In this document: in pieces, positions 1 to 64,000 of the stretch
Numbering within the stretch: position 1 is the stretch's first letter
Layout: each line of letters begins with the position of its first letter
Assembly: GCF_000718515.1 (NCBI RefSeq)
Contig: NZ_JNZS01000001.1
Coordinates: 1 to 64,000 of the forward strand
From: Micromonospora parva
GTDB taxonomy: Bacteria > Actinomycetota > Actinomycetes > Mycobacteriales > Micromonosporaceae
DNA length: 64,000 nucleotides
Direction: 5' to 3'
Program-made: the position numbers and the translations under genes
The notes under the pieces: model-generated
What the model was told of the DNA's origin: nothing
What the model saw: only the letters and a program-made list of their open reading frames with translations
The model's database searches: none

Positions 1-143
1 GGGCGGGACGGCACGAGGGCGGGGCGGGGCAGGGTGGCGGGTTTGTGCCATGACGTAACTGCGTCGGGGTGTGGGGGTGCGGTCGGGGCGGGTGTTACGT
101 CGATGCTGTGGTGCGTACCACTTCTCGACACAAAGAGGTCACC

Positions 144-3100
144 GTGGCTCTGTCTCACCGGCGTCGCCGATCCGGGCTGATCGCCCTTGGCGCCGCCCTC
201 ACCCTGGCGGCCGGGTTCACCCCACCCGGCGCGGGAGCGGCCGCCGCCCCGCCGAACCACCCCGACCGCCCGGCGGGCCTGCCCCCGGCCGCCGCCGGGC
301 GCGCGTCCACCGTCACCCTGATCACCGGTGACACGGTCACTGTCACCACCGCGGCGGACGGCAGCACGGTGTCGACAGTGCGCCGACCGGACGGCAGCAC
401 CCCGAGCTTCCACCGCACCGTGCGCGACGGCGACACCTACGTCTACCCGGACGCCGCGCTGTCCTACGTCACCAGCGGCCTGCTGGACCGGCAACTGTTC
501 AACGTCACCGACCTCATCGCCGACGGCTACGACGACGCGCACACCGACGCGCTCCCGCTGATCGTCACGATGACCGACGCGGCGGCCCGCAACCGCACCC
601 GGCCCGCACTGGACGGCGCCGAGCTGGTCCGACCGTTGGACAGCGTGCAGGGCGCGGCGCTGACCCGCCAACGCGCCACCGCCGACCGGTTCTGGACCGC
701 GCTCACCGCCGGCTCGACCCGACGTACGGGCGACGCCCCGACCCTGGCCAACGGCATCGCGAAGGTCTGGTTGGACGGCCGGGTGCACGCCGACCTGGCC
801 GAGTCCACCGCGCAGATCGGCGCGCCGACGCTGTGGGCCGAGGGCAACACCGCCGCCGGTGTCGACGTCGCAGTGCTCGACTCGGGGGCGGACGCCGAAC
901 ACCCGGACCTCCTCGGCCAGATCGCCGAGTCCAGCAGCTTCGTGCCGTCGGAGCCCGACATCCTCGACTACAAGGGCCACGGCACGCACGTCGCCTCGAC
1001 GATCGCCGGCACCGGCGCCGCGTCCGGTGGCGCCGAGCGGGGTGTTGCCCCCGGTGCCCGGCTGCACATCGGCAAGGTGCTCAACAGCGAGGGCAGCGGG
1101 CAGGATTCCTGGATCATCGCCGGCATGGAGTGGGCGGCCCGGGAGCAGAAGGCCCGGGTGGTCAGCATGAGCCTGGGTGGCGAGTCCACCGACGGCAGCG
1201 ACCCGATGAGCCAGGCGGTCGACCGGCTCAGCGCCGAGACCGGCGCCCTCTTCGTGATCGCCGCCGGCAACAGCGGCCCGGCCACGATCGGCAGCCCGGG
1301 TGCCGCGAACTCGGCGCTCACCGTCGGCGCCGTCGACGCCACCGACCACCTCGCCGACTTCTCCAGCCAGGGCCCACGCGCCGGCGACGGCGGGCTCAAG
1401 CCCGAGATCACCGCCCCCGGCGTGGACATCCTGGCCGCCCGCTCGCATTTGGTGCGGGGCGGCTCCGGTGACTACACGCTGATGAGCGGCACGTCGATGG
1501 CCACCCCACACGTGGCCGGCACGGCCGCGCTGGTCGCCGCCGCGCACCCGGACTGGACCGGTCAGCGCATCAAGGAAGCGCTGGTCAGCACGGTCAAGGC
1601 CACCCCCGGGTACACCCCGTACCAGGCGGGTGCCGGTCGGGTCGACGCGGTGGCCGCCGCGCACGCCACCGTCTTCGCCACCCCGAGCGCGTACTCCGGC
1701 TTCCAGGCGTGGCCGCAGCAGCCGGGCATGACCGTCGACCGCACCGTCACCTACACCAATGTCGGCGGCACGCCGGTCGCGCTCAAGCTGGCCCTCGACG
1801 CGGCCACGGCGCCGACCGGTCTGTTCGCGCTCTCCGCCGACCGGGTCACCGTGCCGGCCGGCGGCACCGCCACCGTGACGGTCACCGCCGCGTACGACAA
1901 GCTGCCGGTGGAGAAGCAGGTCAGCGGCATGATCGTCGCCACCGACGACGCCGGTGCGGTGCGTGGCCGCACCCTGATCGGGGCCGGCAAGGAGGGCCAG
2001 CGGCAGAACCTGACGCTGGTCGCCAAGGACCGGGACGGCAAGCCGCTCGTCGGCAAGGTCATCCTCACCGCCGACACCCTGTTCACCGCCGTGGACCTGC
2101 CCGAGAGCGGCACTGCGACGCTGCGGCTGCCGGTGGCGAGCTGGAACGGTTGGATCTCCGCGGACGTGCGCGGTGTGCACGGGCCGCACTCCAAGGGCAT
2201 GGCGATGCTCAGCTTCACCGACGTCAACCTGGACACCGACCGCACCGTCACCCTGGACGCGCGTGCCGCCCGGCAGGTGCAGGCCCGGGTGCCGCAGGAG
2301 GCCACCGCCAGTGCGCTGCGGATGGACATCCACCGGTCCACGAAGAACGGTCTCACCGAGAGTCAGGTGCTGCCCGACGACTCGTACGACAGCATGTGGG
2401 CGTTGCCGACGAGCCGTCCGGTCACCGACGGCGAGTTCGAGTTCGGCGCCCGGTGGCGGCTGGAGCAGCCGGCGTTGACCGTCTCGGCGGGCGGTCGCTC
2501 GTACGACGATCTGTTGGTGAAGCGAGCCACCCCGGCGCTGCCGGCCGGTCGTCGTCAGCTGGACGCGGTCTATGTCGCTGACGCGTCGGCGGCGGGGCTG
2601 GCCAATCGGCCGGTCCGGGACCGGGCCGTGGTGGTGCGCCGCAGTGACAGCGTCGACATCGCCACCCAGGCGCGGGCCGCCGCGGCGGCCGGGGCGAAGC
2701 TGCTGCTCGTGGTGAACGACGGCATCGGTCGGCTGCAGCCCTGGGACGAGTTCGCGTGGAGCCCGGAGAGCCCGGCCCCGGTGACAGTGGCCACGCTCGG
2801 CGCGGACGAGGGTGGGCAGCTCATCGCCGCGCTGGAGCGCGGCGCGGTGCGGCTCACCGTCGAGTCGCACCCGGAGACCACCTACCTGTACGACGTGGCG
2901 CACCACTGGTCCGGCACAGTGCCGGCCGACCCCACCTACCGGCCCACGAAGCGGCAGTTGGCCCGGGTCGACGTGGAGTTCCGCAACTACCGGCAGGGCA
3001 AGGCGTTGGAGTTCCGCACCGACGTCTGGCGCGGTTGGGCGTCCAGCAACCAGGAGCCGGCCCCGGCGCAGGGCCGGCGAACCGACTGGGTGAGCGCCGA

Positions 3101-3857
3101 CCAGCGGTGGATCGACGACGCGTTCATCGCCGGCGAGACCGGTCAGCACCTGCAGGCGGTGACGACCTACCCGGCGGGCAAGCCGAGCGCCGTCACCTGG
3201 TTCGGGCCGATCCAGCGACCCCGGATGGGTGGCGGCTACGTGCCGGTCCGATACCTGGACACCGTCTACCTGCCCGCACCCGGGTGGGGCGACGGAGGCG
3301 GTCACATCGGTGAGGCGTACGCCAACTACGACATGGTCAACCGGACCACCCTCTACCAGGGTGACCAGGAGCTGAACTGGGGCAACGCCGAGTACCTCCA
3401 GGTCTCCGGGCTGGCGTCTCAGCGGCTGCCGTACCGGCTGGTGGTGGAGAACGACCGGGCCGCCTGGAGCAACCCGTACTCCCGGCAGACCCGCACCGAG
3501 TGGGGCTTCACCTCGGCGGTGACGGGGGAGGAGTCGGCCGAGGTGCTGCCGATGATCCAGCTGGACTACCAGGTGGACATCGACGCCGCCGGCCGGGCGG
3601 CGCGGCGGGCACCCTTGACCGTGGTCGCCTCCCACCTGCCCGACGTCAGCGGCACTGTCGGCGCGGTGACGGTGGAGGTGTCCTACGACGACGGGGCGAG
3701 CTGGCAGAAGCAGCGGCTGACCCGGCACGGCGACGGCTGGCGTACCTCGCTGGCCGCACCGGCGACGGCCGGCTTCGTGAGCCTGCGCACCACCGCGCGC
3801 GACGCCGCCGGCAACACCGTGAGCCAGCGCATCACCAGGGCGTTCGGCCTGCGCTGA
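144..3857 (+). CDS. Secreted subtilisin-like serine protease (S8 family), 1237 aa
   Basis: A large extracellular endopeptidase. The GTG at 144 is chosen because AAGAGG lies 5 bases upstream and the protein then opens with an Arg-rich stretch, a hydrophobic segment (about residues 11-25) and an Ala-rich cleavage region, a Sec-type signal peptide. A propeptide-like region follows. The S8 catalytic triad is visible: Asp246 in AVLDSGAD, His279 in GHGTHVAST and Ser451 in GTSMATPHVAG. About 780 residues lie behind the catalytic domain. They include a beta-rich Fn3-like part near 530-620 and a final Ig/Fn3-like segment near 1150-1237 (VSYDDGASWQ), probably for substrate or surface binding. An in-frame GTG at 69 would add 25 residues unlike a signal peptide. 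Substrate is unknown. Class assignment is secure. Confidence 0.93.
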   Translation: MALSHRRRRSGLIALGAALTLAAGFTPPGAGAAAAPPNHPDRPAGLPPAAAGRASTVTLITGDTVTVTTAADGSTVSTVRRPDGSTPSFHRTVRDGDTYVYPDAALSYVTSGLLDRQLFNVTDLIADGYDDAHTDALPLIVTMTDAAARNRTRPALDGAELVRPLDSVQGAALTRQRATADRFWTALTAGSTRRTGDAPTLANGIAKVWLDGRVHADLAESTAQIGAPTLWAEGNTAAGVDVAVLDSGADAEHPDLLGQIAESSSFVPSEPDILDYKGHGTHVASTIAGTGAASGGAERGVAPGARLHIGKVLNSEGSGQDSWIIAGMEWAAREQKARVVSMSLGGESTDGSDPMSQAVDRLSAETGALFVIAAGNSGPATIGSPGAANSALTVGAVDATDHLADFSSQGPRAGDGGLKPEITAPGVDILAARSHLVRGGSGDYTLMSGTSMATPHVAGTAALVAAAHPDWTGQRIKEALVSTVKATPGYTPYQAGAGRVDAVAAAHATVFATPSAYSGFQAWPQQPGMTVDRTVTYTNVGGTPVALKLALDAATAPTGLFALSADRVTVPAGGTATVTVTAAYDKLPVEKQVSGMIVATDDAGAVRGRTLIGAGKEGQRQNLTLVAKDRDGKPLVGKVILTADTLFTAVDLPESGTATLRLPVASWNGWISADVRGVHGPHSKGMAMLSFTDVNLDTDRTVTLDARAARQVQARVPQEATASALRMDIHRSTKNGLTESQVLPDDSYDSMWALPTSRPVTDGEFEFGARWRLEQPALTVSAGGRSYDDLLVKRATPALPAGRRQLDAVYVADASAAGLANRPVRDRAVVVRRSDSVDIATQARAAAAAGAKLLLVVNDGIGRLQPWDEFAWSPESPAPVTVATLGADEGGQLIAALERGAVRLTVESHPETTYLYDVAHHWSGTVPADPTYRPTKRQLARVDVEFRNYRQGKALEFRTDVWRGWASSNQEPAPAQGRRTDWVSADQRWIDDAFIAGETGQHLQAVTTYPAGKPSAVTWFGPIQRPRMGGGYVPVRYLDTVYLPAPGWGDGGGHIGEAYANYDMVNRTTLYQGDQELNWGNAEYLQVSGLASQRLPYRLVVENDRAAWSNPYSRQTRTEWGFTSAVTGEESAEVLPMIQLDYQVDIDAAGRAARRAPLTVVASHLPDVSGTVGAVTVEVSYDDGASWQKQRLTRHGDGWRTSLAAPATAGFVSLRTTARDAAGNTVSQRITRAFGLR

Positions 3858-3868
3858 CGCCACTGTGG

Positions 3869-3913
3869 CCGGCCGTCGCCGGGGGCGCCTCGGGCACCCC
3901 GGGCGGCGGCCGG
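3869..3913. terminator. Hairpin between convergent genes
   Basis: CCGGCCGTCGCC (3869-3880) faces GGCGGCGGCCGG (3902-3913), pairing 11 of 12 bases. It sits in the 61-base gap between the stop of the subtilase and the stop of the leftward acylase, so it could end transcription in both directions. There is no T-run, as usual in actinomycetes. Confidence 0.45.
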
Positions 3914-3918
3914 TGCCG

Positions 3919-5967
3919 TCAGTCCCGCTCCTGCGTCAGCTGCTCCCAGTCGGTGACGACCGGTAGCAGCTCCCCGGCCAGCCAGGCGCGGCTCTGGTCG
4001 TCGTGGTGCGGGTCGCCGGGCACCCCGCACGCGCCCAGCGGGACCACCCACCGGCTGTCGCTGCGGCGGGCCAGGTCCCAGACGAAGCGCGCCGCCGGCC
4101 CCCGCAGGCACCAGTGGGTGACCCCGGGCACGCTGGAGGTGGCCAGCACGCAGTCGTGGTCACCGTCGAGCCGGGGACCGGGCCCGGCGTCCGCGCCGGG
4201 CAGCGCCCGCCACAGCGCCAACCGGTGCAGGTCACCCCAGGGCACCTGCCCGGCGGCCGCGTCGCCGGCCTCCTCGGCCGCCGCGCTCACCAGCGCGCCG
4301 ATGTCCACACCGGGCGGCGGGGTCGCGCCGAGCAGATGCTCCAGCGCGTAACCGACCCGCGGCGTCAGCGCCAGCCAGGGCGCGAACACCTCGGGGTACG
4401 CGGGCGGCTCGGCCAGCGCGGCCAGCGCCGGGTGGGCGGCGAGCCGGCGGACGACAGCCGCCCGCAGGATGGCGTAGGCGGCCGCGTCCGTGCTGTCGGC
4501 GGCCATCCGGCGATCCCAGGACAGCAGCCGGTCGCGCAGCGCGGCGGCGGCCGGGCCGAGCCCCGTCGACTCGGCGAGGACGGCCAGCAGCGGCCCGGCC
4601 GCGCCCAGGTACGTGTCGGTGTGCACAGCGGCCATCTCGTCGGCCGTCCACGTCGCCCGGGCGTCGAGCAGTTCGGTGATGCGGTGCGCCCGGTGCGGTG
4701 CGGCGAACTCCACCCCGAGCGGGGCCGCCAACCCGCGCTCGTTGGCCATCACCGCCCGACCGGCCACCTCGGCGCGGGGCATCGGCGCGTGCCAGCCCTG
4801 CCAGGCGTGCGCGGCGTCCCACCCGGGGACCACCCGCCGGCCGTTCTCCGGGTGCCGTACCGGCACCGCCCCGGCGACCCGGTGCAGCAGCCCTCCGGCG
4901 GTGTCCGCCGCCTGCACCACGTTGACCGGCTCCACCCAGTGCCGCAGCGCGTGATCCACGTCGGACACCGTGCGGGCGCGCAGCAGCTCCGGCAGCGTCG
5001 CGAAACCGCTGTCACCCCGGACCCGGGGCGGGTAGCGCAGGCTGAGCGCCGTCTCGTCGTCGGGCCCACCGGCGATCACCGGACCACGATCGGTCTCCAC
5101 CACCTCGACCTCGACCGGGTCGGCCCCGGCCACCTCGATCGTCTCGACGTGCCGGTGCGCCGGTCGCCAGCCGTCCGGGCCGAGCGCCTGCACCCGCAGG
5201 CCGTCGCGGCGCAGCCGCTCCGCGTACACGTCCTGGTAGTCGGCCATCGCGTTGGTGATCGCCCAGGCCACCTCGCCGGTGTGCCCGAAGTGGGCGATGC
5301 CCGGCACGCCCGGCACCGCCAGCCCGATGACGTCGTACTCCGGGCAGGCCAACCGGATCTGCTGGTAGACACCGGGATCCTCAAGGAACCGGTGCGGGTC
5401 ACCGGCGAGCAGCGCGGCCCCGGTGCCGGTGCGCTCGGCGGCGAGCAGCCACCCGTTGCTGCCGGCCACGGCCGGACCGTCGGTGGCGAACAGGTCGACC
5501 CAGTCCGGCCCGAGCCGCTGCGCGACGTGCTCGCGCCAGAGCTTGCCCGGGAACCCGGCGAACAGGATGTGGTGGCCCAGCCACACCGCGAGCGGTGTCC
5601 ACGGCTCCCACCGGCCGGGGCGAAGCCCGGTGGCGGCGAACTCCGGCGACCGGGCAGCCCCGGCGGCGAGAGCGGCGTTGACGCCGTCCACGTAGGCGCC
5701 CACCCACTCGGCGGTCGCCTTGTCCAGCGCCGCGTGGCAGCGGCGGGCGGTGTCGTCGAGCCGGACCTGCCGGACGAACCGGTCCCAACCGAGCGCGTCC
5801 GGGCCGAGGAACGCCGCGCTGGTGCCCCGGGCCCGGTGCCGTTCCACCTCGATCTGCCAGGCCCGGTCGTACGCGGTCACCCGACCCTGCGCCGCCGCCA
5901 GGGCGAGCGGGTCGTCGGCCCGCAGGTGCGGCACCCCCCACGGGTCGCGGAAACGTTCTGTGCTCAC
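3919..5967 (-). CDS. Penicillin acylase (Ntn-hydrolase) family protein in siderophore operon, 682 aa
   Basis: An N-terminal-nucleophile amidohydrolase, cleaving or forming an amide bond. The start is the GTG at 5967, overlapping the ATPase stop as GTGA, so translation is coupled; the longer open frame upstream is only the antisense of the ATPase gene. Residues 1-169 would be the alpha chain. AGSNGW gives Ser170 as the autoprocessing nucleophile, followed by LLAGDPHR, LAVPGVPGIAHFGHTGEVAWAITN and a long beta chain. No signal peptide is seen, so it is probably cytoplasmic, unlike periplasmic penicillin G acylases. Established knowledge: penicillin-amidase genes (called desG in some Streptomyces) have been linked to des clusters making aryl-capped desferrioxamines. 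Inference: it edits, caps or opens the siderophore. The family call is firm; substrate is unknown. Confidence 0.88.
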   Translation of the reverse strand: MSTERFRDPWGVPHLRADDPLALAAAQGRVTAYDRAWQIEVERHRARGTSAAFLGPDALGWDRFVRQVRLDDTARRCHAALDKATAEWVGAYVDGVNAALAAGAARSPEFAATGLRPGRWEPWTPLAVWLGHHILFAGFPGKLWREHVAQRLGPDWVDLFATDGPAVAGSNGWLLAAERTGTGAALLAGDPHRFLEDPGVYQQIRLACPEYDVIGLAVPGVPGIAHFGHTGEVAWAITNAMADYQDVYAERLRRDGLRVQALGPDGWRPAHRHVETIEVAGADPVEVEVVETDRGPVIAGGPDDETALSLRYPPRVRGDSGFATLPELLRARTVSDVDHALRHWVEPVNVVQAADTAGGLLHRVAGAVPVRHPENGRRVVPGWDAAHAWQGWHAPMPRAEVAGRAVMANERGLAAPLGVEFAAPHRAHRITELLDARATWTADEMAAVHTDTYLGAAGPLLAVLAESTGLGPAAAALRDRLLSWDRRMAADSTDAAAYAILRAAVVRRLAAHPALAALAEPPAYPEVFAPWLALTPRVGYALEHLLGATPPPGVDIGALVSAAAEEAGDAAAGQVPWGDLHRLALWRALPGADAGPGPRLDGDHDCVLATSSVPGVTHWCLRGPAARFVWDLARRSDSRWVVPLGACGVPGDPHHDDQSRAWLAGELLPVVTDWEQLTQERD

Positions 5968-6788
5968 GCCGGCTCCGGGGCCAGGGTGGTGGCCCGGCGT
6001 CGGGCCGCCGGGACGACCAGCGGGGTGCCCGTCTCCGGGTCGTCGATGACCCGACAGGGCAGACCGAACACCTCCGCCACCAGGTCGGCGGTGACCACCG
6101 ACGACGGCTCCCCGGCGGCCACCACCCGCCCGTCGCGCATCGCGATCAGGTGGGTGGCGTAGCGGGCGGCGTGGTTCAGGTCGTGCAGCACCGCGACCAG
6201 GGTGCGTCCCTGCTCCTCGTGCAGCCGGGCGCAGAGGTCCAGGATCTCGATCTGGTGGGCGATGTCGAGGTACGTGGTCGGCTCGTCGAGCAGCAGCAGC
6301 GGCGTCTGCTGCGCCAGCGCCATGGCGATCCACACCCGCTGCCGCTGCCCGCCGGACAGCTCGTCCACCGCCCGGTCGGCGAGGTCGTCGACACCGGTCG
6401 CGGCCATCGACTCCTCGACCACCCGTTCGTCCTCGCGTGACCACTGCCGCAGCAGCCCCTGGTGGGGGTAACGGCCCCGGGCGACCAACTCGGCGACGCT
6501 GATGCCGTCCGGCGCGATCGACGACTGCGGCAGCAGACCGAGCGTCCGAGCCACGGTGCGGGCCGGCAGGTCGTGGATGTTGCGGCCGTCCAGCAGCACC
6601 GCACCAGCGCTGGGACGCAGCATCCGCGACAGTGCGCGAAGCAGCGTCGACTTGCCGCACGCGTTCGGGCCGATGATCACCGTGAAGGAGCTGTCGGGCA
6701 CCGCCACGGTCAGGTTCTCGGCGATGGTGCGCTGGTCGTAGGCGAGGGTCAGCGCGGTGCCGCCGAGCCGGGAATCGCCGGGTCGCAT
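5964..6788 (-). CDS. Ferric-siderophore ABC transporter ATPase (FecE/FepC type), 274 aa
   Basis: Energises iron-siderophore import with the two FecCD permeases just upstream. Walker A is GPNACGKST, the signature is LSGGQRQRV, Walker B is PLLLLDEPTTYLD, and the switch His lies in AVLHDLNHA. The ATG at 6788 is preferred: GAAGGAG lies about 6 bases before it. A GTG at 6821 overlapping the permease stop would add 11 residues outside the ABC fold. Its stop overlaps the acylase start. Third gene of a leftward operon probably under the iron box at 8960-8978. Confidence 0.95.
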   Translation of the reverse strand: MRPGDSRLGGTALTLAYDQRTIAENLTVAVPDSSFTVIIGPNACGKSTLLRALSRMLRPSAGAVLLDGRNIHDLPARTVARTLGLLPQSSIAPDGISVAELVARGRYPHQGLLRQWSREDERVVEESMAATGVDDLADRAVDELSGGQRQRVWIAMALAQQTPLLLLDEPTTYLDIAHQIEILDLCARLHEEQGRTLVAVLHDLNHAARYATHLIAMRDGRVVAAGEPSSVVTADLVAEVFGLPCRVIDDPETGTPLVVPAARRRATTLAPEPA

Positions 6789-6817
6789 GGGTGCTCCTTC
6801 GAGGGTGTCGCGGGTCT

Positions 6818-7846
6818 TCACAGCCGGCCCGCCCGGCGTTCCACGGCCAGCAGCCAGACCAGGTAACCGCCGCCGATGACGCCGGTCACCACGCCGACCG
6901 GCAGCTGGTGCCCGTCGAACGCGCGTTGGGCCAACAGGTCGGCGCCGGCCAGCAGCGCCGCGCCGACGGTCATCGACGGGACCAGGTTCGGGCCCGGTGC
7001 CCGGGTCAGCCGTTTCGCCACGTGCGGGGCGACCAGCGCCACGAAGGACACCGGCCCGGCGGCGGCCGCCGCGAACGAGACCAGCAGCACGGCGGCGGCG
7101 AGCAGCGCCAGGCGCAGTCGGCGTACCGGCACGCCCAGCGCGCTGGCCGCGTCGTCGCCCAGCTCCATCATCCGCAGCGCCGGGGCGCAGCCGACGAGCA
7201 CCAGCGGCGCCAGCACGACCAGGACGGCGAGCAGCGGCCCGGCGTTGGCCCAGCCCCGCCCGTCCAGACTGCCGGTGAGCCAGAGCACCGCGCGGGCGGC
7301 GTCCATCAGGGGCGCCCGGGTCAGCAGGTAGCCGTTGACGCCGGTCAGGATCGCGGCCACCCCGATGCCGACCAGGATGAGCCGGTAGCCGTGCACTCCG
7401 CGCCGCCAGGCCAGCGCGTAGATCAGCAGGCCGGTGCCGAGCCCACCGGCAACCGCCGCGCCGGCCAACGCCAGGCTGCTGCCGCCCAGGACGACCACCA
7501 CCAGCGCGCCGGTCGACGCGCCCTGGGTGAAGCCCAGGATGTCCGGGCTGCCCAGCGGGTTGCGGACCAGGGACTGGAACACCGTGCCGGCCAGCGCCAG
7601 CGCCGCACCGACCAACAGGGCGGTGACCAGCCGGGGCAGGCGCAGGTCGTACACGATGAACTGTTCCGCCACGGTGCCGCCGCCGGTCAGCGTGCGCAGC
7701 ACGTCCGCCGGCCCCATCGGGTAGTCGCCGCTGCCCAGGGCCACCAGGCCGAACCCGGCCGCGAGCAACGCCGCACCGGCACCGACGCCCAACGCGCGGG
7801 GCCGGAACCGCACCGACAACCCCCCAGGGGTACGGATGACGCTCAT
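6818..7846 (-). CDS. FecCD-family siderophore permease, 342 aa
   Basis: Membrane half of an iron-siderophore importer of the BtuC/FecCD family, with about ten hydrophobic helices. Typical blocks are visible, such as GTVFQSLVRNPLGSPDILGFTQGAS in the first half and GDDAASALGVPVRRLR then GPVSFVALVAPHVAKRL in the second (coupling-helix region). The ATG at 7846 overlaps the stop of the preceding permease gene as ATGA, so the two permeases are coupled. An open frame continues further upstream but only as shadow of that gene. It probably pairs with 7843-8871 as a heterodimer. Confidence 0.94.
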   Translation of the reverse strand: MSVIRTPGGLSVRFRPRALGVGAGAALLAAGFGLVALGSGDYPMGPADVLRTLTGGGTVAEQFIVYDLRLPRLVTALLVGAALALAGTVFQSLVRNPLGSPDILGFTQGASTGALVVVVLGGSSLALAGAAVAGGLGTGLLIYALAWRRGVHGYRLILVGIGVAAILTGVNGYLLTRAPLMDAARAVLWLTGSLDGRGWANAGPLLAVLVVLAPLVLVGCAPALRMMELGDDAASALGVPVRRLRLALLAAAVLLVSFAAAAAGPVSFVALVAPHVAKRLTRAPGPNLVPSMTVGAALLAGADLLAQRAFDGHQLPVGVVTGVIGGGYLVWLLAVERRAGRL

Positions 7847-8871
7847 GGTTGGGCCACCCGTCGGCGGGTGACCAGCCACAGGAAGAGCGGACCGCCCAGC
7901 ACGGCGGTCACCATGCCGACCTGGAGTTCTCCCGGTCGACCCAGTACGCGGCCGAGCACGTCGGCGCCCAGCAGCAGCGCGGGCGCGAGCACCGCGCAGT
8001 ACGGCAGCAGCCAGCGTAGGTCCGGGCCGGTCAGGGCGCGGACCAGGTGCGGCACCAGCAGCCCGACGAAGACGATGGGGCCGCACGCGGCGGTCGCGGC
8101 GCCGCAGAGCAGGGTGACCGCGACGATCACGGCGGCGCGGATGAGCGCGGGTCGAGCGCCGAGGGCGCGCGCCGCGTCGTCGCCGAGCGCGAGCGCGTTC
8201 AGCGGGCGGGCGGCACCGAGCGCGACCAGCAGCCCGATCACGATGAACGGCAGCACCCGGGTGACGGTCGCCGGGTCCGCGCTGGCCAGCGAACCGACCG
8301 TCCAGAAGCGCAGCCGCTCCAGCGACGCGGTGTCCAGCAGCATCACCGCGCTCACGTAGGAGTAGAGGGTGGCGTTGAGCGCCGCCCCGGCCAGCGCCAG
8401 CCGGGCCGGGGTGGCGCCCCGTCCGCCGCCGACGGCGTAGACGAGCGCGGTCACCGTCGCCGCGCCGAGCAGCGCGAACCAGACGTACCCGCCGACGGCG
8501 GTGACGCCCAGGAACGCGGCGGCGGTGGCGACGGCCGCGGAGGCACCGGCGTTGATGCCGAGCAGCCCGGGGTCGGCGAGCGGGTTGCGGGTGAGGGCCT
8601 GCATGATCGCGCCCGCCACACCGAGGGCGGCACCGGCCAGCAGCCCGAGCAGGGTGCGGGGGAGGCGCATCCGGTGCACCACCGCGTACTCGGCGGCGTC
8701 GCGGTGCAGCAACCCGGACCAGGCGTCGGCGAGCGGCATGGCCTTCGCGCCGACCGCGATGCTGAGCACCACGATCACCGCGAGCAGGGCCACGGCGGCG
8801 ACCAGTCCGCCGGCGCGGGCCGCTCGGCGACCACGCCGGCTCGGGGGTGCGACAGCGCCCCGGGTCGACAC
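7843..8871 (-). CDS. FecCD-family siderophore permease, first gene of uptake operon, 342 aa
   Basis: Second FecCD membrane subunit, with GAIMQALTRNPLADPGLLGINAGAS and GDDAARALGARP...GPIVFVGLLVPHLVRAL blocks. The open frame reaches a TTG at 8955. The GTG at 8871 is preferred: the 28 extra codons have visibly lower third-position GC than the rest, TTG is rare, and a start at 8871 gives the same length as its partner (342 aa). The start remains uncertain, as neither candidate has a good ribosome-binding site. It is transcribed away from the iron box at 8960-8978, which lies about 90 bases upstream of 8871. Followed by a 4-base overlap with the second permease. Confidence 0.92.
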   Translation of the reverse strand: MSTRGAVAPPSRRGRRAARAGGLVAAVALLAVIVVLSIAVGAKAMPLADAWSGLLHRDAAEYAVVHRMRLPRTLLGLLAGAALGVAGAIMQALTRNPLADPGLLGINAGASAAVATAAAFLGVTAVGGYVWFALLGAATVTALVYAVGGGRGATPARLALAGAALNATLYSYVSAVMLLDTASLERLRFWTVGSLASADPATVTRVLPFIVIGLLVALGAARPLNALALGDDAARALGARPALIRAAVIVAVTLLCGAATAACGPIVFVGLLVPHLVRALTGPDLRWLLPYCAVLAPALLLGADVLGRVLGRPGELQVGMVTAVLGGPLFLWLVTRRRVAQP

Positions 8872-8959
8872 GGAACGTGTCGGCCGGATGGCGGTGGGTG
8901 TGGCGTCCAGTGTGGGCTCCGGGGTGGTGGCGAAACGGCGAACCGCTGTTGACAATGAC

Positions 8960-8978
8960 CGAGGTTAGGCTAACCTAA
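8960..8978. promoter_or_regulatory. Iron box (IdeR/DmdR1-type operator) between divergent siderophore operons
   Basis: The 19 bases match TTAGGTTAGGCTAACCTAA at 17 positions; only the first two differ. This is the DtxR/IdeR/DmdR1 operator known upstream of des genes. On the plus strand it lies between TTGACA (8949-8954) and covers TAACCT (8971-8976), a plausible -35/-10 pair with a 16-base spacer, so a bound repressor would block the rightward operon. It can also cover a leftward -10 (TAACCT on the minus strand, 8962-8967). Predicted effect: both operons off when Fe2+ is plentiful. Confidence 0.9.
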
Positions 8979-9028
8979 CCCCGCTGCCCTGGTCGAGCCC
9001 GGCCAACCCCTGATCGAAAGACACCACC

Positions 9029-10060
9029 ATGCCCGATGCCCTGTCCGCCCGCCGTCTCTCCCGCCGTGGTCTCCTGGCCGCCGGTGGCGCCGCCACGCTC
9101 GCCACCCTGCTCGCCGCCTGCGGCACCGGTGACGCCCCCAAGCCCGCTACCGGCAACGGAGGCGGCCCCTGGTCGTTCACCGACGACCGGGGCAGGAAGG
9201 TCGAGGCGCCGGCCCGCCCTACCCGCGTGGTGGCCTTCACCGGCGTGGCGGCCGCACTGATCGATTTCGGTCTCGACAAGCAGCTCGTCGGCGTGTTCGG
9301 TGAGACCAAGCGTGCCGACGGCACGGCCGACCCACAGGCCGGCGACCTGAACGTCGAGGGCGTCGAGATCCTCGGCAACGTGTGGGGCGAGTTCAGCCTG
9401 GAGAAGTACGCGGCGCTGCGCCCCGAACTGCTGGTCACCCACATGTACGACCCGGACGCGCTCTGGTACGTGCCGGACGAGAGCAAGGACAAGATCCTCC
9501 CGCTGGCGCCCAGCGTGGCGGTCACCACCGCCCGGGTGCCGATGACCAAGCCCATCGAGCGGTACGCGGCACTTGCCGAATCGCTCGGCGCGGACCTGTC
9601 CGCCAAGAAGGTCACCGACGCGAAGGCCCGCTTCGACGCCGCCGCCGAAGCGGTCCGGCAGGCCGTCAAGGCCAACCCCGGCATCAAGGTCATGGCCTGC
9701 TCGGGCAGCCCCGACCTGTTCTACGTCTCCAACCCCAAGGTGAGCACCGACCTGATGTACTTCGCCGAGCTGGGCGTCGACATCGTGGTGCCCACCAAGC
9801 TCGAAGCCGGCGACTACTTCGAGGCGCTGAGCTGGGAGAGCGCCGGCAAGTTCCCCGCCGACCTGATCCTACTGGACAACCGCAGCACCGCGCTGCAGGC
9901 CAAGGACCTCACCGCCAAGCCGACCTGGCAGCAACTGCCGGCGGTGAAGGCCAACCAGGTGAGCGCCTGGGACGCGGTGCCCCGCTTCTCGTACGCCGGC
10001 TCCGCGCCGCTGCTGGAGAACCTCGCCACCGCCATCCGGAACGCGAAGAAGGTCAGCTGA
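9029..10060 (+). CDS. Ferric-siderophore-binding lipoprotein (FecB/FepB family; DesE-like), 343 aa
   Basis: Extracytoplasmic receptor delivering ferric hydroxamate siderophore to the divergent FecCD transporter. The N-terminus has twin arginines ([13 protein letters not shown]) and a lipobox LLAAC with Cys31, so it is probably a Tat-exported lipoprotein. Next comes a periplasmic-binding fold: [23 protein letters not shown] opens the first lobe and [13 protein letters not shown] lies in the second lobe. Its start is about 50 bases downstream of the iron box, making it first gene of the biosynthetic operon, 83 bases before desA. Position and family match desE of Streptomyces; the exact ligand is inferred from the linked desABCD genes. 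Confidence 0.92.
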
Positions 10061-10143
10061 CGAACACCGCACCTACCCGAGGCGCACCGCCGCGCCTGGG
10101 GTGGGTTCCGGCTGCCCTCGTCGAGAACGTGGAAGGACATTCC

Positions 10144-11685
10144 GTGACCGTGCCGACGTACCCCGTCGAGACCACCACGCCGCCGCCGTCGGCATCGACC
10201 ACCGCGCGGGCCCAGCTGCTGCACGGCGGCTCGGTCGAGCAGTACCGCCGGACAATCGCCGACGGCGTCGACCGGGTCGCCCGCCGGGTGGCGACAGTGG
10301 ACCGTCCCGGCACCGGAATCACGCCGACCGAGCTGGCCCCCCTGGTCGACCGGGTCGACCTGGACCGTCCACTGGGCGACGCGGGCGCCGCGCTCGACGA
10401 GCTGGAGAACGTCTACCTGCGCGACGCCGTCTGGTTCCACCACCCCCGCTACCTGGCCCACCTCAACTGCCCGGTGGCCATCCCGGCGCTGCTCGGCGAG
10501 GCGGTGCTCACCGCCGTGAACTCCTCCCTGGACACCTGGGACCAGAGCGCCGGGGCCACCCTCATCGAGCGCCGGCTGATCGACTGGACCGCCGAACGGA
10601 TCGGCCTCGGCCCGCACGCCGACGGCATCTTCACCAGCGGCGGCAGTCAGTCCAACCTGCAGGCGCTGCTGCTGGCCCGCGAGGAGGCGTGCGTCGGCGC
10701 CGTCGGCCCGTCGGCACGCGCCGAGCTGCTTCCCCGGCTGCGCGTGCTCACCTCCGCCGCCGGTCACTTCAGCGTGCAGAAGTCGGCCAAGCTGCTCGGC
10801 CTCGCCCCGGACGCGGTGATCGCGGTACCCACCGACGCCCGGCGACGGATCCGGCCGGCCGCCGTCCGCGCGGAGATCGCCCGGTGCCGGCAGGCGGGGC
10901 TGGTGGTGATGGCGGTCGTCGGTACCGCCGGCACCACCGACTTCGGTTCGATCGACCCGCTCACCGAGCTAGCCGAGATGTGCGCGACGACCGGCGTCTG
11001 GCTGCACGTGGACGCCGCGTACGGCTGCGGTCTGCTCGTCTCGCCGACGCGCCGGCACCTGCTCGACGGCATCGAGCGGGCCGATTCGGTGACCGTCGAC
11101 TTCCACAAGTCGTTCTTCCAGCCGGTCAGCTCCAGCGCCCTGCTGGTCCGCGACCGGCGGGCGCTGCGGCACGTCACCTACCACGCCGACTACCTCAACC
11201 CGGCCCGGATGGTGGAGCAGCGCATCCCCAACCAGGTCGACAAGAGCCTGCAGACCACCCGCCGCTTCGACGCGCTGAAGCTCTGGCTCACCCTGCGGGT
11301 GATGGGCCCGGACGCGCTCGGCACGCTCTTCGACGAGGTCGTCGACCGGGCCGCCGACGCCTGGCAACTGGTCAGCGAGGACCCACGCTTCGAGGTGGTG
11401 ACGCGCTCCGAGCTGAGCACCGTGGTGTTCCGCTACCTGCCCACCGGCCCCGGCCGGGACCTGGCCGACGCCGCGAACCTGCACGCCCGGGAGGCCCTCG
11501 CCGCGTCCGGTCTCGCCGTGGTCGCCGGGACCCGGGTCGACGGCCGGCACTTCCTGAAGTTCACACTGCTCAACCCGGAAACCACTGTCGACGACGTCGG
11601 GTACGTGCTCGACCTGATCGCCACCCACGCCGGGCGGTACGTGCACGACCACGTCACCGCCGACCTGACCTGCCCCGTCGGCTGA
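10144..11685 (+). CDS. desA: PLP-dependent lysine decarboxylase of siderophore pathway (DesA-like), 513 aa
   Basis: Predicted to decarboxylate L-lysine to cadaverine, the first step of desferrioxamine synthesis, in the cytoplasm. It is a group II (aspartate aminotransferase fold) PLP decarboxylase: [21 protein letters not shown] (cofactor-binding Asp) and [13 protein letters not shown] with Lys322 as the Schiff-base lysine. The GTG at 10144 has GGAAGG 7 bases upstream; the longer open frame in this phase belongs to the preceding gene's other frame. The N-terminal 25 residues are Thr/Pro/Ser-rich and presumably disordered. A related diamine substrate cannot be excluded from sequence alone, but linkage to desB, desC and desD supports lysine. 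Confidence 0.92.
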
Positions 11686-11720
11686 CGCCGGTGACCACGA
11701 ACCCGCGCCTGGAGACCCCG

Positions 11721-12998
11721 ATGTCCACCCACGACTTCGTCGCCATCGGATTGGGCCCGTACAACCTGGGCCTGGCCTGCCTCACCGCGCCGATCGACGA
11801 ACTCGACGGAGTGTTCCTGGAGGCCCGGCCGAGCCTCGCCTGGCACCCCGGCATGCTGCTGGAGTCGGCCCGGTTGCAGACCCCGTTCATCGCCGACCTG
11901 GTCAGCCTCGCCGACCCGACGTCGCCCTTCTCCTTCCTCAACTATCTGAAGGAGATCGGCCGGCTCTACCCGTTCTACATCCGGGAGAGCTTCTACCCGT
12001 TGCGCAGCGAGTACGACGCGTACTGCCGGTGGGCGGCGGCGAAACTGCCGAACCTGCGTTTCGGTCAGACCGTGACCACAGTGGAGTACGACAGCACTGA
12101 CGAGCGGTACGTGGTGCGGGCCGCCACCGGCACGGGGGAGACCGTCGAATACCGGGCCCGGCATCTGGTGCTCGGCACCGGCACCCCGCCGCACCTGCCG
12201 CCGGCCGTCGCCGGACTGCCCGGCGACGCCGTGCACAACTCCCACTACCTGGAGCACCGCGCGGCGCTGCGCACCAAGCGCAGCATCACCGTGGTGGGCA
12301 GCGGGCAGAGCGCCGCCGAGATCTACCAGGACCTGCTCGGTGACATCGACCGGTACGGCTACCAGCTCAACTGGGTGACCCGCTCACCGCGGTTCTTCCC
12401 GCTCGAATACACCAAGCTGACGCTGGAGATGACCTCACCGGACTACGTGGACTACTTCCACGCGCTGCCCGAGGCGACCCGCTACCGGCTGGAGTCCGCG
12501 CAGAAGGGCCTGTTCAAGGGGATCAACGCCGACCTGATCAACGACATCTTCGACCTGCTCTACGCGCTCAGCGTCGACGGACCGGTGAACACCCGCCTGC
12601 TCACCAACACCGAGCTGGTCAGCGCCGAGCACCAGGACGGTGGGTACACGCTGGGGTTGCGTCAGGTGGAGCAGGAGCGCGACTTCACGCTGCGTACCGA
12701 GGGCCTCGTCCTGGCCACCGGCTACCACTACCGGGTGCCGGAGTTCCTCGCGCCGGTGCGCGACCGGATCCGCTGGGACGCGCACGGCCGCTTCGACGTG
12801 GCCCGCAACTACAGCATCGACCACAGCGGACGGGGCATCTTCCTGCAGAACGCGGGCACCCACACGCACAGCATCACCTCACCGGACCTGGGTATGGGCG
12901 CCTACCGCAACTCCTGGATCATCTCCGAGCTGCTCGGCCGGGAGCACTACCCGATCGAGAAGAGCATCACCTTCCAGGAGTTCGGGGTGTCGTCGTGA
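11721..12998 (+). CDS. desB: Cadaverine/lysine N-hydroxylating flavin monooxygenase (DesB-like), 425 aa
   Basis: FAD- and NADPH-dependent N-monooxygenase of the IucD/SidA/PvdA class, predicted to convert cadaverine to N-hydroxycadaverine. It starts [19 protein letters not shown] (FAD-binding Rossmann GxGPxN), carries [15 protein letters not shown] (NADPH site) near residues 190-205, and ends the fold with [12 protein letters not shown], the ATGY motif of this class. The ATG at 11721 has GGAG about 6 bases upstream. The gene lies 35 bases after desA and its stop overlaps the desC start (GTGA), giving translational coupling. Length is usual for the family. Confidence 0.93.
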
Positions 12999-13603
12999 CC
13001 ACCGCCTTCACCCGCGTCGACGAGCGGCTCGGCGAGTTCGCGCTGCGGCCGCTCGACCCGGACGCCGACGCGGCGCTGCTGCACGGCTGGGTGACCCACC
13101 CGAAGGCGGCGTTCTGGCTGATGCAGGACGCCGACGAGGCCCAGGTGGCCGAGGAGTACCGGCGGATCGCCGGGCACCCGCACCACGACGCGTACCTCGG
13201 GCTGTGGCGGGGGAGCCCGGCCTTCCTCGCGGAGCGCTACGACCCGGCCCACGTCGAACTTGTCGGCCTCTACGACCACCAGCCCGGTGACGTGGGCATG
13301 CACTTCCTCTGCGCGCCGGTCGGCACACCCGTGCACGGCTTCACCCGGGCGGTGATCGGCACCGTGATGGCATGGCTCTTCGACGATCCGACGACCCGAC
13401 GGGTGGTGGTCGAGCCGGACGTGCGCAACACGGCCGTGCACGCGCTGAACGCCGCCGTCGGGTTCACCGTCGTCGGACCGATCGCCAAGCCGGAGAAGGA
13501 CGCGCTGCTCAGCGTCTGCACCCGAGCCCAGTTCCAGGCCGCCGCCGACCGTGCCGCCGTCGACCCCGCCGCCGCCACCCGAACCGAAGGAGCCCCGGCG
13601 TGA
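12995..13603 (+). CDS. desC: Hydroxamate-forming acyl-CoA transferase (DesC-like, GNAT/IucB type), 202 aa
   Basis: Predicted to acylate N-hydroxycadaverine with succinyl-CoA or acetyl-CoA to give the hydroxamate building blocks. The protein is a single GNAT-fold domain of the siderophore type: [20 protein letters not shown] near residues 30-50, a region around [13 protein letters not shown], and [23 protein letters not shown], the C-terminal CoA-binding and substrate part. The last 25 residues are Ala-rich. GTG start overlaps the desB stop and its own stop overlaps the desD start, so desB, desC and desD are coupled. Known DesC enzymes tolerate several acyl donors, which matters because of the acylase gene nearby. 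Confidence 0.9.
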
Positions 13604-15447
13604 CCACCACCGCCGCCCCCAGCCACCCGCCCGTCGCCACCGCGTACCCCGCCTCCGGCGACCCGGTCGGGCACCTCACCCCGCAGCGGTGGGCCCGGGC
13701 CAACCGGCTGCTGGTCCGCAAGGCGCTCGCCGAGTTCACCCACGAGCGGCTGCTCACCCCGCAGGCCGTGGCCGGCCCCGACGACCGGCAGTGGTACGAG
13801 ATCCACAGCGACGACGGCACTGTCAGCTACCGGTTCGCGGCGCGGGTACTCGCCCTGTCCCACTGGCAGATCGACGCGGACAGCATCACCCGGCACCGCG
13901 ACGGCACGTCGCTGGCACCGGACGCGGTGGACCTGATCGTCGAACTGCGCGACACCCTCGGGCTCTCCGCGCGGGTGCTCCCGGTCTACCTGGAGGAGAT
14001 CACCTCCACCCTGGCCGGTACCGCGTACAAGCTGACCCAGGCCGCGCCGAGCGCCGCCGAGCTGGCCGAGGCGGACTTCCAGACCATCGAGACCTCGATG
14101 ACCGAGGGCCACCCCTGCTTCGTGGCGAACAACGGTCGGCTCGGCTTCGGCGTCGACGAGTACCACCGGTACGCGCCGGAGGCCGCCGCTCCGGTGCGGT
14201 TGGAGTGGCTGGCCGCGCACCGGGACCACTCGACGTTCAGCAGCGCCGCCGACCTCGACTACGACACGCTCATCGAGGGCGAGCTGGACGCCGGGACCCG
14301 GGCCCGGTTCGCGGCCACGATGACCGATCTCGGGCTGGACCTCGCCGACTACCACCTGATCCCGGCGCACCCGTGGCAGTGGTGGAACAAGCTGGCCGTC
14401 ACCTTCGCCGGTGAGCTTGCCGAGCGTCGGCTGGTGCACCTCGGCCCCGGGCCGGACGTGTACCTCGCCCAGCAGTCCATCCGCACCTTCTTCAACGTCA
14501 GCGAGCCGGGCCGGCACTACGTCAAGACCGCCCTGTCGGTGCTGAACATGGGCTTCATGCGGGGGCTGTCGGCGGCGTACATGGCGGCCACCCCGGCGAT
14601 CAACGACTGGCTGGCCGACCTGATCGCCGGCGACGAGGTGCTGACCGGCACCGGGCTGACCGTCATCCGGGAGCGGGCCGCGGTGGGTTACCGGCACCGC
14701 CAGTACGAGGCGGCGACCGACCGCACCTCCCCGTACCGCAAGATGTTGGCCGCCCTGTGGCGGGAGAGCCCGGTGCCCGACCTGGCGCCGGGGGAGCGAC
14801 TGTCCACCATGGCCGCGCTGCTGCACGTCGACGACGAGGGCCGGGCGCTCGCGGCGGCACTGATCGCCCGGTCCGGCCTGGCACCCGAGGTGTGGCTGCG
14901 CCGCTACCTGGACGCCTACCTGACCCCGCTGCTGCACAGCTTCTACGCGTACGACCTGGCCTTCATGCCGCACGGCGAGAACGTCATCCTGGTCCTCGAC
15001 GAGCAGGACACGGTCCAGCGGGTGATCTTCAAGGACATCGCCGAGGAGATCGCGGTGATGAGTTCCGACGTCGAGCTGCCGGCGGCGGTGGAGCGGATCC
15101 GCGTCGAGGTGCCCGACGACACCAAGCTGCTCAGCATCTTCACCGACGTGGTGGACTGCTTCCTGCGGCACCTCAACGCGGTCCTGGTCGAGGCAGGTGT
15201 GCTCGCCGAGGACGACTTCTGGCGTACGGTCGCGGCCTGCGCCGCCGACTACTTCGACCGGGTGCCACACCTGGCCGAGCGGGTCCGCCACTACGACCTG
15301 TTCGCGCCGGAGTTCACGCTGTCCTGCCTCAACCGGCTGCAGTTGCGCGACAACCAGCAGATGATCAACCTGGCCGATCCGTCGGCGGCACTCCAGTTCG
15401 TCGGCACGCTCACCAACCCGCTGGCCGCCCACGCGCCGGCCCGGTGA
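13600..15447 (+). CDS. desD: NIS siderophore synthetase (IucA/IucC family; DesD-like), 615 aa
   Basis: ATP-dependent NRPS-independent siderophore synthetase, predicted to condense and cyclise hydroxy-succinyl-cadaverine units into desferrioxamine-type products. Family blocks are visible: TEGHPCFVANNGRLGFGVDEYHRYAPE (about residues 168-192), LIPAHPWQWWN, GPDVYLAQQSIRTFFN and KTALSVLNMGFMRGLS in the synthetase domain, and HSFYAYDLAFMPHGENVILVLDEQD in the FhuF-like C-terminal part. The GTG at 13600 has GAAGGAG 7 bases upstream and overlaps the desC stop. It is the last gene of the operon; no clear terminator follows before 15497. Confidence 0.94.
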   Translation: MTTTAAPSHPPVATAYPASGDPVGHLTPQRWARANRLLVRKALAEFTHERLLTPQAVAGPDDRQWYEIHSDDGTVSYRFAARVLALSHWQIDADSITRHRDGTSLAPDAVDLIVELRDTLGLSARVLPVYLEEITSTLAGTAYKLTQAAPSAAELAEADFQTIETSMTEGHPCFVANNGRLGFGVDEYHRYAPEAAAPVRLEWLAAHRDHSTFSSAADLDYDTLIEGELDAGTRARFAATMTDLGLDLADYHLIPAHPWQWWNKLAVTFAGELAERRLVHLGPGPDVYLAQQSIRTFFNVSEPGRHYVKTALSVLNMGFMRGLSAAYMAATPAINDWLADLIAGDEVLTGTGLTVIRERAAVGYRHRQYEAATDRTSPYRKMLAALWRESPVPDLAPGERLSTMAALLHVDDEGRALAAALIARSGLAPEVWLRRYLDAYLTPLLHSFYAYDLAFMPHGENVILVLDEQDTVQRVIFKDIAEEIAVMSSDVELPAAVERIRVEVPDDTKLLSIFTDVVDCFLRHLNAVLVEAGVLAEDDFWRTVAACAADYFDRVPHLAERVRHYDLFAPEFTLSCLNRLQLRDNQQMINLADPSAALQFVGTLTNPLAAHAPAR

Positions 15448-15496
15448 CCGCGAATCGCGGTTGATCATTGTTGCCGTCAGCGGGTGCAATAGGCGG

Positions 15497-15997
15497 ATGG
15501 GAGTCCTGAGCACCGCCAGCCTGTTCGCCGCCACAGTGACCACCGGCCTGACCGCCGGGTTGTTCGCCGCCTTCGCGTACGCGGTCATGCCGGGTCTGGC
15601 GCGTACCGACGACCGGACGTTGGTGCTCGCCATGCGGCGGATCAACGAGTCGATCCTCAACGGATGGTTCGCGGTGTGCTTCGGCGGCGCGCTGCTGTTC
15701 ACGCTGCTGGCGGCGGCGCTGCAGCTCGGTGCCGGGCGTCGGACGGTGTTGCCGTGGGTCGCCGCCGCACTGCTGCTGTACCTGGTGGTGCTCGGCGTCA
15801 CCGCCGTGGTCAACGTGCCGCTCAACAACGTGCTGGCCCGCGCCGGCGACGTCGACGACGGCACCGACCTCGCCGCCCTGCGGTCGCGTTTCGAGCTCAC
15901 CTGGGTACGCGGCAACGTGGTCCGGGCCGTCGCGTCGACCGGCGCCTTCGGGTTGCTGGCCTGGGCGCTGGTGGCGCAGGGCCGGCTGTCCGGCTGA
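15497..15997 (+). CDS. DUF1772 (anthrone oxygenase-like) membrane protein, 166 aa
   Basis: Small integral membrane protein with four hydrophobic helices. It resembles the DUF1772 family: TTGLTAGLFAAFAYAVMPGLARTDD at the N-terminus, a conserved RxINxxxxN-like stretch (MRRINESILNGWF) and VVNVPLNNVLA in the third segment. The ATG at 15497 is preferred to a TTG at 15461 because homologues begin right at the first helix. Biochemical role in bacteria is not established; some family members occur with polyketide tailoring genes, but nothing here suggests that. It is 49 bases downstream of desD, possibly read through from it, and converges with the MarR gene. Confidence 0.8.
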   Translation: MGVLSTASLFAATVTTGLTAGLFAAFAYAVMPGLARTDDRTLVLAMRRINESILNGWFAVCFGGALLFTLLAAALQLGAGRRTVLPWVAAALLLYLVVLGVTAVVNVPLNNVLARAGDVDDGTDLAALRSRFELTWVRGNVVRAVASTGAFGLLAWALVAQGRLSG

Positions 15998-16034
15998 GCC
16001 GGGTGAGTGACCGACCGGGCCGCCGCCGGCTCAG
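15994..16034. terminator. Hairpin spanning two convergent stop codons
   Basis: CTGAGCCGG (15994-16002) and CCGGCTCAG (16026-16034) form perfect 9-base arms. They contain the stop codons of the DUF1772 gene and the leftward MarR gene, so this may serve as a shared bidirectional terminator. Confidence 0.4.
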
Positions 16035-16510
16035 TCGGTCGGCTCCGCGGTGCCGGCGCGCTGGAACGCGAGGGCCAGTTGGGTGAGGTCGAAGCCTTCG
16101 AAGTGCTGCAGGAACCGGCGGCGTACGGCGGCCAGGTGGCTGGGCCAGGACTCCGTCAGGCGGGCGAAGCCGGCGTCGGTGAGGACGGCGTTCCAGCCGC
16201 GCGCGTCCTCCTCGCACCGTTCCCGCCGGACCAGCCCCTGCGTCTCCAGCCGGATGATCGTGCGGGTCATGCCGCTGAGCGAGAGGTGGCAGAGCGCTGC
16301 GAGCTCGTTCATCCGCATCCGCCGCTCCGGCGTCTCGGAGAGGTTCATCAGCGCGGTGTACTCGGTGAGTGGTAGCTGACGGTCACCGACCATGTCGGCG
16401 TCGATCACGCGGGGCAGCACGTGCATCACCTGGCCCAAGGCGCGGACCAGGGCTTCCTCGTCCGGGCTGAGGGGTTGCGGAGTCGCTGCTGAGGGATCGG
16501 GCATCCTCAT
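16031..16510 (-). CDS. MarR-family transcriptional regulator, 159 aa
   Basis: Winged-helix dimeric regulator. The DNA-binding core is LPLTEYTALMNLSETPERRMRMNELAALCHLSLSGMTRTIIRLETQGLVRRERCEEDARGW, with the recognition helix around SLSGMTRTIIRLE and the wing in the RRERCEEDARGW segment. It is divergent from the FMN reductase gene at 16642, with two related inverted repeats in the 131-base gap, so it probably represses itself and that gene. MarR proteins of such pairs usually respond to phenolic or redox-active ligands; the ligand here is not deducible. Confidence 0.9.
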   Translation of the reverse strand: MRMPDPSAATPQPLSPDEEALVRALGQVMHVLPRVIDADMVGDRQLPLTEYTALMNLSETPERRMRMNELAALCHLSLSGMTRTIIRLETQGLVRRERCEEDARGWNAVLTDAGFARLTESWPSHLAAVRRRFLQHFEGFDLTQLALAFQRAGTAEPTD

Positions 16511-16517
16511 ATCATAC

Positions 16518-16536
16518 TTGTTTGACTGAGCAAATG
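16518..16536. promoter_or_regulatory. MarR-type operator, imperfect copy
   Basis: TTGTTTGACTGAGCAAATG matches the perfect operator at 16574-16592 at 13 of 19 positions and keeps TTTG/CAAA half-sites. It lies just upstream of the leftward MarR start codon at 16510, suited to autorepression. Confidence 0.55.
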
Positions 16537-16574
16537 CTTACCCTCCGTGTGACCACGCCCATAGGGCACATATT

Positions 16575-16592
16575 TGCTTGACCAATCAAGCA
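16575..16592. promoter_or_regulatory. MarR-type operator, perfect inverted repeat
   Basis: TGCTTGA-CCAA-TCAAGCA has perfect 7-base arms with a 4-base centre, and is AT-rich compared with its surroundings. It lies 49 bases upstream of the FMN reductase ATG, where promoter elements are expected. Likely binding site for the divergently encoded MarR protein. Confidence 0.7.
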
Positions 16593-16641
16593 CCGGTTAG
16601 CGTTCCCGTCGTCCGGCACGCACCTCTGAAAGGCACCACAC

Positions 16642-17202
16642 ATGACCAGGATCGGGATCATCCTCGGCAGCACCCGCCCGGGGCGTAACGGCGAGGCCGT
16701 CGCCCGCTGGGTGCTCGAGATCGCCAAGCAGCGCTCCGACGCGGAGTACGAGCTGATCGACCTGCTCGACTACCAGCTGCCGCACCTCGACGAGGCGTAC
16801 CCGCCCTCAATGGGCCAGTACAGCCAGCCGCACACCAAGCGGTGGGCCGAGACGATCGCGTCGTTTGACGGGTTCATCATCGTCACCCCCGAGTACAACC
16901 ACTCGACCTCGGGTGCCCTGAAGAACGCCATCGACTTCCTCTACGCCGAGTGGAACAACAAGGCCGTCGGCTTCGTCAGCTACGGCTCGGTCGGCGGCGC
17001 GCGCGCCGTGGAGCACCTGCGTCTGATCTCCGGCGAGCTGCAGATGGCCGACGTGCGCTCGCAGGTCGCGCTGTCGCTCTTCACCGACTTCGAGAACTTC
17101 AGCGTCTTCAAGCCCGGCCCGTTCCAGCAGGACGCGCTGAACACCACCCTCGACCAGGTTGTCGCCTGGAGCGCGGCGCTCGCCCCGCTGCGCAAGGGCT
17201 GA
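16642..17202 (+). CDS. NAD(P)H-dependent FMN reductase (flavodoxin-like fold), 186 aa
   Basis: FMN-binding oxidoreductase that reduces quinones, azo compounds or similar electrophiles with NAD(P)H. The phosphate-binding loop is GSTRPGRNGE (residues 9-18) and the flavin-ring loop is TPEYNHSTSGALKNAIDFL, both hallmarks of the NADPH_dep_FMN_red family. AAAGG precedes the ATG at 16642 by about 10 bases. It is divergent from a MarR regulator with an inverted-repeat operator between them, implying induction by a redox-active or aromatic compound. A strong hairpin terminator follows. Confidence 0.92.
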   Translation: MTRIGIILGSTRPGRNGEAVARWVLEIAKQRSDAEYELIDLLDYQLPHLDEAYPPSMGQYSQPHTKRWAETIASFDGFIIVTPEYNHSTSGALKNAIDFLYAEWNNKAVGFVSYGSVGGARAVEHLRLISGELQMADVRSQVALSLFTDFENFSVFKPGPFQQDALNTTLDQVVAWSAALAPLRKG

Positions 17203-17214
17203 GCGTTCGCTGAT

Positions 17215-17252
17215 CCGGATACGGCCGCGGGGGATCCCGCGGCCGTATCCGG
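17215..17252. terminator. Bidirectional hairpin terminator
   Basis: Perfect 17-base arms (17215-17231 and 17236-17252) around a 4-base loop GGAT, placed between the stop codons of the rightward FMN reductase and the leftward SDR gene. One of the strongest hairpins in the window. Confidence 0.85.
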
Positions 17253-17256
17253 GCAT

Positions 17257-18195
17257 TCAGGCCAGCCGTGCGCCGGCGAGCAGGTCCAGCGAGAGCTGCC
17301 ACAGTCGGGCCGCCGCCACCGGATCGGTCGCGTGGTCGGCCACGCCTCGTAGCGGCGTCTCCGGGCTGTGGCGTACCGCCTGCTCGCAGTCCTCGAAATA
17401 CCGGCCGCCGATGCCCGCCAGATGCGGCCCCGCGGCAAGCAGCACAGAGGTCGCCGCGCCCTGCTGCGGGGTCTTGAAGTCGTACGCCGGAAGGCTCGCG
17501 TAGTCCTCCTCGGTGAGGTGCCGCCCCAGGTTCGTGGCGACGGCGCCCGGGTTGGCCGCGTTGACGGCGATGCCGTCGTCGGCCCAGCGCCGGTTCGCCT
17601 CGACAGCGAACAGCGCGGTGGCGGTCTTCGACTCACCGTAGGCGAGGAGACGGTCGTAGGGGCGTTCCCGGAAGTTGACGTCCTCGAAGACCATCGGGGC
17701 CTGAACGTGGGCGATGGAGCTCAGTGACACCACGCGGGCCCGACCGGCGCTGGCGAGTGCCCGGTGCAGCCCTGTGGCGAGTGCGAAATGGCCGAGGTGG
17801 TTCGTGGCGAACTGCAACTCCCAACCCTCCGCGGTCCGCATCTCGGGGGTCGCCGACACCCCGGCGTTGTTGACCAGCATGTGCAGGGGCCCGTCCCAGG
17901 CGGCGACGAAAGCGGCGACCGACCGTTGGTCGGACAGGTCCAACGACGCGACCCGGACCAGCCGGTCCACGGCCCCGGTGCCGATCTCCCGAGCGGCCCG
18001 TTCTCCGGCCCGCACGTCCCGTACCGCCAGGGTCACCTCGGCGCCGGCCATGGCGAGCGCCCGGGCGGTCTCCACGCCGATGCCCGAGGAGGCGCCGGTG
18101 ACGATGGCGCGCTGCCCGGTCAGGTCGACACCGGCCACGACGTCGGTGGCGGTGGACCGGGCGTTGAACGGTGTGGTGACGCGTGTTTCAGCCAT
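17257..18195 (-). CDS. Short-chain dehydrogenase/reductase (SDR), 312 aa
   Basis: NAD(P)-dependent oxidoreductase with a Rossmann fold. Cofactor site is VTGASSGIGVETARAL (about residues 32-47), NNAG appears as MLVNNAGVSATPEM, and the active site includes SLSSIAH and the catalytic YGESK (Tyr-x-x-x-Lys). The AAVRDVRAGE region after the second strand suggests NADP(H) preference. Length and the FATNHLGHF block resemble retinol-dehydrogenase/WW-oxidoreductase-like SDRs. It is divergent from a LysR regulator at 18349, the probable controller. The substrate cannot be named. Confidence 0.91.
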   Translation of the reverse strand: MAETRVTTPFNARSTATDVVAGVDLTGQRAIVTGASSGIGVETARALAMAGAEVTLAVRDVRAGERAAREIGTGAVDRLVRVASLDLSDQRSVAAFVAAWDGPLHMLVNNAGVSATPEMRTAEGWELQFATNHLGHFALATGLHRALASAGRARVVSLSSIAHVQAPMVFEDVNFRERPYDRLLAYGESKTATALFAVEANRRWADDGIAVNAANPGAVATNLGRHLTEEDYASLPAYDFKTPQQGAATSVLLAAGPHLAGIGGRYFEDCEQAVRHSPETPLRGVADHATDPVAAARLWQLSLDLLAGARLA

Positions 18196-18348
18196 GATCG
18201 ACTTCCTTGTGTCGGGTGTTCCCGGATGGCGATACCGGCCCGCCGTACTGGCGTACGGTGTCGCGGTTCAGCCCTGCCCACCGATCGTGCGCGGTGGTCT
18301 GCGCGGACGGCCAACACGCTCTTCCTGACGTGGCTACAGTCTGTTCCT

Positions 18349-19254
18349 GTGGCCACGCCCGAGCTGCGCCAACTGCGGTATTTCCTGGTCCTCGCGGAGG
18401 AGCTGAGTTTCACCAGGGCCGCCGCCCGCCTGATGATCGCCCAGCAGTCGCTGTCGCAGCAGATCACCGCCCTGGAACGCGTCCTCGGGGCGAAGCTGTT
18501 CGACCGTGACAGCCGTGGCACCACCCTGACCGACATCGGCGCCCTGTTCGTTCCCGAGGCGCGCGCCGTGACGGACCGCGCCGAGCAGGCAGTCACCGTC
18601 GTGGGGCGGGCCCTGCGGGGTGAGGTCGGGACCCTCCGGCTCGCCTTCCTGACCACCGTCGCCAACCACCTGCTGCCCCCGGTGGTCCGGGCGGTCCGCC
18701 ACCACCTCCCCGACCTGCACCTGGCCACCGAGTCCACCAGCATCGCGCCCCTGGTCCAGGGCGTCCTCGGCGGGCAGTACGACGTGGCCTTCACCCGGAC
18801 CCCGCTCGTTCCCGGCCTGGAGTCGAGGAGACTGACCACCGAACCGGTCTGCGCGGTGCTGCCAGAGGGCCACCCGCTCGCCGGGCGGGCCGAGTTGACG
18901 CTCGCCGACCTGGCGAACGAACAGTGGGTCATGACGCCGCGCAGCTCCTGGGAACCCTGGCACCGCGCCTACCAGGACCAGTTCCGGGAAGCGGGCTTCG
19001 AGCCGACCGTCGTTCAGGAGGAGGCCGGCGTGCAGAGCCTGCTCGGCCTGGTCGCCGCCGGACTCGGCGTCACCCGGCTCGCCTGCTCGGCGGCGAGTCT
19101 GCGCCGCACCGGCGTGGTGTTCGTCCCGCTGACCGGCGCGTACGCGCACACCGAGATGGTGTGGTTGGCGGGCAACACCGCCCCGGCGCTGCACCGGTTC
19201 CTGGACGTGGTCACGGAGCTCGCGGCGACGACCGACCTCACCAGCACCGGCTGA
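18349..19254 (+). CDS. LysR-family transcriptional regulator, 301 aa
   Basis: N-terminal winged HTH (LRQLRYFLVLAEELSFTRAAARLMIAQQSLSQQITALERVLGAKLFDRD) followed by a periplasmic-binding-like effector domain from about residue 90. GTG at 18349 puts the HTH four residues from the N-terminus, normal for the family; the open frame upstream has no family match. It is divergent from the SDR gene (gap 153 bases), the classical arrangement where LysR controls its neighbour. The effector is unknown. Confidence 0.91.
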   Translation: MATPELRQLRYFLVLAEELSFTRAAARLMIAQQSLSQQITALERVLGAKLFDRDSRGTTLTDIGALFVPEARAVTDRAEQAVTVVGRALRGEVGTLRLAFLTTVANHLLPPVVRAVRHHLPDLHLATESTSIAPLVQGVLGGQYDVAFTRTPLVPGLESRRLTTEPVCAVLPEGHPLAGRAELTLADLANEQWVMTPRSSWEPWHRAYQDQFREAGFEPTVVQEEAGVQSLLGLVAAGLGVTRLACSAASLRRTGVVFVPLTGAYAHTEMVWLAGNTAPALHRFLDVVTELAATTDLTSTG

Positions 19255-19270
19255 CGGCGAGGCGGTCGGC

Positions 19271-20179
19271 TCACCGGGTCGCGAGGTGGTGGGTGGTGCC
19301 GTCGGCGACGGCGTGCAGCTTGTCAGGGTTGGCGACGGTGTGGATGGTGGTGATCCGGCCGTCGGCGTCGAGGTCGAAGCAGACGGTGGCGACCACCCGG
19401 CCGACACCGCTGAACACCAGCCCCGGCGCCCCGTTGATCTCGACCAGGACAGCGCGCATGTCGTGCGGCTGAACGCCCTGGTAGGTGACGGTGCCGATTG
19501 CCGCGAACCAACCGGCGACCGTCTCCGCGCCCCGGATCGGACGCAGGGCCTGGCGGACCTTCCCGCCACCGTCGGTCCACAGCGTCACGTCGGGGGAGAG
19601 CAGCTCCAGCAGGGTGTTGAGGTCGCCACCGGTCGCGGCGGCGAGGAGCCGCTCGGTGACCCCGCGCTGCTGGGACCGGTCCGCGGTGAAGCGTGGCCGC
19701 TGGCCTCGCACATGTTCGCGAGCACGGTGAGCGGTCTGGCGGACCGCGGCCTCGGAGCGTTCCACCGCCGCCGCGATCTCCGCGTGGCTGAAGTCGAAGA
19801 CCTCCCGCAAGACGAACACGGCGCGTTCGAGCGGGCTGAGCGTCTCCAGCACCACCAGCATCGCCATCGACACGGACTCGGCGTCGGTGACGGCGTCCCC
19901 GTCGCTCAGGACGGGCTCGGGCAACCACGGCCCCACGTAGGTTTCGCGTTGCTGCCGGGCCGAACGCAGGCGCTGCACCGCCAGGTTCGACACGATCCGA
20001 GCGAGGTACGCCTTCGGGTCGGCGACCTGGGCGCGGTCCGCCGAGGACCATCTGATCCAGGCGTCCTGCACCGCGTCCTCAGCATCGGCCGCGCTGCCGA
20101 GGATCCGGTAGGCCACCGAGAACAGGAGGTTGCGATGGCGGTGGAACACCTGCTCGTCGGCGTCCGGCGGGCGCGTCAC
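19271..20179 (-). CDS. ECF41-type RNA polymerase sigma factor (SigJ-like) with SnoaL domain, 302 aa
   Basis: Sigma factor with its own C-terminal regulatory domain. Region 2 (AYRILGSAADAEDAVQDAWIRW) and region 4 (LSPLERAVFVLREVFDFSHAEIAAAVERSEAAVRQTAHRARE) are clear. The ECF41 markers are all present: WLPEP at residues 85-89 in the linker, DGGGK at 203-207 and NPDKL at 284-288 in the SnoaL_2-like extension, which in characterised members modulates activity in place of an anti-sigma factor. GTG at 20179 overlaps the stop of the preceding FAD oxidoreductase gene (GTGA), so they form one transcription unit. ECF41 genes are generally linked to oxidoreductase-type targets; here that partner is broken. 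Confidence 0.93.
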   Translation of the reverse strand: MTRPPDADEQVFHRHRNLLFSVAYRILGSAADAEDAVQDAWIRWSSADRAQVADPKAYLARIVSNLAVQRLRSARQQRETYVGPWLPEPVLSDGDAVTDAESVSMAMLVVLETLSPLERAVFVLREVFDFSHAEIAAAVERSEAAVRQTAHRAREHVRGQRPRFTADRSQQRGVTERLLAAATGGDLNTLLELLSPDVTLWTDGGGKVRQALRPIRGAETVAGWFAAIGTVTYQGVQPHDMRAVLVEINGAPGLVFSGVGRVVATVCFDLDADGRITTIHTVANPDKLHAVADGTTHHLATR

Positions 20180-20989
20180 CGGGCGTCCCGCAGGCGGGTG
20201 AAGCGCCCGCCGCGCGGCCAGAACGCACCGGAGGAGGGCCTGGGTTGCCTGCCGCGCAGCGTGCGGGCGATCGACACCGCCGCGTGCACACCGGTCGGCA
20301 TCCCGCTCTGACAGGTGCCGTGCAGCACCCCGTAGCCCTGCCGGACCGCGGCCGCGTCGCCGACCGCGTACACCTCGGGGTGCGACACCGACCGCAACGT
20401 GGGGTCGGTGACGACGCGACCGCGATCGTCGACGGTCAGCCCGGCGGCGGCCGCCAGCGGCGCCACCCGGGTACCCCCGGTCCAGAGCACGACGTCGGCC
20501 GCGAGAGCCTCCGCGCCGGCCAGCTCGACCCCGTCGGGTCGGACCCTGCTGACCGCCGTTCCGGTGACGACCTGGACGCCCAGGCGGGTCAGCGCGGCCC
20601 GCAGGTACGCCCGGACCTTCGGGCTCATGCTCGCCCCGGGATCCTGCCGACCCACCAGCGTGACCCCGAGCCCCGGGTGCCGTTCGGCGATCTCCGCGGC
20701 GGCCTCGACGCCGGTCAACCCGCTGCCGACGACGACGACCCTGCCGGTGCCGAGCCGGGTCAGCCGGTCCGCCAGGGTGGTCGCGCCGCTCGGGCTGTCC
20801 AGGGTGTACGCGTGCTCCTCGACGCCCGGCACCGCCGCCGTGTCGGTCACGCTGCCCAACGCGTACCTGCACGTCGGCCCGCCTGGTCCGTGCCGCGAGC
20901 TGGGTCGCCGCGGCCATGCCCGCGTAGCCCGCGCCCAGGATCAGAACGCGGTGCGTGCCCGCCGGGACCTGCCGTTGCGATGTGCTCAT
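20176..20989 (-). pseudogene. NADH-dehydrogenase-like FAD oxidoreductase, internal deletion and frameshift
   Basis: The intact N-terminus starts at ATG 20989: MSTSQRQVPAGTHRVLILGAG then YAGMAAATQLAARTR, a clear FAD-binding Rossmann motif. About 40 codons in (near 20875) this frame leaves the family and the match resumes in another frame as YALGSVTDTAAVPGVEEHAYT. The NAD(P)-binding motif VVVVGSGLTGVEAAAEIAERHPG and the second FAD motif VYAVGDAAAV follow, then a C-terminus truncated against type-II NADH dehydrogenase-like enzymes. Compared with that family, roughly 70-80 residues after the first strand-helix unit are missing. The downstream part alone (20176-20859, GTG-type start) lacks the FAD dinucleotide site. 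Sequencing error cannot explain the missing segment. Confidence 0.82.
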
Positions 20990-21114
20990 TGTTTCGCCTC
21001 TCTGATCGGATTGACGACCACGAGATGCGTGCCGCTGGTTGATCCGTGGCATCGCCGCGATGTGACGCCCGCCACGGGCAGTGTCGGACGGCCGCCTTCA
21101 CTACCCTTGGCGTG

Positions 21115-22398
21115 ATGAGCCGATCTGCCACCGCTGGTCGGGCTCCGCTCTGGCGGGACCGGACCTTCGGCACGTACTGGATCGCGCAGTCGCTCTCGGC
21201 GGCCGGCGACTCGTTCGCCTACCTGGCGGTGCCGCTGCTGGTGCTCCAGGCGACCGGGTCGGTGGCGCAGATGGGCCTGCTCACCGCCGTCGCGGGCGCG
21301 GCGTCCGTCGTCGCCGGGATCTTCGGCGGGGTGCTGGTCGACCGGTACGACCGTCGCACCCTGATGATCGCGGCGGACCTGACCCGGTTGGTGCTCTACG
21401 CACTGGTCCCTCTGGCGTGGCTCGCCGGCCCGCAGGTGTGGCTGCTCTTCGTGGTGCTGCCGATCTGCGAGGCGGCCGGCATGGTGTTCCAGGTCGCCGC
21501 GGTGACAGCGGTCCGCAACCTGGTCGACCGCGACCGGATCACCGAGGCCAACGGCCGGTTGCAGGCGACGTACGCGGCGGCGGCGGTCCTCGGCCCGCTG
21601 CTCGCCGGGGTGGTGGCGGCCCGCTTCGGTCCGCCGACCGCCATCGCCGTCAACGCGGCGAGCTTCGCGCTCTCGGCGGCCGGAATGTGGCTGATCCGAC
21701 TGCGCCCGGTGCAGGTGGACGAGGCGGTGGCCCGGCAGCGCCCGCTGGCCGAGTTCCTGGCCGGGGCGCGGTTCCTGTGGCGACAGCCCGTGCTGCGGGC
21801 GTTGACCGTCCTGTTGTCGGTCTTCATCTTCCTCACCTACGGCTTCGTCGACGTGCTGATCTACCACGTCACGCACGACCTTGGCGGCTCCGAGGGCACC
21901 GTCGGCACGGTGCTCGGCCTGGCGGCGCTGGGCACGGTCGCCGGTGCGCTGCTGGTGGCCCCGTTGCGTCGCCGTCGGGGCTTCGGTGCCACCTGGATCG
22001 GCGCGCACACGATCTGCGGGTTCGCGGTGGCGGGTGTCGGCATCGCCACGACCGTGCCGGCGGTCACCGCGCTCACAGCGGTGTACCTGTGCTGCCTCAG
22101 CATCGGCGGGATCTGTTCGATGTCGCTGCGCCAGGAGATCACCCCCGACCATCTGCTCGGTCGGGTCACCTCCGCGTTCTGGAGCACCCACTACGCCCTC
22201 GGCCCGGCCGGTGCCGTCGTGCTGACCTGGGCCGCTGGCCGCTACGGTGCTCCGGCGGTCACGCTCGCGGCGGGCGCGGGATGTCTGCTGGTAGCGGTCG
22301 GCGGCCTCTTCACCCCGATCCGTCGCGCCGGTGGGGAGGCAGCCGCTGGACAACCCGGACTGCACCCGGCACCGGCCGGAGGCACCGTTGGTGGTTGA
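21115..22398 (+). CDS. MFS transporter (MFS_3/enterobactin-exporter-like), 427 aa
   Basis: Major facilitator with about 12 hydrophobic helices. LWRDRTFGTYWIAQSLSAAGDSFAYLAVPLLVLQATGS at the N-terminus and GVLVDRYDRRTLMIAADLTR (the loop 2-3 motif A) are typical of the EntS/MFS_3 group of drug or siderophore exporters. ATG 21115 is chosen; a GTG immediately before it would add one residue. It diverges from the broken oxidoreductase/sigJ unit. Substrate is unknown. Siderophore export is possible by family but it is 5.7 kb from desD and has no iron box visible upstream. Confidence 0.9.
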   Translation: MSRSATAGRAPLWRDRTFGTYWIAQSLSAAGDSFAYLAVPLLVLQATGSVAQMGLLTAVAGAASVVAGIFGGVLVDRYDRRTLMIAADLTRLVLYALVPLAWLAGPQVWLLFVVLPICEAAGMVFQVAAVTAVRNLVDRDRITEANGRLQATYAAAAVLGPLLAGVVAARFGPPTAIAVNAASFALSAAGMWLIRLRPVQVDEAVARQRPLAEFLAGARFLWRQPVLRALTVLLSVFIFLTYGFVDVLIYHVTHDLGGSEGTVGTVLGLAALGTVAGALLVAPLRRRRGFGATWIGAHTICGFAVAGVGIATTVPAVTALTAVYLCCLSIGGICSMSLRQEITPDHLLGRVTSAFWSTHYALGPAGAVVLTWAAGRYGAPAVTLAAGAGCLLVAVGGLFTPIRRAGGEAAAGQPGLHPAPAGGTVGG

Positions 22399-22402
22399 GA
22401 CG

Positions 22403-22768
22403 CTATGGAGCTGATGCCGTAAACGATTCACACGGTGGCGACGGTGCTGCCGGTGGCGATGGCGCCGGTGCGGCCGGTGGTGGTCCGGCCGGTGGCGACG
22501 GTGCGGCCGTTGGGGACGGTCCGGGCGTTGGCGGTGGTCCGGCGGAGACGGTCCGGCCGGTGGCGATGGCGCCGGTGCGGCCGGTGGTGGTCCGACCGGT
22601 GGCGATGGCGCCGGTGCGGCCGGTGGTGGTCCGACCGGTGGCGATGGTCCGGGCGGTGGCAATGGTCCGGGCGGTGGCGGCGGCCCGGCTAGGGGAGCGG
22701 ACCCGGCGGTGGGAGACGACTCGGGCAGCCGGCCAGCAGCCGATTCGTTTGCGACATCAGCTCCAAAG
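22403..22768. repeat. Gly-rich-coding tandem repeat flanked by a 27-base inverted repeat
   Basis: The gene-free stretch 22399-22806. Left end 22403-22429 and right end 22742-22768 are inverted copies matching at 23 of 27 positions (core GGAGCTGATG). Between them lies a repeat whose 38-base unit recurs exactly or nearly so at 22450-22487, 22557-22594 and 22596-22633. Read on the plus strand it would encode Gly/Asp/Ala-rich peptide (GGDGAGAAGGGP-like), with one frameshift near 22550 and no evident start codon. The two ends read in opposite directions give YGADAVNDS and FGADVANES. It may be a decayed gene fragment or a non-autonomous element; no known family is recognised. Confidence 0.6.
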
Positions 22769-22806
22769 GCGCCGACCACCAGTACCGCTCCGACGGCGCC
22801 GCGTGG

Positions 22807-23292
22807 TCAGAACTCCTGGTACATCACGTGCAGGCCGACCCGGCCAAGGGTGGGGTGTCGGAACGCGCCCGGCACGGTGCCGACCACCGCGAAGCCCTCG
22901 CGCTGGTACAACTCCACCGCCGACCGGTTCGTCTGCACCACGGCGTTGAACTGCATGCCGGCGTACCCCTGTTGGCGGGCCCAGGTCAGAGCCTCGCGGC
23001 ACAGCGCGGTGCCCACGCCCCGGCCCTGGTTCTCGGCGGCGACCATGAAACTTGCGGTGGCGACGTGCGCACCCGGCCCGGGTCGGTTGGTGCCCATCTT
23101 CGCGGTGCCGAGCACCCGTTGGCCGTCGACCGCCACGACGGTCCGGCCCGGTGCCGCCTCAACCCACATGCCGTACGACTGGTCGGCGGTCATCGTCGGG
23201 TCGTAGGGGAAGGTCTCCTGTGCCCGGATCACCTCCTCGATGATGGGCCACACCTGCGACCAGTCCTGGTCGACGAACTCCCGAATCAGCAC
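22807..23292 (-). CDS. GNAT-family N-acetyltransferase, 161 aa
   Basis: Single GNAT domain. Motif A is MVAAENQGRGVGTALCREALTWARQQGY, with the acetyl-CoA pyrophosphate loop QGRGVG (about residues 90-95), and motif B is MQFNAVVQTNRSAVELYQREGFAVVGTVPGAFRHP. The opening MLIREFVDQDWSQVWPIIEEVI and the ending resemble phosphinothricin-acetyltransferase-like GNATs that act on small amines or antibiotics. GTG start at 23292 without an obvious ribosome-binding site. Acceptor unknown. Confidence 0.9.
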   Translation of the reverse strand: MLIREFVDQDWSQVWPIIEEVIRAQETFPYDPTMTADQSYGMWVEAAPGRTVVAVDGQRVLGTAKMGTNRPGPGAHVATASFMVAAENQGRGVGTALCREALTWARQQGYAGMQFNAVVQTNRSAVELYQREGFAVVGTVPGAFRHPTLGRVGLHVMYQEF

Positions 23293-23425
23293 CGGGGGAG
23301 GTTAAGCCGCGGGCGAGCCCCGGACAAACAGTTATCCGCTGGTGCATCCGGGCGGCACACCCGGTGCGAAGCATTCATCGTGACGAGACGTCACGGATCC
23401 GGCCGCTTCGACGAAAGGCCCGCTG

Positions 23426-24088
23426 ATGAAGATCGCACGACTCGCCGCCCGGATGGCGGTGGGCGCCATGGCCACCGCGCTGGCCACCACCGCCGTCGCT
23501 GTGCCGGCGGCTCAGGCCACCGGCAAGCCCAAGCCGCTCGGCACCACGTCCCTCGCCCAGGTGCTCACCAAGGACAAGGGCGGGTTCGACCGCAACTCGC
23601 GGGACTTCGACGTGCTCACCGCGGCCGTGCTGGCCGTGCTGGAAGCCAAGCCGAACTCGCCGGTCAAGGTGCTCACCGACGGCACCGTGGCGCTGACCGC
23701 GTTCATCCCCACCGACGCGGCCTTCCAGCAGTTGGTCCGCGAGATCACGCAGGCCAAGAAGCTGCCGAGTGAGAGCGCGGCCTTCACCGCGGTCGCCGGG
23801 CTCGGCATCGACACCGTTGAGTCGGTGCTGCTCTACCACGTGGTGCCGGGCGCCACCATCGATCGCAAGACGGCGGTCCGGGCCGACGGCACGGACCTGA
23901 CCACCGCGCTCGGCTCCACGGTGGAGGTCGACGTCCGTACCTACCTGTACTTCTTCCGCCAGGTGCGGCTGGTCGACGCCGACACCAACGACCGTGACGC
24001 GCGCGTCGTCACCTTCGACGTCAACAAGGGCAACCGGCAGATCGCGCACTCCGTGGACCGGGTGCTCCGCCCGATCGACCTGCCCTGA
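23426..24088 (+). CDS. Secreted fasciclin (FAS1) domain protein, 220 aa
   Basis: Starts with a Sec signal peptide (MKIARLAARMAVGAMATALATTAVAVPAAQA, cleavage near residue 31) followed by one FAS1 domain. The domain shows the two conserved blocks, TAFIPTDAAFQQLV (H1-type) and SVLLYHVVPGATID (H2-type with YH), and ends with VVTFDVNKGNRQIAHSVDRVLRPIDLP. FAS1 domains mediate adhesion or polymer interaction outside the cell. GAAAGG precedes the ATG at 23426. It is monocistronic, ending at a hairpin. Confidence 0.93.
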   Translation: MKIARLAARMAVGAMATALATTAVAVPAAQATGKPKPLGTTSLAQVLTKDKGGFDRNSRDFDVLTAAVLAVLEAKPNSPVKVLTDGTVALTAFIPTDAAFQQLVREITQAKKLPSESAAFTAVAGLGIDTVESVLLYHVVPGATIDRKTAVRADGTDLTTALGSTVEVDVRTYLYFFRQVRLVDADTNDRDARVVTFDVNKGNRQIAHSVDRVLRPIDLP

Positions 24089-24094
24089 CCGGCG

Positions 24095-24131
24095 GCGGGT
24101 GGCGTCCGACCACGCGTCGGACGCCGCCCGC
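24095..24131. terminator. Hairpin between convergent genes
   Basis: GGCGTCCGAC-CACGC-GTCGGACGCC is a perfect 10-base stem (24101-24125), extended by a further 6 pairs with one mismatch. It lies between the stops of the fasciclin gene and the leftward APH gene. Confidence 0.8.
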
Positions 24132-24139
24132 GACGGCCG

Positions 24140-25159
24140 TCAGCCCGAGGCGAGGGCGGCGATCTCCTCGTCGAGCAGGGCGGCCAGCTGCGCGTACCGC
24201 CCGGGATGGCTCTGCGCGGTCATCCCACGGCTGGGCATCTCCACGGTCATCAGCAGGTACAGGTGCAACCGGTAGAAGGCGAGCCGGCGGCGGGCCGACG
24301 CGTCCAGCACCAGCGGCCGCGGTGCGGCGGCCTGGTAACCGCGCAGCAGCGGGTGCTCCGGGTCGTCCTCGACGCGTTGGAAGAGCCGCGGCGAGACCAG
24401 GTCCAGCAGGGGGTCGCCGTAGAGGAACCGCTCGCCGTCGACCAGGCCACAGAGCCGCAACCGGCCATCACCGTCGGGTGCCGCCAACACGTTGCCGTCC
24501 CAGCAGTCGAAGTGCAGCAGCGCCGGGCGGCGCACCTCGTCCAGCACGTCGGCGTGCCGCCCCAGTAGTTCGTGCAGGCGCTGCGGTGTCACCGGCAGTT
24601 GGATGTCCCAGTCGGCCGCGTCGGCCAGCAGTTCGTCGAGCATCGCCGTGAACGCCGCCCGCCAGGTCGCGCCGGCGGCCCGGCCGCCGTCGTAACCGAA
24701 CCGGTCACCGGTCACCTGGTGCAACGCGGCGAGAGCCACCCCCAGGTCGTAGCGCGCCGGGCCGTCGTCGACCGCGCCACCGGCCTCGGCCAGGTCGAAC
24801 AGCGACCGGCCGGGCAGCAACTCGGTGACCAACCACTCGCCGTACGCCGGGTCGGTGCCGTGCCACAGCACCGCGGGCACGGGCACCTGCGGCGCCCGCT
24901 CGGCGACGAGCCGGAAGTATCGATCCTCGGCGGCGCAGAGCCCGCGCTCGTAGCGCAGCTGCGGCGTCTCGGCCGACGGAGCCAGCTTCAGCACCACCCG
25001 ACGGCCGTCGTCGAGCAGCGCCCACCAGACCGTCGCGTACCCACCCCCGGTCAGCGGACCAGCGTCGCGGACCCCGGCGCCCGGCCCGAACGACGCGCCG
25101 ACCAGGTATGCCACATCGGCGCTGGTGAGGGACTGTTGGGTCGGGCTGACGGCGGTCAC
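24140..25159 (-). CDS. Aminoglycoside-phosphotransferase-fold (APH) small-molecule kinase, 339 aa
   Basis: Protein-kinase-like fold of the APH family. The ATP-binding N-lobe shows GGGYATVWWALLDDGRRVVLKL with the conserved Lys near residue 58. The catalytic loop is LLHFDCWDGNVL (His216, Asp218, Asn223; HxDxxxxN), and the metal-binding Asp is Asp241 in GLVDGERFLYGDP. The GTG start overlaps the stop of the LacI gene (GTGA), so the two are translated together. Despite the family name, a resistance role is unlikely: coupling to a LacI repressor and closeness to sugar genes suggest phosphorylation of a sugar or sugar-derived metabolite. That substrate idea is inference. Confidence 0.88.
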   Translation of the reverse strand: MTAVSPTQQSLTSADVAYLVGASFGPGAGVRDAGPLTGGGYATVWWALLDDGRRVVLKLAPSAETPQLRYERGLCAAEDRYFRLVAERAPQVPVPAVLWHGTDPAYGEWLVTELLPGRSLFDLAEAGGAVDDGPARYDLGVALAALHQVTGDRFGYDGGRAAGATWRAAFTAMLDELLADAADWDIQLPVTPQRLHELLGRHADVLDEVRRPALLHFDCWDGNVLAAPDGDGRLRLCGLVDGERFLYGDPLLDLVSPRLFQRVEDDPEHPLLRGYQAAAPRPLVLDASARRRLAFYRLHLYLLMTVEMPSRGMTAQSHPGRYAQLAALLDEEIAALASG

Positions 25160-26229
25160 GACGTGGTGTCCCCCCGCCGGGCCCGTGGCGCGGAGCCCGC
25201 GGTGGCGCGGGTGGAACGGGGGACGGGGCCGGCGGTGTCGCGGCGGATCAGCTCGGCGGGGAGCACCTCGACCCGGGGCGCCGCGGCCCCGGGGCCGAGC
25301 ACCAGGGACATCGCCCGCACTCCCATATGGACCAAGGGTAGTCGCACGGTGGTCAACGCGGGGGTCACGTCCCGGGCGATGGGCATGTCGTCGAAACCCA
25401 GCACCGACACCTGCTGCGGCACCGCCAACCCGGTGGTGCGCAGGGTGGCGAGCGCGCCGATGGCCATCGAGTCGTTGAGCGCCACGATCGCGGTCAACTC
25501 CGGGTCGGCGTCGAGCAGTCGGGCGGTGGCCTCGGCACCACCGTCGCGGTCGAACTCCGCGTAACGGATGCGTCGTTCGGGCAGCTCACGGCCCTGCTCG
25601 GTGAGCGCCTGCCGCAGACCGGCCAGCCGGTCGGTCGTGGTGGTCAGGATGCGCGGGCCGGCGATCACGCCGATCGCCCGGTGCCCCAGGCCGCACAGCT
25701 CCCGCCCGGCCAGGTAGCCGCCGGCCCGGTTGTCCGGCATCACCGCGTCGCCGGAGTGCTCGTGCCGGCCGATCACCGCCACCCGCCCGCCGGTGGCCTC
25801 GTACGCGGCGAGCTTCTCGTTGAGCTGCCGGGTGAACGCCTCGTCGTGGTAGCCCGAGCCGGCCAGGATCAGCGCCGCCACCTGGTGGCCGCGCAGCAGC
25901 TCCACGTACTCCAACTCGCGGTCCGGGTCCCGGTAGCTGTTGCAGATCATCAGCAGCCGGCCCTGGTCGGTGGCGACCCGTTGCAGCCCTCGGGTGATCT
26001 CCGCGAAGTACGGGTCGGAGACGTCGTGCACGATCACCCCGACCGCGCTGCGGTGCGAGCGGGCCAGCAGTTGGGCGTGCGCGTTGGGCACGTACTGCAA
26101 CTCGGCGACGGCGGCGAGCACCCGCTCGCGAAGCTCGTCGGTGACCGGTTTGCTGCTGCCGTTGATGACGCGGGAAGCGGTGGCGGGTGAGACGCCCGCC
26201 CGGCGGGCCACATCGGACAGGGTCGCCAT
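25156..26229 (-). CDS. LacI-family transcriptional repressor, 357 aa
   Basis: N-terminal LacI HTH (MATLSDVARRAGVSPATASRVINGSSKPVTDELRERVLAAVAEL) with the hinge helix YVPNAHAQLLARSHRSAVGVIV, then a periplasmic-binding-type effector domain typical of sugar-responsive repressors (VSVLGFDDMPIARDVTPALTTVRLP near the C-terminus). It is divergent from the cupin gene at 26323 and coupled to the APH kinase downstream. A GAAAG...CTTTC palindrome lies in its upstream gap and similar ones lie before the ABC operon at 27376, suggesting it controls the island 24.1-34.5 kb. The effector sugar is not known. Confidence 0.93.
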   Translation of the reverse strand: MATLSDVARRAGVSPATASRVINGSSKPVTDELRERVLAAVAELQYVPNAHAQLLARSHRSAVGVIVHDVSDPYFAEITRGLQRVATDQGRLLMICNSYRDPDRELEYVELLRGHQVAALILAGSGYHDEAFTRQLNEKLAAYEATGGRVAVIGRHEHSGDAVMPDNRAGGYLAGRELCGLGHRAIGVIAGPRILTTTTDRLAGLRQALTEQGRELPERRIRYAEFDRDGGAEATARLLDADPELTAIVALNDSMAIGALATLRTTGLAVPQQVSVLGFDDMPIARDVTPALTTVRLPLVHMGVRAMSLVLGPGAAAPRVEVLPAELIRRDTAGPVPRSTRATAGSAPRARRGDTTS

Positions 26230-26292
26230 GGCCCGCCCCCTCGATCTGTTGACGGCGTTTCGTCGTGCCGGCTAGCGTCACCGTACCGCAGA

Positions 26293-26304
26293 GAAAGCCC
26301 TTTC
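26293..26304. promoter_or_regulatory. LacI-type operator between lacI-like gene and cupin gene
   Basis: GAAAGCCCTTTC, a palindrome matching at 10 of 12 positions, in the 93-base gap between divergent LacI and cupin genes, 19 bases before the cupin GTG. It shares the GAAAG/CTTTC half-sites with the palindrome at 43367-43378. Confidence 0.6.
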
Positions 26305-26322
26305 CCGCAGGGAGGCACTGCC

Positions 26323-27096
26323 GTGTCCGATCGCTTCGCGGTACGTCGACCCGACGACCCTCCCGCCCGTGGCGCCACCCGCGCTGATCGGGCGGCACCG
26401 CTGCCCGGCGGAATCGGGGTGTCCCGGCTGCGCGTCTACGACACGGTGGCCCCCGACGGCCTGGTCGGCGGCACTCCGCACGTGCACCTGTGCTGCACCG
26501 AGGGGTACGTGGTGACCGACGGCGAGGGCGCGGTGCAGACCCTGACCACCGCCGGTTTCCGGGAGACGCCGCTGCGGCAGGGGGTGGTGGTCTGGTTCGA
26601 GCCGGGCACCGTGCACCGCCTGGTCAACGGGGACGGGCTGAGCATCGTGGTGCTCATGCAGAACAGCGGCCTGCCGGAGGCCGGCGACGCGGTGCTGACC
26701 TTTCCGCCGGAGGTGCTGGCCGACCCGGCCGCGTACGCCGCGGCGGCGGCGTTGCCCGACGGGGGAGCGCCGGGTGCGGATGTGCACGCCGCGTACCGCA
26801 GGCGGGATCTGGCGGTCGCCGGTTTCCAGGCGCTGCGCTCCGGCGGTCCGGCGGCGCTGGCCGCGTTCCATGCCGCCGCTGTCGCGTTGCGCCAGCCGTT
26901 GCTGGGGCGGTGGCGGCAGCGGTGGGAGGATGGCGCGGGCCGTGCCGCCGCCGGCACCGCCGGGCAGCTCGACGCCCTGGAGCGGGGGGATGCCGGGCAC
27001 CTGGGCGACGCCGGGGTGTACGCGGTGGCCGCGCCGGTCGAGCGCGGCCGGTTGGGCATGTGTGGTCTCCTCGACACCTACCCGGCGGCCGGCTGA
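26323..27096 (+). CDS. Cupin-domain protein, 257 aa
   Basis: A cupin barrel occupies about residues 35-125. Metal-ligand-type residues are visible in TPHVHLCCTEGYVVTDGEG (motif 1: HxH...E) and in VVWFEPGTVHRLVNGDGLSIVVLMQNSG (motif 2 with GTVHR). A helical C-terminal half of about 120 residues (YRRRDLAVAGFQALRSGG...) has no recognised function. GTG 26323 has GGGAGG 8 bases upstream. Its divergence from the LacI gene across an operator-like palindrome suggests a role in the same sugar pathway, perhaps an isomerase or sensor; the exact role is open. Confidence 0.82.
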   Translation: MSDRFAVRRPDDPPARGATRADRAAPLPGGIGVSRLRVYDTVAPDGLVGGTPHVHLCCTEGYVVTDGEGAVQTLTTAGFRETPLRQGVVVWFEPGTVHRLVNGDGLSIVVLMQNSGLPEAGDAVLTFPPEVLADPAAYAAAAALPDGGAPGADVHAAYRRRDLAVAGFQALRSGGPAALAAFHAAAVALRQPLLGRWRQRWEDGAGRAAAGTAGQLDALERGDAGHLGDAGVYAVAAPVERGRLGMCGLLDTYPAAG

Positions 27097-27263
27097 CGGT
27101 CCGCAGGGCACCACCAGATCCACTGTGGACCGATGGGTGGTCCACTCGGTTTCACTGGAATCGGGGGTGTCCGAGGGCCGTCGACAGCCCGGTTTTCAGC
27201 AAGCCGAGTCGATCTCGCAGCGATCGGCGCCGGCTGGGTCGGCAATCGAACGGAATAGATCGA

Positions 27264-27277
27264 GGAAAGGCCTTGCC
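27264..27277. promoter_or_regulatory. LacI-type operator A upstream of ABC/sugar operon
   Basis: GGAAAGGCCTTGCC, palindromic at 12 of 14 positions, 99 bases upstream of the permease start. It matches operator B (27305-27318) at 11 of 14 positions and lies 41 bases from it (about four helical turns), a spacing that would place two repressor dimers on the same DNA face. The rest of 27097-27375 also has a GTGGACC/GGTCCAC inverted repeat (27125-27145), possibly a terminator for the cupin gene. Confidence 0.6.
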
Positions 27278-27304
27278 CGGCGTGAGGGTGCCGCCTACGC
27301 TCCA

Positions 27305-27318
27305 GGAAAGCGTTTGCC
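27305..27318. promoter_or_regulatory. LacI-type operator B upstream of ABC/sugar operon
   Basis: GGAAAGCGTTTGCC with the central CG typical of LacI-family sites, 58 bases upstream of the permease GTG. Likely bound by the LacI protein encoded at 25156-26229. Confidence 0.62.
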
Positions 27319-27375
27319 TGATCCGCCGACCGGCCCGCTTCACGAGCGCCGTGCCGGGCCCCGAGGAGGTTCCGC

Positions 27376-28344
27376 GTGACCGAGAACTCTTTGGACACGG
27401 CGGGCCGGCGGGCCGCCGACCAGACGGGCGGTGCGCGGGCGGCCGCCTCCGGGCCGGAAAGCCTCGCCGCGCCGGAGGCCGCTGACAGCGCGACGTCGTC
27501 CACAGCGGTGGCACCGCCACCCGGTGGTGGCCGTCCGCCACGCCCGACGCTCGGCCGGCGGGCGGTGGTCTTCGCCGACTCGCTCTGGCGTCCGGCGCTG
27601 GTGCTCGCGGTCTTCTTCGTCGCCTGGTGGTTCGTGGCGGCCCGGGAGTACGTCCCGAACTACCTGGTGCCCACACCCGGCCAGGTCTGGGAGACGATGA
27701 CCACCCAGTGGTCCGAGCTGGCGCGGCACACAGTGGTCACCCTCTACGAGACGGTGCTCGGCTTCGTGCTGGCCGCCGCGTTGGGCCTGGTCACGGCCGT
27801 CGCCATCGCCTACTCCCGCACCCTGGACAAGGCGCTCTACCCGATCGTCCTGTTCGCTCAGGTCATCCCGAAGATCGCCATCGCGCCGCTGCTGGTGGTC
27901 TGGTTCGGCCTCGGCCTCACCCCGAAGATCATCCTGGCGGTGCTGATCGCGTTCTTCCCGGTGGTCATCTCCGGGGTGGCCGGGCTGCGCTCCACCGACC
28001 CGGAACTGCTCGACCTCGCCGCCACCATGGGCGCCGGCCCGTGGCGTACCTTCCGCAAGATCCGCTTTCCGAACGCGTTGCCGCACCTGATGGCCGGCCT
28101 GAAGGTGGCCGTCACCCTCGCCGTGGTCGGTGCCGTGGTCGGCGAGTTCGTCGGCGCCAGCGAAGGGCTCGGCTACGTCCTGTTGCTGGCCAACGGCAAC
28201 CTCGACGCCCCGCTGCTGTTCGCCGACCTGATCCTGATGTCCGCCATCGGCATCGTCCTGTTCGTCCTGGTCGAGATCGCCGAAGCACTGCTCATTCCCT
28301 GGCACGCCAGCCGTCGCGCCGGCGTGTCCCTCACCACCTCCTGA
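27376..28344 (+). CDS. ABC transporter permease (SsuC/TauC/NrtB family), 322 aa
   Basis: First gene of a six- or seven-gene operon. A Pro/Ala-rich cytoplasmic N-terminus of about 65 residues precedes six hydrophobic helices of the BPD_transp_1 fold. The EAA-type loop reads DLAATMGAGPWRTFRKIRFPNALPHLMAGLKVAVTLAVVGAVVGEFVGASEGLGY, typical of the nitrate/taurine/alkanesulfonate/pyrimidine-precursor group. The GTG at 27376 has a very strong site, GAGGAGGT, 5 bases upstream. It works with the lipoprotein at 28368 and the ATPase at 29377. Two LacI-type palindromes precede it. Confidence 0.92.
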   Translation: MTENSLDTAGRRAADQTGGARAAASGPESLAAPEAADSATSSTAVAPPPGGGRPPRPTLGRRAVVFADSLWRPALVLAVFFVAWWFVAAREYVPNYLVPTPGQVWETMTTQWSELARHTVVTLYETVLGFVLAAALGLVTAVAIAYSRTLDKALYPIVLFAQVIPKIAIAPLLVVWFGLGLTPKIILAVLIAFFPVVISGVAGLRSTDPELLDLAATMGAGPWRTFRKIRFPNALPHLMAGLKVAVTLAVVGAVVGEFVGASEGLGYVLLLANGNLDAPLLFADLILMSAIGIVLFVLVEIAEALLIPWHASRRAGVSLTTS

Positions 28345-28367
28345 CCGACCCCATCACGGAGGCACCG

Positions 28368-29372
28368 ATGAAACGCACCGCCACCACCATCCTGGTCACC
28401 GCCGCCCTGCTTCTCACCGCGACCGGCTGCGGTGGGGACGACCCCGCCGGCAGCACCAACGCCGACGGCAGCAAGCAGGTCACCCTCACCCTCAACTGGG
28501 TGCCCTACGGCGAGCACGCGCCCTTCTACTACGGCCTGCAGAAGGGCTACTACTCCGCCGAGGGCATCGACCTGAAGATCCTGCCCGGCAACGGCTCGGG
28601 CAACACGGTCAAGCAGGTCGCCCAGAAGCAGACCGACTTCGGTTGGGCGGACAGCCCGGTGCTGCTCAAGTCGGTGGCCAGCGGGATGCCGGTGCGCAGC
28701 CTCGGCGCGTACCTGGAGAAGGGACCCTCCTCGGTGGAGTTCTTCACCGAGGAGAACATCAAGACCCCGGCCGACCTCAAGGGCAAGACCGTCGGCGGCA
28801 CCCCCGGCGACGCCCTCTACGCGACCTTCCCGGCCTGGCTGGAGAAGAACGGCGTCAAGAAGGACGACGTCAAGGTGGTCAACGTCGACGCCGCCGGCAA
28901 GATCGCCGCCCTGGCCGAGGGCAAGGTCGACGCCATCATGGGCTTCTTCCATGACCAGGCTCCCACCATCGAGAGCAAGACCGGCAAGAAGGTCGACGTA
29001 CTGCTCTTCGCCGACTACGGGATGAACCTGCTCGGCACCGGTCTGGTCGCCAACACGCAGACCCTGCAGAAGGACCCGGAGCTGGCCCGCAAGTTCGTCC
29101 GGGCCACCCAGAAGTCCTGGGCCGACGCCGCCCGGGACCCGGCCGGCGCGGTGAGCGCGATGGCGGCCCTGGCCGAGAACGAACCGGCGCCCGAGGTGCT
29201 CACCAAGCAGCTCACCCTCAACCTGCCACTGATCGGCGCGGACGGCCCGCCCGGGGTGAACACCGAGGCCCAGTGGACCGAGACCATCGAGCTGATGTCC
29301 CGCTACGCCGAGCTGAAGGACCCGGGAGCGCCCAGCGCCTACTGGGACTCCTCGTACGCGGCGCAGGGGTGA
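28368..29372 (+). CDS. ABC transporter substrate-binding lipoprotein (NMT1/THI5-like), 334 aa
   Basis: Signal peptide with lipobox LTATGC (Cys21), then an NMT1/SsuA-like binding fold: VTLTLNWVPYGEHAPFYYGLQKGYYSAEGIDLKILPG, followed by GNTVKQVAQKQTDFGWADSPVLLK and DLKGKTVGGTPGDALYATFPAWL. Family members bind pyrimidine thiamine precursors, riboflavin, sulfonates or nitrate. ATG 28368 has ACGGAGG 5 bases before it. The genes downstream encode sugar-type enzymes, which is unusual for this transporter class, so the ligand may be an uncommon polyol or sugar derivative. That is inference. Confidence 0.92.
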   Translation: MKRTATTILVTAALLLTATGCGGDDPAGSTNADGSKQVTLTLNWVPYGEHAPFYYGLQKGYYSAEGIDLKILPGNGSGNTVKQVAQKQTDFGWADSPVLLKSVASGMPVRSLGAYLEKGPSSVEFFTEENIKTPADLKGKTVGGTPGDALYATFPAWLEKNGVKKDDVKVVNVDAAGKIAALAEGKVDAIMGFFHDQAPTIESKTGKKVDVLLFADYGMNLLGTGLVANTQTLQKDPELARKFVRATQKSWADAARDPAGAVSAMAALAENEPAPEVLTKQLTLNLPLIGADGPPGVNTEAQWTETIELMSRYAELKDPGAPSAYWDSSYAAQG

Positions 29373-29376
29373 CCCG

Positions 29377-30171
29377 GTGACCCCCGCGCCGGCAGCCACC
29401 GGCACCGCCATCGGGATGTCCGGGCTGACCGTCCGGTTCACCACCCGGCGGTCGCAGACCACCGCCCTGGACAACGTCTCACTGGACATCGAGCCGGGCG
29501 AGTTCGTCACGATCGTCGGCCCGTCCGGCTGTGGCAAGTCCACCCTCCTGAAGATCGTCGCGGGACTGGTCACGCCGACCAGCGGCGAGGTGTCGTTGCT
29601 GCGGCGTCCGGTGCGCGGGCCGCAGAAGGAGATCGGCTTCGTCTTCCAGAAGGCCGCGTTGCTGGAGTGGCGCGGCGCCCGGGCCAACATCCTGCTCCAG
29701 GCCGAGATGCGCGGCATGGACCGGACGACGGCGGCCCGCCGCGCCGACGAGCTGATCGAGATGACCGGTCTGACCGGCTTCGAGAAGGCGTTGCCGCACG
29801 AGCTGTCCGGCGGCATGCAGCAGCGGGTGGCGCTCTGCCGCGCGTTGCTGCACTCCCCGCCGGTGCTGCTCATGGACGAACCGTTCGGCGCCCTGGACGC
29901 GTTGACCCGCGAGCAGATGAACGCCGAGCTGCACCGGATCTGGCGGGAGACCGGGACCACAGTGGTGCTGGTCACCCACTCCATCGCCGAGGCGGTCTTC
30001 CTCGGCACCCGGGTTGTGGTGATGAGTCCCCGGCCCGGCCGGATCATCCGCACCTTCCCGGTCGAGCTGCCGGCGCACCGCGACTACGCGCAGGTGATGT
30101 CGGATCCCCGCTTCGACCGGCTCGCCACCGACCTGCGTGGGTTGCTCGGCAGCGCGGCCGCCAACCACTGA
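29377..30171 (+). CDS. ABC transporter ATPase (SsuB/TauB/NrtD family), 264 aa
   Basis: ATP-hydrolysing subunit. Walker A GPSGCGKST, Q-loop FQKAALLEWR, signature LSGGMQQRVALCRAL, Walker B VLLMDEPFGALD and switch His in VVLVTHSIAEAVFLGTRVVVM, all typical of the nitrate/sulfonate type. GTG 29377 lies 4 bases after the binding-protein stop. Ends with the family's usual tail and is followed after 38 bases by the Gfo/Idh gene. Confidence 0.94.
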   Translation: MTPAPAATGTAIGMSGLTVRFTTRRSQTTALDNVSLDIEPGEFVTIVGPSGCGKSTLLKIVAGLVTPTSGEVSLLRRPVRGPQKEIGFVFQKAALLEWRGARANILLQAEMRGMDRTTAARRADELIEMTGLTGFEKALPHELSGGMQQRVALCRALLHSPPVLLMDEPFGALDALTREQMNAELHRIWRETGTTVVLVTHSIAEAVFLGTRVVVMSPRPGRIIRTFPVELPAHRDYAQVMSDPRFDRLATDLRGLLGSAAANH

Positions 30172-30209
30172 ACGCGGATCGGCACGACCAGCACGACGGA
30201 AGGAACACC

Positions 30210-31361
30210 ATGACCCGCAGGTCGATCGGCATCATCGTCAACGGCGTGACCGGACGGATGGGCTACCGGCAGCACCTCGTCCGGTCGCTGCTGGCCATCC
30301 GCGAATCCGGTGGTGTGGCGCTGGCCGACGGCACCACCATCTGGCCGGAACCGGTACTGGTCGGGCGCAACGAGACGAAGCTCCGGGAGCTCGCCGAGCG
30401 GCACGGACTGACCGACTGGAGCACCGACCTGACCTCGGCGCTGGCCCGCGACGACATCGAGATCTACTTCGACGCGCAGGTCACCCAGCAGCGGGAGAAG
30501 GCGATCCGGCAGGCCATCGAGGCCGGCAAGCACATCTACACGGAGAAGCCTCTGGCCGAGGACACCGCGGCCGCGCTCGACCTGGCCCGGGCGGCGGACG
30601 CGGCCGGCGTACGGACCGGTGTGGTGCAGGACAAGCTCTTCCTGCCCGGTCTGCGCAAGCTCAAGCGTCTCGTCGACGGCGGCTTCTTCGGTCAGATCCT
30701 GTCGGTACGCGGCGAGTTCGGGTACTGGGTCTTCGAGGGCGACTGGCAGCCCGCGCAGCGGCCGTCGTGGAACTACCGGGCCGAGGACGGCGGCGGCATC
30801 GTGGTGGACATGTTCCCGCACTGGCACTACGTGCTGGAGGAGCTGTTCGGCACTGTCAACGCGGTGTCCTGCGTGATCGCCACGCACGTGCCCGAGCGGG
30901 TGGACGAGGCCGGCCACGCGTATCCGGCCACCGCCGACGACGCCGCGTACGCCATCTTCGAGCTCGACGGCGGGGTGATCGCGCAGATCAACTCATCGTG
31001 GACCGTGCGGGTGTACCGCGACGAGCTGGTGGAGTTCCAGGTCGACGGCGTCGAGGGCAGCGCGATCGCCGGCCTGCGGTCCTGCCGGGTGCAGCACCGG
31101 GCGGTCACCCCGAAGCCGGTCTGGAACCCGGACCTGCCGGCAACCGAGGACTTCCGCGCCCAGTGGGCCGAGGTGCCGGACAACGAGGAGTTCGACAACG
31201 GCTTCAAGGTGCAGTGGGAGGCGTACCTGCGGCACGTCGTGGCCGGCGAGCCGTTCCGGTGGGACTTCCTGGCCGGCGCGCGTGGGGTGCAGCTCGCCGA
31301 GCTGGGGCTGCGCGCGGCCCGCGAGGGCGTCCGCGTCGAGGTGCCGGAGCTGCGCTCATGA
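30210..31361 (+). CDS. Gfo/Idh/MocA-family NAD(P)-dependent oxidoreductase, 383 aa
   Basis: Sugar- or inositol-type dehydrogenase. The Rossmann domain starts SIGIIVNGVTGRMGYRQHLVRSL, slightly unlike the usual GxGxxG since the loop reads NGVTGRMG. The family block EAGKHIYTEKPLAEDTAAAL with the catalytic-site Lys of EKP is near residues 105-125. The C-terminal half (GGGIVVDMFPHWHYVLEELFG) is the beta-sheet substrate domain with a likely catalytic His. GGAAGG precedes ATG 30210. Its stop overlaps the DUF993 start (ATGA). Substrate unknown. Confidence 0.91.
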   Translation: MTRRSIGIIVNGVTGRMGYRQHLVRSLLAIRESGGVALADGTTIWPEPVLVGRNETKLRELAERHGLTDWSTDLTSALARDDIEIYFDAQVTQQREKAIRQAIEAGKHIYTEKPLAEDTAAALDLARAADAAGVRTGVVQDKLFLPGLRKLKRLVDGGFFGQILSVRGEFGYWVFEGDWQPAQRPSWNYRAEDGGGIVVDMFPHWHYVLEELFGTVNAVSCVIATHVPERVDEAGHAYPATADDAAYAIFELDGGVIAQINSSWTVRVYRDELVEFQVDGVEGSAIAGLRSCRVQHRAVTPKPVWNPDLPATEDFRAQWAEVPDNEEFDNGFKVQWEAYLRHVVAGEPFRWDFLAGARGVQLAELGLRAAREGVRVEVPELRS

Positions 31362-32509
31362 CCGCGGCCGTGGTGCTGCCGGGTGGGCGACGGCACCGGT
31401 TCGCCGGGGGGAGCGGCTTCGCCCGACCGGACGCGCCGGCGACCAGCCGGATCGCGTACGCCGCCGCGCACGTGGTCGCCGATCCGGGCGCGGAGAACGT
31501 GCCGGGCGCCCCGGCGGCGGTGGACTGGGACACCACCCTCGCCTTCCGGCGGCACCTGTGGTCGTACGGGCTGGGGGTCGCCGAGGCGATGGACACCGCC
31601 CAGCGGGGGATGGGGTTGGACTATCCGGCGACCCGGGAGCTGATCCGGCGCAGCGCCGCCGAGGCCCGCGCGGTGGGTGGGCGGATCGTCGCCGGGGTCG
31701 GCACCGACCAGTTGCCGGCCGGTCCGGCCACCCTGGCGGCGGTCACCGCCGCGTACGCCGAGCAGCTCGACGACGTGCGGGCGGCCGGCGCCCGGCCGGT
31801 GCTGATGTGCAGCCGGCACCTGGCCGCCGCCGCGCGCGGCCCCGAGGACTACCTACTGGTGTACGACGAGCTGCTGAGCGCCGCCGACGAGCCGGTGGTG
31901 CTGCACTGGCTGGGCCCGATGTTCGACCCGGCGTTGACCGGTTACTGGGGTGCTGTCGACCTGAGCCTGGCGGCCGACACGGTCGTCGAGCTGATCAAGA
32001 CCCACCAGTCCACAGTGGATGGCATCAAGGTGTCGCTGCTGGACGCCGACCGGGAGATCGCGTTGCGCCGTCGCCTGCCGGCTGGGGTACGCCTCTACAC
32101 CGGTGACGACTTCCACTACCCGGAGCTGATCCGGGGCGACGAGGTGGGTCACTCCGACGCGCTGCTCGGGGTGTTCGCGGCCATCGCACCGGCCGCCGCC
32201 GCCGCGCTGGCCGCCCTGGACCGGGGGGACCTGACGGCGTACGACGAGATCTTCGCGCCCACCGTGCCGCTGGCCCGGCACCTGTTCGCGGCGCCGACCT
32301 GGCACTACAAGACGGGGATCGTGTTCCTGGCGTGGTTGGCCGGGCACCAGGACCACTTCACCATGGTCGGTGGCGCGCAGTCCGGGCGGTCGCCGGCGCA
32401 CCTGGCCACACTGCTCACTCTGGCCGACGCCGCCGGGCTGCTGCCCGACGCCGAGCTGGCCGCCGCCCGCGCCCGGGCCCTGTTCACCGTGGCGGGGGTG
32501 GCCCAGTGA
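31358..32509 (+). CDS. DUF993 (dihydrodipicolinate-synthase-like TIM barrel) protein, 383 aa
   Basis: A DUF993 protein, related to the DHDPS/NAL aldolase superfamily. Conserved stretches include WDTTLAFRRHLWSYGLGVAEAMDTAQRGMGLDY, VVLHWLGPMFDPALTGYWG and VDGIKVSLLDADREIALRRRLPAGVRLYTGDDFHYPELI; the Lys of GIKVS is a candidate Schiff-base residue. DUF993 genes occur with Gfo/Idh dehydrogenases and sugar isomerases, as here, so a retro-aldol or dehydratase step on a sugar acid is likely (inference). ATG 31358 overlaps the preceding stop. Confidence 0.9.
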   Translation: MTAAVVLPGGRRHRFAGGSGFARPDAPATSRIAYAAAHVVADPGAENVPGAPAAVDWDTTLAFRRHLWSYGLGVAEAMDTAQRGMGLDYPATRELIRRSAAEARAVGGRIVAGVGTDQLPAGPATLAAVTAAYAEQLDDVRAAGARPVLMCSRHLAAAARGPEDYLLVYDELLSAADEPVVLHWLGPMFDPALTGYWGAVDLSLAADTVVELIKTHQSTVDGIKVSLLDADREIALRRRLPAGVRLYTGDDFHYPELIRGDEVGHSDALLGVFAAIAPAAAAALAALDRGDLTAYDEIFAPTVPLARHLFAAPTWHYKTGIVFLAWLAGHQDHFTMVGGAQSGRSPAHLATLLTLADAAGLLPDAELAAARARALFTVAGVAQ

Positions 32510-32565
32510 GCGCGAGGAGTGAGCCGGGTTTGCGAGCCCCGCAGTCGCGCGCGAAGACGAACCCA
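32506..32565 (+). repeat. 60-base insertion bounded by direct repeat at an operon junction
   Basis: CCAGTGAGC occurs at 32503-32511 and again at 32563-32571. Removing one copy plus the intervening bases (60 in total) would restore a direct GTGA overlap of the DUF993 stop with the isomerase start. The insert is a multiple of three, so a GTG start at 32506 still reads into the isomerase. Its first 11 bases, TGAGCGCGAGG, recur exactly at a stop codon at 54783-54793, suggesting a small dispersed repeat family. Confidence 0.55.
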
Positions 32566-33369
32566 GTGAGCCTGACCCGCTTCTCGTTCAACCAGGCCAC
32601 CGCCCAGCGTTGGCCGTTGCCGGAGGTGGTGGCCGGGTGCGTGGCGGCCGGCGTGCCGGGTATCGGCCTGTGGCGGGAGCCGGTGGCCGAGTACGGGTTG
32701 GCCCGTTCGGCGAAACTGGTCCGCGACGCGGGTCTCGCCGTCACGTCGTTGTGCCGGGGTGGGTTCTTCACGGCTGACGACTGGCGCGCGGAGAACCTGC
32801 GGGCCATCGAGGAGGCGGCCGTCCTCGGGGCCCCGGAGCTGGTGCTGGTGTCCGGTGGGTTGCCCGCCGGCAACCGGGACATCGACGGCGCCCGGCGTCG
32901 GGTCGCCGACGCGATCGGCGAGTTGGCCCCGCACGCCGAGGCCGCCGGGGTGCGGCTGGCCATCGAGCCGCTGCACCCGATGTTCGCCGCCGACCGGTGC
33001 GTCATCAGCACCCTGGGTCAGGCGTTGGACATCGCCGAGCGGTTCGACCCGGCGGTGGTCGGCGTGGTCGTGGACGCGTACCACGTCTGGTGGGATGACA
33101 CGGTGTACGCGCAGGTCGCGCGAGCCGCCGACCGGATCGCCGCGTTCCAGGTCTGCGACTGGGTGACCCCGCTGCCGGAGGGGGTGCTGCTCGGCCGGGC
33201 ATTGCCCGGCGACGGGTGCATCGAGCTGCGCCGGCTGCGCGAGGCGGTCGACGCGGCCGGTTACGTCGGCCCGATCGAGGTGGAGGTCTTCTCCGCCGAG
33301 GTGTGGGCGCGTCCGGGCGCCCAGGTGCTCGACGCGGCGATCGCCGGGTACCTGCGCCACGTTGTCTGA
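32566..33369 (+). CDS. Sugar phosphate isomerase/epimerase family protein, 267 aa
   Basis: AP-endonuclease-2-like TIM barrel (xylose isomerase superfamily). It begins VSLTRFSFNQATAQRWPLPEVVAGCVAAGVPGIGLWREP and shows metal-site regions VRLAIEPLHPMF (Glu), VVGVVVDAYHVWWDD (Asp/His), AAFQVCDWV and a final YVGPIEVEVFS (Glu). The GTG at 32566 is preferred because it gives a normal family N-terminus; GTG 32506 would add 20 residues encoded by the inserted repeat. Likely acts with the Gfo/Idh and DUF993 enzymes in one catabolic route. Confidence 0.87.
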   Translation: MSLTRFSFNQATAQRWPLPEVVAGCVAAGVPGIGLWREPVAEYGLARSAKLVRDAGLAVTSLCRGGFFTADDWRAENLRAIEEAAVLGAPELVLVSGGLPAGNRDIDGARRRVADAIGELAPHAEAAGVRLAIEPLHPMFAADRCVISTLGQALDIAERFDPAVVGVVVDAYHVWWDDTVYAQVARAADRIAAFQVCDWVTPLPEGVLLGRALPGDGCIELRRLREAVDAAGYVGPIEVEVFSAEVWARPGAQVLDAAIAGYLRHVV

Positions 33370-34543
33370 CCTGCCCGAACGGCGGTGGCCGGCGGCGGTC
33401 GGCGCCTGGCTGGGCATTGGCACCGCACCCGCCACGCTGGTGCTCGGCGCGGCGATGGCCGCCCGGCACGGCGGCGCGGTGCCGGTGGCCGGGCTGCTGA
33501 TCGGCGGGGCGCTGATGGCGGCCCTGCTCTGGGGGCAGGGCCGGATCGGTCTGCGCCGGCCGCTCGGCGACGGTGCGCCGTTGACGGCGGTGCTGCCCGC
33601 GTACCTGGGGGACACCTCGCGGCTGCTGCTGGCGGCGGTGCTGACGGCGTCGATGATCGGGTGGAACGGGTTCAACGTCGGCCTCGGCGGGGCGTCGCTG
33701 GCGGCGCTGACCCACCTGCCGGCCTGGGCCGGGCCGGCGTTGCTGGAGGTGGCGGTCCTCGCCGTCTCGTGGGCGCCGGCCCGGCTCGGCAACCGGGTCG
33801 CGGTGCTCACCACGCTCAGCGCTGTGGTGCTGGTCGGCTGGTGCCTGACGGTGCTGCCACCACCGGGTGCGCCGGTCCGGCTGGCCGCCGGTGGGCTCGT
33901 CGACGCCGCGGCGCTGATCGGGTACGCGGCGGTGTTCGCGCTGCGCGCGCCGGACTTCAGCGTGGGTCTTGCCCGGCGGCGGGACCTGGCCTGGTGCGTG
34001 GGGTTGTTGGTCGGGCCGGCGTTGCTCGGCGTGCTCGCCGGTGCCGGCCTGTGGCTGCGCACCGGCTCGGCCGACGTGGTGGCGTTGCTCGCCGCCGGCT
34101 CGGGTCTGGCCGGGTCCGCGAACCTGTTCGTCGCGGTGGCGGTCTTCGCGGCGGCGCTGACCACCACGTACTCCGGTTCGTTGGCGTTGCGTGGCCTGGC
34201 TCCCCGGCTGCCGGTGCGGGCGGCGATGCTGCTCGTCGCGGTGCTCGGCGGTGTGCTGGCGGTGGCGCGGTTCGACCGTCTGGTGCTGCAGTGGTTGACG
34301 GTGCTGGCCGCCGCGCTGCCGGTGCTGGTGGTGCCGATGGCCGTGGAGGCGGCGGCCCGTCGGCGCGGTCGGGTCCCGCGTACCGTGCCCGCCTGGTGCT
34401 GGGTGCCGCCGGCGCTGCTCGCGGTGGCCTGCACGCTCGCCGGCGTGGGTGCCGCCCCGTTGCTCGGGCTGGCCCTCGCCGCGGCCTGCACGGTGCTCTG
34501 GCGCCGCCGAGGTGGCGGAGGCCACTCGGTTGGTGGCGCTTAG
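33362..34543 (+). CDS. NCS1-like (cytosine permease-type) membrane transporter, 393 aa
   Basis: Integral membrane protein with about 11-12 hydrophobic helices. The N-terminal stretch WPAAVGAWLGIGTAPATLVLGAAMAARHGGAVPVAGLLIGG and the YLGDTSRLLLAAVLTASMIGWNGFNVGLGG block resemble the cytosine/purine permease (CodB) group, though similarity looks distant. TTG 33362 overlaps the isomerase stop by 8 bases and is the only start near the first helix. As last gene of the operon, it may give a second uptake route for the same or a related compound. Its stop overlaps the convergent lipoprotein stop by 4 bases. Confidence 0.72.
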   Translation: MSDLPERRWPAAVGAWLGIGTAPATLVLGAAMAARHGGAVPVAGLLIGGALMAALLWGQGRIGLRRPLGDGAPLTAVLPAYLGDTSRLLLAAVLTASMIGWNGFNVGLGGASLAALTHLPAWAGPALLEVAVLAVSWAPARLGNRVAVLTTLSAVVLVGWCLTVLPPPGAPVRLAAGGLVDAAALIGYAAVFALRAPDFSVGLARRRDLAWCVGLLVGPALLGVLAGAGLWLRTGSADVVALLAAGSGLAGSANLFVAVAVFAAALTTTYSGSLALRGLAPRLPVRAAMLLVAVLGGVLAVARFDRLVLQWLTVLAAALPVLVVPMAVEAAARRRGRVPRTVPAWCWVPPALLAVACTLAGVGAAPLLGLALAAACTVLWRRRGGGGHSVGGA

Positions 34544-35064
34544 CGGGTGGCGTGCGAGCCGTGGTCGCTGACCTGGGCATCGAACCAGTGGTGCAGGGCA
34601 TCGCGAAGCGCCGCGTCGTCTGTGGCGTAGGTGACGCGCGCGCCGCCGGGAACCGCCTCGTACGTGATGGTGATCCGCCCGCCGTGTGCCCGAAGCGTTG
34701 CCAGGCCCGGCATCTCGGCGCCGTGGATGCGGGCGGGGTCGCTGAAGTCACCGCGCCGGAACCGCTCGACCTCGGAGCTCAGGTGGTGTTGGACCAGGGT
34801 GACCTGGGTGGTGTCCTGGGGGTCGTCGGCGACCACGGTCTGCACGCCGCCGGTGTCGCTCTTCGTGAAGCGGTGCGTGGTGCGTTCCAGGTCGAACGGC
34901 ATGACGGAAGCCCCTCGATCGGCGACGTCAGCCTGCCGATCGGAGGTGGTCGTTGTCGGTATCGACGGCGCGGAGTCGTCGGCGCAACCGCCGGTCAGCG
35001 TGGCGGCGGCGATGGCCGCCAGGACGAGAGCCCGATGGGGGCGAGGGCGGTCAGAACGGTTCAC
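34540..35064 (-). CDS. Putative lipoprotein, 174 aa
   Basis: No family recognised. GTG 35064 gives an Arg-rich N-terminus, hydrophobic segment ALVLAAIAAATL and lipobox LTGGC with Cys27, hence a membrane-anchored extracytoplasmic protein. A Thr-rich linker follows, then a small mixed alpha/beta domain of about 120 residues containing MPFDLERTTHRFTKSDTGGVQTVVADDPQDTTQVTLVQHHL and GGRITITYEAVPGGARVTYATDDAALRDALHHWFDAQVSDHG, rich in His. The start overlaps the upstream MarR stop by 14 bases, so it is probably co-transcribed and controlled with that regulator. Confidence 0.8.
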   Translation of the reverse strand: MNRSDRPRPHRALVLAAIAAATLTGGCADDSAPSIPTTTTSDRQADVADRGASVMPFDLERTTHRFTKSDTGGVQTVVADDPQDTTQVTLVQHHLSSEVERFRRGDFSDPARIHGAEMPGLATLRAHGGRITITYEAVPGGARVTYATDDAALRDALHHWFDAQVSDHGSHATR

Positions 35065-35488
35065 CGGTGGCCTCCGCGAGGGTCTGGAGCGCACGCACCA
35101 CTGCCGCGCGCTGGTCGTCGGGCACGCGATCGAGCAGGGCGGTGAGCCGGGTCCGACGGGCATCGGCCTGTCGGGTGGCGGCCGTGGCGCCCGCGGGAGT
35201 CAGCAGAAGCAGAACGCCACGACCGTCACCCTCGGCCGTCTCTCGGTGCACCCAGCCCCGGTTGACCAGGTTGCTGACCAGGCGGCTGACGGTGCTCTTC
35301 TCCAGACGCAGCCGGCGAGCCAACTCCACCTGCCGGATCTGCCCCTCCCGAGCAATCTCCACCATGGCGTGCGCCTCCGACACCGGCAAGGGCTGCCCGC
35401 AGGGTGTCCGGTCCGGCTGATGGAGGCCGAAATTGCGGACGAAACGCATCAGTGCTTCCTGCGCCGCGTCGAGCTCACCAGCCTGCAT
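35051..35488 (-). CDS. MarR-family transcriptional regulator, 145 aa
   Basis: Winged-helix core LPVSEAHAMVEIAREGQIRQVELARRLRLEKSTVSRLVSNLVNRGWVHRETAEGDGRGVLLLLT. The open frame extends to 35524, but ATG 35488 is preferred: the extra 12 codons run through TGGTT/AACCA operator half-sites, and a promoter TTGAAC (35519-35524), 18 bases, TATTGT (35495-35500) places transcription start at or next to that ATG, giving a leaderless mRNA. Probably autoregulated, with the coupled lipoprotein as target. Confidence 0.88.
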   Translation of the reverse strand: MQAGELDAAQEALMRFVRNFGLHQPDRTPCGQPLPVSEAHAMVEIAREGQIRQVELARRLRLEKSTVSRLVSNLVNRGWVHRETAEGDGRGVLLLLTPAGATAATRQADARRTRLTALLDRVPDDQRAAVVRALQTLAEATGEPF

Positions 35489-35527
35489 GGTTCGACAATA
35501 CAACCAGATGGTTCGGCCGTTCAACCA
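35488..35527. promoter_or_regulatory. Leaderless promoter overlapped by repeated TGGTT/AACCA operators
   Basis: TGGTT at 35488-35492 and 35509-35513, with AACCA at 35502-35506 and 35523-35527, form inverted pairs, including the tight palindrome AACCAGATGGTT (35502-35513). They overlap the leftward -35 (35519-35524) and -10 (35495-35500) elements of the MarR gene, so occupancy would block transcription. The remaining gap to 35799 holds only the CebR-like box and leader of the subtilase. Confidence 0.65.
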
Positions 35528-35730
35528 TTGTGGAGAGCCGCGTCGGAGCCTCTTGGGAGACCTGCTGGACGGTCACCCCTCCGTCGGGCCGACTCTGACC
35601 GGGGCGTACGCCCTGTGCCCGCGGGGTCCGGAAAAAGTGATCTAGGCGCGGCCGGCAGAACGTGATCTTATACGCACCGGCGATCCGTAACACCGCGCAA
35701 ACCATCGATTAACCATCGGCGGCTTAGGTG

Positions 35731-35744
35731 GGGGAGCGCTCCCA
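35731..35744. promoter_or_regulatory. CebR-like LacI-family operator upstream of subtilase
   Basis: GGGGAGCGCTCCCA matches the CebR box TGGGAGCGCTCCCA at 13 of 14 positions and contains a perfect 12-base palindrome (35732-35743). It lies 56 bases upstream of the protease GTG. In Streptomyces such boxes place cellulose-utilisation genes under cello-oligosaccharide control. Confidence 0.65.
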
Positions 35745-35799
35745 TGAGCGGGTCGCGTTCGATGAACAGCTCCACAAGGGAGCAACCGAAAGGAGCCTC

Positions 35800-38700
35800 G
35801 TGGCTACAGGCACGAGCAGAGACAGGGTGCGAAGACTAGCGATACCGACGCTGGTCTTCGCCCTGATCGCCGGCACCGCCGGCATCGCGGGACCGGCGTC
35901 GGCGGCCCCGGCAGGAACCAAGGGCGGCGGCGCGGGCGGGTACTTCACCCCCGGGTCCGACAAGAAGGTCATCCTGACCGACGGCGCCGACCGCCGACCG
36001 GGCGGCAGGAACGCGGCCGAGCAGCAGGCCACGGCGGACGAGAGCCGCCCGGGCAGGTACATCGTCGAACTGGCCGAGGAGCCCCTGACCTCGTACGCCG
36101 GTGGTTCGTCCGGGCTGGCGCGAACCCGCCCGGAGGCGGGTGACCGGCTGGACGTGACGTCCGCGCCGGCGCGGGCCTACCGCAGCCACCTCGACGCGCA
36201 GCGCAGCGCCGTCGCCGCCGCCGCGAAGGTCCAGGTCACCGCCGCGTACACCACCGCCTTCAACGGGTTCTCCGCGAAGCTGACCACCGAGCAGGTGACC
36301 GCGCTGCGGGCGGACAAGCGCGTCCGCGCCGTCACCGCCTCACGGGCGCTGGGCACCCCGACGCCCCCGCCCACCGCTCCGATCGCGACCACCCCGGCCA
36401 CCGCCACCCCTGAACAGCGGGACCAGTCGGCGGGAGCGGACACCGCCGGCAGGCCGGACACCCCCGGCAAGCCCGGCAAGCCCGGCCCCGGTACCGGCGC
36501 GGGCATGGTGATCGGTGTCCTGGACACCGGCATCTGGCCGGAGAGCGCGTCGTTCGCCAAGAAGATGCCCGCCCCCGCGAACTGGCGCGGCACCTGCCAG
36601 ACCGGTGTCGCCTTCGTGGCCGAGCACTGCAACGGCAAGATCGTCGGCGCGCGGTACTTCGCCGACTCGTGGCTCGCCTACGGCGGCACGGTGCCCGAGG
36701 GTGAGATCCTGTCGCCCCGCGACGTGGCCGGGCACGGCACGCACACGGCCTCCACCGCGGCCGGCCTGTCGCTGCCGAACGTCACCATCGACGGTCGCCG
36801 CTTCGGCCCCGTCTCCGGCGTGGCCCCGGACGCCCAGATCGCCGTCTACAAGGTGCTCTGGGGTGGCATGGGCTACGACGCCGACATCATCGCCGGCATC
36901 GACGCGGCCGTCGCGGACGGCGTGCAGGTCATCAACTTCTCGATCGGCTCCCAGCTCGGTGACTGGGAGGCGAACACCCCGATCGGCATCGCGTTCCTCA
37001 ACGCCACGCTCGCCGGGGTCTTCGTGGCCGCGTCGGCCGGCAACACCGGCATCGTGAGCGGGGCGATCAGCAACGCGGCACCGTGGGTGACCACTGTCGG
37101 CGCGGCGGTGACCAAGCTCGACGAGGCGACGGTCAAGCTGGGCGACGGCACGAAGCTCGTCGGCGGTTCGCTCGACGCCCTGCCCGGTGGCGACTCGCTG
37201 CCGATGGTCTTCGGCGAACAGGCCGGCTCGCCCGACCTGGGCGCGGTCTACTGCGAGCCCGGCAGCCTCGACAGCGCCAAGATCAAGGGCAAGGTCGTCG
37301 CCTGCGCGCTGTCCGACATGTTCGGCTCCGCCGCCGAGATCAAGGCCAAGGGCGGGGCGGCGATGGTGGTGTTCGACCCGGTCGGCAACTACCGGATCAA
37401 CTCCATCTTCAACTTCCCGGTGGTCTACCTGCCCACCGAGAAGCAGGCCGGCACCCTCTTCAACTACCTGATGCGCCACCCCACCGACGCGAAGGCCTCA
37501 GTGCGCAGCGGCGGTGACGGCTCCAGCGTCCCCGGCCTGCCCAGCGTGGCGGACTTCTCCTCCACCGGCCCGGACAAGGTGACCTTCGGCGTCTTCAAGC
37601 CGGACCTGGTCGCACCGGGGTCTGACATCATCGCGGCGGTCTCTCCGGCGGGCAACTTCGGCCGGAACTACGACGCGTACTCCGGCACCTCGATGGCCTC
37701 GCCGTACGTGGCCGGCGCGGCGGCGATCCTGCGCGCCACCCACCCGGACTGGTCGCCGGGCGCGGTCGCCTCCGCGCTGCGGACCACCGCCACCGACACC
37801 GTCGGCACCACCGACCCGCTGGAGCAGGGCAGCGGGTTCATCAACCTGGCCAAGGCCACCGACCCCGGCCTGGTCATCCAGCCGACGGCGAAGGAACTGG
37901 TCACGTTCAGCGAGACGGCCCAGCCCGACGGCAAGGAACTCAACCTGCCGGCCATCTCGTTGCGTGAGTACGACGGCACCCGCCCGGTGACCGTCACCCG
38001 CACCCTGACCAACGTGGGCAAGACGAAGGAGACCTACCGTTCGTCGGTGTCCGGCCTGCCCGGCATGAAGGTCACCGTGTCGCCGGCGTCGGTGACGCTG
38101 GCGCCTGGTCAGTCCGCCACGGTGACCATCACCGTTCGTCGGGGCGGCGCACCCTGGGACCGGTACGTGACCGGCTCGATCACCTGGCAGGGCAAGGCAC
38201 ACAGCGCCCGGATCCCGGTCGCCGCCCGCCCGTGGGGCATCACCCCCCGGCCGTACGCCGACGACGGCGAGGAGTTCGGTCGGATGACCAACGGTGCGTT
38301 CGGCTCGGTCCAGCCCGGCTTCACCGGACCGTTCGTCGGCCGTAGCACCGGCTACACGCCGATGCGGCGGACGTCGTACTCGATGCCGGCCGGCGTCTAC
38401 GGCGGCGTGTTCGACCCGAAGGCGACCGGTGTGAAGAAGGTCGACTTCACAGTGCCGGCGAACACCGCCGGCATCGTGGTCGAGACCACCACCGACGACC
38501 CGAACACGAACCTCGACCTGTACCTGTACAAGGGCGACAAGCTGATCTACAGCAGTGACAGGTACTGGACCAGCACCGAGCAGGCCTACAAGTTCCTGCC
38601 CGAGCCGGGGCGCTACACGGCGTACGTGTTCGCGCAGTACCCCGGCAGTCCCGTCGTTGACTTCCAGCTCGGGCACGCCATCATCGGGCGCAACACCACG

Positions 38701-38880
38701 TACGCGGGTGCCACGTTGGAGGCTCCCGCCAGTGTGGAGCGCGGCCTGACGTACTCGTTCAAGCTGAAGCCGACAAAGCCGCTGCCCGAGGGTGACTTCT
38801 GGGCCTACACCGAGTGGAGCACCAACGGCACCGTCGTCCCCGGCAACCTCGTCTACACCCAGCAGAGTTCCTGGGAGTAG
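35800..38880 (+). CDS. Secreted subtilisin-like serine protease with PA and C-terminal domains, 1026 aa
   Basis: Extracellular S8 protease. GTG 35800 has GAAAGGAG 4-5 bases upstream, and a signal peptide follows (RRLAIPTLVFALIAGTAGIAGPASAAPA). An inhibitor_I9-like propeptide spans about residues 85-185 (GRYIVELAEEPLTSYAGG to FSAKLTTEQVTALRADKRVRAVTASRAL), followed by a Pro/Thr linker. Catalytic residues are Asp242 (VLDTGIWPES), His312 (GHGTHTAST) and Ser631 (SGTSMASPYVAG). A PA-type insert lies between His and Ser, as in plant-type subtilases. An Fn3-like domain (about 690-810) and a C-terminal pre-peptidase-like beta domain (NTNLDLYLYKGDKLIYSS) complete it. A CebR-like box lies upstream and a strong terminator downstream. 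Confidence 0.93.
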   Translation: MATGTSRDRVRRLAIPTLVFALIAGTAGIAGPASAAPAGTKGGGAGGYFTPGSDKKVILTDGADRRPGGRNAAEQQATADESRPGRYIVELAEEPLTSYAGGSSGLARTRPEAGDRLDVTSAPARAYRSHLDAQRSAVAAAAKVQVTAAYTTAFNGFSAKLTTEQVTALRADKRVRAVTASRALGTPTPPPTAPIATTPATATPEQRDQSAGADTAGRPDTPGKPGKPGPGTGAGMVIGVLDTGIWPESASFAKKMPAPANWRGTCQTGVAFVAEHCNGKIVGARYFADSWLAYGGTVPEGEILSPRDVAGHGTHTASTAAGLSLPNVTIDGRRFGPVSGVAPDAQIAVYKVLWGGMGYDADIIAGIDAAVADGVQVINFSIGSQLGDWEANTPIGIAFLNATLAGVFVAASAGNTGIVSGAISNAAPWVTTVGAAVTKLDEATVKLGDGTKLVGGSLDALPGGDSLPMVFGEQAGSPDLGAVYCEPGSLDSAKIKGKVVACALSDMFGSAAEIKAKGGAAMVVFDPVGNYRINSIFNFPVVYLPTEKQAGTLFNYLMRHPTDAKASVRSGGDGSSVPGLPSVADFSSTGPDKVTFGVFKPDLVAPGSDIIAAVSPAGNFGRNYDAYSGTSMASPYVAGAAAILRATHPDWSPGAVASALRTTATDTVGTTDPLEQGSGFINLAKATDPGLVIQPTAKELVTFSETAQPDGKELNLPAISLREYDGTRPVTVTRTLTNVGKTKETYRSSVSGLPGMKVTVSPASVTLAPGQSATVTITVRRGGAPWDRYVTGSITWQGKAHSARIPVAARPWGITPRPYADDGEEFGRMTNGAFGSVQPGFTGPFVGRSTGYTPMRRTSYSMPAGVYGGVFDPKATGVKKVDFTVPANTAGIVVETTTDDPNTNLDLYLYKGDKLIYSSDRYWTSTEQAYKFLPEPGRYTAYVFAQYPGSPVVDFQLGHAIIGRNTTYAGATLEAPASVERGLTYSFKLKPTKPLPEGDFWAYTEWSTNGTVVPGNLVYTQQSSWE

Positions 38881-38891
38881 ACCGTTGTGAG

Positions 38892-38925
38892 CTGTGGGGC
38901 GGTGCCGTCGCGCACCGCCCCACAG
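38892..38925. terminator. Bidirectional hairpin terminator
   Basis: CTGTGGGGCGGTGC (38892-38905) and its exact complement GCACCGCCCCACAG (38912-38925) with a 6-base loop, just after the subtilase stop and before the stop of the leftward AAA ATPase. Confidence 0.88.
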
Positions 38926-38937
38926 TCCGCGTCCGGA

Positions 38938-39474
38938 TCAGAGTGTCAGTCGTTCGACGAAGGCGCGGCGCGAGTTGACGTCGCTCAGCGGCAGGGCAGT
39001 CAGCTCGTAGCCGAGCTGGGTGTAGGCGGTGACCATGGCGTCATGGGTGCGCACCGCCTCGGTGAAGTCCTGGTATCGCTCGCTGTCGTTGGTATATATC
39101 TCCGGCCAGGGCGGGGCGACGAAGACGCGCCGGTGATAGCGGAACTGGCGTGCTGCGGCCGCCAGGTGGTCCGGCACCGGCCAGCCGAGCAGCAGGTGGT
39201 AGCCGACCAGGTCCGGAATGCCGCGATCGAAGAAGACCGGACCGGTGTGTTGGCTGGCCTGACGGTAGGAACGAATCTCCCAGCTCAGCGTGATCTCGGC
39301 GTACAGACGGGAGTCCGCGCCGTGCACGGCCTGACCGCCGATCCGAAGCTGGTCCTGGATGATCTGCCGCCCCGCTTCCTCGACACACGCGTATCCAGCT
39401 CGCCGCAGGCTGTCGAGCAGCGTGGTCTTTCCGGCACCCGGCCCACCGGTGATGACGACGTATCGATTGCTCAT
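38938..39474 (-). CDS. AAA-family (AAA_28) nucleotide-binding protein, 178 aa
   Basis: Small P-loop NTPase of the AAA_28 family: Walker A GGPGAGKTTLLDSLRRAG at residues 10-17 and on, EEAGRQIIQDQL after it, VFFDRGIPDLVGYHLLLGW (Walker-B-like Asp) and a basic VFVAPPWPEIYTNDSERYQDFTEA block typical of the family. Members are thought to be small-molecule or nucleotide kinases, but function is not established. ATG 39474 is preceded by GAGGGAG. It stands alone, convergent with the subtilase. Confidence 0.85.
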   Translation of the reverse strand: MSNRYVVITGGPGAGKTTLLDSLRRAGYACVEEAGRQIIQDQLRIGGQAVHGADSRLYAEITLSWEIRSYRQASQHTGPVFFDRGIPDLVGYHLLLGWPVPDHLAAAARQFRYHRRVFVAPPWPEIYTNDSERYQDFTEAVRTHDAMVTAYTQLGYELTALPLSDVNSRRAFVERLTL

Positions 39475-39608
39475 GCGGGCTCCCTCAGTCAGGCATGTCA
39501 GGTGCCCCCGACCTCTCCCGGCACGGTCGGCGAGGCTCGCCTAAACAGCTTCACCCACGCTTTCGGCTCGCTGATTGGCGTCACCGGTGCAGTCGGGGGA
39601 CCATCTAC

Positions 39609-39648
39609 CGCGCCGCGCCGCGCCGCGCCGCGCCGCGCCGCGCCGCGC
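39609..39648. repeat. Short tandem repeat, eight copies of CGCGC
   Basis: A perfect 40-base run of the 5-base unit CGCGC within the 395-base gap 39475-39869. No gene, promoter or other structured element was recognised in the rest of that gap apart from the hairpin at 39828-39860. Such a run can change length by slippage; its position between an AAA gene promoter and a terminator gives no clear function. Confidence 0.85.
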
Positions 39649-39827
39649 ACGCCGCCGGCCGGCCGGTCAGCGGGACCACGGACATCTGAGCCCCGGGCGC
39701 GGCCGGTGGAGTAGATCGTCTGGGCGCGCACCGTTCGGTGAGTAACACCGTCGTGCGACCGCCCGGTCGGTGCGCCCGCGCTGCTCGGCGAGTGCGGGCA
39801 ACTCGGTGTTGCCGGCGAGCTGCCACC

Positions 39828-39860
39828 GGTGGTGGGCGGAGATCGACCCCGCCCACCACC
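39828..39860 (-). terminator. Hairpin terminator of ThuA-type gene
   Basis: GGTGGTGGGCGG (39828-39839) and its exact complement CCGCCCACCACC (39849-39860) with a 9-base loop, about 10 bases beyond the stop codon of the leftward ThuA gene. Confidence 0.82.
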
Positions 39861-39869
39861 GCGTGACGG

Positions 39870-42800
39870 TCAGCTGACCGTGATGGTCAGGTTGATCGAG
39901 CGCGTTTCCCCGCTGCTGTAGGTGGTGGTCACCCGAGCGGTGAAGGTGCCCCTGCGGGGGTAGGTGTGGGCGATCGAGCGCAGCGTCGCCCCGTGCGTGA
40001 CGGCGCTGTTGTCACCGAAGTCCCACGCGTAGTCGGTGATGCTCTGCCCGGACGGTGCCGTCGCGGTGGCCGTCAGCGTGGTGTTCAGCGTTCCGGTGCC
40101 GCTGGCCGGGTTCGCCGCCAGTGACAGCGTCCCGCCCGGCTCCTGCTTGACCCCGGCGCCGTTGAACCGTAGCCAGTCCAGGGCGAGCAGGTCCGGGGTG
40201 CCACCGGTCTGGGCGGCGTTGACGAACCTGGCGTACAGGGTGGTGGTGCCGGTGGGCTTGTTGGTCAGCGTGACGGTGGGGGAGACCAGGTTGTCCCATC
40301 CACCGGTCGAGCCGATGGTGGCACTGCCGATCAGCGTGCCGGTGGGTGAGCCGGTGCGCAGTTCGATGGTGCCGCCGAGCCCGCCGTTGGTCACCCCGAG
40401 CGTCACCGACCCGATGTTGCGCAGGTCCGCCGGCCCGAACGCCACCCAGTCGTTGTGGTCGACCTCGCCGAGCCGCTTGCCGGCGCGGGCGGTGGCCCGG
40501 TCGTTGACGGTGACGCCGGACTGGGCGCTGAAGTGCTCCGCCTCCTTGCTCTTCGGCTGCAACTGGACACGGGTGGAGCCGGTCAGCGCCGGTACGCCAC
40601 CGGCCGCGCCGCCGTCGGTGTACTGCGCGGTGATCAGGGTGTAGAGGTTCTGCCCCGGCCCGTGGCCGTCACCGGCGTCGGCCTCGGTGGCGAGCAGCCC
40701 CGAGCAGCCGGTGTAGACGTCCAGCGGGTGGGCGTGCTGGTCGTGGCCGAGCTGCGTCTGCACTGTCACCTTGGCGCAGTCGATGGTGGCGTCCTCCGGG
40801 TCGGTGACCGTCACCGTGTACGGGATCTTGTCGCCGAAGTCGAAGAAGCCGCCGTCGGGGACGGTGATGGTGACCGTCGGTCGGGTGTTGCCGACGACCA
40901 CCTCGGTGACGGCGGTGGCGGTCAACCCGTTGCCGCTGTTGCGCACGGTCAGCCGGGCGGTGTATTTGCCGGCGGTGGAGTAGGTGAAGCTCGGGTTGGC
41001 GGCCGTCGAGTCGGTGCTGCCGTCGTTGGTGAAGTCCCAGGCGTAGCTGAGCGCCGTGCCGTCACCCGCCGTCGTGCCGGCCGAGGAGAAGCTGACCGAC
41101 AGTGGCGCGCGCCCGCTGTCCGGGGTGGCGGCGATCTTCGCGGTCGGTGGCCGTCCGTTGGCGACGTAGTCGATCCGGTAGATGCCGGCTCCGGCGTTGC
41201 TGCCGCCGCGTCCGCTGCCGGTGCCCTCGCCGAAGTCGATGACGTAGAGCGAACCATCCGGGCCGAACTCCGCCTCGAAGGGCTGGATCCAGCTCATGGT
41301 GTCGAAGATCCCGTTGATCGACTGGAGGTCACCCACGGCGGTCGGCGCGAAGCGGGCGTTGCTGAACGTCTGCGCCGTCTTGTGGATCGACAGCGTCTTG
41401 AACCACCTGCGGGTCAGCTCATAGGTGATCCACTTGCCCTCGAAGTACTCCGGGAACTTCGTGGTGCGGGGGTTGGCCGGGTCGTAGTCGTAGACCGGGC
41501 CGCTCATCGGCCCGCCACCGCCGGTGCCCAGCTCGGGGAACTGGGTCGAGGCGGAGTACGCGTACCAGACCAGCGCGGACCGGGCCGCCGGCAGGGTGGT
41601 CAGACCGGTGTTGTTGGGCGAGTTGTTCACCGGCGCGGCGCAGTTGAACTTCGCCCCGGAGGTGTTGGTGGCGAAGTTGTAGTCGTTGAACGGGATGTTG
41701 TTGCCCACGCAGTACGGCCAGCCGAAGTTGCCGGCGCTGGTGATCCGGTTGAACTCGACAGTCCCCTCCGGGCCACGGTTGGGGTCGGCGGCGCGGGCGT
41801 CCGGGCCGTAGTCGGCCACCAGCACCGCATTGGTCTGCGGCTCGATGGTGATCCGGAACGGGTTGCGCATGCCCATCGCGTAGATCTCCGGCCGGGTCCT
41901 CGCGGTGCCGGCCGGGAAGAGGTTGCCGCTGGGCACTGTGTACGTACCGTCGGATTGTGGGGTGATCCGCAGGATCTTGCCGCGCAGGTCGTTGGTGTTG
42001 CCGGCGGTGCCCTGGGCGTCCCAGGCGGCGCGGCCGGCGCGTTCGTCGATCGGGGTGTAGCCGCTGGAGGCGAACGGGTCGGTGTTGTCACCGATCGCCG
42101 CGTAGAGCCGGCCGGCGCCGTCCATTGCCAGCGACCCGCCCATGTGCGAGTTGGCCCGGCCCTCGCCCCGGTAGGTGGGGACGGCCAGCAGGCGTTGCTC
42201 CGAGGAGAGCGCGACGCTGTTGTTGGCGACGGTGAACCGGGACAGGTTGAGCTGTTTGAGGGTCTTGTCCGACCAGAGCAGGTAGATCCAGCCGTTGCTG
42301 GCGAAGTTGCGGTCCAGGGTCATGCCGAGCAGCCCGTCGGACTGGTCGGTCATCGCCGAGGTGTACGCGAAGTCCAGCAGCGTGGTGACCTGGAGCGTGT
42401 CCTGGTTGACCACCTTCAGCGCCCCGGTGCGCTGGATGTAGTAGACCTTGCGGTCCGGGCCGACGGCCAACTCGAACGGGTCGGCCAGGTTCTCGGTGAC
42501 CAGGCCCACCCGTTCGAAGTTGCCGGTCTTGGTGGCCGAGCAGTCACCGGCGACCGCGCCGGCCGCCCACTCGATGCCGTAGCGCAGGTGCTCGAGGAAG
42601 GTGGCGCTGCTGAACTGGGAGCTGGCGTGCCCGCCGGCGGTGAACCAGGACCGGCCGCCGTCGTAGCGCTGACACCAGGAGTACGCGTGGTCGACGCCCT
42701 CGTCCAGGCCGTTGATCCCGTCGCGCACCTTGATCTGCGCGAGGGTGTGCACCTTGCCGGTCGGGTTGGTCCGCCAGTTGTACCACTCCTCGCTCTGCTC

Positions 42801-43334
42801 CCAGAGCTCCGGCAGGTTGCGGGTGGAGGGGTGCGCCCGGTCGAGCACCTTGACCCGGCCGGGGAACGTGCCACCGGTGGCGGAGAAGTCGGGGTGGTAG
42901 TCGAAGATCGTGCCGACCAGGCCTTCGTACCACTGCCAGTCGCGTTCGCTGGCCGAGGCGGCGTGCAGGCCGGCCCAGCCGCCGCCGTTGCGGATGAACG
43001 TCTGCAACGCCGCCCGCTGGCTGGCGTTGAGCAGGTCGCCCGAGGTGGGCAGCGAGTTGGTGTTGTTGAACACGAGAGCGTCGAAGGTGGCGAGGTTGGC
43101 GTCGGTGAACGCCGCCGCGTCGGTGGTGGCGACGACCTCGAAGTTGTGGGCGGCGCCCAGCTGCTGGATCGCGGCGATGCCGGCCGGGATCGAGTCGTGG
43201 TAGAAGTTGGTGATCTTGGAGAAGACCAGCACCCGGAAGCGCGGGGCGGCCTCGGCGGGCAGGGCGGTGGTGGTGCTCACCACGGCGGCGACGGCGAGCA
43301 GGATCAGGCAGAACGCGCGGAGGTGTCGGGGCAT
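39870..43334 (-). CDS. Secreted ThuA / PQQ-type sorbosone dehydrogenase / PKD / CBM6-like fusion, 1154 aa
   Basis: ATG 43334 has GGGAG 7 bases upstream and a Sec signal peptide (cleavage near AEAAP, residue 30). Residues about 33-260 are a ThuA-like domain (FRVLVFSKITNFYHDSIPAGI, GWAGLHAASASE, DWQWYEGLVG). About 275-690 form a GSDH-type beta-propeller as in soluble sorbosone/glucose dehydrogenases (AVGPDRKVYYIQRTGALKVV, GSLAMDGAGRLYAAIGDNTD, EIYAMGMRNPFRITIEPQTN). A PKD domain (about 745-830), a CBM6-like carbohydrate-binding domain (about 935-1060) and a second PKD (about 1068-1154) follow. Known for this architecture: secreted carbohydrate-oxidising or binding proteins of actinomycetes, biochemistry mostly untested. 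A perfect LacI-type palindrome lies just upstream. Confidence 0.9.
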   Translation of the reverse strand: MPRHLRAFCLILLAVAAVVSTTTALPAEAAPRFRVLVFSKITNFYHDSIPAGIAAIQQLGAAHNFEVVATTDAAAFTDANLATFDALVFNNTNSLPTSGDLLNASQRAALQTFIRNGGGWAGLHAASASERDWQWYEGLVGTIFDYHPDFSATGGTFPGRVKVLDRAHPSTRNLPELWEQSEEWYNWRTNPTGKVHTLAQIKVRDGINGLDEGVDHAYSWCQRYDGGRSWFTAGGHASSQFSSATFLEHLRYGIEWAAGAVAGDCSATKTGNFERVGLVTENLADPFELAVGPDRKVYYIQRTGALKVVNQDTLQVTTLLDFAYTSAMTDQSDGLLGMTLDRNFASNGWIYLLWSDKTLKQLNLSRFTVANNSVALSSEQRLLAVPTYRGEGRANSHMGGSLAMDGAGRLYAAIGDNTDPFASSGYTPIDERAGRAAWDAQGTAGNTNDLRGKILRITPQSDGTYTVPSGNLFPAGTARTRPEIYAMGMRNPFRITIEPQTNAVLVADYGPDARAADPNRGPEGTVEFNRITSAGNFGWPYCVGNNIPFNDYNFATNTSGAKFNCAAPVNNSPNNTGLTTLPAARSALVWYAYSASTQFPELGTGGGGPMSGPVYDYDPANPRTTKFPEYFEGKWITYELTRRWFKTLSIHKTAQTFSNARFAPTAVGDLQSINGIFDTMSWIQPFEAEFGPDGSLYVIDFGEGTGSGRGGSNAGAGIYRIDYVANGRPPTAKIAATPDSGRAPLSVSFSSAGTTAGDGTALSYAWDFTNDGSTDSTAANPSFTYSTAGKYTARLTVRNSGNGLTATAVTEVVVGNTRPTVTITVPDGGFFDFGDKIPYTVTVTDPEDATIDCAKVTVQTQLGHDQHAHPLDVYTGCSGLLATEADAGDGHGPGQNLYTLITAQYTDGGAAGGVPALTGSTRVQLQPKSKEAEHFSAQSGVTVNDRATARAGKRLGEVDHNDWVAFGPADLRNIGSVTLGVTNGGLGGTIELRTGSPTGTLIGSATIGSTGGWDNLVSPTVTLTNKPTGTTTLYARFVNAAQTGGTPDLLALDWLRFNGAGVKQEPGGTLSLAANPASGTGTLNTTLTATATAPSGQSITDYAWDFGDNSAVTHGATLRSIAHTYPRRGTFTARVTTTYSSGETRSINLTITVS

Positions 43335-43366
43335 GGGGGCGCTCCCTGTTGGACGGTGAGGGGTCG

Positions 43367-43378
43367 GAAAGCGCTTTC
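43367..43378. promoter_or_regulatory. LacI-type operator upstream of ThuA/sorbosone dehydrogenase gene
   Basis: GAAAGCGCTTTC, a perfect 12-base palindrome with the central CG, 33 bases upstream of the leftward ATG. A related imperfect site, GTAAGCGGTTTCCC, lies at 43433-43446. Both match sites of sugar-responsive LacI repressors. Confidence 0.7.
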
Positions 43379-43514
43379 TCGCTGCCCGCATCACGGTACT
43401 GACAGCCAGTGACAACCGTCAATAGCGCTCTGGTAAGCGGTTTCCCGCGCCGTTGCGGCTGGTGACCTTTGCACTACGCTGCTTCCTGCGAGATGCGGCG
43501 ATGAGGAGTACCGG

Positions 43515-46500
43515 TTGACCGACATGCGCGGCGACGGGCCGGAACGGCCCTGGGGTGAGCTGGTGACGGTCATCATGGACAGGTACGACGCGCTTCCGCC
43601 GCTGCGTCGGATTCGTCCGGAGGTGGAAGCGGCGGCGGCCGTCCTGGCTCGCACCGGTTTCATTCGCGCGGCCAGCGACCTTCCCCGCGACGGGCTCGCC
43701 GCCAGCGTGAAGGAAGCCATCCGCGAGTGGTCCCCGAACCCGCGCCGGCTGGTGGTCTACTGGGCCGGTCACGGCAAGGCCGTGCACGGCGGCGAGTTTT
43801 TTCTGTGCTGCCGGGACACCACCGGCCCGGAGCCGGCGCAGGAGACCGCGATGTCGGCGCGGCGGCTCGGTGAGCTGCTCGCCACAAAGGACGTCGCCGA
43901 GATCGTCGTCCTGGTCGACGCGTGCGGTGCCGGTGGTGCCGCGGACGAGATCGTCGACGGGTTCCGACGGCAGGCGGAGCGTCGCGTCGCGGCCGGTGGC
44001 GGCCGGCCCAACATCGCGGTGATCAGTTCCGCGAGCCGGTTCGAGGTGGCGAAGGAACTCGTCTTCTCCCGGGCGCTCGCCGAGGTGCTCAGGGACGGCC
44101 CGCCACCGGATCCGTCGTACCTGCCGTGGACCGACCGGGACCGGCACATCACCCCGAACGAGCTGGCTCAGGCGCTGCGGGTGAAGCTCGCGAGCATTGA
44201 TGCCGGCCGGATCCTGCAGACCCCCGACCATGACATGGCGGGCATGGTGGGCCGGTTCTTCCGTAACCCACGGCACCGCGGCTGGCTGCCAGACGTCAAC
44301 GTCGACGAGCAGCGCCAGCGAAACGCGTTGCTGCCGGCGGACGTCGTCGAGCACTTCATGCTCAAGTTCCGGGGCATCGATGCCGGAGACGACCAGGGGT
44401 GGTATTTCACCGGTCGGCACACCGTACTGCGACGGATCGTGGCCTGGCTCAACGACGACCGGCCGGGCATGCTCGCCGTCACCGGGTCCCCGGGGTGCGG
44501 CAAATCGGCAGTGCTCGGTCGGCTGGCGATCCTGTCGGTCCCGGACTACCGGCAGGAGGTGGAGATCCACGGTGGCCTCAGCGGGGTCCCGGTGGACACC
44601 ATCCCGACAGCCGGGTCGATCCACGCGGGAGTGCACGCCAAGAACAAGGCCATCCTGGACTGTGTCAACGAACTGTCCGAGGCCCTGAACATCACCGCGC
44701 CCAGCCGTGGTTGGCAGACCGCGAGCGAGTTCGTGCACCGGGTCAGCGAGGTTCGCCGTCACCGGGCGACGATCCTGCTGGACGCGCTGGACGAGGCACA
44801 GCACCGCGACATCCGCCTGATCGCCTCGGAACTGCTGCGACCGCTTGCCGAGCTGCCCGGCATCAAGGTCCTCGTGGCTACCCGGCCGGACCGCTCGGGC
44901 GACCCGGTGAGCGCCGAGCAGGGGCACCGGCCGTTGCTGCGTGCCCTGGGGGTGAGCGACGACCAGGTGATCTGGCTGGACCGCGACGCCGACCAGGACG
45001 CGGACATCGCCAGCTACTCGTTCCGGCGGCTGACCCACACCGCAGGCTCTCCCTACGTGGGACGCGACGGCGAGGCCCGGCGCGCGGCGGAGGAGATCGC
45101 CGCCCACAGCAACGGCGTGTTCCTCTTCGCCCGCCTCCTCACCCGACGACTCGCCCGGATGCCGCAGGTAGCGGACCTGGGATCGCCGCAGATGCGCAGC
45201 CTGCTCAGCGGCAGCGTGGTCGATGCCTTCGCCGAGGACCTCGCCCGCTTCGGCGACCACGAGCGCAGAGTCCGTGACCTGCTCACCCCGCTGGCGTGGG
45301 CGGAGGGCGCCGGGCTGCCGCGCCGGGACGTGTGGCTCACCCTCGCCAACGCCGTCACCGACGGCGGTCGGTACACCGAGGCCGACCTGCACTGGTTGAT
45401 GGCCAACGCCGGCGCGCACCTGGTGGAGTCGAGTGAGGACGGCCAGGCCGTCTACCGGCTGTACCACCAGTCGTACAACGACTACCTCCGACGGGGCACC
45501 CAGACCCGGCGGGTGCAGGCGCTCATGACCAGGGCTCTGGTCGGCCTGACGACGATCGATGGCGTCCGTCGCTGGCCGGACGCCAATCCGTACGTCCTGC
45601 GGCACCTGGCGACGCACGCCGCTGCCGGTGACAGCCTGCCGGAACTCGTCGACGACAGCGCCTTCCTGCTCTACGCCGAGCCGACCCGGCTGTGGCGGGT
45701 CCTGGCCGGTGTCGACCACCGCGATCGGCCGTTGGTCCGGCTCTACTGGCGCACCGCCGCCGATTTCCCGGACATGTCCACCGCGCAGCGCGCCGCCGCG
45801 TTGCAGTCGGTGGCCCTCGCGCACGAGCCGGAAGCCCTGCCGCTGTTGCACCCGGTCGACGAAGTCCCCTGGCGGGGCCTGTGGGGCCGGGGCGAGCGCA
45901 GCGCCTTCCACCGACGCCTGGCCGGGCACACCAGCGCGGTGACCGCGGTGGCGATCCGTGAGGTGTCGCGCGACGTGGTCATCGCCACGGCCAGTGGGGA
46001 CGGCACCGTCCGCGTCTGGGACACGACAGGCAACCACCGGGCGACGCTGCGGGGGCACCGCGCTCCGGTGCTCGCCGTCGAGATCGTCGCCGTCGACGGG
46101 CGGAACTTCGTCGCCACCGGTGGCGCCGACGGCACGGTGCGGCTGTGGGACCTCACCACCGGCGCGCAGGAGGCGTCGGTGAGCCACGCAGGCGGTTGGG
46201 TGCACGCGCTGGCGGCGGTCACCCTGCCGGACGGGCGGGCGTTGCTCGTCGGCGGCGACGAGGCGGGCAGCGTGCGGATCTGGGGGCTGCCGGCCCTGAA
46301 CCTGCATGCCACCCTGCCGGACCATCTCACGACGGTGCGGGCGATCGTGACGGCCCAGGGCCGGGACGGCCGCTTCCTCATCGTCACCGGCGGCGACGAC
46401 GGCCGGGTACGCCTCTGGGACCCCGAGGGGTGGGTCCTGCTGCGGACGTTGGGGACCACCGGTTGGATCTACGCGTTGGCGGCGGCCACCATCGGCGGTC

Positions 46501-48029
46501 GGCTCCTGCTGGCCACCGGCGGTGCGTTCGGCACGGTGACGCTGTGGGACGCGGGGACCGGCGAGTCCCACGTCAGCTGCACCGGTCACACCGGAGCGGT
46601 CAACGCGCTCGCCTTCGGTGAGATCGACGGCCGGACGGTGCTGGCCACCGCCGGAGACGACGGCGGTGTCCGCCTGTGGGACCCGGTGAGTGGCTCCGCG
46701 CTGCGCACGCTGCGGCATCCGCCGTCGGTGTACCACGCCGAATCCGACTGGGCCGGCGAAGGCCGCCGGATGCTGGCGCTCGAAGGGCCGGAGGGTCCCG
46801 GCGATGAGCAGGAGCCGCGCGACGATCCGCCCGGCGACCGGGAGTCGATCCTCGCCCTGGGGTTCAACACGGGTCGAGGGCCGGCGGTGCTGGCCACCGG
46901 CGGTGCCGACCGCACCTTGCGGCTCTGGGAGACAGTGACGTCGACCGGCGGCGCCACCCGGGACGACGGCAGGTTCACCACCAGCGCGGTGTTCACCCGG
47001 ATCGGGTCCGAGCACGTGCTGGTGACCGGCGGCCGTGACGGGCGGGTGCTGGTCTGGGATGCGATGACCGGACGGGTCCGCCAGCCCATCGTCGGGGTCG
47101 GCGCGGTGAACGCCCTGGCGGTCACCGAGCTGGGTGGCCGGCCGGTCGTCGCCGTCGCCGCCGGCCAGTCCGTGCGACTGTGCGACGCCGCCACCGGCGA
47201 CCTGTTGGACGCCACCCGTGGGAACGCCGTGCTGTCCGTCATGGCGGTGGCGTTCTGCGACCTGGGGGAGGGCGTTCTGGTCGCCTACACGGGCGACCTG
47301 GGGCAGCTTGTGCTGTGGTCTCCGGCGACGCACGAGAGGTGGACGGTGCAGACGGCGGGCGGTCGGGTCAACGCCCTCGCCGTCGCCGTCCACGGGGACC
47401 GGAGGGTCGTGGCGACGGTCGGCTTCTCCGACACCGTCGAGCTGCGGGATCTCGGTGGCGAAGAGGTGCAGCTGCTGGCCGGGCACAAGGGCTACGTGCG
47501 GGCGCTCGCGGCCGGTAACCTTTCCGGCCGATCAGTGCTCGCCACCGGCGGGCAGGACAACAACGTCGTGCTCTGGGACGTCGAGCGGGGCGAAAAGATC
47601 CACACCCTGCGGGGGCACGGGGAGGCGGTGAACGCGCTCGCCATCGGTGAGATCGACGGGCGCACGGTGCTGGCTTCGGGCGGCGACGACCGCACGGTGC
47701 TGCTCTGGGATTGCCGGACCGGCCAGCGTCTGGCCCAACTGACCAGCCAGACGGCGGCCGTACGCGCACTGACGATCATTGAACGTGACGGTCGGACGCT
47801 CCTGGCCAGCGGCGGCGACGACGGGGTTCACATGGTGGAGCTGCGGCGACTTCCGGTACCGCCCGAGCAGAGCGGGGCGACGGGCGGCCGCCGGCAGCGC
47901 GTCCCGGCGGATGGGCCGGTCTTCGCCCCGGAACCGGAGCCCTCCTCCATGGCGGCGACGCCGACCCCGCCGGAAGAGTCAGAGGGTCGGCGACGCCGCA
48001 CCTGGATGCCCTGGCCCCGAGGGAACTGA
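43515..48029 (+). CDS. Caspase-like / STAND NTPase / WD40 repeat protein, 1504 aa
   Basis: Residues about 15-250 form a caspase-hemoglobinase (peptidase C14-type) domain with its dyad: His86 in LVVYWAGHGKAVHGGEFFL and Cys137 in EIVVLVDACGAGGAA. Residues about 290-640 are a P-loop STAND/NACHT-like NTPase: YFTGRHTVLRRIVAWLND, Walker A GSPGCGKS (324-331, Lys330) and Walker B ILLDALDE (420-427), then a helical region. From about 795 to 1455 there are 14 WD40-type repeats, enough for two seven-bladed propellers; a Pro/Glu-rich tail follows. No signal peptide or membrane segment, so cytoplasmic. STAND proteins switch on ligand-induced assembly; here WD40 would sense and the protease act. It precedes a lipase gene by 31 bases. 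Physiological role is not known. Confidence 0.92.
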   Translation: MTDMRGDGPERPWGELVTVIMDRYDALPPLRRIRPEVEAAAAVLARTGFIRAASDLPRDGLAASVKEAIREWSPNPRRLVVYWAGHGKAVHGGEFFLCCRDTTGPEPAQETAMSARRLGELLATKDVAEIVVLVDACGAGGAADEIVDGFRRQAERRVAAGGGRPNIAVISSASRFEVAKELVFSRALAEVLRDGPPPDPSYLPWTDRDRHITPNELAQALRVKLASIDAGRILQTPDHDMAGMVGRFFRNPRHRGWLPDVNVDEQRQRNALLPADVVEHFMLKFRGIDAGDDQGWYFTGRHTVLRRIVAWLNDDRPGMLAVTGSPGCGKSAVLGRLAILSVPDYRQEVEIHGGLSGVPVDTIPTAGSIHAGVHAKNKAILDCVNELSEALNITAPSRGWQTASEFVHRVSEVRRHRATILLDALDEAQHRDIRLIASELLRPLAELPGIKVLVATRPDRSGDPVSAEQGHRPLLRALGVSDDQVIWLDRDADQDADIASYSFRRLTHTAGSPYVGRDGEARRAAEEIAAHSNGVFLFARLLTRRLARMPQVADLGSPQMRSLLSGSVVDAFAEDLARFGDHERRVRDLLTPLAWAEGAGLPRRDVWLTLANAVTDGGRYTEADLHWLMANAGAHLVESSEDGQAVYRLYHQSYNDYLRRGTQTRRVQALMTRALVGLTTIDGVRRWPDANPYVLRHLATHAAAGDSLPELVDDSAFLLYAEPTRLWRVLAGVDHRDRPLVRLYWRTAADFPDMSTAQRAAALQSVALAHEPEALPLLHPVDEVPWRGLWGRGERSAFHRRLAGHTSAVTAVAIREVSRDVVIATASGDGTVRVWDTTGNHRATLRGHRAPVLAVEIVAVDGRNFVATGGADGTVRLWDLTTGAQEASVSHAGGWVHALAAVTLPDGRALLVGGDEAGSVRIWGLPALNLHATLPDHLTTVRAIVTAQGRDGRFLIVTGGDDGRVRLWDPEGWVLLRTLGTTGWIYALAAATIGGRLLLATGGAFGTVTLWDAGTGESHVSCTGHTGAVNALAFGEIDGRTVLATAGDDGGVRLWDPVSGSALRTLRHPPSVYHAESDWAGEGRRMLALEGPEGPGDEQEPRDDPPGDRESILALGFNTGRGPAVLATGGADRTLRLWETVTSTGGATRDDGRFTTSAVFTRIGSEHVLVTGGRDGRVLVWDAMTGRVRQPIVGVGAVNALAVTELGGRPVVAVAAGQSVRLCDAATGDLLDATRGNAVLSVMAVAFCDLGEGVLVAYTGDLGQLVLWSPATHERWTVQTAGGRVNALAVAVHGDRRVVATVGFSDTVELRDLGGEEVQLLAGHKGYVRALAAGNLSGRSVLATGGQDNNVVLWDVERGEKIHTLRGHGEAVNALAIGEIDGRTVLASGGDDRTVLLWDCRTGQRLAQLTSQTAAVRALTIIERDGRTLLASGGDDGVHMVELRRLPVPPEQSGATGGRRQRVPADGPVFAPEPEPSSMAATPTPPEESEGRRRRTWMPWPRGN
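46596..46645 (+). repeat. Intragenic duplicated WD40 segment, copy 1 (copy 2 at 47625-47674)
   Basis: These 50 bases match 47625-47674 at 46 positions, in the same reading frame, encoding the AVNALA..GEIDGRTVLA core of repeats 6 and 13. Other repeats are much less alike at the DNA level, so this pair shows recent duplication or gene conversion, with equivalent positions (sixth blade) in the two propellers. Confidence 0.75.
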
Positions 48030-48060
48030 ACCATCCGAACCATCCGAGCGGAGGAGCCGC

Positions 48061-49401
48061 ATGCCCACCCGTGACCTGGTCGTCATGGTGCCCGGGGTGA
48101 CGGGGAGCGTGTTGACGCTGCCCGGGCGGGGCGACGTCTGGAATCTGTCCTGGCCCACGGTCGCCCGAGGCGCTGCGGCGTTCGCCCGTACCGTCGAACT
48201 GCTGCGCCTTGCCGAGGGTGCGCCGGGGACGGACGGGCTGCGGCCGGCGGGTCCGGTTCGCGGCCTCCACCTGTGGCCCGGGTTCTATGGCGGCCCCGGG
48301 TACGACCGCCTGCTGCGACAGCTCACCGATGCCTTCGGCCCGGCTCTGCGGGTGTTCAGCTACGACTGGCGGCGGTCGAACCGGCACACCGCGAGGCTGC
48401 TGAACGAGCACGTACGGTCCTGGTTGGACGAGTGGCGGCGCGGCGCTGGCGGCCCGAGCGCCAAAGTCGTCTTCGTCTGTCACTCGATGGGCGGGCTCGT
48501 CGCCCGGTACCTCATCGAGGTGCTGGGTGGCCGGGAGCTGACCCGCCGACTGGTCACACTGGGCACGCCCTACCGCGGCTCGGTGAACGCGGTGCGGGCG
48601 TTGACCGGCGATGCCTTCCGGCCACTGCGTTCGCTCGGCTGGGACACGCTGCTGACCGACGTCACGCGGACCTTCCCGTCACTGTACGAGCTGCTGCCGA
48701 CGTACCGTTGCGTGGACGTCGGCGGTGGACCGGCGAACGTGCGGGACGTGGCCCTGCCGGGGCTGCCGCCGGACGCGGTGGCGTCCGGACTGGCCTTCCA
48801 TGACGAGATCGCCGCGGCGGTGCGGGTGAACGGCCGCCCCGAGTACACAGTTCACGCGGTCGCCGGCAAACGCCAGCCCACCTGGCAGAGCGTGACCGTC
48901 GACCGGGACGGCCTGTCGTACGGGAAGGCCTACCAGGGTCGGGACTATCTGGGCGACGGGACGGTGCCGCTGTTCAGTGCCGTGCCACCGGAGTGGGCCA
49001 CCACCGAGGAGGCAACCTGCTTCGCCGAACGACACGGCCCGCTGACCGCGTCGCGTCGGGTGCTCGACGTGATCCTCGACAAGATCGATCCCGTCGACCT
49101 GGGGGAGATCCTGGCGCCGCCGGTGGAACTCGGCCTGGACGTGCCCGAGGTGGCGGTGGCGGACACGCCGCTGCCGGTGGTGGTGACCGCCGATCGGCCG
49201 GACCTGCTCCTGCACGCCCGACTCGAGTGCCCGGACCGCGGCGAACCGGTCGCCGTGACCATGCTGCGTCCCGACGGGCACTGCCGCTACGACGGCTACC
49301 TGCTGCCGCCGGTGGGGACCTGGCGGATGGTCGTCGAGGCGGTGGCCGAGGTTCCTCCGGTGGCCATCTCCGACCTCGTCTTCGTGGCACCGGCGGGGTG
49401 A
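48061..49401 (+). CDS. Lecithin:cholesterol acyltransferase (LCAT)-like lipase/esterase, 446 aa
   Basis: Alpha/beta hydrolase of the LCAT type, expected to cleave or transfer acyl groups of lipids. MPTRDLVVMVPGVTGSVL is the first strand and oxyanion region, VFSYDWRRSNRHTARLLNEHV is typical of LCAT/PDAT proteins, and KVVFVCHSMGGLVARYLIE carries the nucleophile elbow (Ser in CHSMGG). GDGTVPLFSAVPPEW provides the acid residue (GDGTVP) and CFAERHGPLTAS the His. A C-terminal beta domain follows. No signal peptide or membrane helix is seen, unusual for a lipase and consistent with a controlled intracellular effector. ATG 48061 has GGAGGAG upstream. Co-transcription with the caspase-STAND gene is likely. 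Confidence 0.9.
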   Translation: MPTRDLVVMVPGVTGSVLTLPGRGDVWNLSWPTVARGAAAFARTVELLRLAEGAPGTDGLRPAGPVRGLHLWPGFYGGPGYDRLLRQLTDAFGPALRVFSYDWRRSNRHTARLLNEHVRSWLDEWRRGAGGPSAKVVFVCHSMGGLVARYLIEVLGGRELTRRLVTLGTPYRGSVNAVRALTGDAFRPLRSLGWDTLLTDVTRTFPSLYELLPTYRCVDVGGGPANVRDVALPGLPPDAVASGLAFHDEIAAAVRVNGRPEYTVHAVAGKRQPTWQSVTVDRDGLSYGKAYQGRDYLGDGTVPLFSAVPPEWATTEEATCFAERHGPLTASRRVLDVILDKIDPVDLGEILAPPVELGLDVPEVAVADTPLPVVVTADRPDLLLHARLECPDRGEPVAVTMLRPDGHCRYDGYLLPPVGTWRMVVEAVAEVPPVAISDLVFVAPAG

Positions 49402-49431
49402 ACCGCCGCTCTCCGATATGGCGCGCTGGTG

Positions 49432-50559
49432 TCAGTCCGCGCGTGCCGGTTCCGCCGGTCGGGTGAAGAAGCGCACGATGTCGTCCGCCGCGGTAGGGGA
49501 CAGCATCATGGCCTGGACCCGTGCGGACATCTCGGCGATCGGGTGGATCCTGGTGAACATCGACTCTTCGTAGCCACGGATCGCCGCGTTCGGGTCGGCC
49601 GGATCGGCGGCGAGTCGGCCGGCGAGTTCCGCCGCGTCGAGCATGGCCTGGTTCGCGCCCTCGCCGACCGGCGGCATGAGGTGCGCGGCGTCGCCGATGA
49701 GGGTGACGCCCGGCCGGTTGGCCCAGCGCGTACCGAGGGGCATCGCCTCGATCAGGCGTGGCGTCGGCGGGCTGTCGGCGGCCGCGATGAGTGCGGTGAG
49801 GCGGGGGGCCCAGCCAGCGAACAGGTCCAGCAGGGCACGCTTGCTGCGGTAGGTGTCGAGGGGCTGCTCCGGCGCGCGCAGCGAGATCCCGACCCGGAGG
49901 CTGCCGTCGCCGAGACGTTGGGCGGCCAGGATCTGGTTCGCGCCGACGCACCACAGGTTCCCGGGGCCGACCAACTCGGCGAGGTCGGGACGGCGCCGGT
50001 CGGCGTCCTCGACGCTCAGCTCCACCAGGGTCGCCACATAGGACAGCGCGACGTCGGTCAGCAGCGGGCGGACGACCGAGCGCGCGCCGTCCGCGCCGAT
50101 GAGGATGTCGCAGGAGGCCCGGTGGCCGTCGTGGAACGTCAGATCCCAGCCCCCGTCGGGGCATGCGGTCGCCGCGACGAGCCGGTGCCCCCAACGAACC
50201 GTGCCGCTGGGCAGGGAGTCGAGCAGGAGATCACGCAGGGCGCTGCGGTCGATCTCGGGTCGCCCGGAGAATGAGCCGGGTTGCGGCACGTGGTGCACCA
50301 GGGTGCGCCCGGTCGGGTCGAGGATGCGATGTTCCTCGCCCTCGGGCCGCGCCTCCGACTGGAACCGGTCGGCGAGACCCGCCTCGGCCAGTGCCAGCTG
50401 CCCGGACTCCGGATGCAGGTCGAGGGCGCCGCCCTGAGGGCGCGCGGACCGGCTCGCCTCGCGGTCGTACACGACCGCGTCGATGCCGTGCCGATGCAGG
50501 ATCCGGGCCAGCGTCAACCCGCCGAGGCCACCACCGGCGATCGCGATTCGCGTTCTCAT
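49432..50559 (-). CDS. FAD-dependent monooxygenase (TetX/aromatic hydroxylase type), 375 aa
   Basis: Class A flavoprotein monooxygenase. FAD-binding GxGxxG in RIAIAGGGLGGLTLARILHRHG at the N-terminus, the DG motif in CDILIGADGARSVVRPLL and the GD motif in GVTLIGDAAHLMPPVGEGANQAMLDAAELA. The pattern resembles TetX and other hydroxylases that modify tetracyclines or aromatic compounds. ATG 50559 is chosen over an upstream GTG in the same frame, as the FAD motif then starts at residue 4. It diverges from a TetR regulator with a near-symmetrical operator between, so it is likely induced by its own substrate or a toxic compound. Confidence 0.9.
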   Translation of the reverse strand: MRTRIAIAGGGLGGLTLARILHRHGIDAVVYDREASRSARPQGGALDLHPESGQLALAEAGLADRFQSEARPEGEEHRILDPTGRTLVHHVPQPGSFSGRPEIDRSALRDLLLDSLPSGTVRWGHRLVAATACPDGGWDLTFHDGHRASCDILIGADGARSVVRPLLTDVALSYVATLVELSVEDADRRRPDLAELVGPGNLWCVGANQILAAQRLGDGSLRVGISLRAPEQPLDTYRSKRALLDLFAGWAPRLTALIAAADSPPTPRLIEAMPLGTRWANRPGVTLIGDAAHLMPPVGEGANQAMLDAAELAGRLAADPADPNAAIRGYEESMFTRIHPIAEMSARVQAMMLSPTAADDIVRFFTRPAEPARAD

Positions 50560-50563
50560 GGCG

Positions 50564-50601
50564 CTACCGTACACTGTATTTGTGGATACGCCGTACGGTA
50601 G
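50564..50601. promoter_or_regulatory. TetR operator and overlapping divergent promoters
   Basis: CTACCGTAC (50564-50572) and its exact complement GTACGGTAG (50593-50601) flank a 20-base centre with TACACT (50570-50575), a -10 element 6 bases before the TetR GTG, and TACAGT on the minus strand (50573-50578). A regulator bound here would block both genes. Confidence 0.72.
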
Positions 50602-51307
50602 TGAGCCGTTGTCAGTGTGGGAGCGGCCCGAACCTCAACCGAGGGCGGCGCCGGTGCCGTTGAGCCGGGACACGATCGCCGCTGCGGCGATCCGGCTCGC
50701 CGACGCGGGCGGCCTCGACGGGCTGTCGTTGCGCAAGATCGCCAAAGAGCTCGGTGTGGGCCCGATGCGGCTCTACGACTATGTGACCAACAAATCCGAA
50801 CTCCTCGACCTCATGGTCGACGTCGTCTATGCCCGGATCGCCGAGGTGGCCCAGCACGCGCAGTGGCGCGCCACGCTGCTGGCCATCGCCCACGCGACCC
50901 GTGACGCCGCCCTCGCGCACGAGTGGTTCGCCGACCTGCTCGGCGGGCGGCCGCACCTGGGGCCGCACGCGCTCGCCGTGGGCGAGGCGACCGCTGCGGC
51001 GCTCAGCAAGGCCCCTGCCGTGCGTGACATCGACGACCTCCAGCGAGCCGTGGGCGCCCTCAACGCCTTCCTGGTGGGAGCGGTCCGCAGAGAGGTCACC
51101 GAGCGCCGCACCACCCGGTCCACCGGCACCGACCTCGCCGCCTTTCAGGCCCGCCTCGGCCCCTACCTCACCCGCATGTTGACGACCGGCAGGTACCCCA
51201 CAGTGGCCCGGCTCGTCATCGACGGCGCGCACCTCAATGCCGAGGAGACCTTCCACCACAACCTGACCACCGTCCTGGACGGCATCACCGGCGAACCCCG
51301 CAGGTGA
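50582..51307 (+). CDS. TetR-family regulator (TetR_C_1 type), 241 aa
   Basis: N-terminal HTH LSRDTIAAAAIRLADAGGLDGLSLRKIAKELGVGPMRLYDYVTNKSELLDLMVDVV (recognition helix near VGPMRLYDYV) and a helical ligand-binding C-terminal half like the TetR class proper. GTG 50582 is preferred: TACACT lies 6 bases before it, giving a leaderless transcript, and upstream in-frame sequence is the monooxygenase gene's antisense. It likely represses itself and the divergent FAD monooxygenase until a ligand binds. Confidence 0.9.
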   Translation: MDTPYGSEPLSVWERPEPQPRAAPVPLSRDTIAAAAIRLADAGGLDGLSLRKIAKELGVGPMRLYDYVTNKSELLDLMVDVVYARIAEVAQHAQWRATLLAIAHATRDAALAHEWFADLLGGRPHLGPHALAVGEATAAALSKAPAVRDIDDLQRAVGALNAFLVGAVRREVTERRTTRSTGTDLAAFQARLGPYLTRMLTTGRYPTVARLVIDGAHLNAEETFHHNLTTVLDGITGEPRR

Positions 51308-51350
51308 CCCACCGCCGCGATGGCACTGCCGACTGAGCGTCGGCTCGTTT

Positions 51351-51373
51351 CGTGAGGCCTGCGCGGCTTCACG
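51351..51373. terminator. Hairpin between convergent genes
   Basis: CGTGAGGCC and GGCTTCACG (51351-51359, 51365-51373) pair with one G-T wobble around a 5-base loop. The stem includes the stop codon of the leftward oxidoreductase and follows the TetR gene. Confidence 0.5.
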
Positions 51374-52916
51374 CGGGGGGAGCCGGGGCGGAGGACCGCT
51401 CGTCCGACCCGCCCGGCGCGCTGATCGAGGCCGCGATGACCCGACTGGGCACCACCGGCGCGTCCCGCCCCGTGCCCCGCCGGTTGTCGCCGCCAGCGGA
51501 TTCCTCGTGATAGTCCTGCTCCACGTTGACCGACCAGATGTCGTGCGTACTCCCGGTGGCGATGTTCTCGACGGTGAGCATCGCGGTCAGCATCGAGTGG
51601 TCCTGGTTGTTGTAGCGGTGCATGCCGTTGCGGCCCACCGGATGCACGTTCGGCACCGCCTCGGCCAGCCAGGCCCGGATCACCTCCACGTTGTGCTGGT
51701 AGCGCTCGTCGTACACCGGGTAGGCCTTGGGCATCCGCACGACGTAGCCGGCCTCCACCACACCGGGTCGGACCAACCCCAACCGCTCCAGCTCCGCGGT
51801 GGCCAGGGCCACCAGATCGGCATCCGGGGTACGCCACATCTCGTCGTCCTCGAACACGAAGTACTCCAGGCCCAGGCAGGTGCGGCCGTCCTTCACCAGG
51901 TACGGCGACCAGGAGCCGAAGTTCTGGATCCGGCCCACCCGCACCTCCGGGTCGTGCACGTAGATCCAGTTGTCCGGAAACGAGAACTCCGCCGGCACGA
52001 CCAGGGCGACCGTCAGGAAGTCGCGGTAGCGCAGGTCGGCCGCGCAGGCCCGGACCTCCGGCGGGGCCGGCGGGTGCAGCGCGGCCACCAGCTCCGAGAT
52101 CGGCATGGACGAGATCACGTGGTCGGCCGCCTCGGTGCGCTGACCGCCCGTGCCATTGACGGTCACGCTGATCGCCCGTCGGCGGGCCGGGTCGCGGTGC
52201 ACGGCGGTGACCCAGCTGCCGGTGGACAACTGCCCGCCCCGCTCGCGGACCCGCTCGGCGCAGCGTTCCCACATCATCCCCGGCCCGTACTTCGGGTACT
52301 GGAACTGCTCGATCAGGCTCGTCACGTCGGTGCGCCGACGCCGGGGCAGCAGCGCGTTGCGGATCGCCGTGGCCAGCGACAGGTTCTTGATCCGTTGCGC
52401 CGCCCAGTCGGCCTGCAACCGGTGCGCCGGCATACCCCACACCTTCTCCGTGTACGTCTTGAAGAAGATCGAGTACAGCCGCCAGCCGAACCGGGCCGAC
52501 ACCCAGCCCTCGAAGTGCGACTGGTCGCGTGGTGGTCGCAGCCGGGCGCGCGCGTACGAGCCGAGGCAGCGGGCGGCCTCCGGCAGACCCAGGTTGCGCA
52601 GGGCGTTCATGGCGCTCAACGGGTAGTTGAACAGGGCTCCCCGGTAGAAGATGCGGCTCATCCGGGGCCGGGTCAGGAAGTCCTCGTCCGGCAGGATCTC
52701 GTGCCAGAACGCCTCGACCCGGGGCACCTTCGTGAAGAACCGGTGCCCGCCGATGTCGAACCGCCACCCGTCGCGCTCGACGGTCCGGCTGATCCCGCCG
52801 ACCACCTCGTCGGCCTCGAACACCTGCACCGATCGGCCGTGCCGGAGCAGCTCGTACGCCGCGGTGAGCCCGGCCGGCCCCGCGCCGATGACCACCGTGC
52901 CGATGTGCTCGCTCAT
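51369..52916 (-). CDS. FAD-dependent oxidoreductase (UDP-galactopyranose mutase/amine-oxidase-like), 515 aa
   Basis: Flavoprotein with VVIGAGPAGLTAAYELLRHGRSVQVFEADEVVGGISRTVERDGWRFDIGGHRFFTKV at the N-terminus, the double-glycine and GG-motif arrangement of the UGM/protoporphyrinogen-oxidase-like group. FFKTYTEKVWGMPAHRLQADWAAQRIKNLSL and NNQDHSMLTAMLTVENI near the C-terminus are typical of bacterial proteins annotated next to glycosyltransferases. It probably rearranges or oxidises a sugar nucleotide or lipid-linked sugar at the membrane. It diverges from the PIG-V-like mannosyltransferase. The last 40 residues are disordered. Confidence 0.87.
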   Translation of the reverse strand: MSEHIGTVVIGAGPAGLTAAYELLRHGRSVQVFEADEVVGGISRTVERDGWRFDIGGHRFFTKVPRVEAFWHEILPDEDFLTRPRMSRIFYRGALFNYPLSAMNALRNLGLPEAARCLGSYARARLRPPRDQSHFEGWVSARFGWRLYSIFFKTYTEKVWGMPAHRLQADWAAQRIKNLSLATAIRNALLPRRRRTDVTSLIEQFQYPKYGPGMMWERCAERVRERGGQLSTGSWVTAVHRDPARRRAISVTVNGTGGQRTEAADHVISSMPISELVAALHPPAPPEVRACAADLRYRDFLTVALVVPAEFSFPDNWIYVHDPEVRVGRIQNFGSWSPYLVKDGRTCLGLEYFVFEDDEMWRTPDADLVALATAELERLGLVRPGVVEAGYVVRMPKAYPVYDERYQHNVEVIRAWLAEAVPNVHPVGRNGMHRYNNQDHSMLTAMLTVENIATGSTHDIWSVNVEQDYHEESAGGDNRRGTGRDAPVVPSRVIAASISAPGGSDERSSAPAPPA

Positions 52917-53084
52917 GCTGACGCGCTCCCCCTGCTCACCGCCATGGTTGAGGCGCGGCGTCTACCCGTTCTGCGCAGAATGTCACACTTGATGGCGGCT
53001 GGTCCTCGCTTCGGCGGGGCGCGCGGCGGCGTACCACGAGAAGAGCGACTCCCCACGCGGCCGGGGAGCGGGGGAGCGGGGCGG

Positions 53085-54311
53085 ATGGACCGGTGGCGCA
53101 CTGGCACGACGGCGCTGGCCGCCCGGGCGATCGTGGCCGGCCGCGGCGCGGCGCGCCTGGCCCGTCGGGTGCCGGCGCCCTGGCCGTACGTCATTGCCCT
53201 GTTCCTGGGCGCGAAGCTGCTGCTCACAGTGCTCGGGCTCCTGGTCCTGCACGCCTGGGACGGTGTCCCCGGGGCCCCGCCGCCGGACGAGGCGCTGATG
53301 TGGGCGCAACAGCGGGAGATTTCCGGGCACCGGTGGCTGTCGTTCTGGTTCGCCTGGGACTCGCTGCTCTACCTGCGGCTGAGCACCCTGCCCCTGACCG
53401 AGCCGTGGCGAGACTTCGGCTTCCCCCTGCTGTACCCGTTCCTGGCCCGGCCGATCGGCGCGCTGCTGGGCGGCGACAACGCCCTGGCCCTGCTGCTGAT
53501 CAGCAACGTCGCGTTCCTGCTGGCGCTCTGGTACGGCTACCGGCTGGCCGAGCTGCTGCTCGGCGACGCGCGCGCGGCCCGCCGGTTCACCCGGTACCTG
53601 GTGCTGCTGCCGACGGCGTTCCTGTTCCAGGCCGCATTGACCGAGTCGCTCTTCGTCTGCCTCGCGTTGGCCGCCTTCTACTACGCCGAGCGGAGGCGGT
53701 GGCTGCTGGTCGGGGTGGTCGGCTACTTCCTGGCGATGAGCCGCTCCGTCGGCCTGCTCGTGGTGCTGCCGCTGGCTCTGGTGCTGCTGCGCCAGCACGA
53801 CTGGCGGCTGGGCCCGCGCGCCCTGCTCGGCTACCTGCGGATCGGGTGGCCGTTGTTGCTGCTGCCCGCCGGGTGGTTCACCTTCATGGCGTACTGCCGG
53901 TGGCGGGGTGGGGACTGGTTCGCCTACCAGCACGCGCAACAGACCGGGTGGGGGATCGAGGTGCAGAACCCGGTGCCGGTGCTGCTGAACGGGTTGACCG
54001 GGGAGCCACGCGACGCCGCCCGGGTGTGGTTCGCCGTGGCCGTCCTGGGCGTGCTGGTCGCCGGGTTCCGCCGCCGGGAACTGGCCTACCTGGTGTACGG
54101 CGTCCTGATGGTGCTGGTGCCGCTGTCGATGGGGCCGCCGGTGTACAAGAGCCTGCTGCGCTACCTGCTCGCGGTCTTCCCGGTGGCGCTGGTGCTGGCC
54201 CGCTGGGCCCGGCACGCCAGCGTCGACGTGTGGCTGACCGCGACGCTCGCCGTGGTGCAGGGCGTGCTGTTCGTGCTGTGGCTCAGCTACTGGACCCACA
54301 TGATCATCTGA
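53085..54311 (+). CDS. Integral membrane mannosyltransferase (PIG-V family-like), 408 aa
   Basis: Membrane glycosyltransferase with about ten hydrophobic segments. WLSFWFAWDSLLYLRLSTLPL carries a family-type WDxxxY motif in the first extracytoplasmic loop, followed by FGFPLLYPFLARPIGALLGGDNALALLLISN, FLFQAALTESLFVCLALAAFYYAERRRWLLVGVVGYFLAMSRSVGLLV and a terminal helix. PIG-V proteins add mannose from polyprenyl-phosphate-mannose. ATG 53085 has GGGGGAG about 8 bases before it; an ATG at 52992 in frame would add 31 Gly/Arg-rich residues. Acceptor unknown. Confidence 0.85.
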   Translation: MDRWRTGTTALAARAIVAGRGAARLARRVPAPWPYVIALFLGAKLLLTVLGLLVLHAWDGVPGAPPPDEALMWAQQREISGHRWLSFWFAWDSLLYLRLSTLPLTEPWRDFGFPLLYPFLARPIGALLGGDNALALLLISNVAFLLALWYGYRLAELLLGDARAARRFTRYLVLLPTAFLFQAALTESLFVCLALAAFYYAERRRWLLVGVVGYFLAMSRSVGLLVVLPLALVLLRQHDWRLGPRALLGYLRIGWPLLLLPAGWFTFMAYCRWRGGDWFAYQHAQQTGWGIEVQNPVPVLLNGLTGEPRDAARVWFAVAVLGVLVAGFRRRELAYLVYGVLMVLVPLSMGPPVYKSLLRYLLAVFPVALVLARWARHASVDVWLTATLAVVQGVLFVLWLSYWTHMII

Positions 54312-54344
54312 TTGGGCGGACCGCCGGCCGGGCAGGATGAGCGG

Positions 54345-54785
54345 ATGACCGAGTCACTGGTGCGCCTCGACGACCTGGGCGCCTGGCTGATCAAGGGCAA
54401 CGCCGACCTGGTCGACCTCACCGCCCGGTTCGCCGCCGAGCCACTGGTGACGAGTTGGTGCGTCCGCCCCGGTTATCGGGCGCGGCTGATGCGCGCCGGG
54501 CACCCGGTGATCTTCTGGGCCAGCGGCAGCCGGGCCCGACTGCCGTACGGGGTGTGGGGCGTCGGACGGGTCACCGGAGCGGCCACGCCGGGCCCTGCGG
54601 GGCAGCAGTGGTCAGTGCCGCTGGACCTGCCCATCCTCGCCGCCGGGGACCGGGTGCCCCGCACCGTGCTGCGCGCCGACGACCGACTCGCCGACCTGGA
54701 GGTGTTGCGTCAGCCGCAGGCCGCCAACCCCTCCTACCTGACAGTGGCCCAGTTCGCCGCCCTGCGCACCCATCTGCCACTGTGA
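54345..54785 (+). CDS. EVE/PUA-like domain protein, 146 aa
   Basis: Small soluble protein. SWCVRPGYRARLMRAGHPVIFWASGSRARLPYGVWGVGRVTGAA and VPLDLPILAAGDRVPRTVLRAD match the strand order and Trp/Gly pattern of EVE (PUA-like) domains, which bind modified bases in RNA or DNA. LEVLRQPQAANPSYLTVAQFAAL is the usual final segment. ATG 54345, 33 bases after the mannosyltransferase stop. Some EVE proteins are linked to modification-dependent restriction, but no nuclease or McrB gene lies nearby. Confidence 0.68.
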   Translation: MTESLVRLDDLGAWLIKGNADLVDLTARFAAEPLVTSWCVRPGYRARLMRAGHPVIFWASGSRARLPYGVWGVGRVTGAATPGPAGQQWSVPLDLPILAAGDRVPRTVLRADDRLADLEVLRQPQAANPSYLTVAQFAALRTHLPL

Positions 54786-54865
54786 GCGCGAGGGCGGCCG
54801 CGCCTCGCCGGAACTGCCTGTGCGAACCTGTCACCGATGTTCGGAGCGAACTGAGTGGAGGCCCG

Positions 54866-55438
54866 GTGTTCGCAGTGCCGCTGACCGAGGACGTCGAGCT
54901 GCGCCCGCTGGAGCCGTGGCGGGCCGAGGAGTTCCTCGCCAACCTCGACCGGGCCCGGGAGCACATCCAACCGTGGGTGTCGCCGACCTTCGTGGCCACC
55001 GACCTTGCGTCGGCCCGCGCGGTCCTGCAGCGCTACGCCGACCGCTGGGCCAGCGACAGCGGCGGCATCTGGGGGCTGTGGTGGCGCGGCACCCTGGTCG
55101 GCGGGGTCCTGCTCGTGTCGTTCGACGTGACCCGAGGTGTCTGCGAGGTCGGCTGCTGGGTGGAGCCGGCAGCCGAGGGAAAGGGCATGGTCGCACCGGC
55201 GGTCCGCCGGCTCGTCGACTGGGCGGTGCGCGAGCGCGGCATCCAGCGGGTGGAGTGGCGCACCAACGCCGACAATACCCGCAGCAAGGCCCTCGCCGGT
55301 CGGCTCGGCCTGCGCCTGGACGGCACGCTCCGCCAGGTCGCCCCCGGCCCGAACGGCCGGATCGACCTCGAAGTCTGGTCCGTGCTGGCCGACGAGTGGT
55401 TGGCCGGATCGAGCGGGACGCCGGCCACTGTCCACTGA
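54866..55438 (+). CDS. GNAT acetyltransferase (RimJ/RimL family), 190 aa
   Basis: Starts FAVPLTEDVELRPLEPWRAEEFLANLDRAREHIQPWVSPTFV, a signature of the RimJ/RimL ribosomal-protein or small-molecule acetyltransferases. The acetyl-CoA region is VGCWVEPAAEGKGMVAPAVRRLVDWAVRERGI and the following VEWRTNADNTRSKALAGRLGLRLDGTLRQV is typical. GTG 54866 has GGAGG 4 bases before it. Acceptor unknown. Confidence 0.9.
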   Translation: MFAVPLTEDVELRPLEPWRAEEFLANLDRAREHIQPWVSPTFVATDLASARAVLQRYADRWASDSGGIWGLWWRGTLVGGVLLVSFDVTRGVCEVGCWVEPAAEGKGMVAPAVRRLVDWAVRERGIQRVEWRTNADNTRSKALAGRLGLRLDGTLRQVAPGPNGRIDLEVWSVLADEWLAGSSGTPATVH

Positions 55439-55477
55439 CGACGCATTTCTGTCGTACCCGGGCGACACCATGCATCC

Positions 55478-55891
55478 ATGGCCGTCCCCGCGCTCACCCC
55501 TCGTCCCGACCCGCCGCGTTCCGTGCCGCTGCGTGAGGCGCGCACCCGGTTCAGCCAGCTCGTCGCGCTGGCCGAGCTGACCGACGCGGTCACCGTCGTC
55601 ACCCGCGACGGCGACCCCCGCCCGGTCGCCGCGATCGTCCCCGCCGTGGCCGCCCGCAGCGGCGCGCAGGCCCGCGCCGACGCCGACCGTCTCGCCACGG
55701 TCACCGCCGGATGGGCTCGGCGCCTCGACGAGCAGCACCGACGCAGCAGCCAGCGGCACGCCGCCGAGCTGAGCGCGGTCCGCGCGGCGCTGGCCGAGGT
55801 GTGGTCCGAGCTGGATCGCCGGATCGTCCCGGGCAGCGATCCGGCGCTGGCCCGGCTGCGCGCCGCACACCACGACCTGCTCGCCGGCTGA
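55478..55891 (+). CDS. Phd/YefM-type antitoxin-like protein without visible toxin, 137 aa
   Basis: Residues about 15-55 (SVPLREARTRFSQLVALAELTDAVTVVTRDGDPRPVAAIVP) fit the Phd/YefM N-terminal DNA-binding fold. The rest is a long Ala/Arg-rich helix, much longer than the toxin-binding tail of ordinary YefM proteins. No PIN, Doc or RelE-type gene lies next to it: the following gene is modC on the other strand. So it is either an orphan antitoxin or a transcription factor. A 20-base sequence covering its stop codon is duplicated directly behind it. Confidence 0.75.
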   Translation: MAVPALTPRPDPPRSVPLREARTRFSQLVALAELTDAVTVVTRDGDPRPVAAIVPAVAARSGAQARADADRLATVTAGWARRLDEQHRRSSQRHAAELSAVRAALAEVWSELDRRIVPGSDPALARLRAAHHDLLAG

Positions 55892-55928
55892 CGCGCTCCC
55901 GCGCGACAGCCGGCTGACGCGCTCCCGC
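55883..55928. repeat. Direct duplication at the stop codon of the Phd-like gene
   Basis: GCCGGCTGACGCGCTCCCGC occurs at 55883-55902 and exactly again at 55909-55928 (26-base period). The first copy holds the GGC-TGA end of the gene. A simple recent tandem duplication. Confidence 0.85.
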
Positions 55929-55971
55929 ACGGGTGGGCAACGTCCGCGCCGGTGCGAGCCGCGCGCCCCGG

Positions 55972-57039
55972 TCAGCCGGTGGCCGGGTACGCTTGCGTCT
56001 CGGTCGCCTTGACCGCCGCCCACACCCGCTGGCCCGGGATCAGCCGCAGGTGGGCGGCGGCGGCCGGGGTGACGTCGGCGGCCACCCCGATCGGCCCGTC
56101 CAGTTGCACCCGTACGTTGTCACCGTGGCGTTGCACGCCGACCACCGTCCCCGCCCAGGTGTTGCGCGCGCTGCCCTCCGGCCGGGCCGGGTGCAGCGCC
56201 ACCGCGGCCGGCCGGAACGCCACGAACGCCTCGCCGTCCAACCGGTCGGCGACAGTGAGGGTCAGCTCCGGTGAAACCCGCACCCCGTGCCCGTCGGCGC
56301 GGCCCCGGTACAGGTTCAACCCGACCAGCCGGGCGACGTAGTCGGTGCGCGGCCGGGCGGTCACGCTCGGCCCGTCGCCCTCCTGCACGACCCGGCCACC
56401 CTCGACGATGACCAGTCGGTCGGCCAGCGCCAGCGCGTCCAGCGGGTCGTGGGTGACCAGCACCGTCGCGCCCGCGTGCGCCGACAGGTGCCGGTGCAGC
56501 TCCGCGCGGGTGTCCAACCGGGTGCGGGCGTCCAGCGCGGCCAGCGGCTCGTCCAGCAACAGCAGCGACGGTGCCACGGCGAGCGCGCGGGCCAGCGCCA
56601 CCCGCTGCGCCTGGCCTCCGGAGAGCTGCCGGGGCCGGTGCCGTGCCTGCGCGTCGAGCCCCACCCGGGTCAGCCACTCCCGGGCCGTGGCGCGGGCGGC
56701 CCGCCGCTCGACACCGTGCCGGCGCGGCCCGAAGGCCACGTTGTCCACCGCGCTCAGGTGCGGAAAGAGCAGGTAGTCCTGGAAGACCACGCCGATCGGC
56801 CGGCGCTCGGTGGGCACCCAGCCCCCGGTGGCCGGGCGGTCCAGGTCGACGCCGTCGAGGGTGACGTGACCGGCGGTGAGCGGATGCAGCCCGGCCAGCG
56901 CGCGCAGCGCGGTCGTCTTGCCGGCCCCGTTCGGGCCGAGCAACGCGACCACCTCGCCGGGTGCGACCCGCAGCGGCACGTCGAGTCGGAAGGCGCCCCG
57001 GTCGACGACGACCCGGGCGTCCAGCAGGGCATCGCTCAT
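55972..57039 (-). CDS. modC: Molybdate ABC transporter ATPase with TOBE domain (ModC), 355 aa
   Basis: ATPase of the molybdate importer. Walker A GPNGAGKTT, Q-loop VFQDYLLFPHLS, signature LSGGQAQRVALARAL, Walker B SLLLLDEPLAALD, switch VTHDPLDALALADRL. After about residue 290 comes a TOBE/Mop-type domain (GTVVGVQRHGDNVRVQLDGPIGVAADVTPAAAAHLRLIPGQRVWAAVKATE) that binds oxyanion. ATG 57039 overlaps the modB stop (ATGA). Last gene of the operon. Confidence 0.95.
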   Translation of the reverse strand: MSDALLDARVVVDRGAFRLDVPLRVAPGEVVALLGPNGAGKTTALRALAGLHPLTAGHVTLDGVDLDRPATGGWVPTERRPIGVVFQDYLLFPHLSAVDNVAFGPRRHGVERRAARATAREWLTRVGLDAQARHRPRQLSGGQAQRVALARALAVAPSLLLLDEPLAALDARTRLDTRAELHRHLSAHAGATVLVTHDPLDALALADRLVIVEGGRVVQEGDGPSVTARPRTDYVARLVGLNLYRGRADGHGVRVSPELTLTVADRLDGEAFVAFRPAAVALHPARPEGSARNTWAGTVVGVQRHGDNVRVQLDGPIGVAADVTPAAAAHLRLIPGQRVWAAVKATETQAYPATG

Positions 57040-57890
57040 GCGGTGCTCATCCAGCGGTCGCGCAACGCGACCAGGATGCCCACCGACACGACGAGCAGCA
57101 CCAGGCTGAGCACGATCGCGGACTCCAGGTCGGTCTCCAACGCCAGGTAGACGGCGAGCGGCATGGTCTGGGTGCGGCCGGGATAGTTGCCGGCGAAGGT
57201 GATGGTGGCCCCGAACTCGCCGAGCGCCCGCGCCCAGCAGAGCACCGCCCCGGCGGCCAGCCCGGGCGCCACCAACGGCAGCGTGACGTGGGTGAACGCG
57301 GTCCACCGGCTGGCCCCCAACGTCGCGGCGGCCTCCTCGTAGCGGTGGTCGGCGGCGCGCAGCGCACCCTCCACGGCGATCACGAGGAATGGCATGGCCA
57401 CGAACGCCTCGGCCAGCACGACACCAGTGGTGGTGAACGGCAGGGTGATGCCGAACGTGGTGTCGAGCCACCCGCCGAGCAGCCCGCGCCGGCCGAAGAC
57501 CAGCAGCAGCGCCACCCCACCGACCACCGGCGGCAGCACCAGTGGCACGGTGACCAGCGCCCGCACCAGCCGGCGGCCGGGGAACTCGACCCGGGCCAGC
57601 ACCCAGGCGAGCGGCACCCCGAGCAGCAGGCAGAGCGCGGTCGCCAGCGTCGCGGTCTGCACCGACAGCCGCAGCGCGGTCAACGCGCCCGGCTCGGTGA
57701 GCCGCTGCGGCAGTGTGGTCCACGGCGCCCGGATCACCAGCCCGACCAGCGGCAGGACGAGGAAGAGCAGCCCCACCCCGGCGGGGATCAGCAGCGCCGC
57801 CGGCACCCGCCCCCGCCGTCGCGGCGTGGCCCGGCGCTCGCGTGCCGCCTCGTCACGCTCGCCTGCGATGTCGTCGCGGACCTGCCTCAC
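57036..57890 (-). CDS. modB: Molybdate ABC transporter permease (ModB), 284 aa
   Basis: Membrane subunit with five or six hydrophobic helices after an Arg-rich N-terminus. TALRLSVQTATLATALCLLLGVPLAWVLARVEFPGRRLVRALVTVPLVLPPVVGGVALLLVFGR is characteristic of ModB, and EEAAATLGASRWTAFTHVTLPLVAPGLAAGAVLCWARALGEFGATITFAG is the ATPase-coupling loop. GTG start overlaps the modA stop and its stop overlaps modC. Confidence 0.95.
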   Translation of the reverse strand: MRQVRDDIAGERDEAARERRATPRRRGRVPAALLIPAGVGLLFLVLPLVGLVIRAPWTTLPQRLTEPGALTALRLSVQTATLATALCLLLGVPLAWVLARVEFPGRRLVRALVTVPLVLPPVVGGVALLLVFGRRGLLGGWLDTTFGITLPFTTTGVVLAEAFVAMPFLVIAVEGALRAADHRYEEAAATLGASRWTAFTHVTLPLVAPGLAAGAVLCWARALGEFGATITFAGNYPGRTQTMPLAVYLALETDLESAIVLSLVLLVVSVGILVALRDRWMSTA

Positions 57891-58666
57891 GGGGCCTGGA
57901 ACCCGGCCTCGGCGAGGACCGTCTGCGCCGGCGCCGAGCGGACGTACGCGACGAAAGCCCGCGCGCCGGCCGGATTGGGCGCGTCCTTCAGCGCGACGAT
58001 CGGGTAGTCGTTGACAGCCCGCGCCGACTCGGGGAACTCCACACCGGTCACGTCGGCGCTCGCCGCACGCACGTCGGTGCGGTAGACCAGAGCGGCGTCG
58101 ACCTCGCCGAGCTTCACCTTGGCGAGCGCGCCCTTGACGTCCTGCTCCAGGGTGACAGGTGTCAGCGCGACACCGGCCGCGTCCAGGACGGTGCGGGCCG
58201 CCGCGCCGCAGGGCACCTGGTTGGCGCAGAGCGCCACCTTCACGCCGGGCCGGCTCAGGTCGGCCAGCCCGGTCACGCCTTTCGGGTTGTCCCGGGGCAC
58301 CGCGATGACCAACTGGTTGCGGGCGAAGACGGTCGGTGTGCCGTCGGCGTTGCCCGCCTCGGTGACCGTGGCCATGTTCGCCGGGGCGGCGGAGGCGAAC
58401 ACGTCCGCCGGCGCGCCCTGGTTGATCTGGTTGGCCAGCGCGGAGCTGCCCGCGACGTTGAGGGTCACGGTGCTGCCGGGATTGGCGGCCTCGAACTCCT
58501 TGCCGATCCGGCGGAACGACTCGGTCAGCGAGGCGGCCGCGAACACCGTCACCGCCCCGGTGCCCCGGCCGTCCGCGCCGGAGGCCTTGTCGTCGCCCGC
58601 GCCGCAGCCGGCGGCCGCCAGCGCCATGACCACGGCCATCGCCGTGCGCGTCGTCCGCGCGCTCAT
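57887..58666 (-). CDS. modA: Molybdate-binding lipoprotein (ModA), 259 aa
   Basis: Extracytoplasmic receptor for molybdate/tungstate. Lipobox AAAGC with Cys21. VTVFAAASLTESFRRIGKEFEAANPGSTVTLNVAGSSALANQINQGAPADVFASAAPANM contains the Ser residues that bind the oxyanion (AASL and AGSS), and VPCGAAARTVLDAAGV and VDAALVYRTDVRA are typical. ATG 58666 overlaps the regulator stop upstream (ATGA). Confidence 0.95.
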   Translation of the reverse strand: MSARTTRTAMAVVMALAAAGCGAGDDKASGADGRGTGAVTVFAAASLTESFRRIGKEFEAANPGSTVTLNVAGSSALANQINQGAPADVFASAAPANMATVTEAGNADGTPTVFARNQLVIAVPRDNPKGVTGLADLSRPGVKVALCANQVPCGAAARTVLDAAGVALTPVTLEQDVKGALAKVKLGEVDAALVYRTDVRAASADVTGVEFPESARAVNDYPIVALKDAPNPAGARAFVAYVRSAPAQTVLAEAGFQAP

Positions 58667-59079
58667 CCGCCCGGCCTTCCCCTGCTCGACGCTGGTGCGG
58701 CCCGCTCCACCACCACCGTTGTCGACTTGATCACCGCGACGGCCACCGACCCGACCCGCAGGTCGAGCTCGTCGACCGCCTCCCGGCTCATCAGCGACAC
58801 GACCCGGAACGGGCCAGCCTGGATGTCGACCTGGGCCATCACCGTGTCCTTGCGGACGTCGACGACGATGCCGCGCAGCCGGTTGCGGGCCGAGGAGAAC
58901 TCGGCGCCCGCGTCCGGGTCGGCGGCCTGGGCGCGGGCGAACGCCGCCAGGTCGACGCCGTCGATCACCCGGTGGCCGTGCTCGTCGCGCCCGGCCGTCA
59001 GCCGCCCGGCATCGACCCAGCGGCGGATCGTGTCGCTGCTGACGCCGAGCAGGTCGGCCGCCTCACCGATCCGGAACAT
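58663..59079 (-). CDS. HTH-Mop molybdate-responsive regulator/binding protein, 138 aa
   Basis: MerR-like helix-turn-helix (MFRIGEAADLLGVSSDTIRRWVDAGRLTAGRDEHGHRVIDGVDLAAFA, residues 1-46) joined to one Mop/TOBE molybdate-binding domain (NRLRGIVVDVRKDTVMAQVDIQAGPFRVVSLMSREAVDELDLRVGSVAVAVIKSTTVVVE). ATG 59079 has GGTGAG 8 bases before it; a GTG two codons earlier is too close to that site. First gene of the mod operon and coupled to modA, so likely an oxyanion-sensing autoregulator of uptake. Confidence 0.9.
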   Translation of the reverse strand: MFRIGEAADLLGVSSDTIRRWVDAGRLTAGRDEHGHRVIDGVDLAAFARAQAADPDAGAEFSSARNRLRGIVVDVRKDTVMAQVDIQAGPFRVVSLMSREAVDELDLRVGSVAVAVIKSTTVVVERAAPASSRGRPGG

Positions 59080-59218
59080 CGTCACCGGCTCACCATAGCT
59101 GCCGCATCTGCGAGCGCGAAAGGCCGAAACGAGCCGTGTCTGCGTACCTCTTGGGGCTTCTGCGGCCGTGACTGCGTGTCTCCCGCGCGGCCCGGGTTTG
59201 CCTCGGGGGGCGCGCGGC

Positions 59219-59662
59219 TCAGGCGTCGCGGTTGTCGTACGTCGCGCGGTTGGCGAGCACGTCGTCCATGTGCGCTTCGGCCCAACCCTTCACGCCACGC
59301 ATCAGGTGGTGCAGGGAGATGCCGAGGTCGGTCAGCTCGTAGGTGACGGTGACGGGCACTGTCGGCACCACGGTGCGGGTGATCAGACCGTCGCGTTCCA
59401 GGGAGCGCAGTGTCTGGGTGAGCATCTTCTGACTGACCCCGGCCAGCAGGCGCGACAGCTCCGAGTAGCGCATCGGGCGGGGCTCGCCCGCGCAGTCGAG
59501 GCCGAAGCGGTGCGAGCCGTCGCTGTTCAGCGCCGCCAGCACCAGGGTGACCCACTTGTCAGCGATGCGGTCGAGCAGCTTTCGACTCGGACACTGCGCC
59601 AGGAAGGCGTCATATTCCACCTTGGCCTGAGCCCTCTTCTGCGCCGCCGTGGTCGTTGTCAT
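59219..59662 (-). CDS. HxlR-family transcriptional regulator, 147 aa
   Basis: Winged-helix HxlR domain: CPSRKLLDRIADKWVTLVLAALNSDGSHRFGL..PMRYSELSRLLAGVSQKMLTQTLRSLERDGLITRTVVPTVPVTVTYELTDLGISL. Cys24 is at the position used for redox sensing in family members such as YodB and HypR. ATG 59662 has GAGGAG 7 bases upstream. Divergent from an aldo/keto reductase at 59800, with inverted repeats in the gap, hence probably its electrophile-responsive repressor. Confidence 0.92.
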   Translation of the reverse strand: MTTTTAAQKRAQAKVEYDAFLAQCPSRKLLDRIADKWVTLVLAALNSDGSHRFGLDCAGEPRPMRYSELSRLLAGVSQKMLTQTLRSLERDGLITRTVVPTVPVTVTYELTDLGISLHHLMRGVKGWAEAHMDDVLANRATYDNRDA

Positions 59663-59692
59663 CGAGCCGCTCCTCAGCCGCCGGGGCGTTAC

Positions 59693-59722
59693 GCACCTTC
59701 AGGTGCCTACTTCCGAAAGTGA
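59693..59722. promoter_or_regulatory. HxlR operator candidates
   Basis: GCACCT-TC-AGGTGC (59693-59706) is a perfect inverted repeat, followed by ACTT-CCGA-AAGT (59709-59720), another perfect one. Both lie in the divergent gap between the HxlR and aldo/keto reductase genes. Confidence 0.6.
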
Positions 59723-59799
59723 AGCTACACCCCGAGGGTGGAGCAGGTAGACGATGCGTCGGCACCGCTCGGCGCGACACGAGAGCCAGAGGTACGAAC

Positions 59800-60666
59800 A
59801 TGCTCACCACCTCCCTTCCCGGCGGCACCTGGACGTTGGGAGGCCTGACGGTCACCCGGTTCGGCTACGGCGCCATGCAACTGGCCGGCCCCGGAGTGAT
59901 GGGACCGCCGGCCGACCGCGACGGCGCACTCGCCGTCCTGCGTACGGCAGTCGAGCTCGGCATCACCCACATCGACACCTCGGCGGCCTACGGTCCGACC
60001 GTCACCAACCAGCTGATCCGGGAGGCGCTGCACCCGTACCCCGATTCGCTGCACATCGTGACCAAGGTCGGTGCAAACCGTGACCCGCAGGGCGGCTGGC
60101 CACCGGCCCGTGACCCGCAGAGCCTGCGCCGGTCCGTGCACGAGAACCTGGAGACCCTCGGTCTCGACGTGCTCGACCTCGTCAACCTCCGGCTGGGCGA
60201 CGCCGCGGGCCCGCTGCCCGGCTCTCTCGCCGAGGCGTTCGAGACCCTCGCCGACCTGCAACGGCAGGGCCTGATCCGGCACCTCGGGGTGAGCAACGCG
60301 ACGCCGGAGCAGGTGGCCGAGGCGCAGGCGATCGCACCGATCGTGTGCGTGCAGAACATGTACAACCTCGCGCACCGCCGCGACGACGAGCTGATCGACG
60401 CGCTCGCCGGGCAGGGCGTCGCCTACGTGCCGTTCTTCCCTCTCGGCGGCTTCAGCCCCCTGCAGTCGTCGGTGCTGTCGACGGTGGCCGCCCGGCTGGA
60501 AGCGGCGCCGATGTCGGTGGCGCTGGCCTGGCTGCTGCGACGGTCGCCGAACATCCTGCTGATCCCGGGCACCTCGTCCGCGGCGCACCTGCGCGAGAAC
60601 ATCGCGGGCGCGGCGCTCTCCCTCTCCAATGACGACCTCGCCGAGCTGGACACGATCGGCCGTTAG
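59800..60666 (+). CDS. Aldo/keto reductase, 288 aa
   Basis: NADPH-dependent carbonyl reductase with a TIM-barrel fold. VTRFGYGAMQLAG opens the barrel, ELGITHIDTSAAYGPTVTNQLIREAL includes the catalytic Asp and Tyr, and LHIVTKVG carries the catalytic Lys. LLRRSPNILLIPGTSSAAHLRENIAGAAL binds the cofactor phosphate. ATG 59800 lies 137 bases from the divergent HxlR gene. Likely detoxifies reactive aldehydes or quinones under HxlR control. Ends at a strong terminator. Confidence 0.93.
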   Translation: MLTTSLPGGTWTLGGLTVTRFGYGAMQLAGPGVMGPPADRDGALAVLRTAVELGITHIDTSAAYGPTVTNQLIREALHPYPDSLHIVTKVGANRDPQGGWPPARDPQSLRRSVHENLETLGLDVLDLVNLRLGDAAGPLPGSLAEAFETLADLQRQGLIRHLGVSNATPEQVAEAQAIAPIVCVQNMYNLAHRRDDELIDALAGQGVAYVPFFPLGGFSPLQSSVLSTVAARLEAAPMSVALAWLLRRSPNILLIPGTSSAAHLRENIAGAALSLSNDDLAELDTIGR

Positions 60667-60669
60667 CGC

Positions 60670-60708
60670 CCGGGTGGACCCGCCGGCGACTCCGGCGGGT
60701 CCACCCGG
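60670..60708. terminator. Bidirectional hairpin terminator
   Basis: Perfect 17-base arms (60670-60686 and 60692-60708) with loop CGACT, between the convergent stops of the aldo/keto reductase and the SCO5389-like gene. Confidence 0.9.
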
Positions 60709-60713
60709 CGCCC

Positions 60714-61106
60714 TCAGCAGTTGCGCAGCTGCGGCGACTGGTTGAGCAGTTGGCCACGGGTCGACACGAAGCGGCGGTAGCGCTCCCCGTCGACGGCGGA
60801 CGGGCGGAAGGCGGCGACGCGGTGGCAGTTCTGGAACGCCAGGCGTACGCCGAAGTGCCGTTCCAGGCCGGCGCGGATCGCGTCGCTGGCCAGCGCCCGC
60901 AGCAGCTGCCCCCGGTCGGCGTCGGTGGGTGGCGGGACGACGTTGTCGGCCAGGTCGTCGTCGCCGGCCTCCAGCTCGGCGACGACCCGGCTGACGGTGG
61001 CCCACGCGTAGGGCAGTGAGTCGCGGACGCAGGCGATGAACGCCTCGTCGTCGACGGGGCCGCGTTCGGCGGCGTCGAGCAGGGCGGGTGGGACGGTGAG
61101 CGACAT
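60714..61106 (-). CDS. SCO5389-family protein of unknown function, 130 aa
   Basis: Small protein conserved in actinomycetes, recognised by MSLTVPPALLDAAERGPVDDEAFIACVRDSLPYAW, the middle PPPTDADRGQLLRALASDAIRAGLERHFGVRLAFQNCHRVAAF and the end LLNQSPQLRNC. Two Cys-containing motifs, FQNCH and a terminal Cys, are notable. Function unknown. ATG 61106 has the strong site GGAGGAG 5 bases upstream, rather than an earlier frame start at 61121. A Zur-like AT-rich palindrome lies 20 bases upstream of the start. Confidence 0.88.
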   Translation of the reverse strand: MSLTVPPALLDAAERGPVDDEAFIACVRDSLPYAWATVSRVVAELEAGDDDLADNVVPPPTDADRGQLLRALASDAIRAGLERHFGVRLAFQNCHRVAAFRPSAVDGERYRRFVSTRGQLLNQSPQLRNC

Positions 61107-61125
61107 GATTCTCCTCCGCATCAGC

Positions 61126-61146
61126 TAACGATTACCGTTTTCATTA
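61126..61146 (-). promoter_or_regulatory. Zur-like (Fur-family) box candidate
   Basis: Minus strand reads TAATGAAAACGGTAATCGTTA, an imperfect palindrome and the most AT-rich stretch in this part. It resembles actinomycete Zur sites (TGAAAAC-type halves around a central CG/GT) and overlaps where the promoter of the SCO5389-like gene should be. Confidence 0.5.
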
Positions 61147-61275
61147 ACGGCGTCAGCTGAGCAGACCACGTTCGTCGAGCGACGTCAACGATGTCCGGGC
61201 GCGCCGCGCCGCGACCCGCGCGGAAGACGCGCGCGACCGGTGAGAGGGGCAGTGCCCGGGACTGACGATCCGAGA

Positions 61276-61767
61276 TCAGGGACGGCGGGGGTGGCCCTTG
61301 AGGTGCCGGCCCAGCTCGCGGGCGATCTCCCGGTTGGCGTCGCGCTCAGCGAGGGTCTGCCGCTTGTCGTAGGAGCGCTTACCCTTGGCCAGGGCCAACT
61401 CGACCTTGGCGAAACCGTTCTCGAAGTACATCGACAGCGGGACCATGGTCACCCCGCCCTCGCGGACCTTGTCCAGGATCCGGTCGATCTCGGCCCGGTG
61501 CAGCAACAGCTTGCGGTTGCGGCGCGGGGCATGGTTGGTCCACGTCCCGTAGGCGTACTCGGCGATGTGCAGGCCGTACAGCACGATCTCGCCGTCGCGC
61601 TCGTGGGCGAACGCGTCCACCAGCGAGGCCCGCCCCTCGCGCAGCGACTTCACCTCGGTGCCGACCAGCACGATGCCCGCCTCGTACGTGCGCAGCACCG
61701 TGTACTCGTGCCGGGCCTTCTTGTTGGAGGCGATCAACCGGCGTGCGGGCGGTGTGGACGGGCTCAC
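61276..61767 (-). CDS. smpB: SsrA (tmRNA)-binding protein SmpB, 163 aa
   Basis: Essential partner of tmRNA in trans-translation, rescuing stalled ribosomes. The fold is complete: [128 protein letters not shown], ending in the basic tail that mimics the codon-anticodon interaction. The tmRNA gene itself was not seen in the window. Confidence 0.97.
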
Positions 61768-61792
61768 CCCGCGACGATATCCGGTCGCCGGG

Positions 61793-63985
61793 TCAGCCGG
61801 TCGTCCGGTGTTCGCGGCGCAACCGCCGGGTCAGCTCCCGTACCGCCTCGGCGAACGCCTCCTGCGACTCACACGGCCAGTGCCCCAGGATCGGCGGGGG
61901 AACACTGTCGCTGGGCGGTGGCACCACGTCCTGCGGGTCGGTCAACCGCCGATCCACCGTCGCCGCCGGCCCGGTCAGCGTCTCGGCCTTTCCGGGACGG
62001 TGGGCGGCGAAGATCCAGCCGCCGATCGGGTCGGTGTCGCGCCACAGGTTGATCCAGCGCCAGCCGACCCGTTCGCCGATCTCGCACAGTGCCGGTTCGT
62101 CGGCGTACGCCGGGAACAGCCGGGAGTACAGCCGGCCCAGCGGCGACCCGTAGGTCAGCAGGGCGACCCGGTCGGTGATCCGGGTGGGCAGTTGCAGCAC
62201 CGTGGCGGCGAGCAGCACCGAGCCGTGGCTGTGCCCGGCCAGCAGCACACAGTGCCCCTGCTCCACCAGGTAGGTGATCCGTTTCGCCAACTCCGGCACG
62301 GCCCGCTCGGCGTAACAGGGCGGCGCGAACGGGTGCGCCGCCCGGGGCCAGAAGGTGCCCAGATCCCACAGCACGCCCACGTACCGGCGAAACTGCGCCG
62401 TCCGGTACGCGAAGATGCCGCCCACCACGAGACCGAGCAGGATCGCGGCGATGACGTAGCTACCCGACCCGATCAGGAAGTTGACCATGCCCTCCGGCAC
62501 TCCCACGTAGCGCTGCACCACCTTGCCCGGCCGGAGCTGGAGCAGGCCGAGCACGCTGGTGGCCAGGCCGAGCGCCGCCAGGCAGGCGTACACCACGGAG
62601 AGCGGTTCCAGGTTCTCGGTGAAACGTGCCCGGGCGACCGCCTGCTCGACCCGTCGCAGCCGGTCCGCCGCCTGCGGCGGCGCGTGCGGGAAGTCGGCGG
62701 CCACGATCGCCCGCGCGGCCCGCATCCGCTCACGCCGGGTCATCCTGGTGACCAGACCGGCCACCAGCAGAGCCGTCACCACGGCCAGGAAAAACCCGAA
62801 GATCGCCCACTTGTACGCCAGCGGAGGGCTGGTCTCCAGGCCGTCGGCGGTCGTCCCGTTGCGATCGAGCAGGTCCGCCACCCGGTAGACCAGCTCGGCG
62901 GAAAACGCCACGGCGAGCCCCGCCGAGATCGTCATGAAGACCGGCGCTCCCAACGCGCGCAGCGGCGACCGGTGCTGCCCGTCGCCCCGACGCCAGATCA
63001 CCAACGTGCCGAGCACGACCACCAGCACGGTCTGGCTGACGAACAGCCAGGCCACGATCGCGTCGTAACCGGGCAGCGAACCGCCCTGCGGCCAGGGCGC
63101 CGGACTGATGACGATGTGCACGATCACCAGCATCGTCAGGCCGCAGGCGATCGTGCGCAGCCCGCGGCAGACGCCGTCCACCCGGGGCGACGGGTCGGTG
63201 CGGTCGATGCTCGCCACCACGGTGACCAGGACCAGGCAGGCCAACAGCACCGCCCCGGTGGCCGCCAGCAGGATCACCATCACCCACGAGGAGTGCTGAC
63301 TGGCCCGCGCGGCCAGCAGGCTGCCGCTCAGCGTCGCGAACGCCGCAGCGACGTGCACCGAGCGCAGCCGACCCACCAGCGGCTCACCGTCCCACTGGCC
63401 GACGGCGCTCAACCGGTGCTTCGACGCCGGCGTCGTCGGCGTCCGGAACGCGTCGAACGAGTGGCTCGGGCGGGCGCCCAACCACCAGACGATCCCGATG
63501 GCGGCGACCGGCACGAGCGCCAGCACGCCCAGGCGCAGCCCGGGCGGGCGTCCGCCGAGCCAGGACAGCCAGCTCCGGCCGGCCAGGCACGACGGGGTGT
63601 CCATGCAGCGCCAGGCGATCAGGTCCAACGCCACCCCGACGATGGAGAGCACGTAGAGCGCGGTGAGGGTGAGCGCGAGCACCCGGCACAGCGCCATGAA
63701 GCCGCGCGTCGAGACGGTGTCCGCCGGGCGCATCCACAGCGCCACGTTGCAGAGCATGAACGGCAGCAGGAAGACCAGCGACAACGTCCGCACCGCCGTG
63801 CCGGACGGCAGGTCACTCCAGCGGTACGCCTCCAGCGTCACCCCGTCGGTTCCGGTGGAGTCCGGATAGCCGGGACGCGGTCGGAAGAACCCTCCGCTGC
63901 GGTCCCCGGCGACCTGGTGCACGTGGGGCCGGTTCAACACCTGGTCCGCCCCCGCGCCGGAGACCCCGTGCACCCGCAGCTCCAC
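61793..63985 (-). CDS. Polytopic membrane protein with alpha/beta-hydrolase (lipase-like) halves, 730 aa
   Basis: Starts [28 protein letters not shown], a first-strand/oxyanion motif (VHGVSG). Then come about eight to ten hydrophobic segments (residues 70-540). A second soluble part begins near 560, with [20 protein letters not shown] as nucleophile elbow (Ser in GHSHGS), [14 protein letters not shown] and [17 protein letters not shown] (acid region) and a late His in GHWPCESQ. The hydrolase core thus appears split by a membrane domain. GTG 63985 lies 16 bases from the window end; the frame stays open beyond, so a further upstream start is possible. Function unknown; membrane lipid or envelope ester hydrolysis is a guess. 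Confidence 0.82.
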
Positions 63986-64000
63986 GATCGCGCCCGACGT

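Follow-up and report, generated by a model that had tools for sequence, protein, structure and literature searches.

A window of 64,000 nucleotides (the whole stretch of DNA that was analysed) from the soil bacterium Micromonospora parva contains two adjacent genes on the forward strand, one for a caspase-like protease fused to a STAND NTPase and WD40 repeats and one for an LCAT-type lipase. This raises the question of what such a protein does beside a lipid-cutting enzyme. We consider it probable that the two proteins make up a regulated-death (conflict) module, in which an apoptosome-like protease switch controls a phospholipase executioner. This reading starts from what was observed, namely the genes, their catalytic residues, the predicted folds, the linkage and the gain or loss of the pair as a unit.

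Gene 1 (43515..48029, forward strand) encodes a protein of 1504 aa composed of a caspase, a STAND NTPase, a helical arm and a double WD40 propeller. It starts at TTG 43515, with an alternative ATG at 43524, and the closest database protein among the matches listed has 1501 aa. The caspase-like domain (43542..44270, about residues 10-252) scored 24.3 bits against PF00656 (cut-off 21.4). In an alignment of the window sequence with 43 homologues chosen from 120 listed, the catalytic dyad of His86 and Cys137 is invariant (44 of 44 sequences), and Asp135, two residues ahead of the catalytic Cys137, is found in 43 of the 44. An aspartate at this position, as in metacaspases, would presumably suggest a basic P1 residue, a putative specificity. 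Structure prediction returned a caspase fold, as the first-pass annotation had supposed, with caspase-9 among the tied best caspase matches. The STAND NTPase and the helical region following it (44295..45824, about residues 261-770) include the P-loop Lys330 and the motif LLDALDE at 421-427; Lys330, Ser331, Asp423, Asp426 and Glu427 are invariant in 44 of 44 aligned sequences. Walker A and B motifs and an Apaf-1-like STAND fold are predicted, and a Foldseek search with the predicted fold of residues 1-800 gave full-length Apaf-1 as the best match (3sfz, E 1.5e-9; 1z6t, E 1.5e-8). NACHT and NB-ARC were absent among the 25 matches listed, of 49 families matching in all. Pfam WD40 models and blade-end motifs, of which 14 were counted, place the WD40 part at 45900..47849 (about residues 796-1445), and the 14 blades likely form two seven-blade propellers. 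The open reading frame, the PF00656 match, the invariant dyad and P-loop and the blade-end motifs together bear out the 1504-residue caspase-STAND-WD40 protein first proposed from the letters.

Gene 2 (48061..49401, forward strand), separated from gene 1 by 31 bases, encodes an LCAT/LPLA2-like serine hydrolase of 446 aa. Its start is very likely ATG 48061, which is preceded by GGAGG, and not the long-ORF start at 47779. The protein matched PF02450 with 37.7 bits (curated cut-off 21), and its triad of Ser142, Asp299 and His325 is invariant in all 65 sequences of an alignment made of the window sequence and 64 of 120 homologues listed; the Ser-Asp-His triad is likewise kept in 26 of 26 sequences of a lipase alignment, A1. 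The predicted fold resembles those of LPLA2, Tle4 and LCAT, in agreement with the PF02450 assignment, and a C-terminal beta-sandwich (about residues 352-446) lies outside the LPLA2/Tle4 match. The first strand of gene 2 already starts at residue 6, and 19-residue hydropathy means reach 1.65 at most, so the protein shows no apparent signal peptide or membrane helix. The earlier description of an LCAT-like hydrolase with serine, acid and histidine regions and no signal peptide is thereby upheld, and gene 2 appears to be cytoplasmic and is probably a phospholipase. The model is confident throughout, with its weakest blocks (residues 31-40, 51-60 and 71-80) at pLDDT 69-77 and no segment below 50; thus, no disordered active-site plug or gating insertion is seen in it. 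The first-pass annotation had also proposed looking for caspase-type cleavage sites in the lipase, and inspection of A1 by eye found no conserved cut site. Both negative results weigh against the preferred reading.

The two genes travel together. A blastn comparison with five genus mates (L187-L191) revealed that homology stops at 43446-43452 and returns at 49423-49432, delimiting an accessory insertion (about 43453..49429) whose contents are exactly genes 1 and 2. A ThuA/GSDH gene flanks the insertion on one side and an FAD monooxygenase gene on the other, and the insertion is absent from all five Micromonospora genomes found to have both flanks on one contig. Genes 1 and 2 are gained or lost as one unit. 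Elsewhere in the M. parva genome the pair recurs, so that it is found twice, on contigs C1 and C3, with the second copy arranged head to head. A third caspase-STAND-WD40 gene, on C7, was at one point taken to lack a hydrolase; this idea was dropped because the adjoining gene proved to be a different alpha/beta hydrolase.

Conservation of the pair, predicted by the first-pass annotation, was found from both sides. In the family sample, 34 caspase-STAND genes were examined and 29 of them adjoin one of two hydrolases, so that homologues of gene 1 do not always stand alone; in 14 it is this lipase and in 15 the other alpha/beta hydrolase, the kind seen on C7. The five with neither hydrolase next door count against the module reading. 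These 34 were drawn from up to six scored candidates per genome, with G059:C468 and G061:C39 left out and with G019, whose caspase appeared in the locus scan, included. Seen from the lipase, 43 of 46 clade loci examined adjoin a predicted cysteine protease, the clade limit (profile E-values of 3e-64 or below inside, 2e-44 or above outside) having been drawn after the scores were seen. The partners are a caspase at 27 loci (26 with STAND), a transglutaminase-like protein at eight and a CHAT protein at eight (L057 weak); one of the remaining loci adjoins a subtilase and two are without a protease. Cysteine protease neighbours occur in four phyla of the sample and the subtilase neighbour in a fifth.

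Lipase and caspase distances also correlate (Mantel r 0.61, matched by 0 of 5000 permutations), for 22 of the 27 caspase pairs (L031, L042, L186, L195 and L197 were left out) and with the shared ancestry of the hosts still contained in the value. Further, for 22 of 120 listed lipase clusters the longest contig has the same size as that of one of 120 listed caspase-STAND clusters, where chance would give a mean of 0.23. The pairing of genes 1 and 2 is not chance. On the lipase tree, from which the lipase of G112 (L031), broken into two frames, was left out, partner class is clustered without being single: 42 rows need three changes among caspase, transglutaminase-like and CHAT (minimum two), or six if three loci labelled partnerless are included. 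A lipase kept beside a protease while the kind of protease varies suggests a cell-death switch with a lipid-attacking executioner.

Regulation and lipid metabolism also make use of STAND-WD40 proteins and alpha/beta hydrolases, which counts against a death module. At its simplest, this would mean a housekeeping lipid enzyme lying beside a STAND gene by accident. Enzymes of the PF02450 type and hydrolases related to them are common, and none of 68 loci of distant relatives, taken from a sample of at least 80 such hydrolase loci obtained with one peptide pattern, contains a STAND gene. The same loci are, however, the control against which the clade stands out, with a caspase-STAND gene adjoining 26 of 46 clade members and none of the 68 distant relatives; together with the accessory distribution of the clade, these neighbour counts largely refute the housekeeping explanation, which we regard as highly improbable. 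Transglutaminase-like genes are likewise found in 0 of the 68 loci, and a weak caspase match lies somewhere in five. A CHAT gene is present in 17, so the set cannot serve as a clean control for CHAT; protease pairing extends more widely than the clade. A role in regulation or development instead of defence, for instance in remodelling membranes during sporulation or in the death of hyphae of multicellular actinomycetes, is also improbable, to a lesser degree. Many named homologues among the matches listed come from actinomycetes with complex development, and the multicellular habit is linked to such systems in the part of Kaur 2020 consulted (PMC7159879). The defence island anticipated by the first-pass annotation did not appear at this locus, which also counts against the preferred reading: a PADLOC scan of 12 neighbouring proteins in the window gave one match to a subtilase model, one to a desaturase model and nothing for the other 10. 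Against development speaks the sporadic, cassette-borne distribution, since genes at the core of development would be kept. The lipase is present in one of 41 genus genomes and, in the phylum sample, in three of 296, both counts including the M. parva genome itself, and the system is plasmid-borne in Streptomyces, Rhizobium, Bradyrhizobium, Agrobacterium and a cyanobacterium (8 of 23 plasmid records examined); a search of phage records gave no match. With the 2023 PADLOC models, gene 2 matched no family and gene 1 a single one, HEAT-ARM_XIII at residues 1295-1443, within the WD40 part; ten proteins taken from other loci, some of them partners of the lipase, included one caspase and one CHAT-SIR2 protein that matched ThsA.

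A closer competitor, unlikely in our judgement and still the strongest of the three, accepts the death module and makes the lipase competent at all times. Gene 1 would hold it by binding, like an immunity protein, until a trigger frees it, while the caspase acts in parallel by cutting other targets and does not itself activate the lipase. The compact, plug-free model of gene 2 agrees with this, as does its resemblance to Tle4, whose structure is that of a complex with Tli4, its partner. The C-terminal beta-sandwich of aligned clade members could dock on a partner, and the median lipase-profile match spans 1380 bases in the clade vs 952 in the 68 distant relatives. However, a predicted protease activity is all that partners as different in architecture as caspase, transglutaminase-like and CHAT proteins have in common, and this favours proteolysis over a single binding surface.

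In the protease-switch reading that we prefer, the WD40 propellers of gene 1 would sense a trigger, likely a phage, and the STAND NTPase would change state and probably oligomerize. This change would activate the N-terminal cysteine protease, which most likely controls the lipase by cutting it or releasing it from a resting complex. The freed or activated phospholipase may then damage the cell's own membrane and so kill the cell.

Several known systems share parts of this arrangement. Like gene 1, the Apaf-1 apoptosome joins a STAND module with a helical arm to WD40 blades; here the caspase lies in the same chain, in contrast to Apaf-1 and caspase-9, and the gene next door encodes a lipase. 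Bacterial gasdermin and CARD-NLR systems, which Johnson 2022 and Wein 2025 are said to describe, reportedly combine an NLR-like ATPase, a protease and a membrane-attacking effector. The same logic may apply to the pair, in which caspase, STAND and WD40 share one chain and the effector is LCAT/LPLA2-like, a PF02450 protein and not a gasdermin. Tle4 is a secreted lipase of type VI secretion and lysosomal phospholipase A2 is lysosomal, whereas gene 2 is apparently cytoplasmic, has a sensor-protease gene as its neighbour and carries the extra beta-sandwich. According to the portion of the source available, phospholipases take the place of gasdermins in some CARD-NLR systems (PMC13236601). In VMAP (MoxR-vWA) ternary systems, as covered by the sections of Kaur 2020 consulted, a caspase-family domain likewise forms part of a large regulatory protein; every VMAP caspase domain is accompanied by a neighbouring alpha/beta-hydrolase gene, and the two are proposed to operate together (PMC7159879). 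Here the caspase is instead fused to STAND and WD40, and the window contains no VMAP gene, the genome's only VMAP-C match being at C3:205274. VMAP loci were considered as a source of the lipase and rejected: of 46 VMAP-C matches in the family sample 20 were examined, and none of these 20 loci has either of the two hydrolase families covered.

Similarly, in canu systems and trypsin-nuclease pairs a hydrolytic effector gene is conserved beside proteases of different classes, including caspase, and in canu the caspase activates a pro-nuclease, according to the part of the paper accessed (PMC12799240). The canu effector, a nuclease of the MBL fold, has disordered gating insertions and demonstrated activation, and a disordered active-site plug is a hallmark of such proenzymes (PMC12799240, same part); here an LCAT-type lipase takes the effector's place, no plug can be seen in it, and its activation is proposed. 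Fungal NLRs with a SesB-like lipase or patatin also join NACHT/WD40 receptors to a lipase-fold effector, although there the lipase is the receptor's own N-terminal domain, and the excerpt consulted describes no caspase partner (PMC4986451). The first-pass annotation held that no characterized system pairs the two proteins. For the exact pair of caspase-STAND-WD40 gene and LCAT lipase this stands, no description having been found in the literature searched, with subscription journals mostly outside; more broadly it needs narrowing, as the passages seen on VMAP (PMC7159879) and on CARD-NLR phospholipase variants (PMC13236601) give precedents, and the pair is therefore a variant within an already known kind.

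By analogy with gasdermin or caspase-nuclease systems, the pair is best read as their lipid-cutting counterpart. More tentatively, and with rather less than even likelihood, the whole lipase clade may be the lipid-cutting member of a general set of protease-gated death effectors, in which the protease (caspase, CHAT, transglutaminase-like) and the sensor (WD40, TPR, HEAT) are swapped; the caspase-STAND-WD40 form would then amount to a bacterial apoptosome in one chain, killing the cell by hydrolysing phospholipids. If the mechanism holds, apoptosome-like sensing, caspase activation and membrane destruction would be joined without a pore protein, and the compact two-gene cassette would offer a means of testing a lipid-cutting death switch. 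Many genes now annotated as hypothetical or WD40-repeat proteins would also gain a suggested function.

The caspase-STAND-WD40 gene (gene 1; 43515-48029, forward strand) encodes a protein of 1504 aa in which a caspase-like domain and a STAND NTPase are followed by a helical arm and 14 WD40 blades, and is separated by 31 bases from gene 2 (48061-49401, forward strand), which encodes an LCAT-type lipase of 446 aa (PF02450; 37.7 bits, cut-off 21). The caspase domain exceeds the Pfam cut-off (24.3 vs 21.4 bits), and its dyad, His86 and Cys137, is kept in all 44 aligned sequences; the same holds for the P-loop and Walker B residues of the NTPase. Similarly, the lipase triad Ser142-Asp299-His325 is kept in 65 of 65. 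Because the first strand of the fold begins almost at once at the N-terminus, and no strongly hydrophobic stretch was found in the whole protein, the lipase should be cytoplasmic.

The first-pass annotation regarded these genes as one module, and the pair is indeed conserved in relatives. In the family sample, at least 36 caspase-STAND genes were listed (35 rows reaching the caspase domain and one in genome G019, whose caspase was found later); among the 34 examined, 14 adjoin the lipase, 15 a hydrolase of a second family (hyd2) and five neither. Conversely, a caspase adjoins 27 of the 46 examined lipases of the gene 2 clade (profile E-value 3e-64 or better, a limit drawn after scoring). A longest contig identical in size to that of a caspase-STAND cluster was found for 22 lipase clusters, with 0.23 expected (120 + 120 clusters listed), and the distances between lipases correlate with those between their caspases (r 0.61, 0/5000 permutations; 22 of the 27 caspase pairs). 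In M. parva itself, a second lipase, 42% identical to the first (contig C3, 67639-68952), is paired head to head with another caspase-STAND-WD40 gene, and a third such gene, on contig C7, is followed by a 289-aa hyd2 protein (locus L030, 12965-13840). Members of hyd2 are alpha/beta hydrolases of ~290 aa with the motif [AG]HSLGS; of the 21 loci scanned (L030, L163-L182), 15 have one beside a caspase-STAND gene. One contig (C2) of genome G112 carries four clade lipases with STAND partners (L031-L034), three within ~70 kb and one of the four interrupted by a frame change, as well as a hyd2 pair.

The 46 clade loci comprise all 24 of the family sample, 12 of 80 listed pattern-scan loci, two from the phylum sample and eight of 23 plasmid records. 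Their neighbours are caspases (27, accompanied by STAND in 26, the other being that of L042), transglutaminase-like proteins (8), CHAT proteins (8, that of L057 a weak match) and one subtilase (L054, from a planctomycete, on a contig of 4 kb); two loci have none (L037, at a contig end, and L052). The label 'transglutaminase-like' is tentative: a Cys and a His are conserved across four aligned members, and a Pfam search gave no transglutaminase match. Seven of the eight have a STAND- or AAA-type match, some below Pfam's cut-off, and none was seen for L071. Sensor parts also differ (WD40, TPR, HEAT), and hosts of the cysteine-protease partners belong to Actinomycetota, Pseudomonadota, Cyanobacteriota and Chloroflexota. 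On the lipase tree (42 rows), caspase, transglutaminase-like and CHAT partners need three changes, the minimum being two: partners are mostly inherited, with a few swaps, as where caspase locus L042 falls within the CHAT group. The L042 protein (4067-7297, reverse strand), which adjoins a clade lipase, carries both a caspase domain and a DUF7379 alpha/beta hydrolase (63.4 and 54 bits in Pfam), a natural fusion of both activities. In L036, a CHAT-SIR2 protein, an nSTAND1 NTPase and a clade lipase stand in series (3935-9173); the SIR2 part is ThsA-like (PADLOC), and a link to NAD-depleting defence is possible. On rhizobial plasmids (L192, L193), an S8 peptidase gene comes after the lipase-CHAT pair; L193 adjoins TniB/TniQ transposition genes and L192 lies near an AbiEi/AbiEii pair.

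Among 68 loci of distant LCAT/PGAP1-like hydrolases (2e-44 or worse), STAND and transglutaminase-like genes are absent from all, and five have a weak caspase match somewhere. A CHAT gene, in most cases a short way downstream from the hydrolase gene, is present in 17, from many phyla (L064, L065, L066, L070, L079, L081, L090, L091, L098, L104, L107, L111, L113, L116, L125, L129, L130), so that the hydrolase-CHAT pairing extends wider than the lipase clade. Two of 20 loci of VMAP (MoxR-vWA ternary) systems have a caspase gene, namely L246 and L247 (the latter in M. parva, C3, 198000-213000); among their listed ORFs, neither the lipase nor the hyd2 family, nor any obvious serine-hydrolase motif, was found. 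The L247 caspase is adjoined by a small gene that may be EACC1.

Published work describes the caspase and alpha/beta hydrolase idea for VMAP systems (PMC7159879) and caspase-NACHT-WD40 proteins (PMC3501461). In the literature searched, no account was found of gene 2's lipase clade, of its association with apoptosome-like partners or of the switch between protease classes beside it.

What stays constant is an enzyme resembling a phospholipase, with a predicted cysteine protease next to it, in most cases one carried on a sensor. We favour a working in which the sensor would gate the protease, the gated protease would control the lipase and the lipase would damage the membrane, because this pattern matches gasdermin systems (PMC13236601) and the trypsin-nuclease and caspase-nuclease pairs in which the protease is reported to switch on a proenzyme, the likeness being a hydrolytic effector gene beside a protease gene (PMC12799240). 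Release of the lipase from an inhibitory complex, rather than its activation by the protease, is a serious rival to protease control, since the lipase model has no disordered plug and no conserved cut site was seen in the lipase, where the first-pass annotation had envisaged possible caspase cleavage.

Among the matches listed, there are five genus mates (L187-L191) in which a single contig bears close relatives of the two flanking genes. All five lack the pair, which is one accessory unit, and 1.1 to 3.0 kb separate the ThuA/GSDH gene from the FAD monooxygenase gene there; in the alignment, homology stops at window 43446-43452 and restarts at 49423-49432. Other ORFs fill the slot in these genomes, and it is a small variable site. 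In three (L187, L189, L191), a slot ORF resembles a DUF574-type methyltransferase. The lipase is present in one of 41 genus genomes (that of M. parva), 18 of 150 family genomes, three of 296 in the phylum sample (M. parva included) and 23 plasmid records, and in no phage record. The expected defence island did not appear in the window. From the accessory distribution of the pair and the kinship of its parts, a role in anti-phage defence is plausible.
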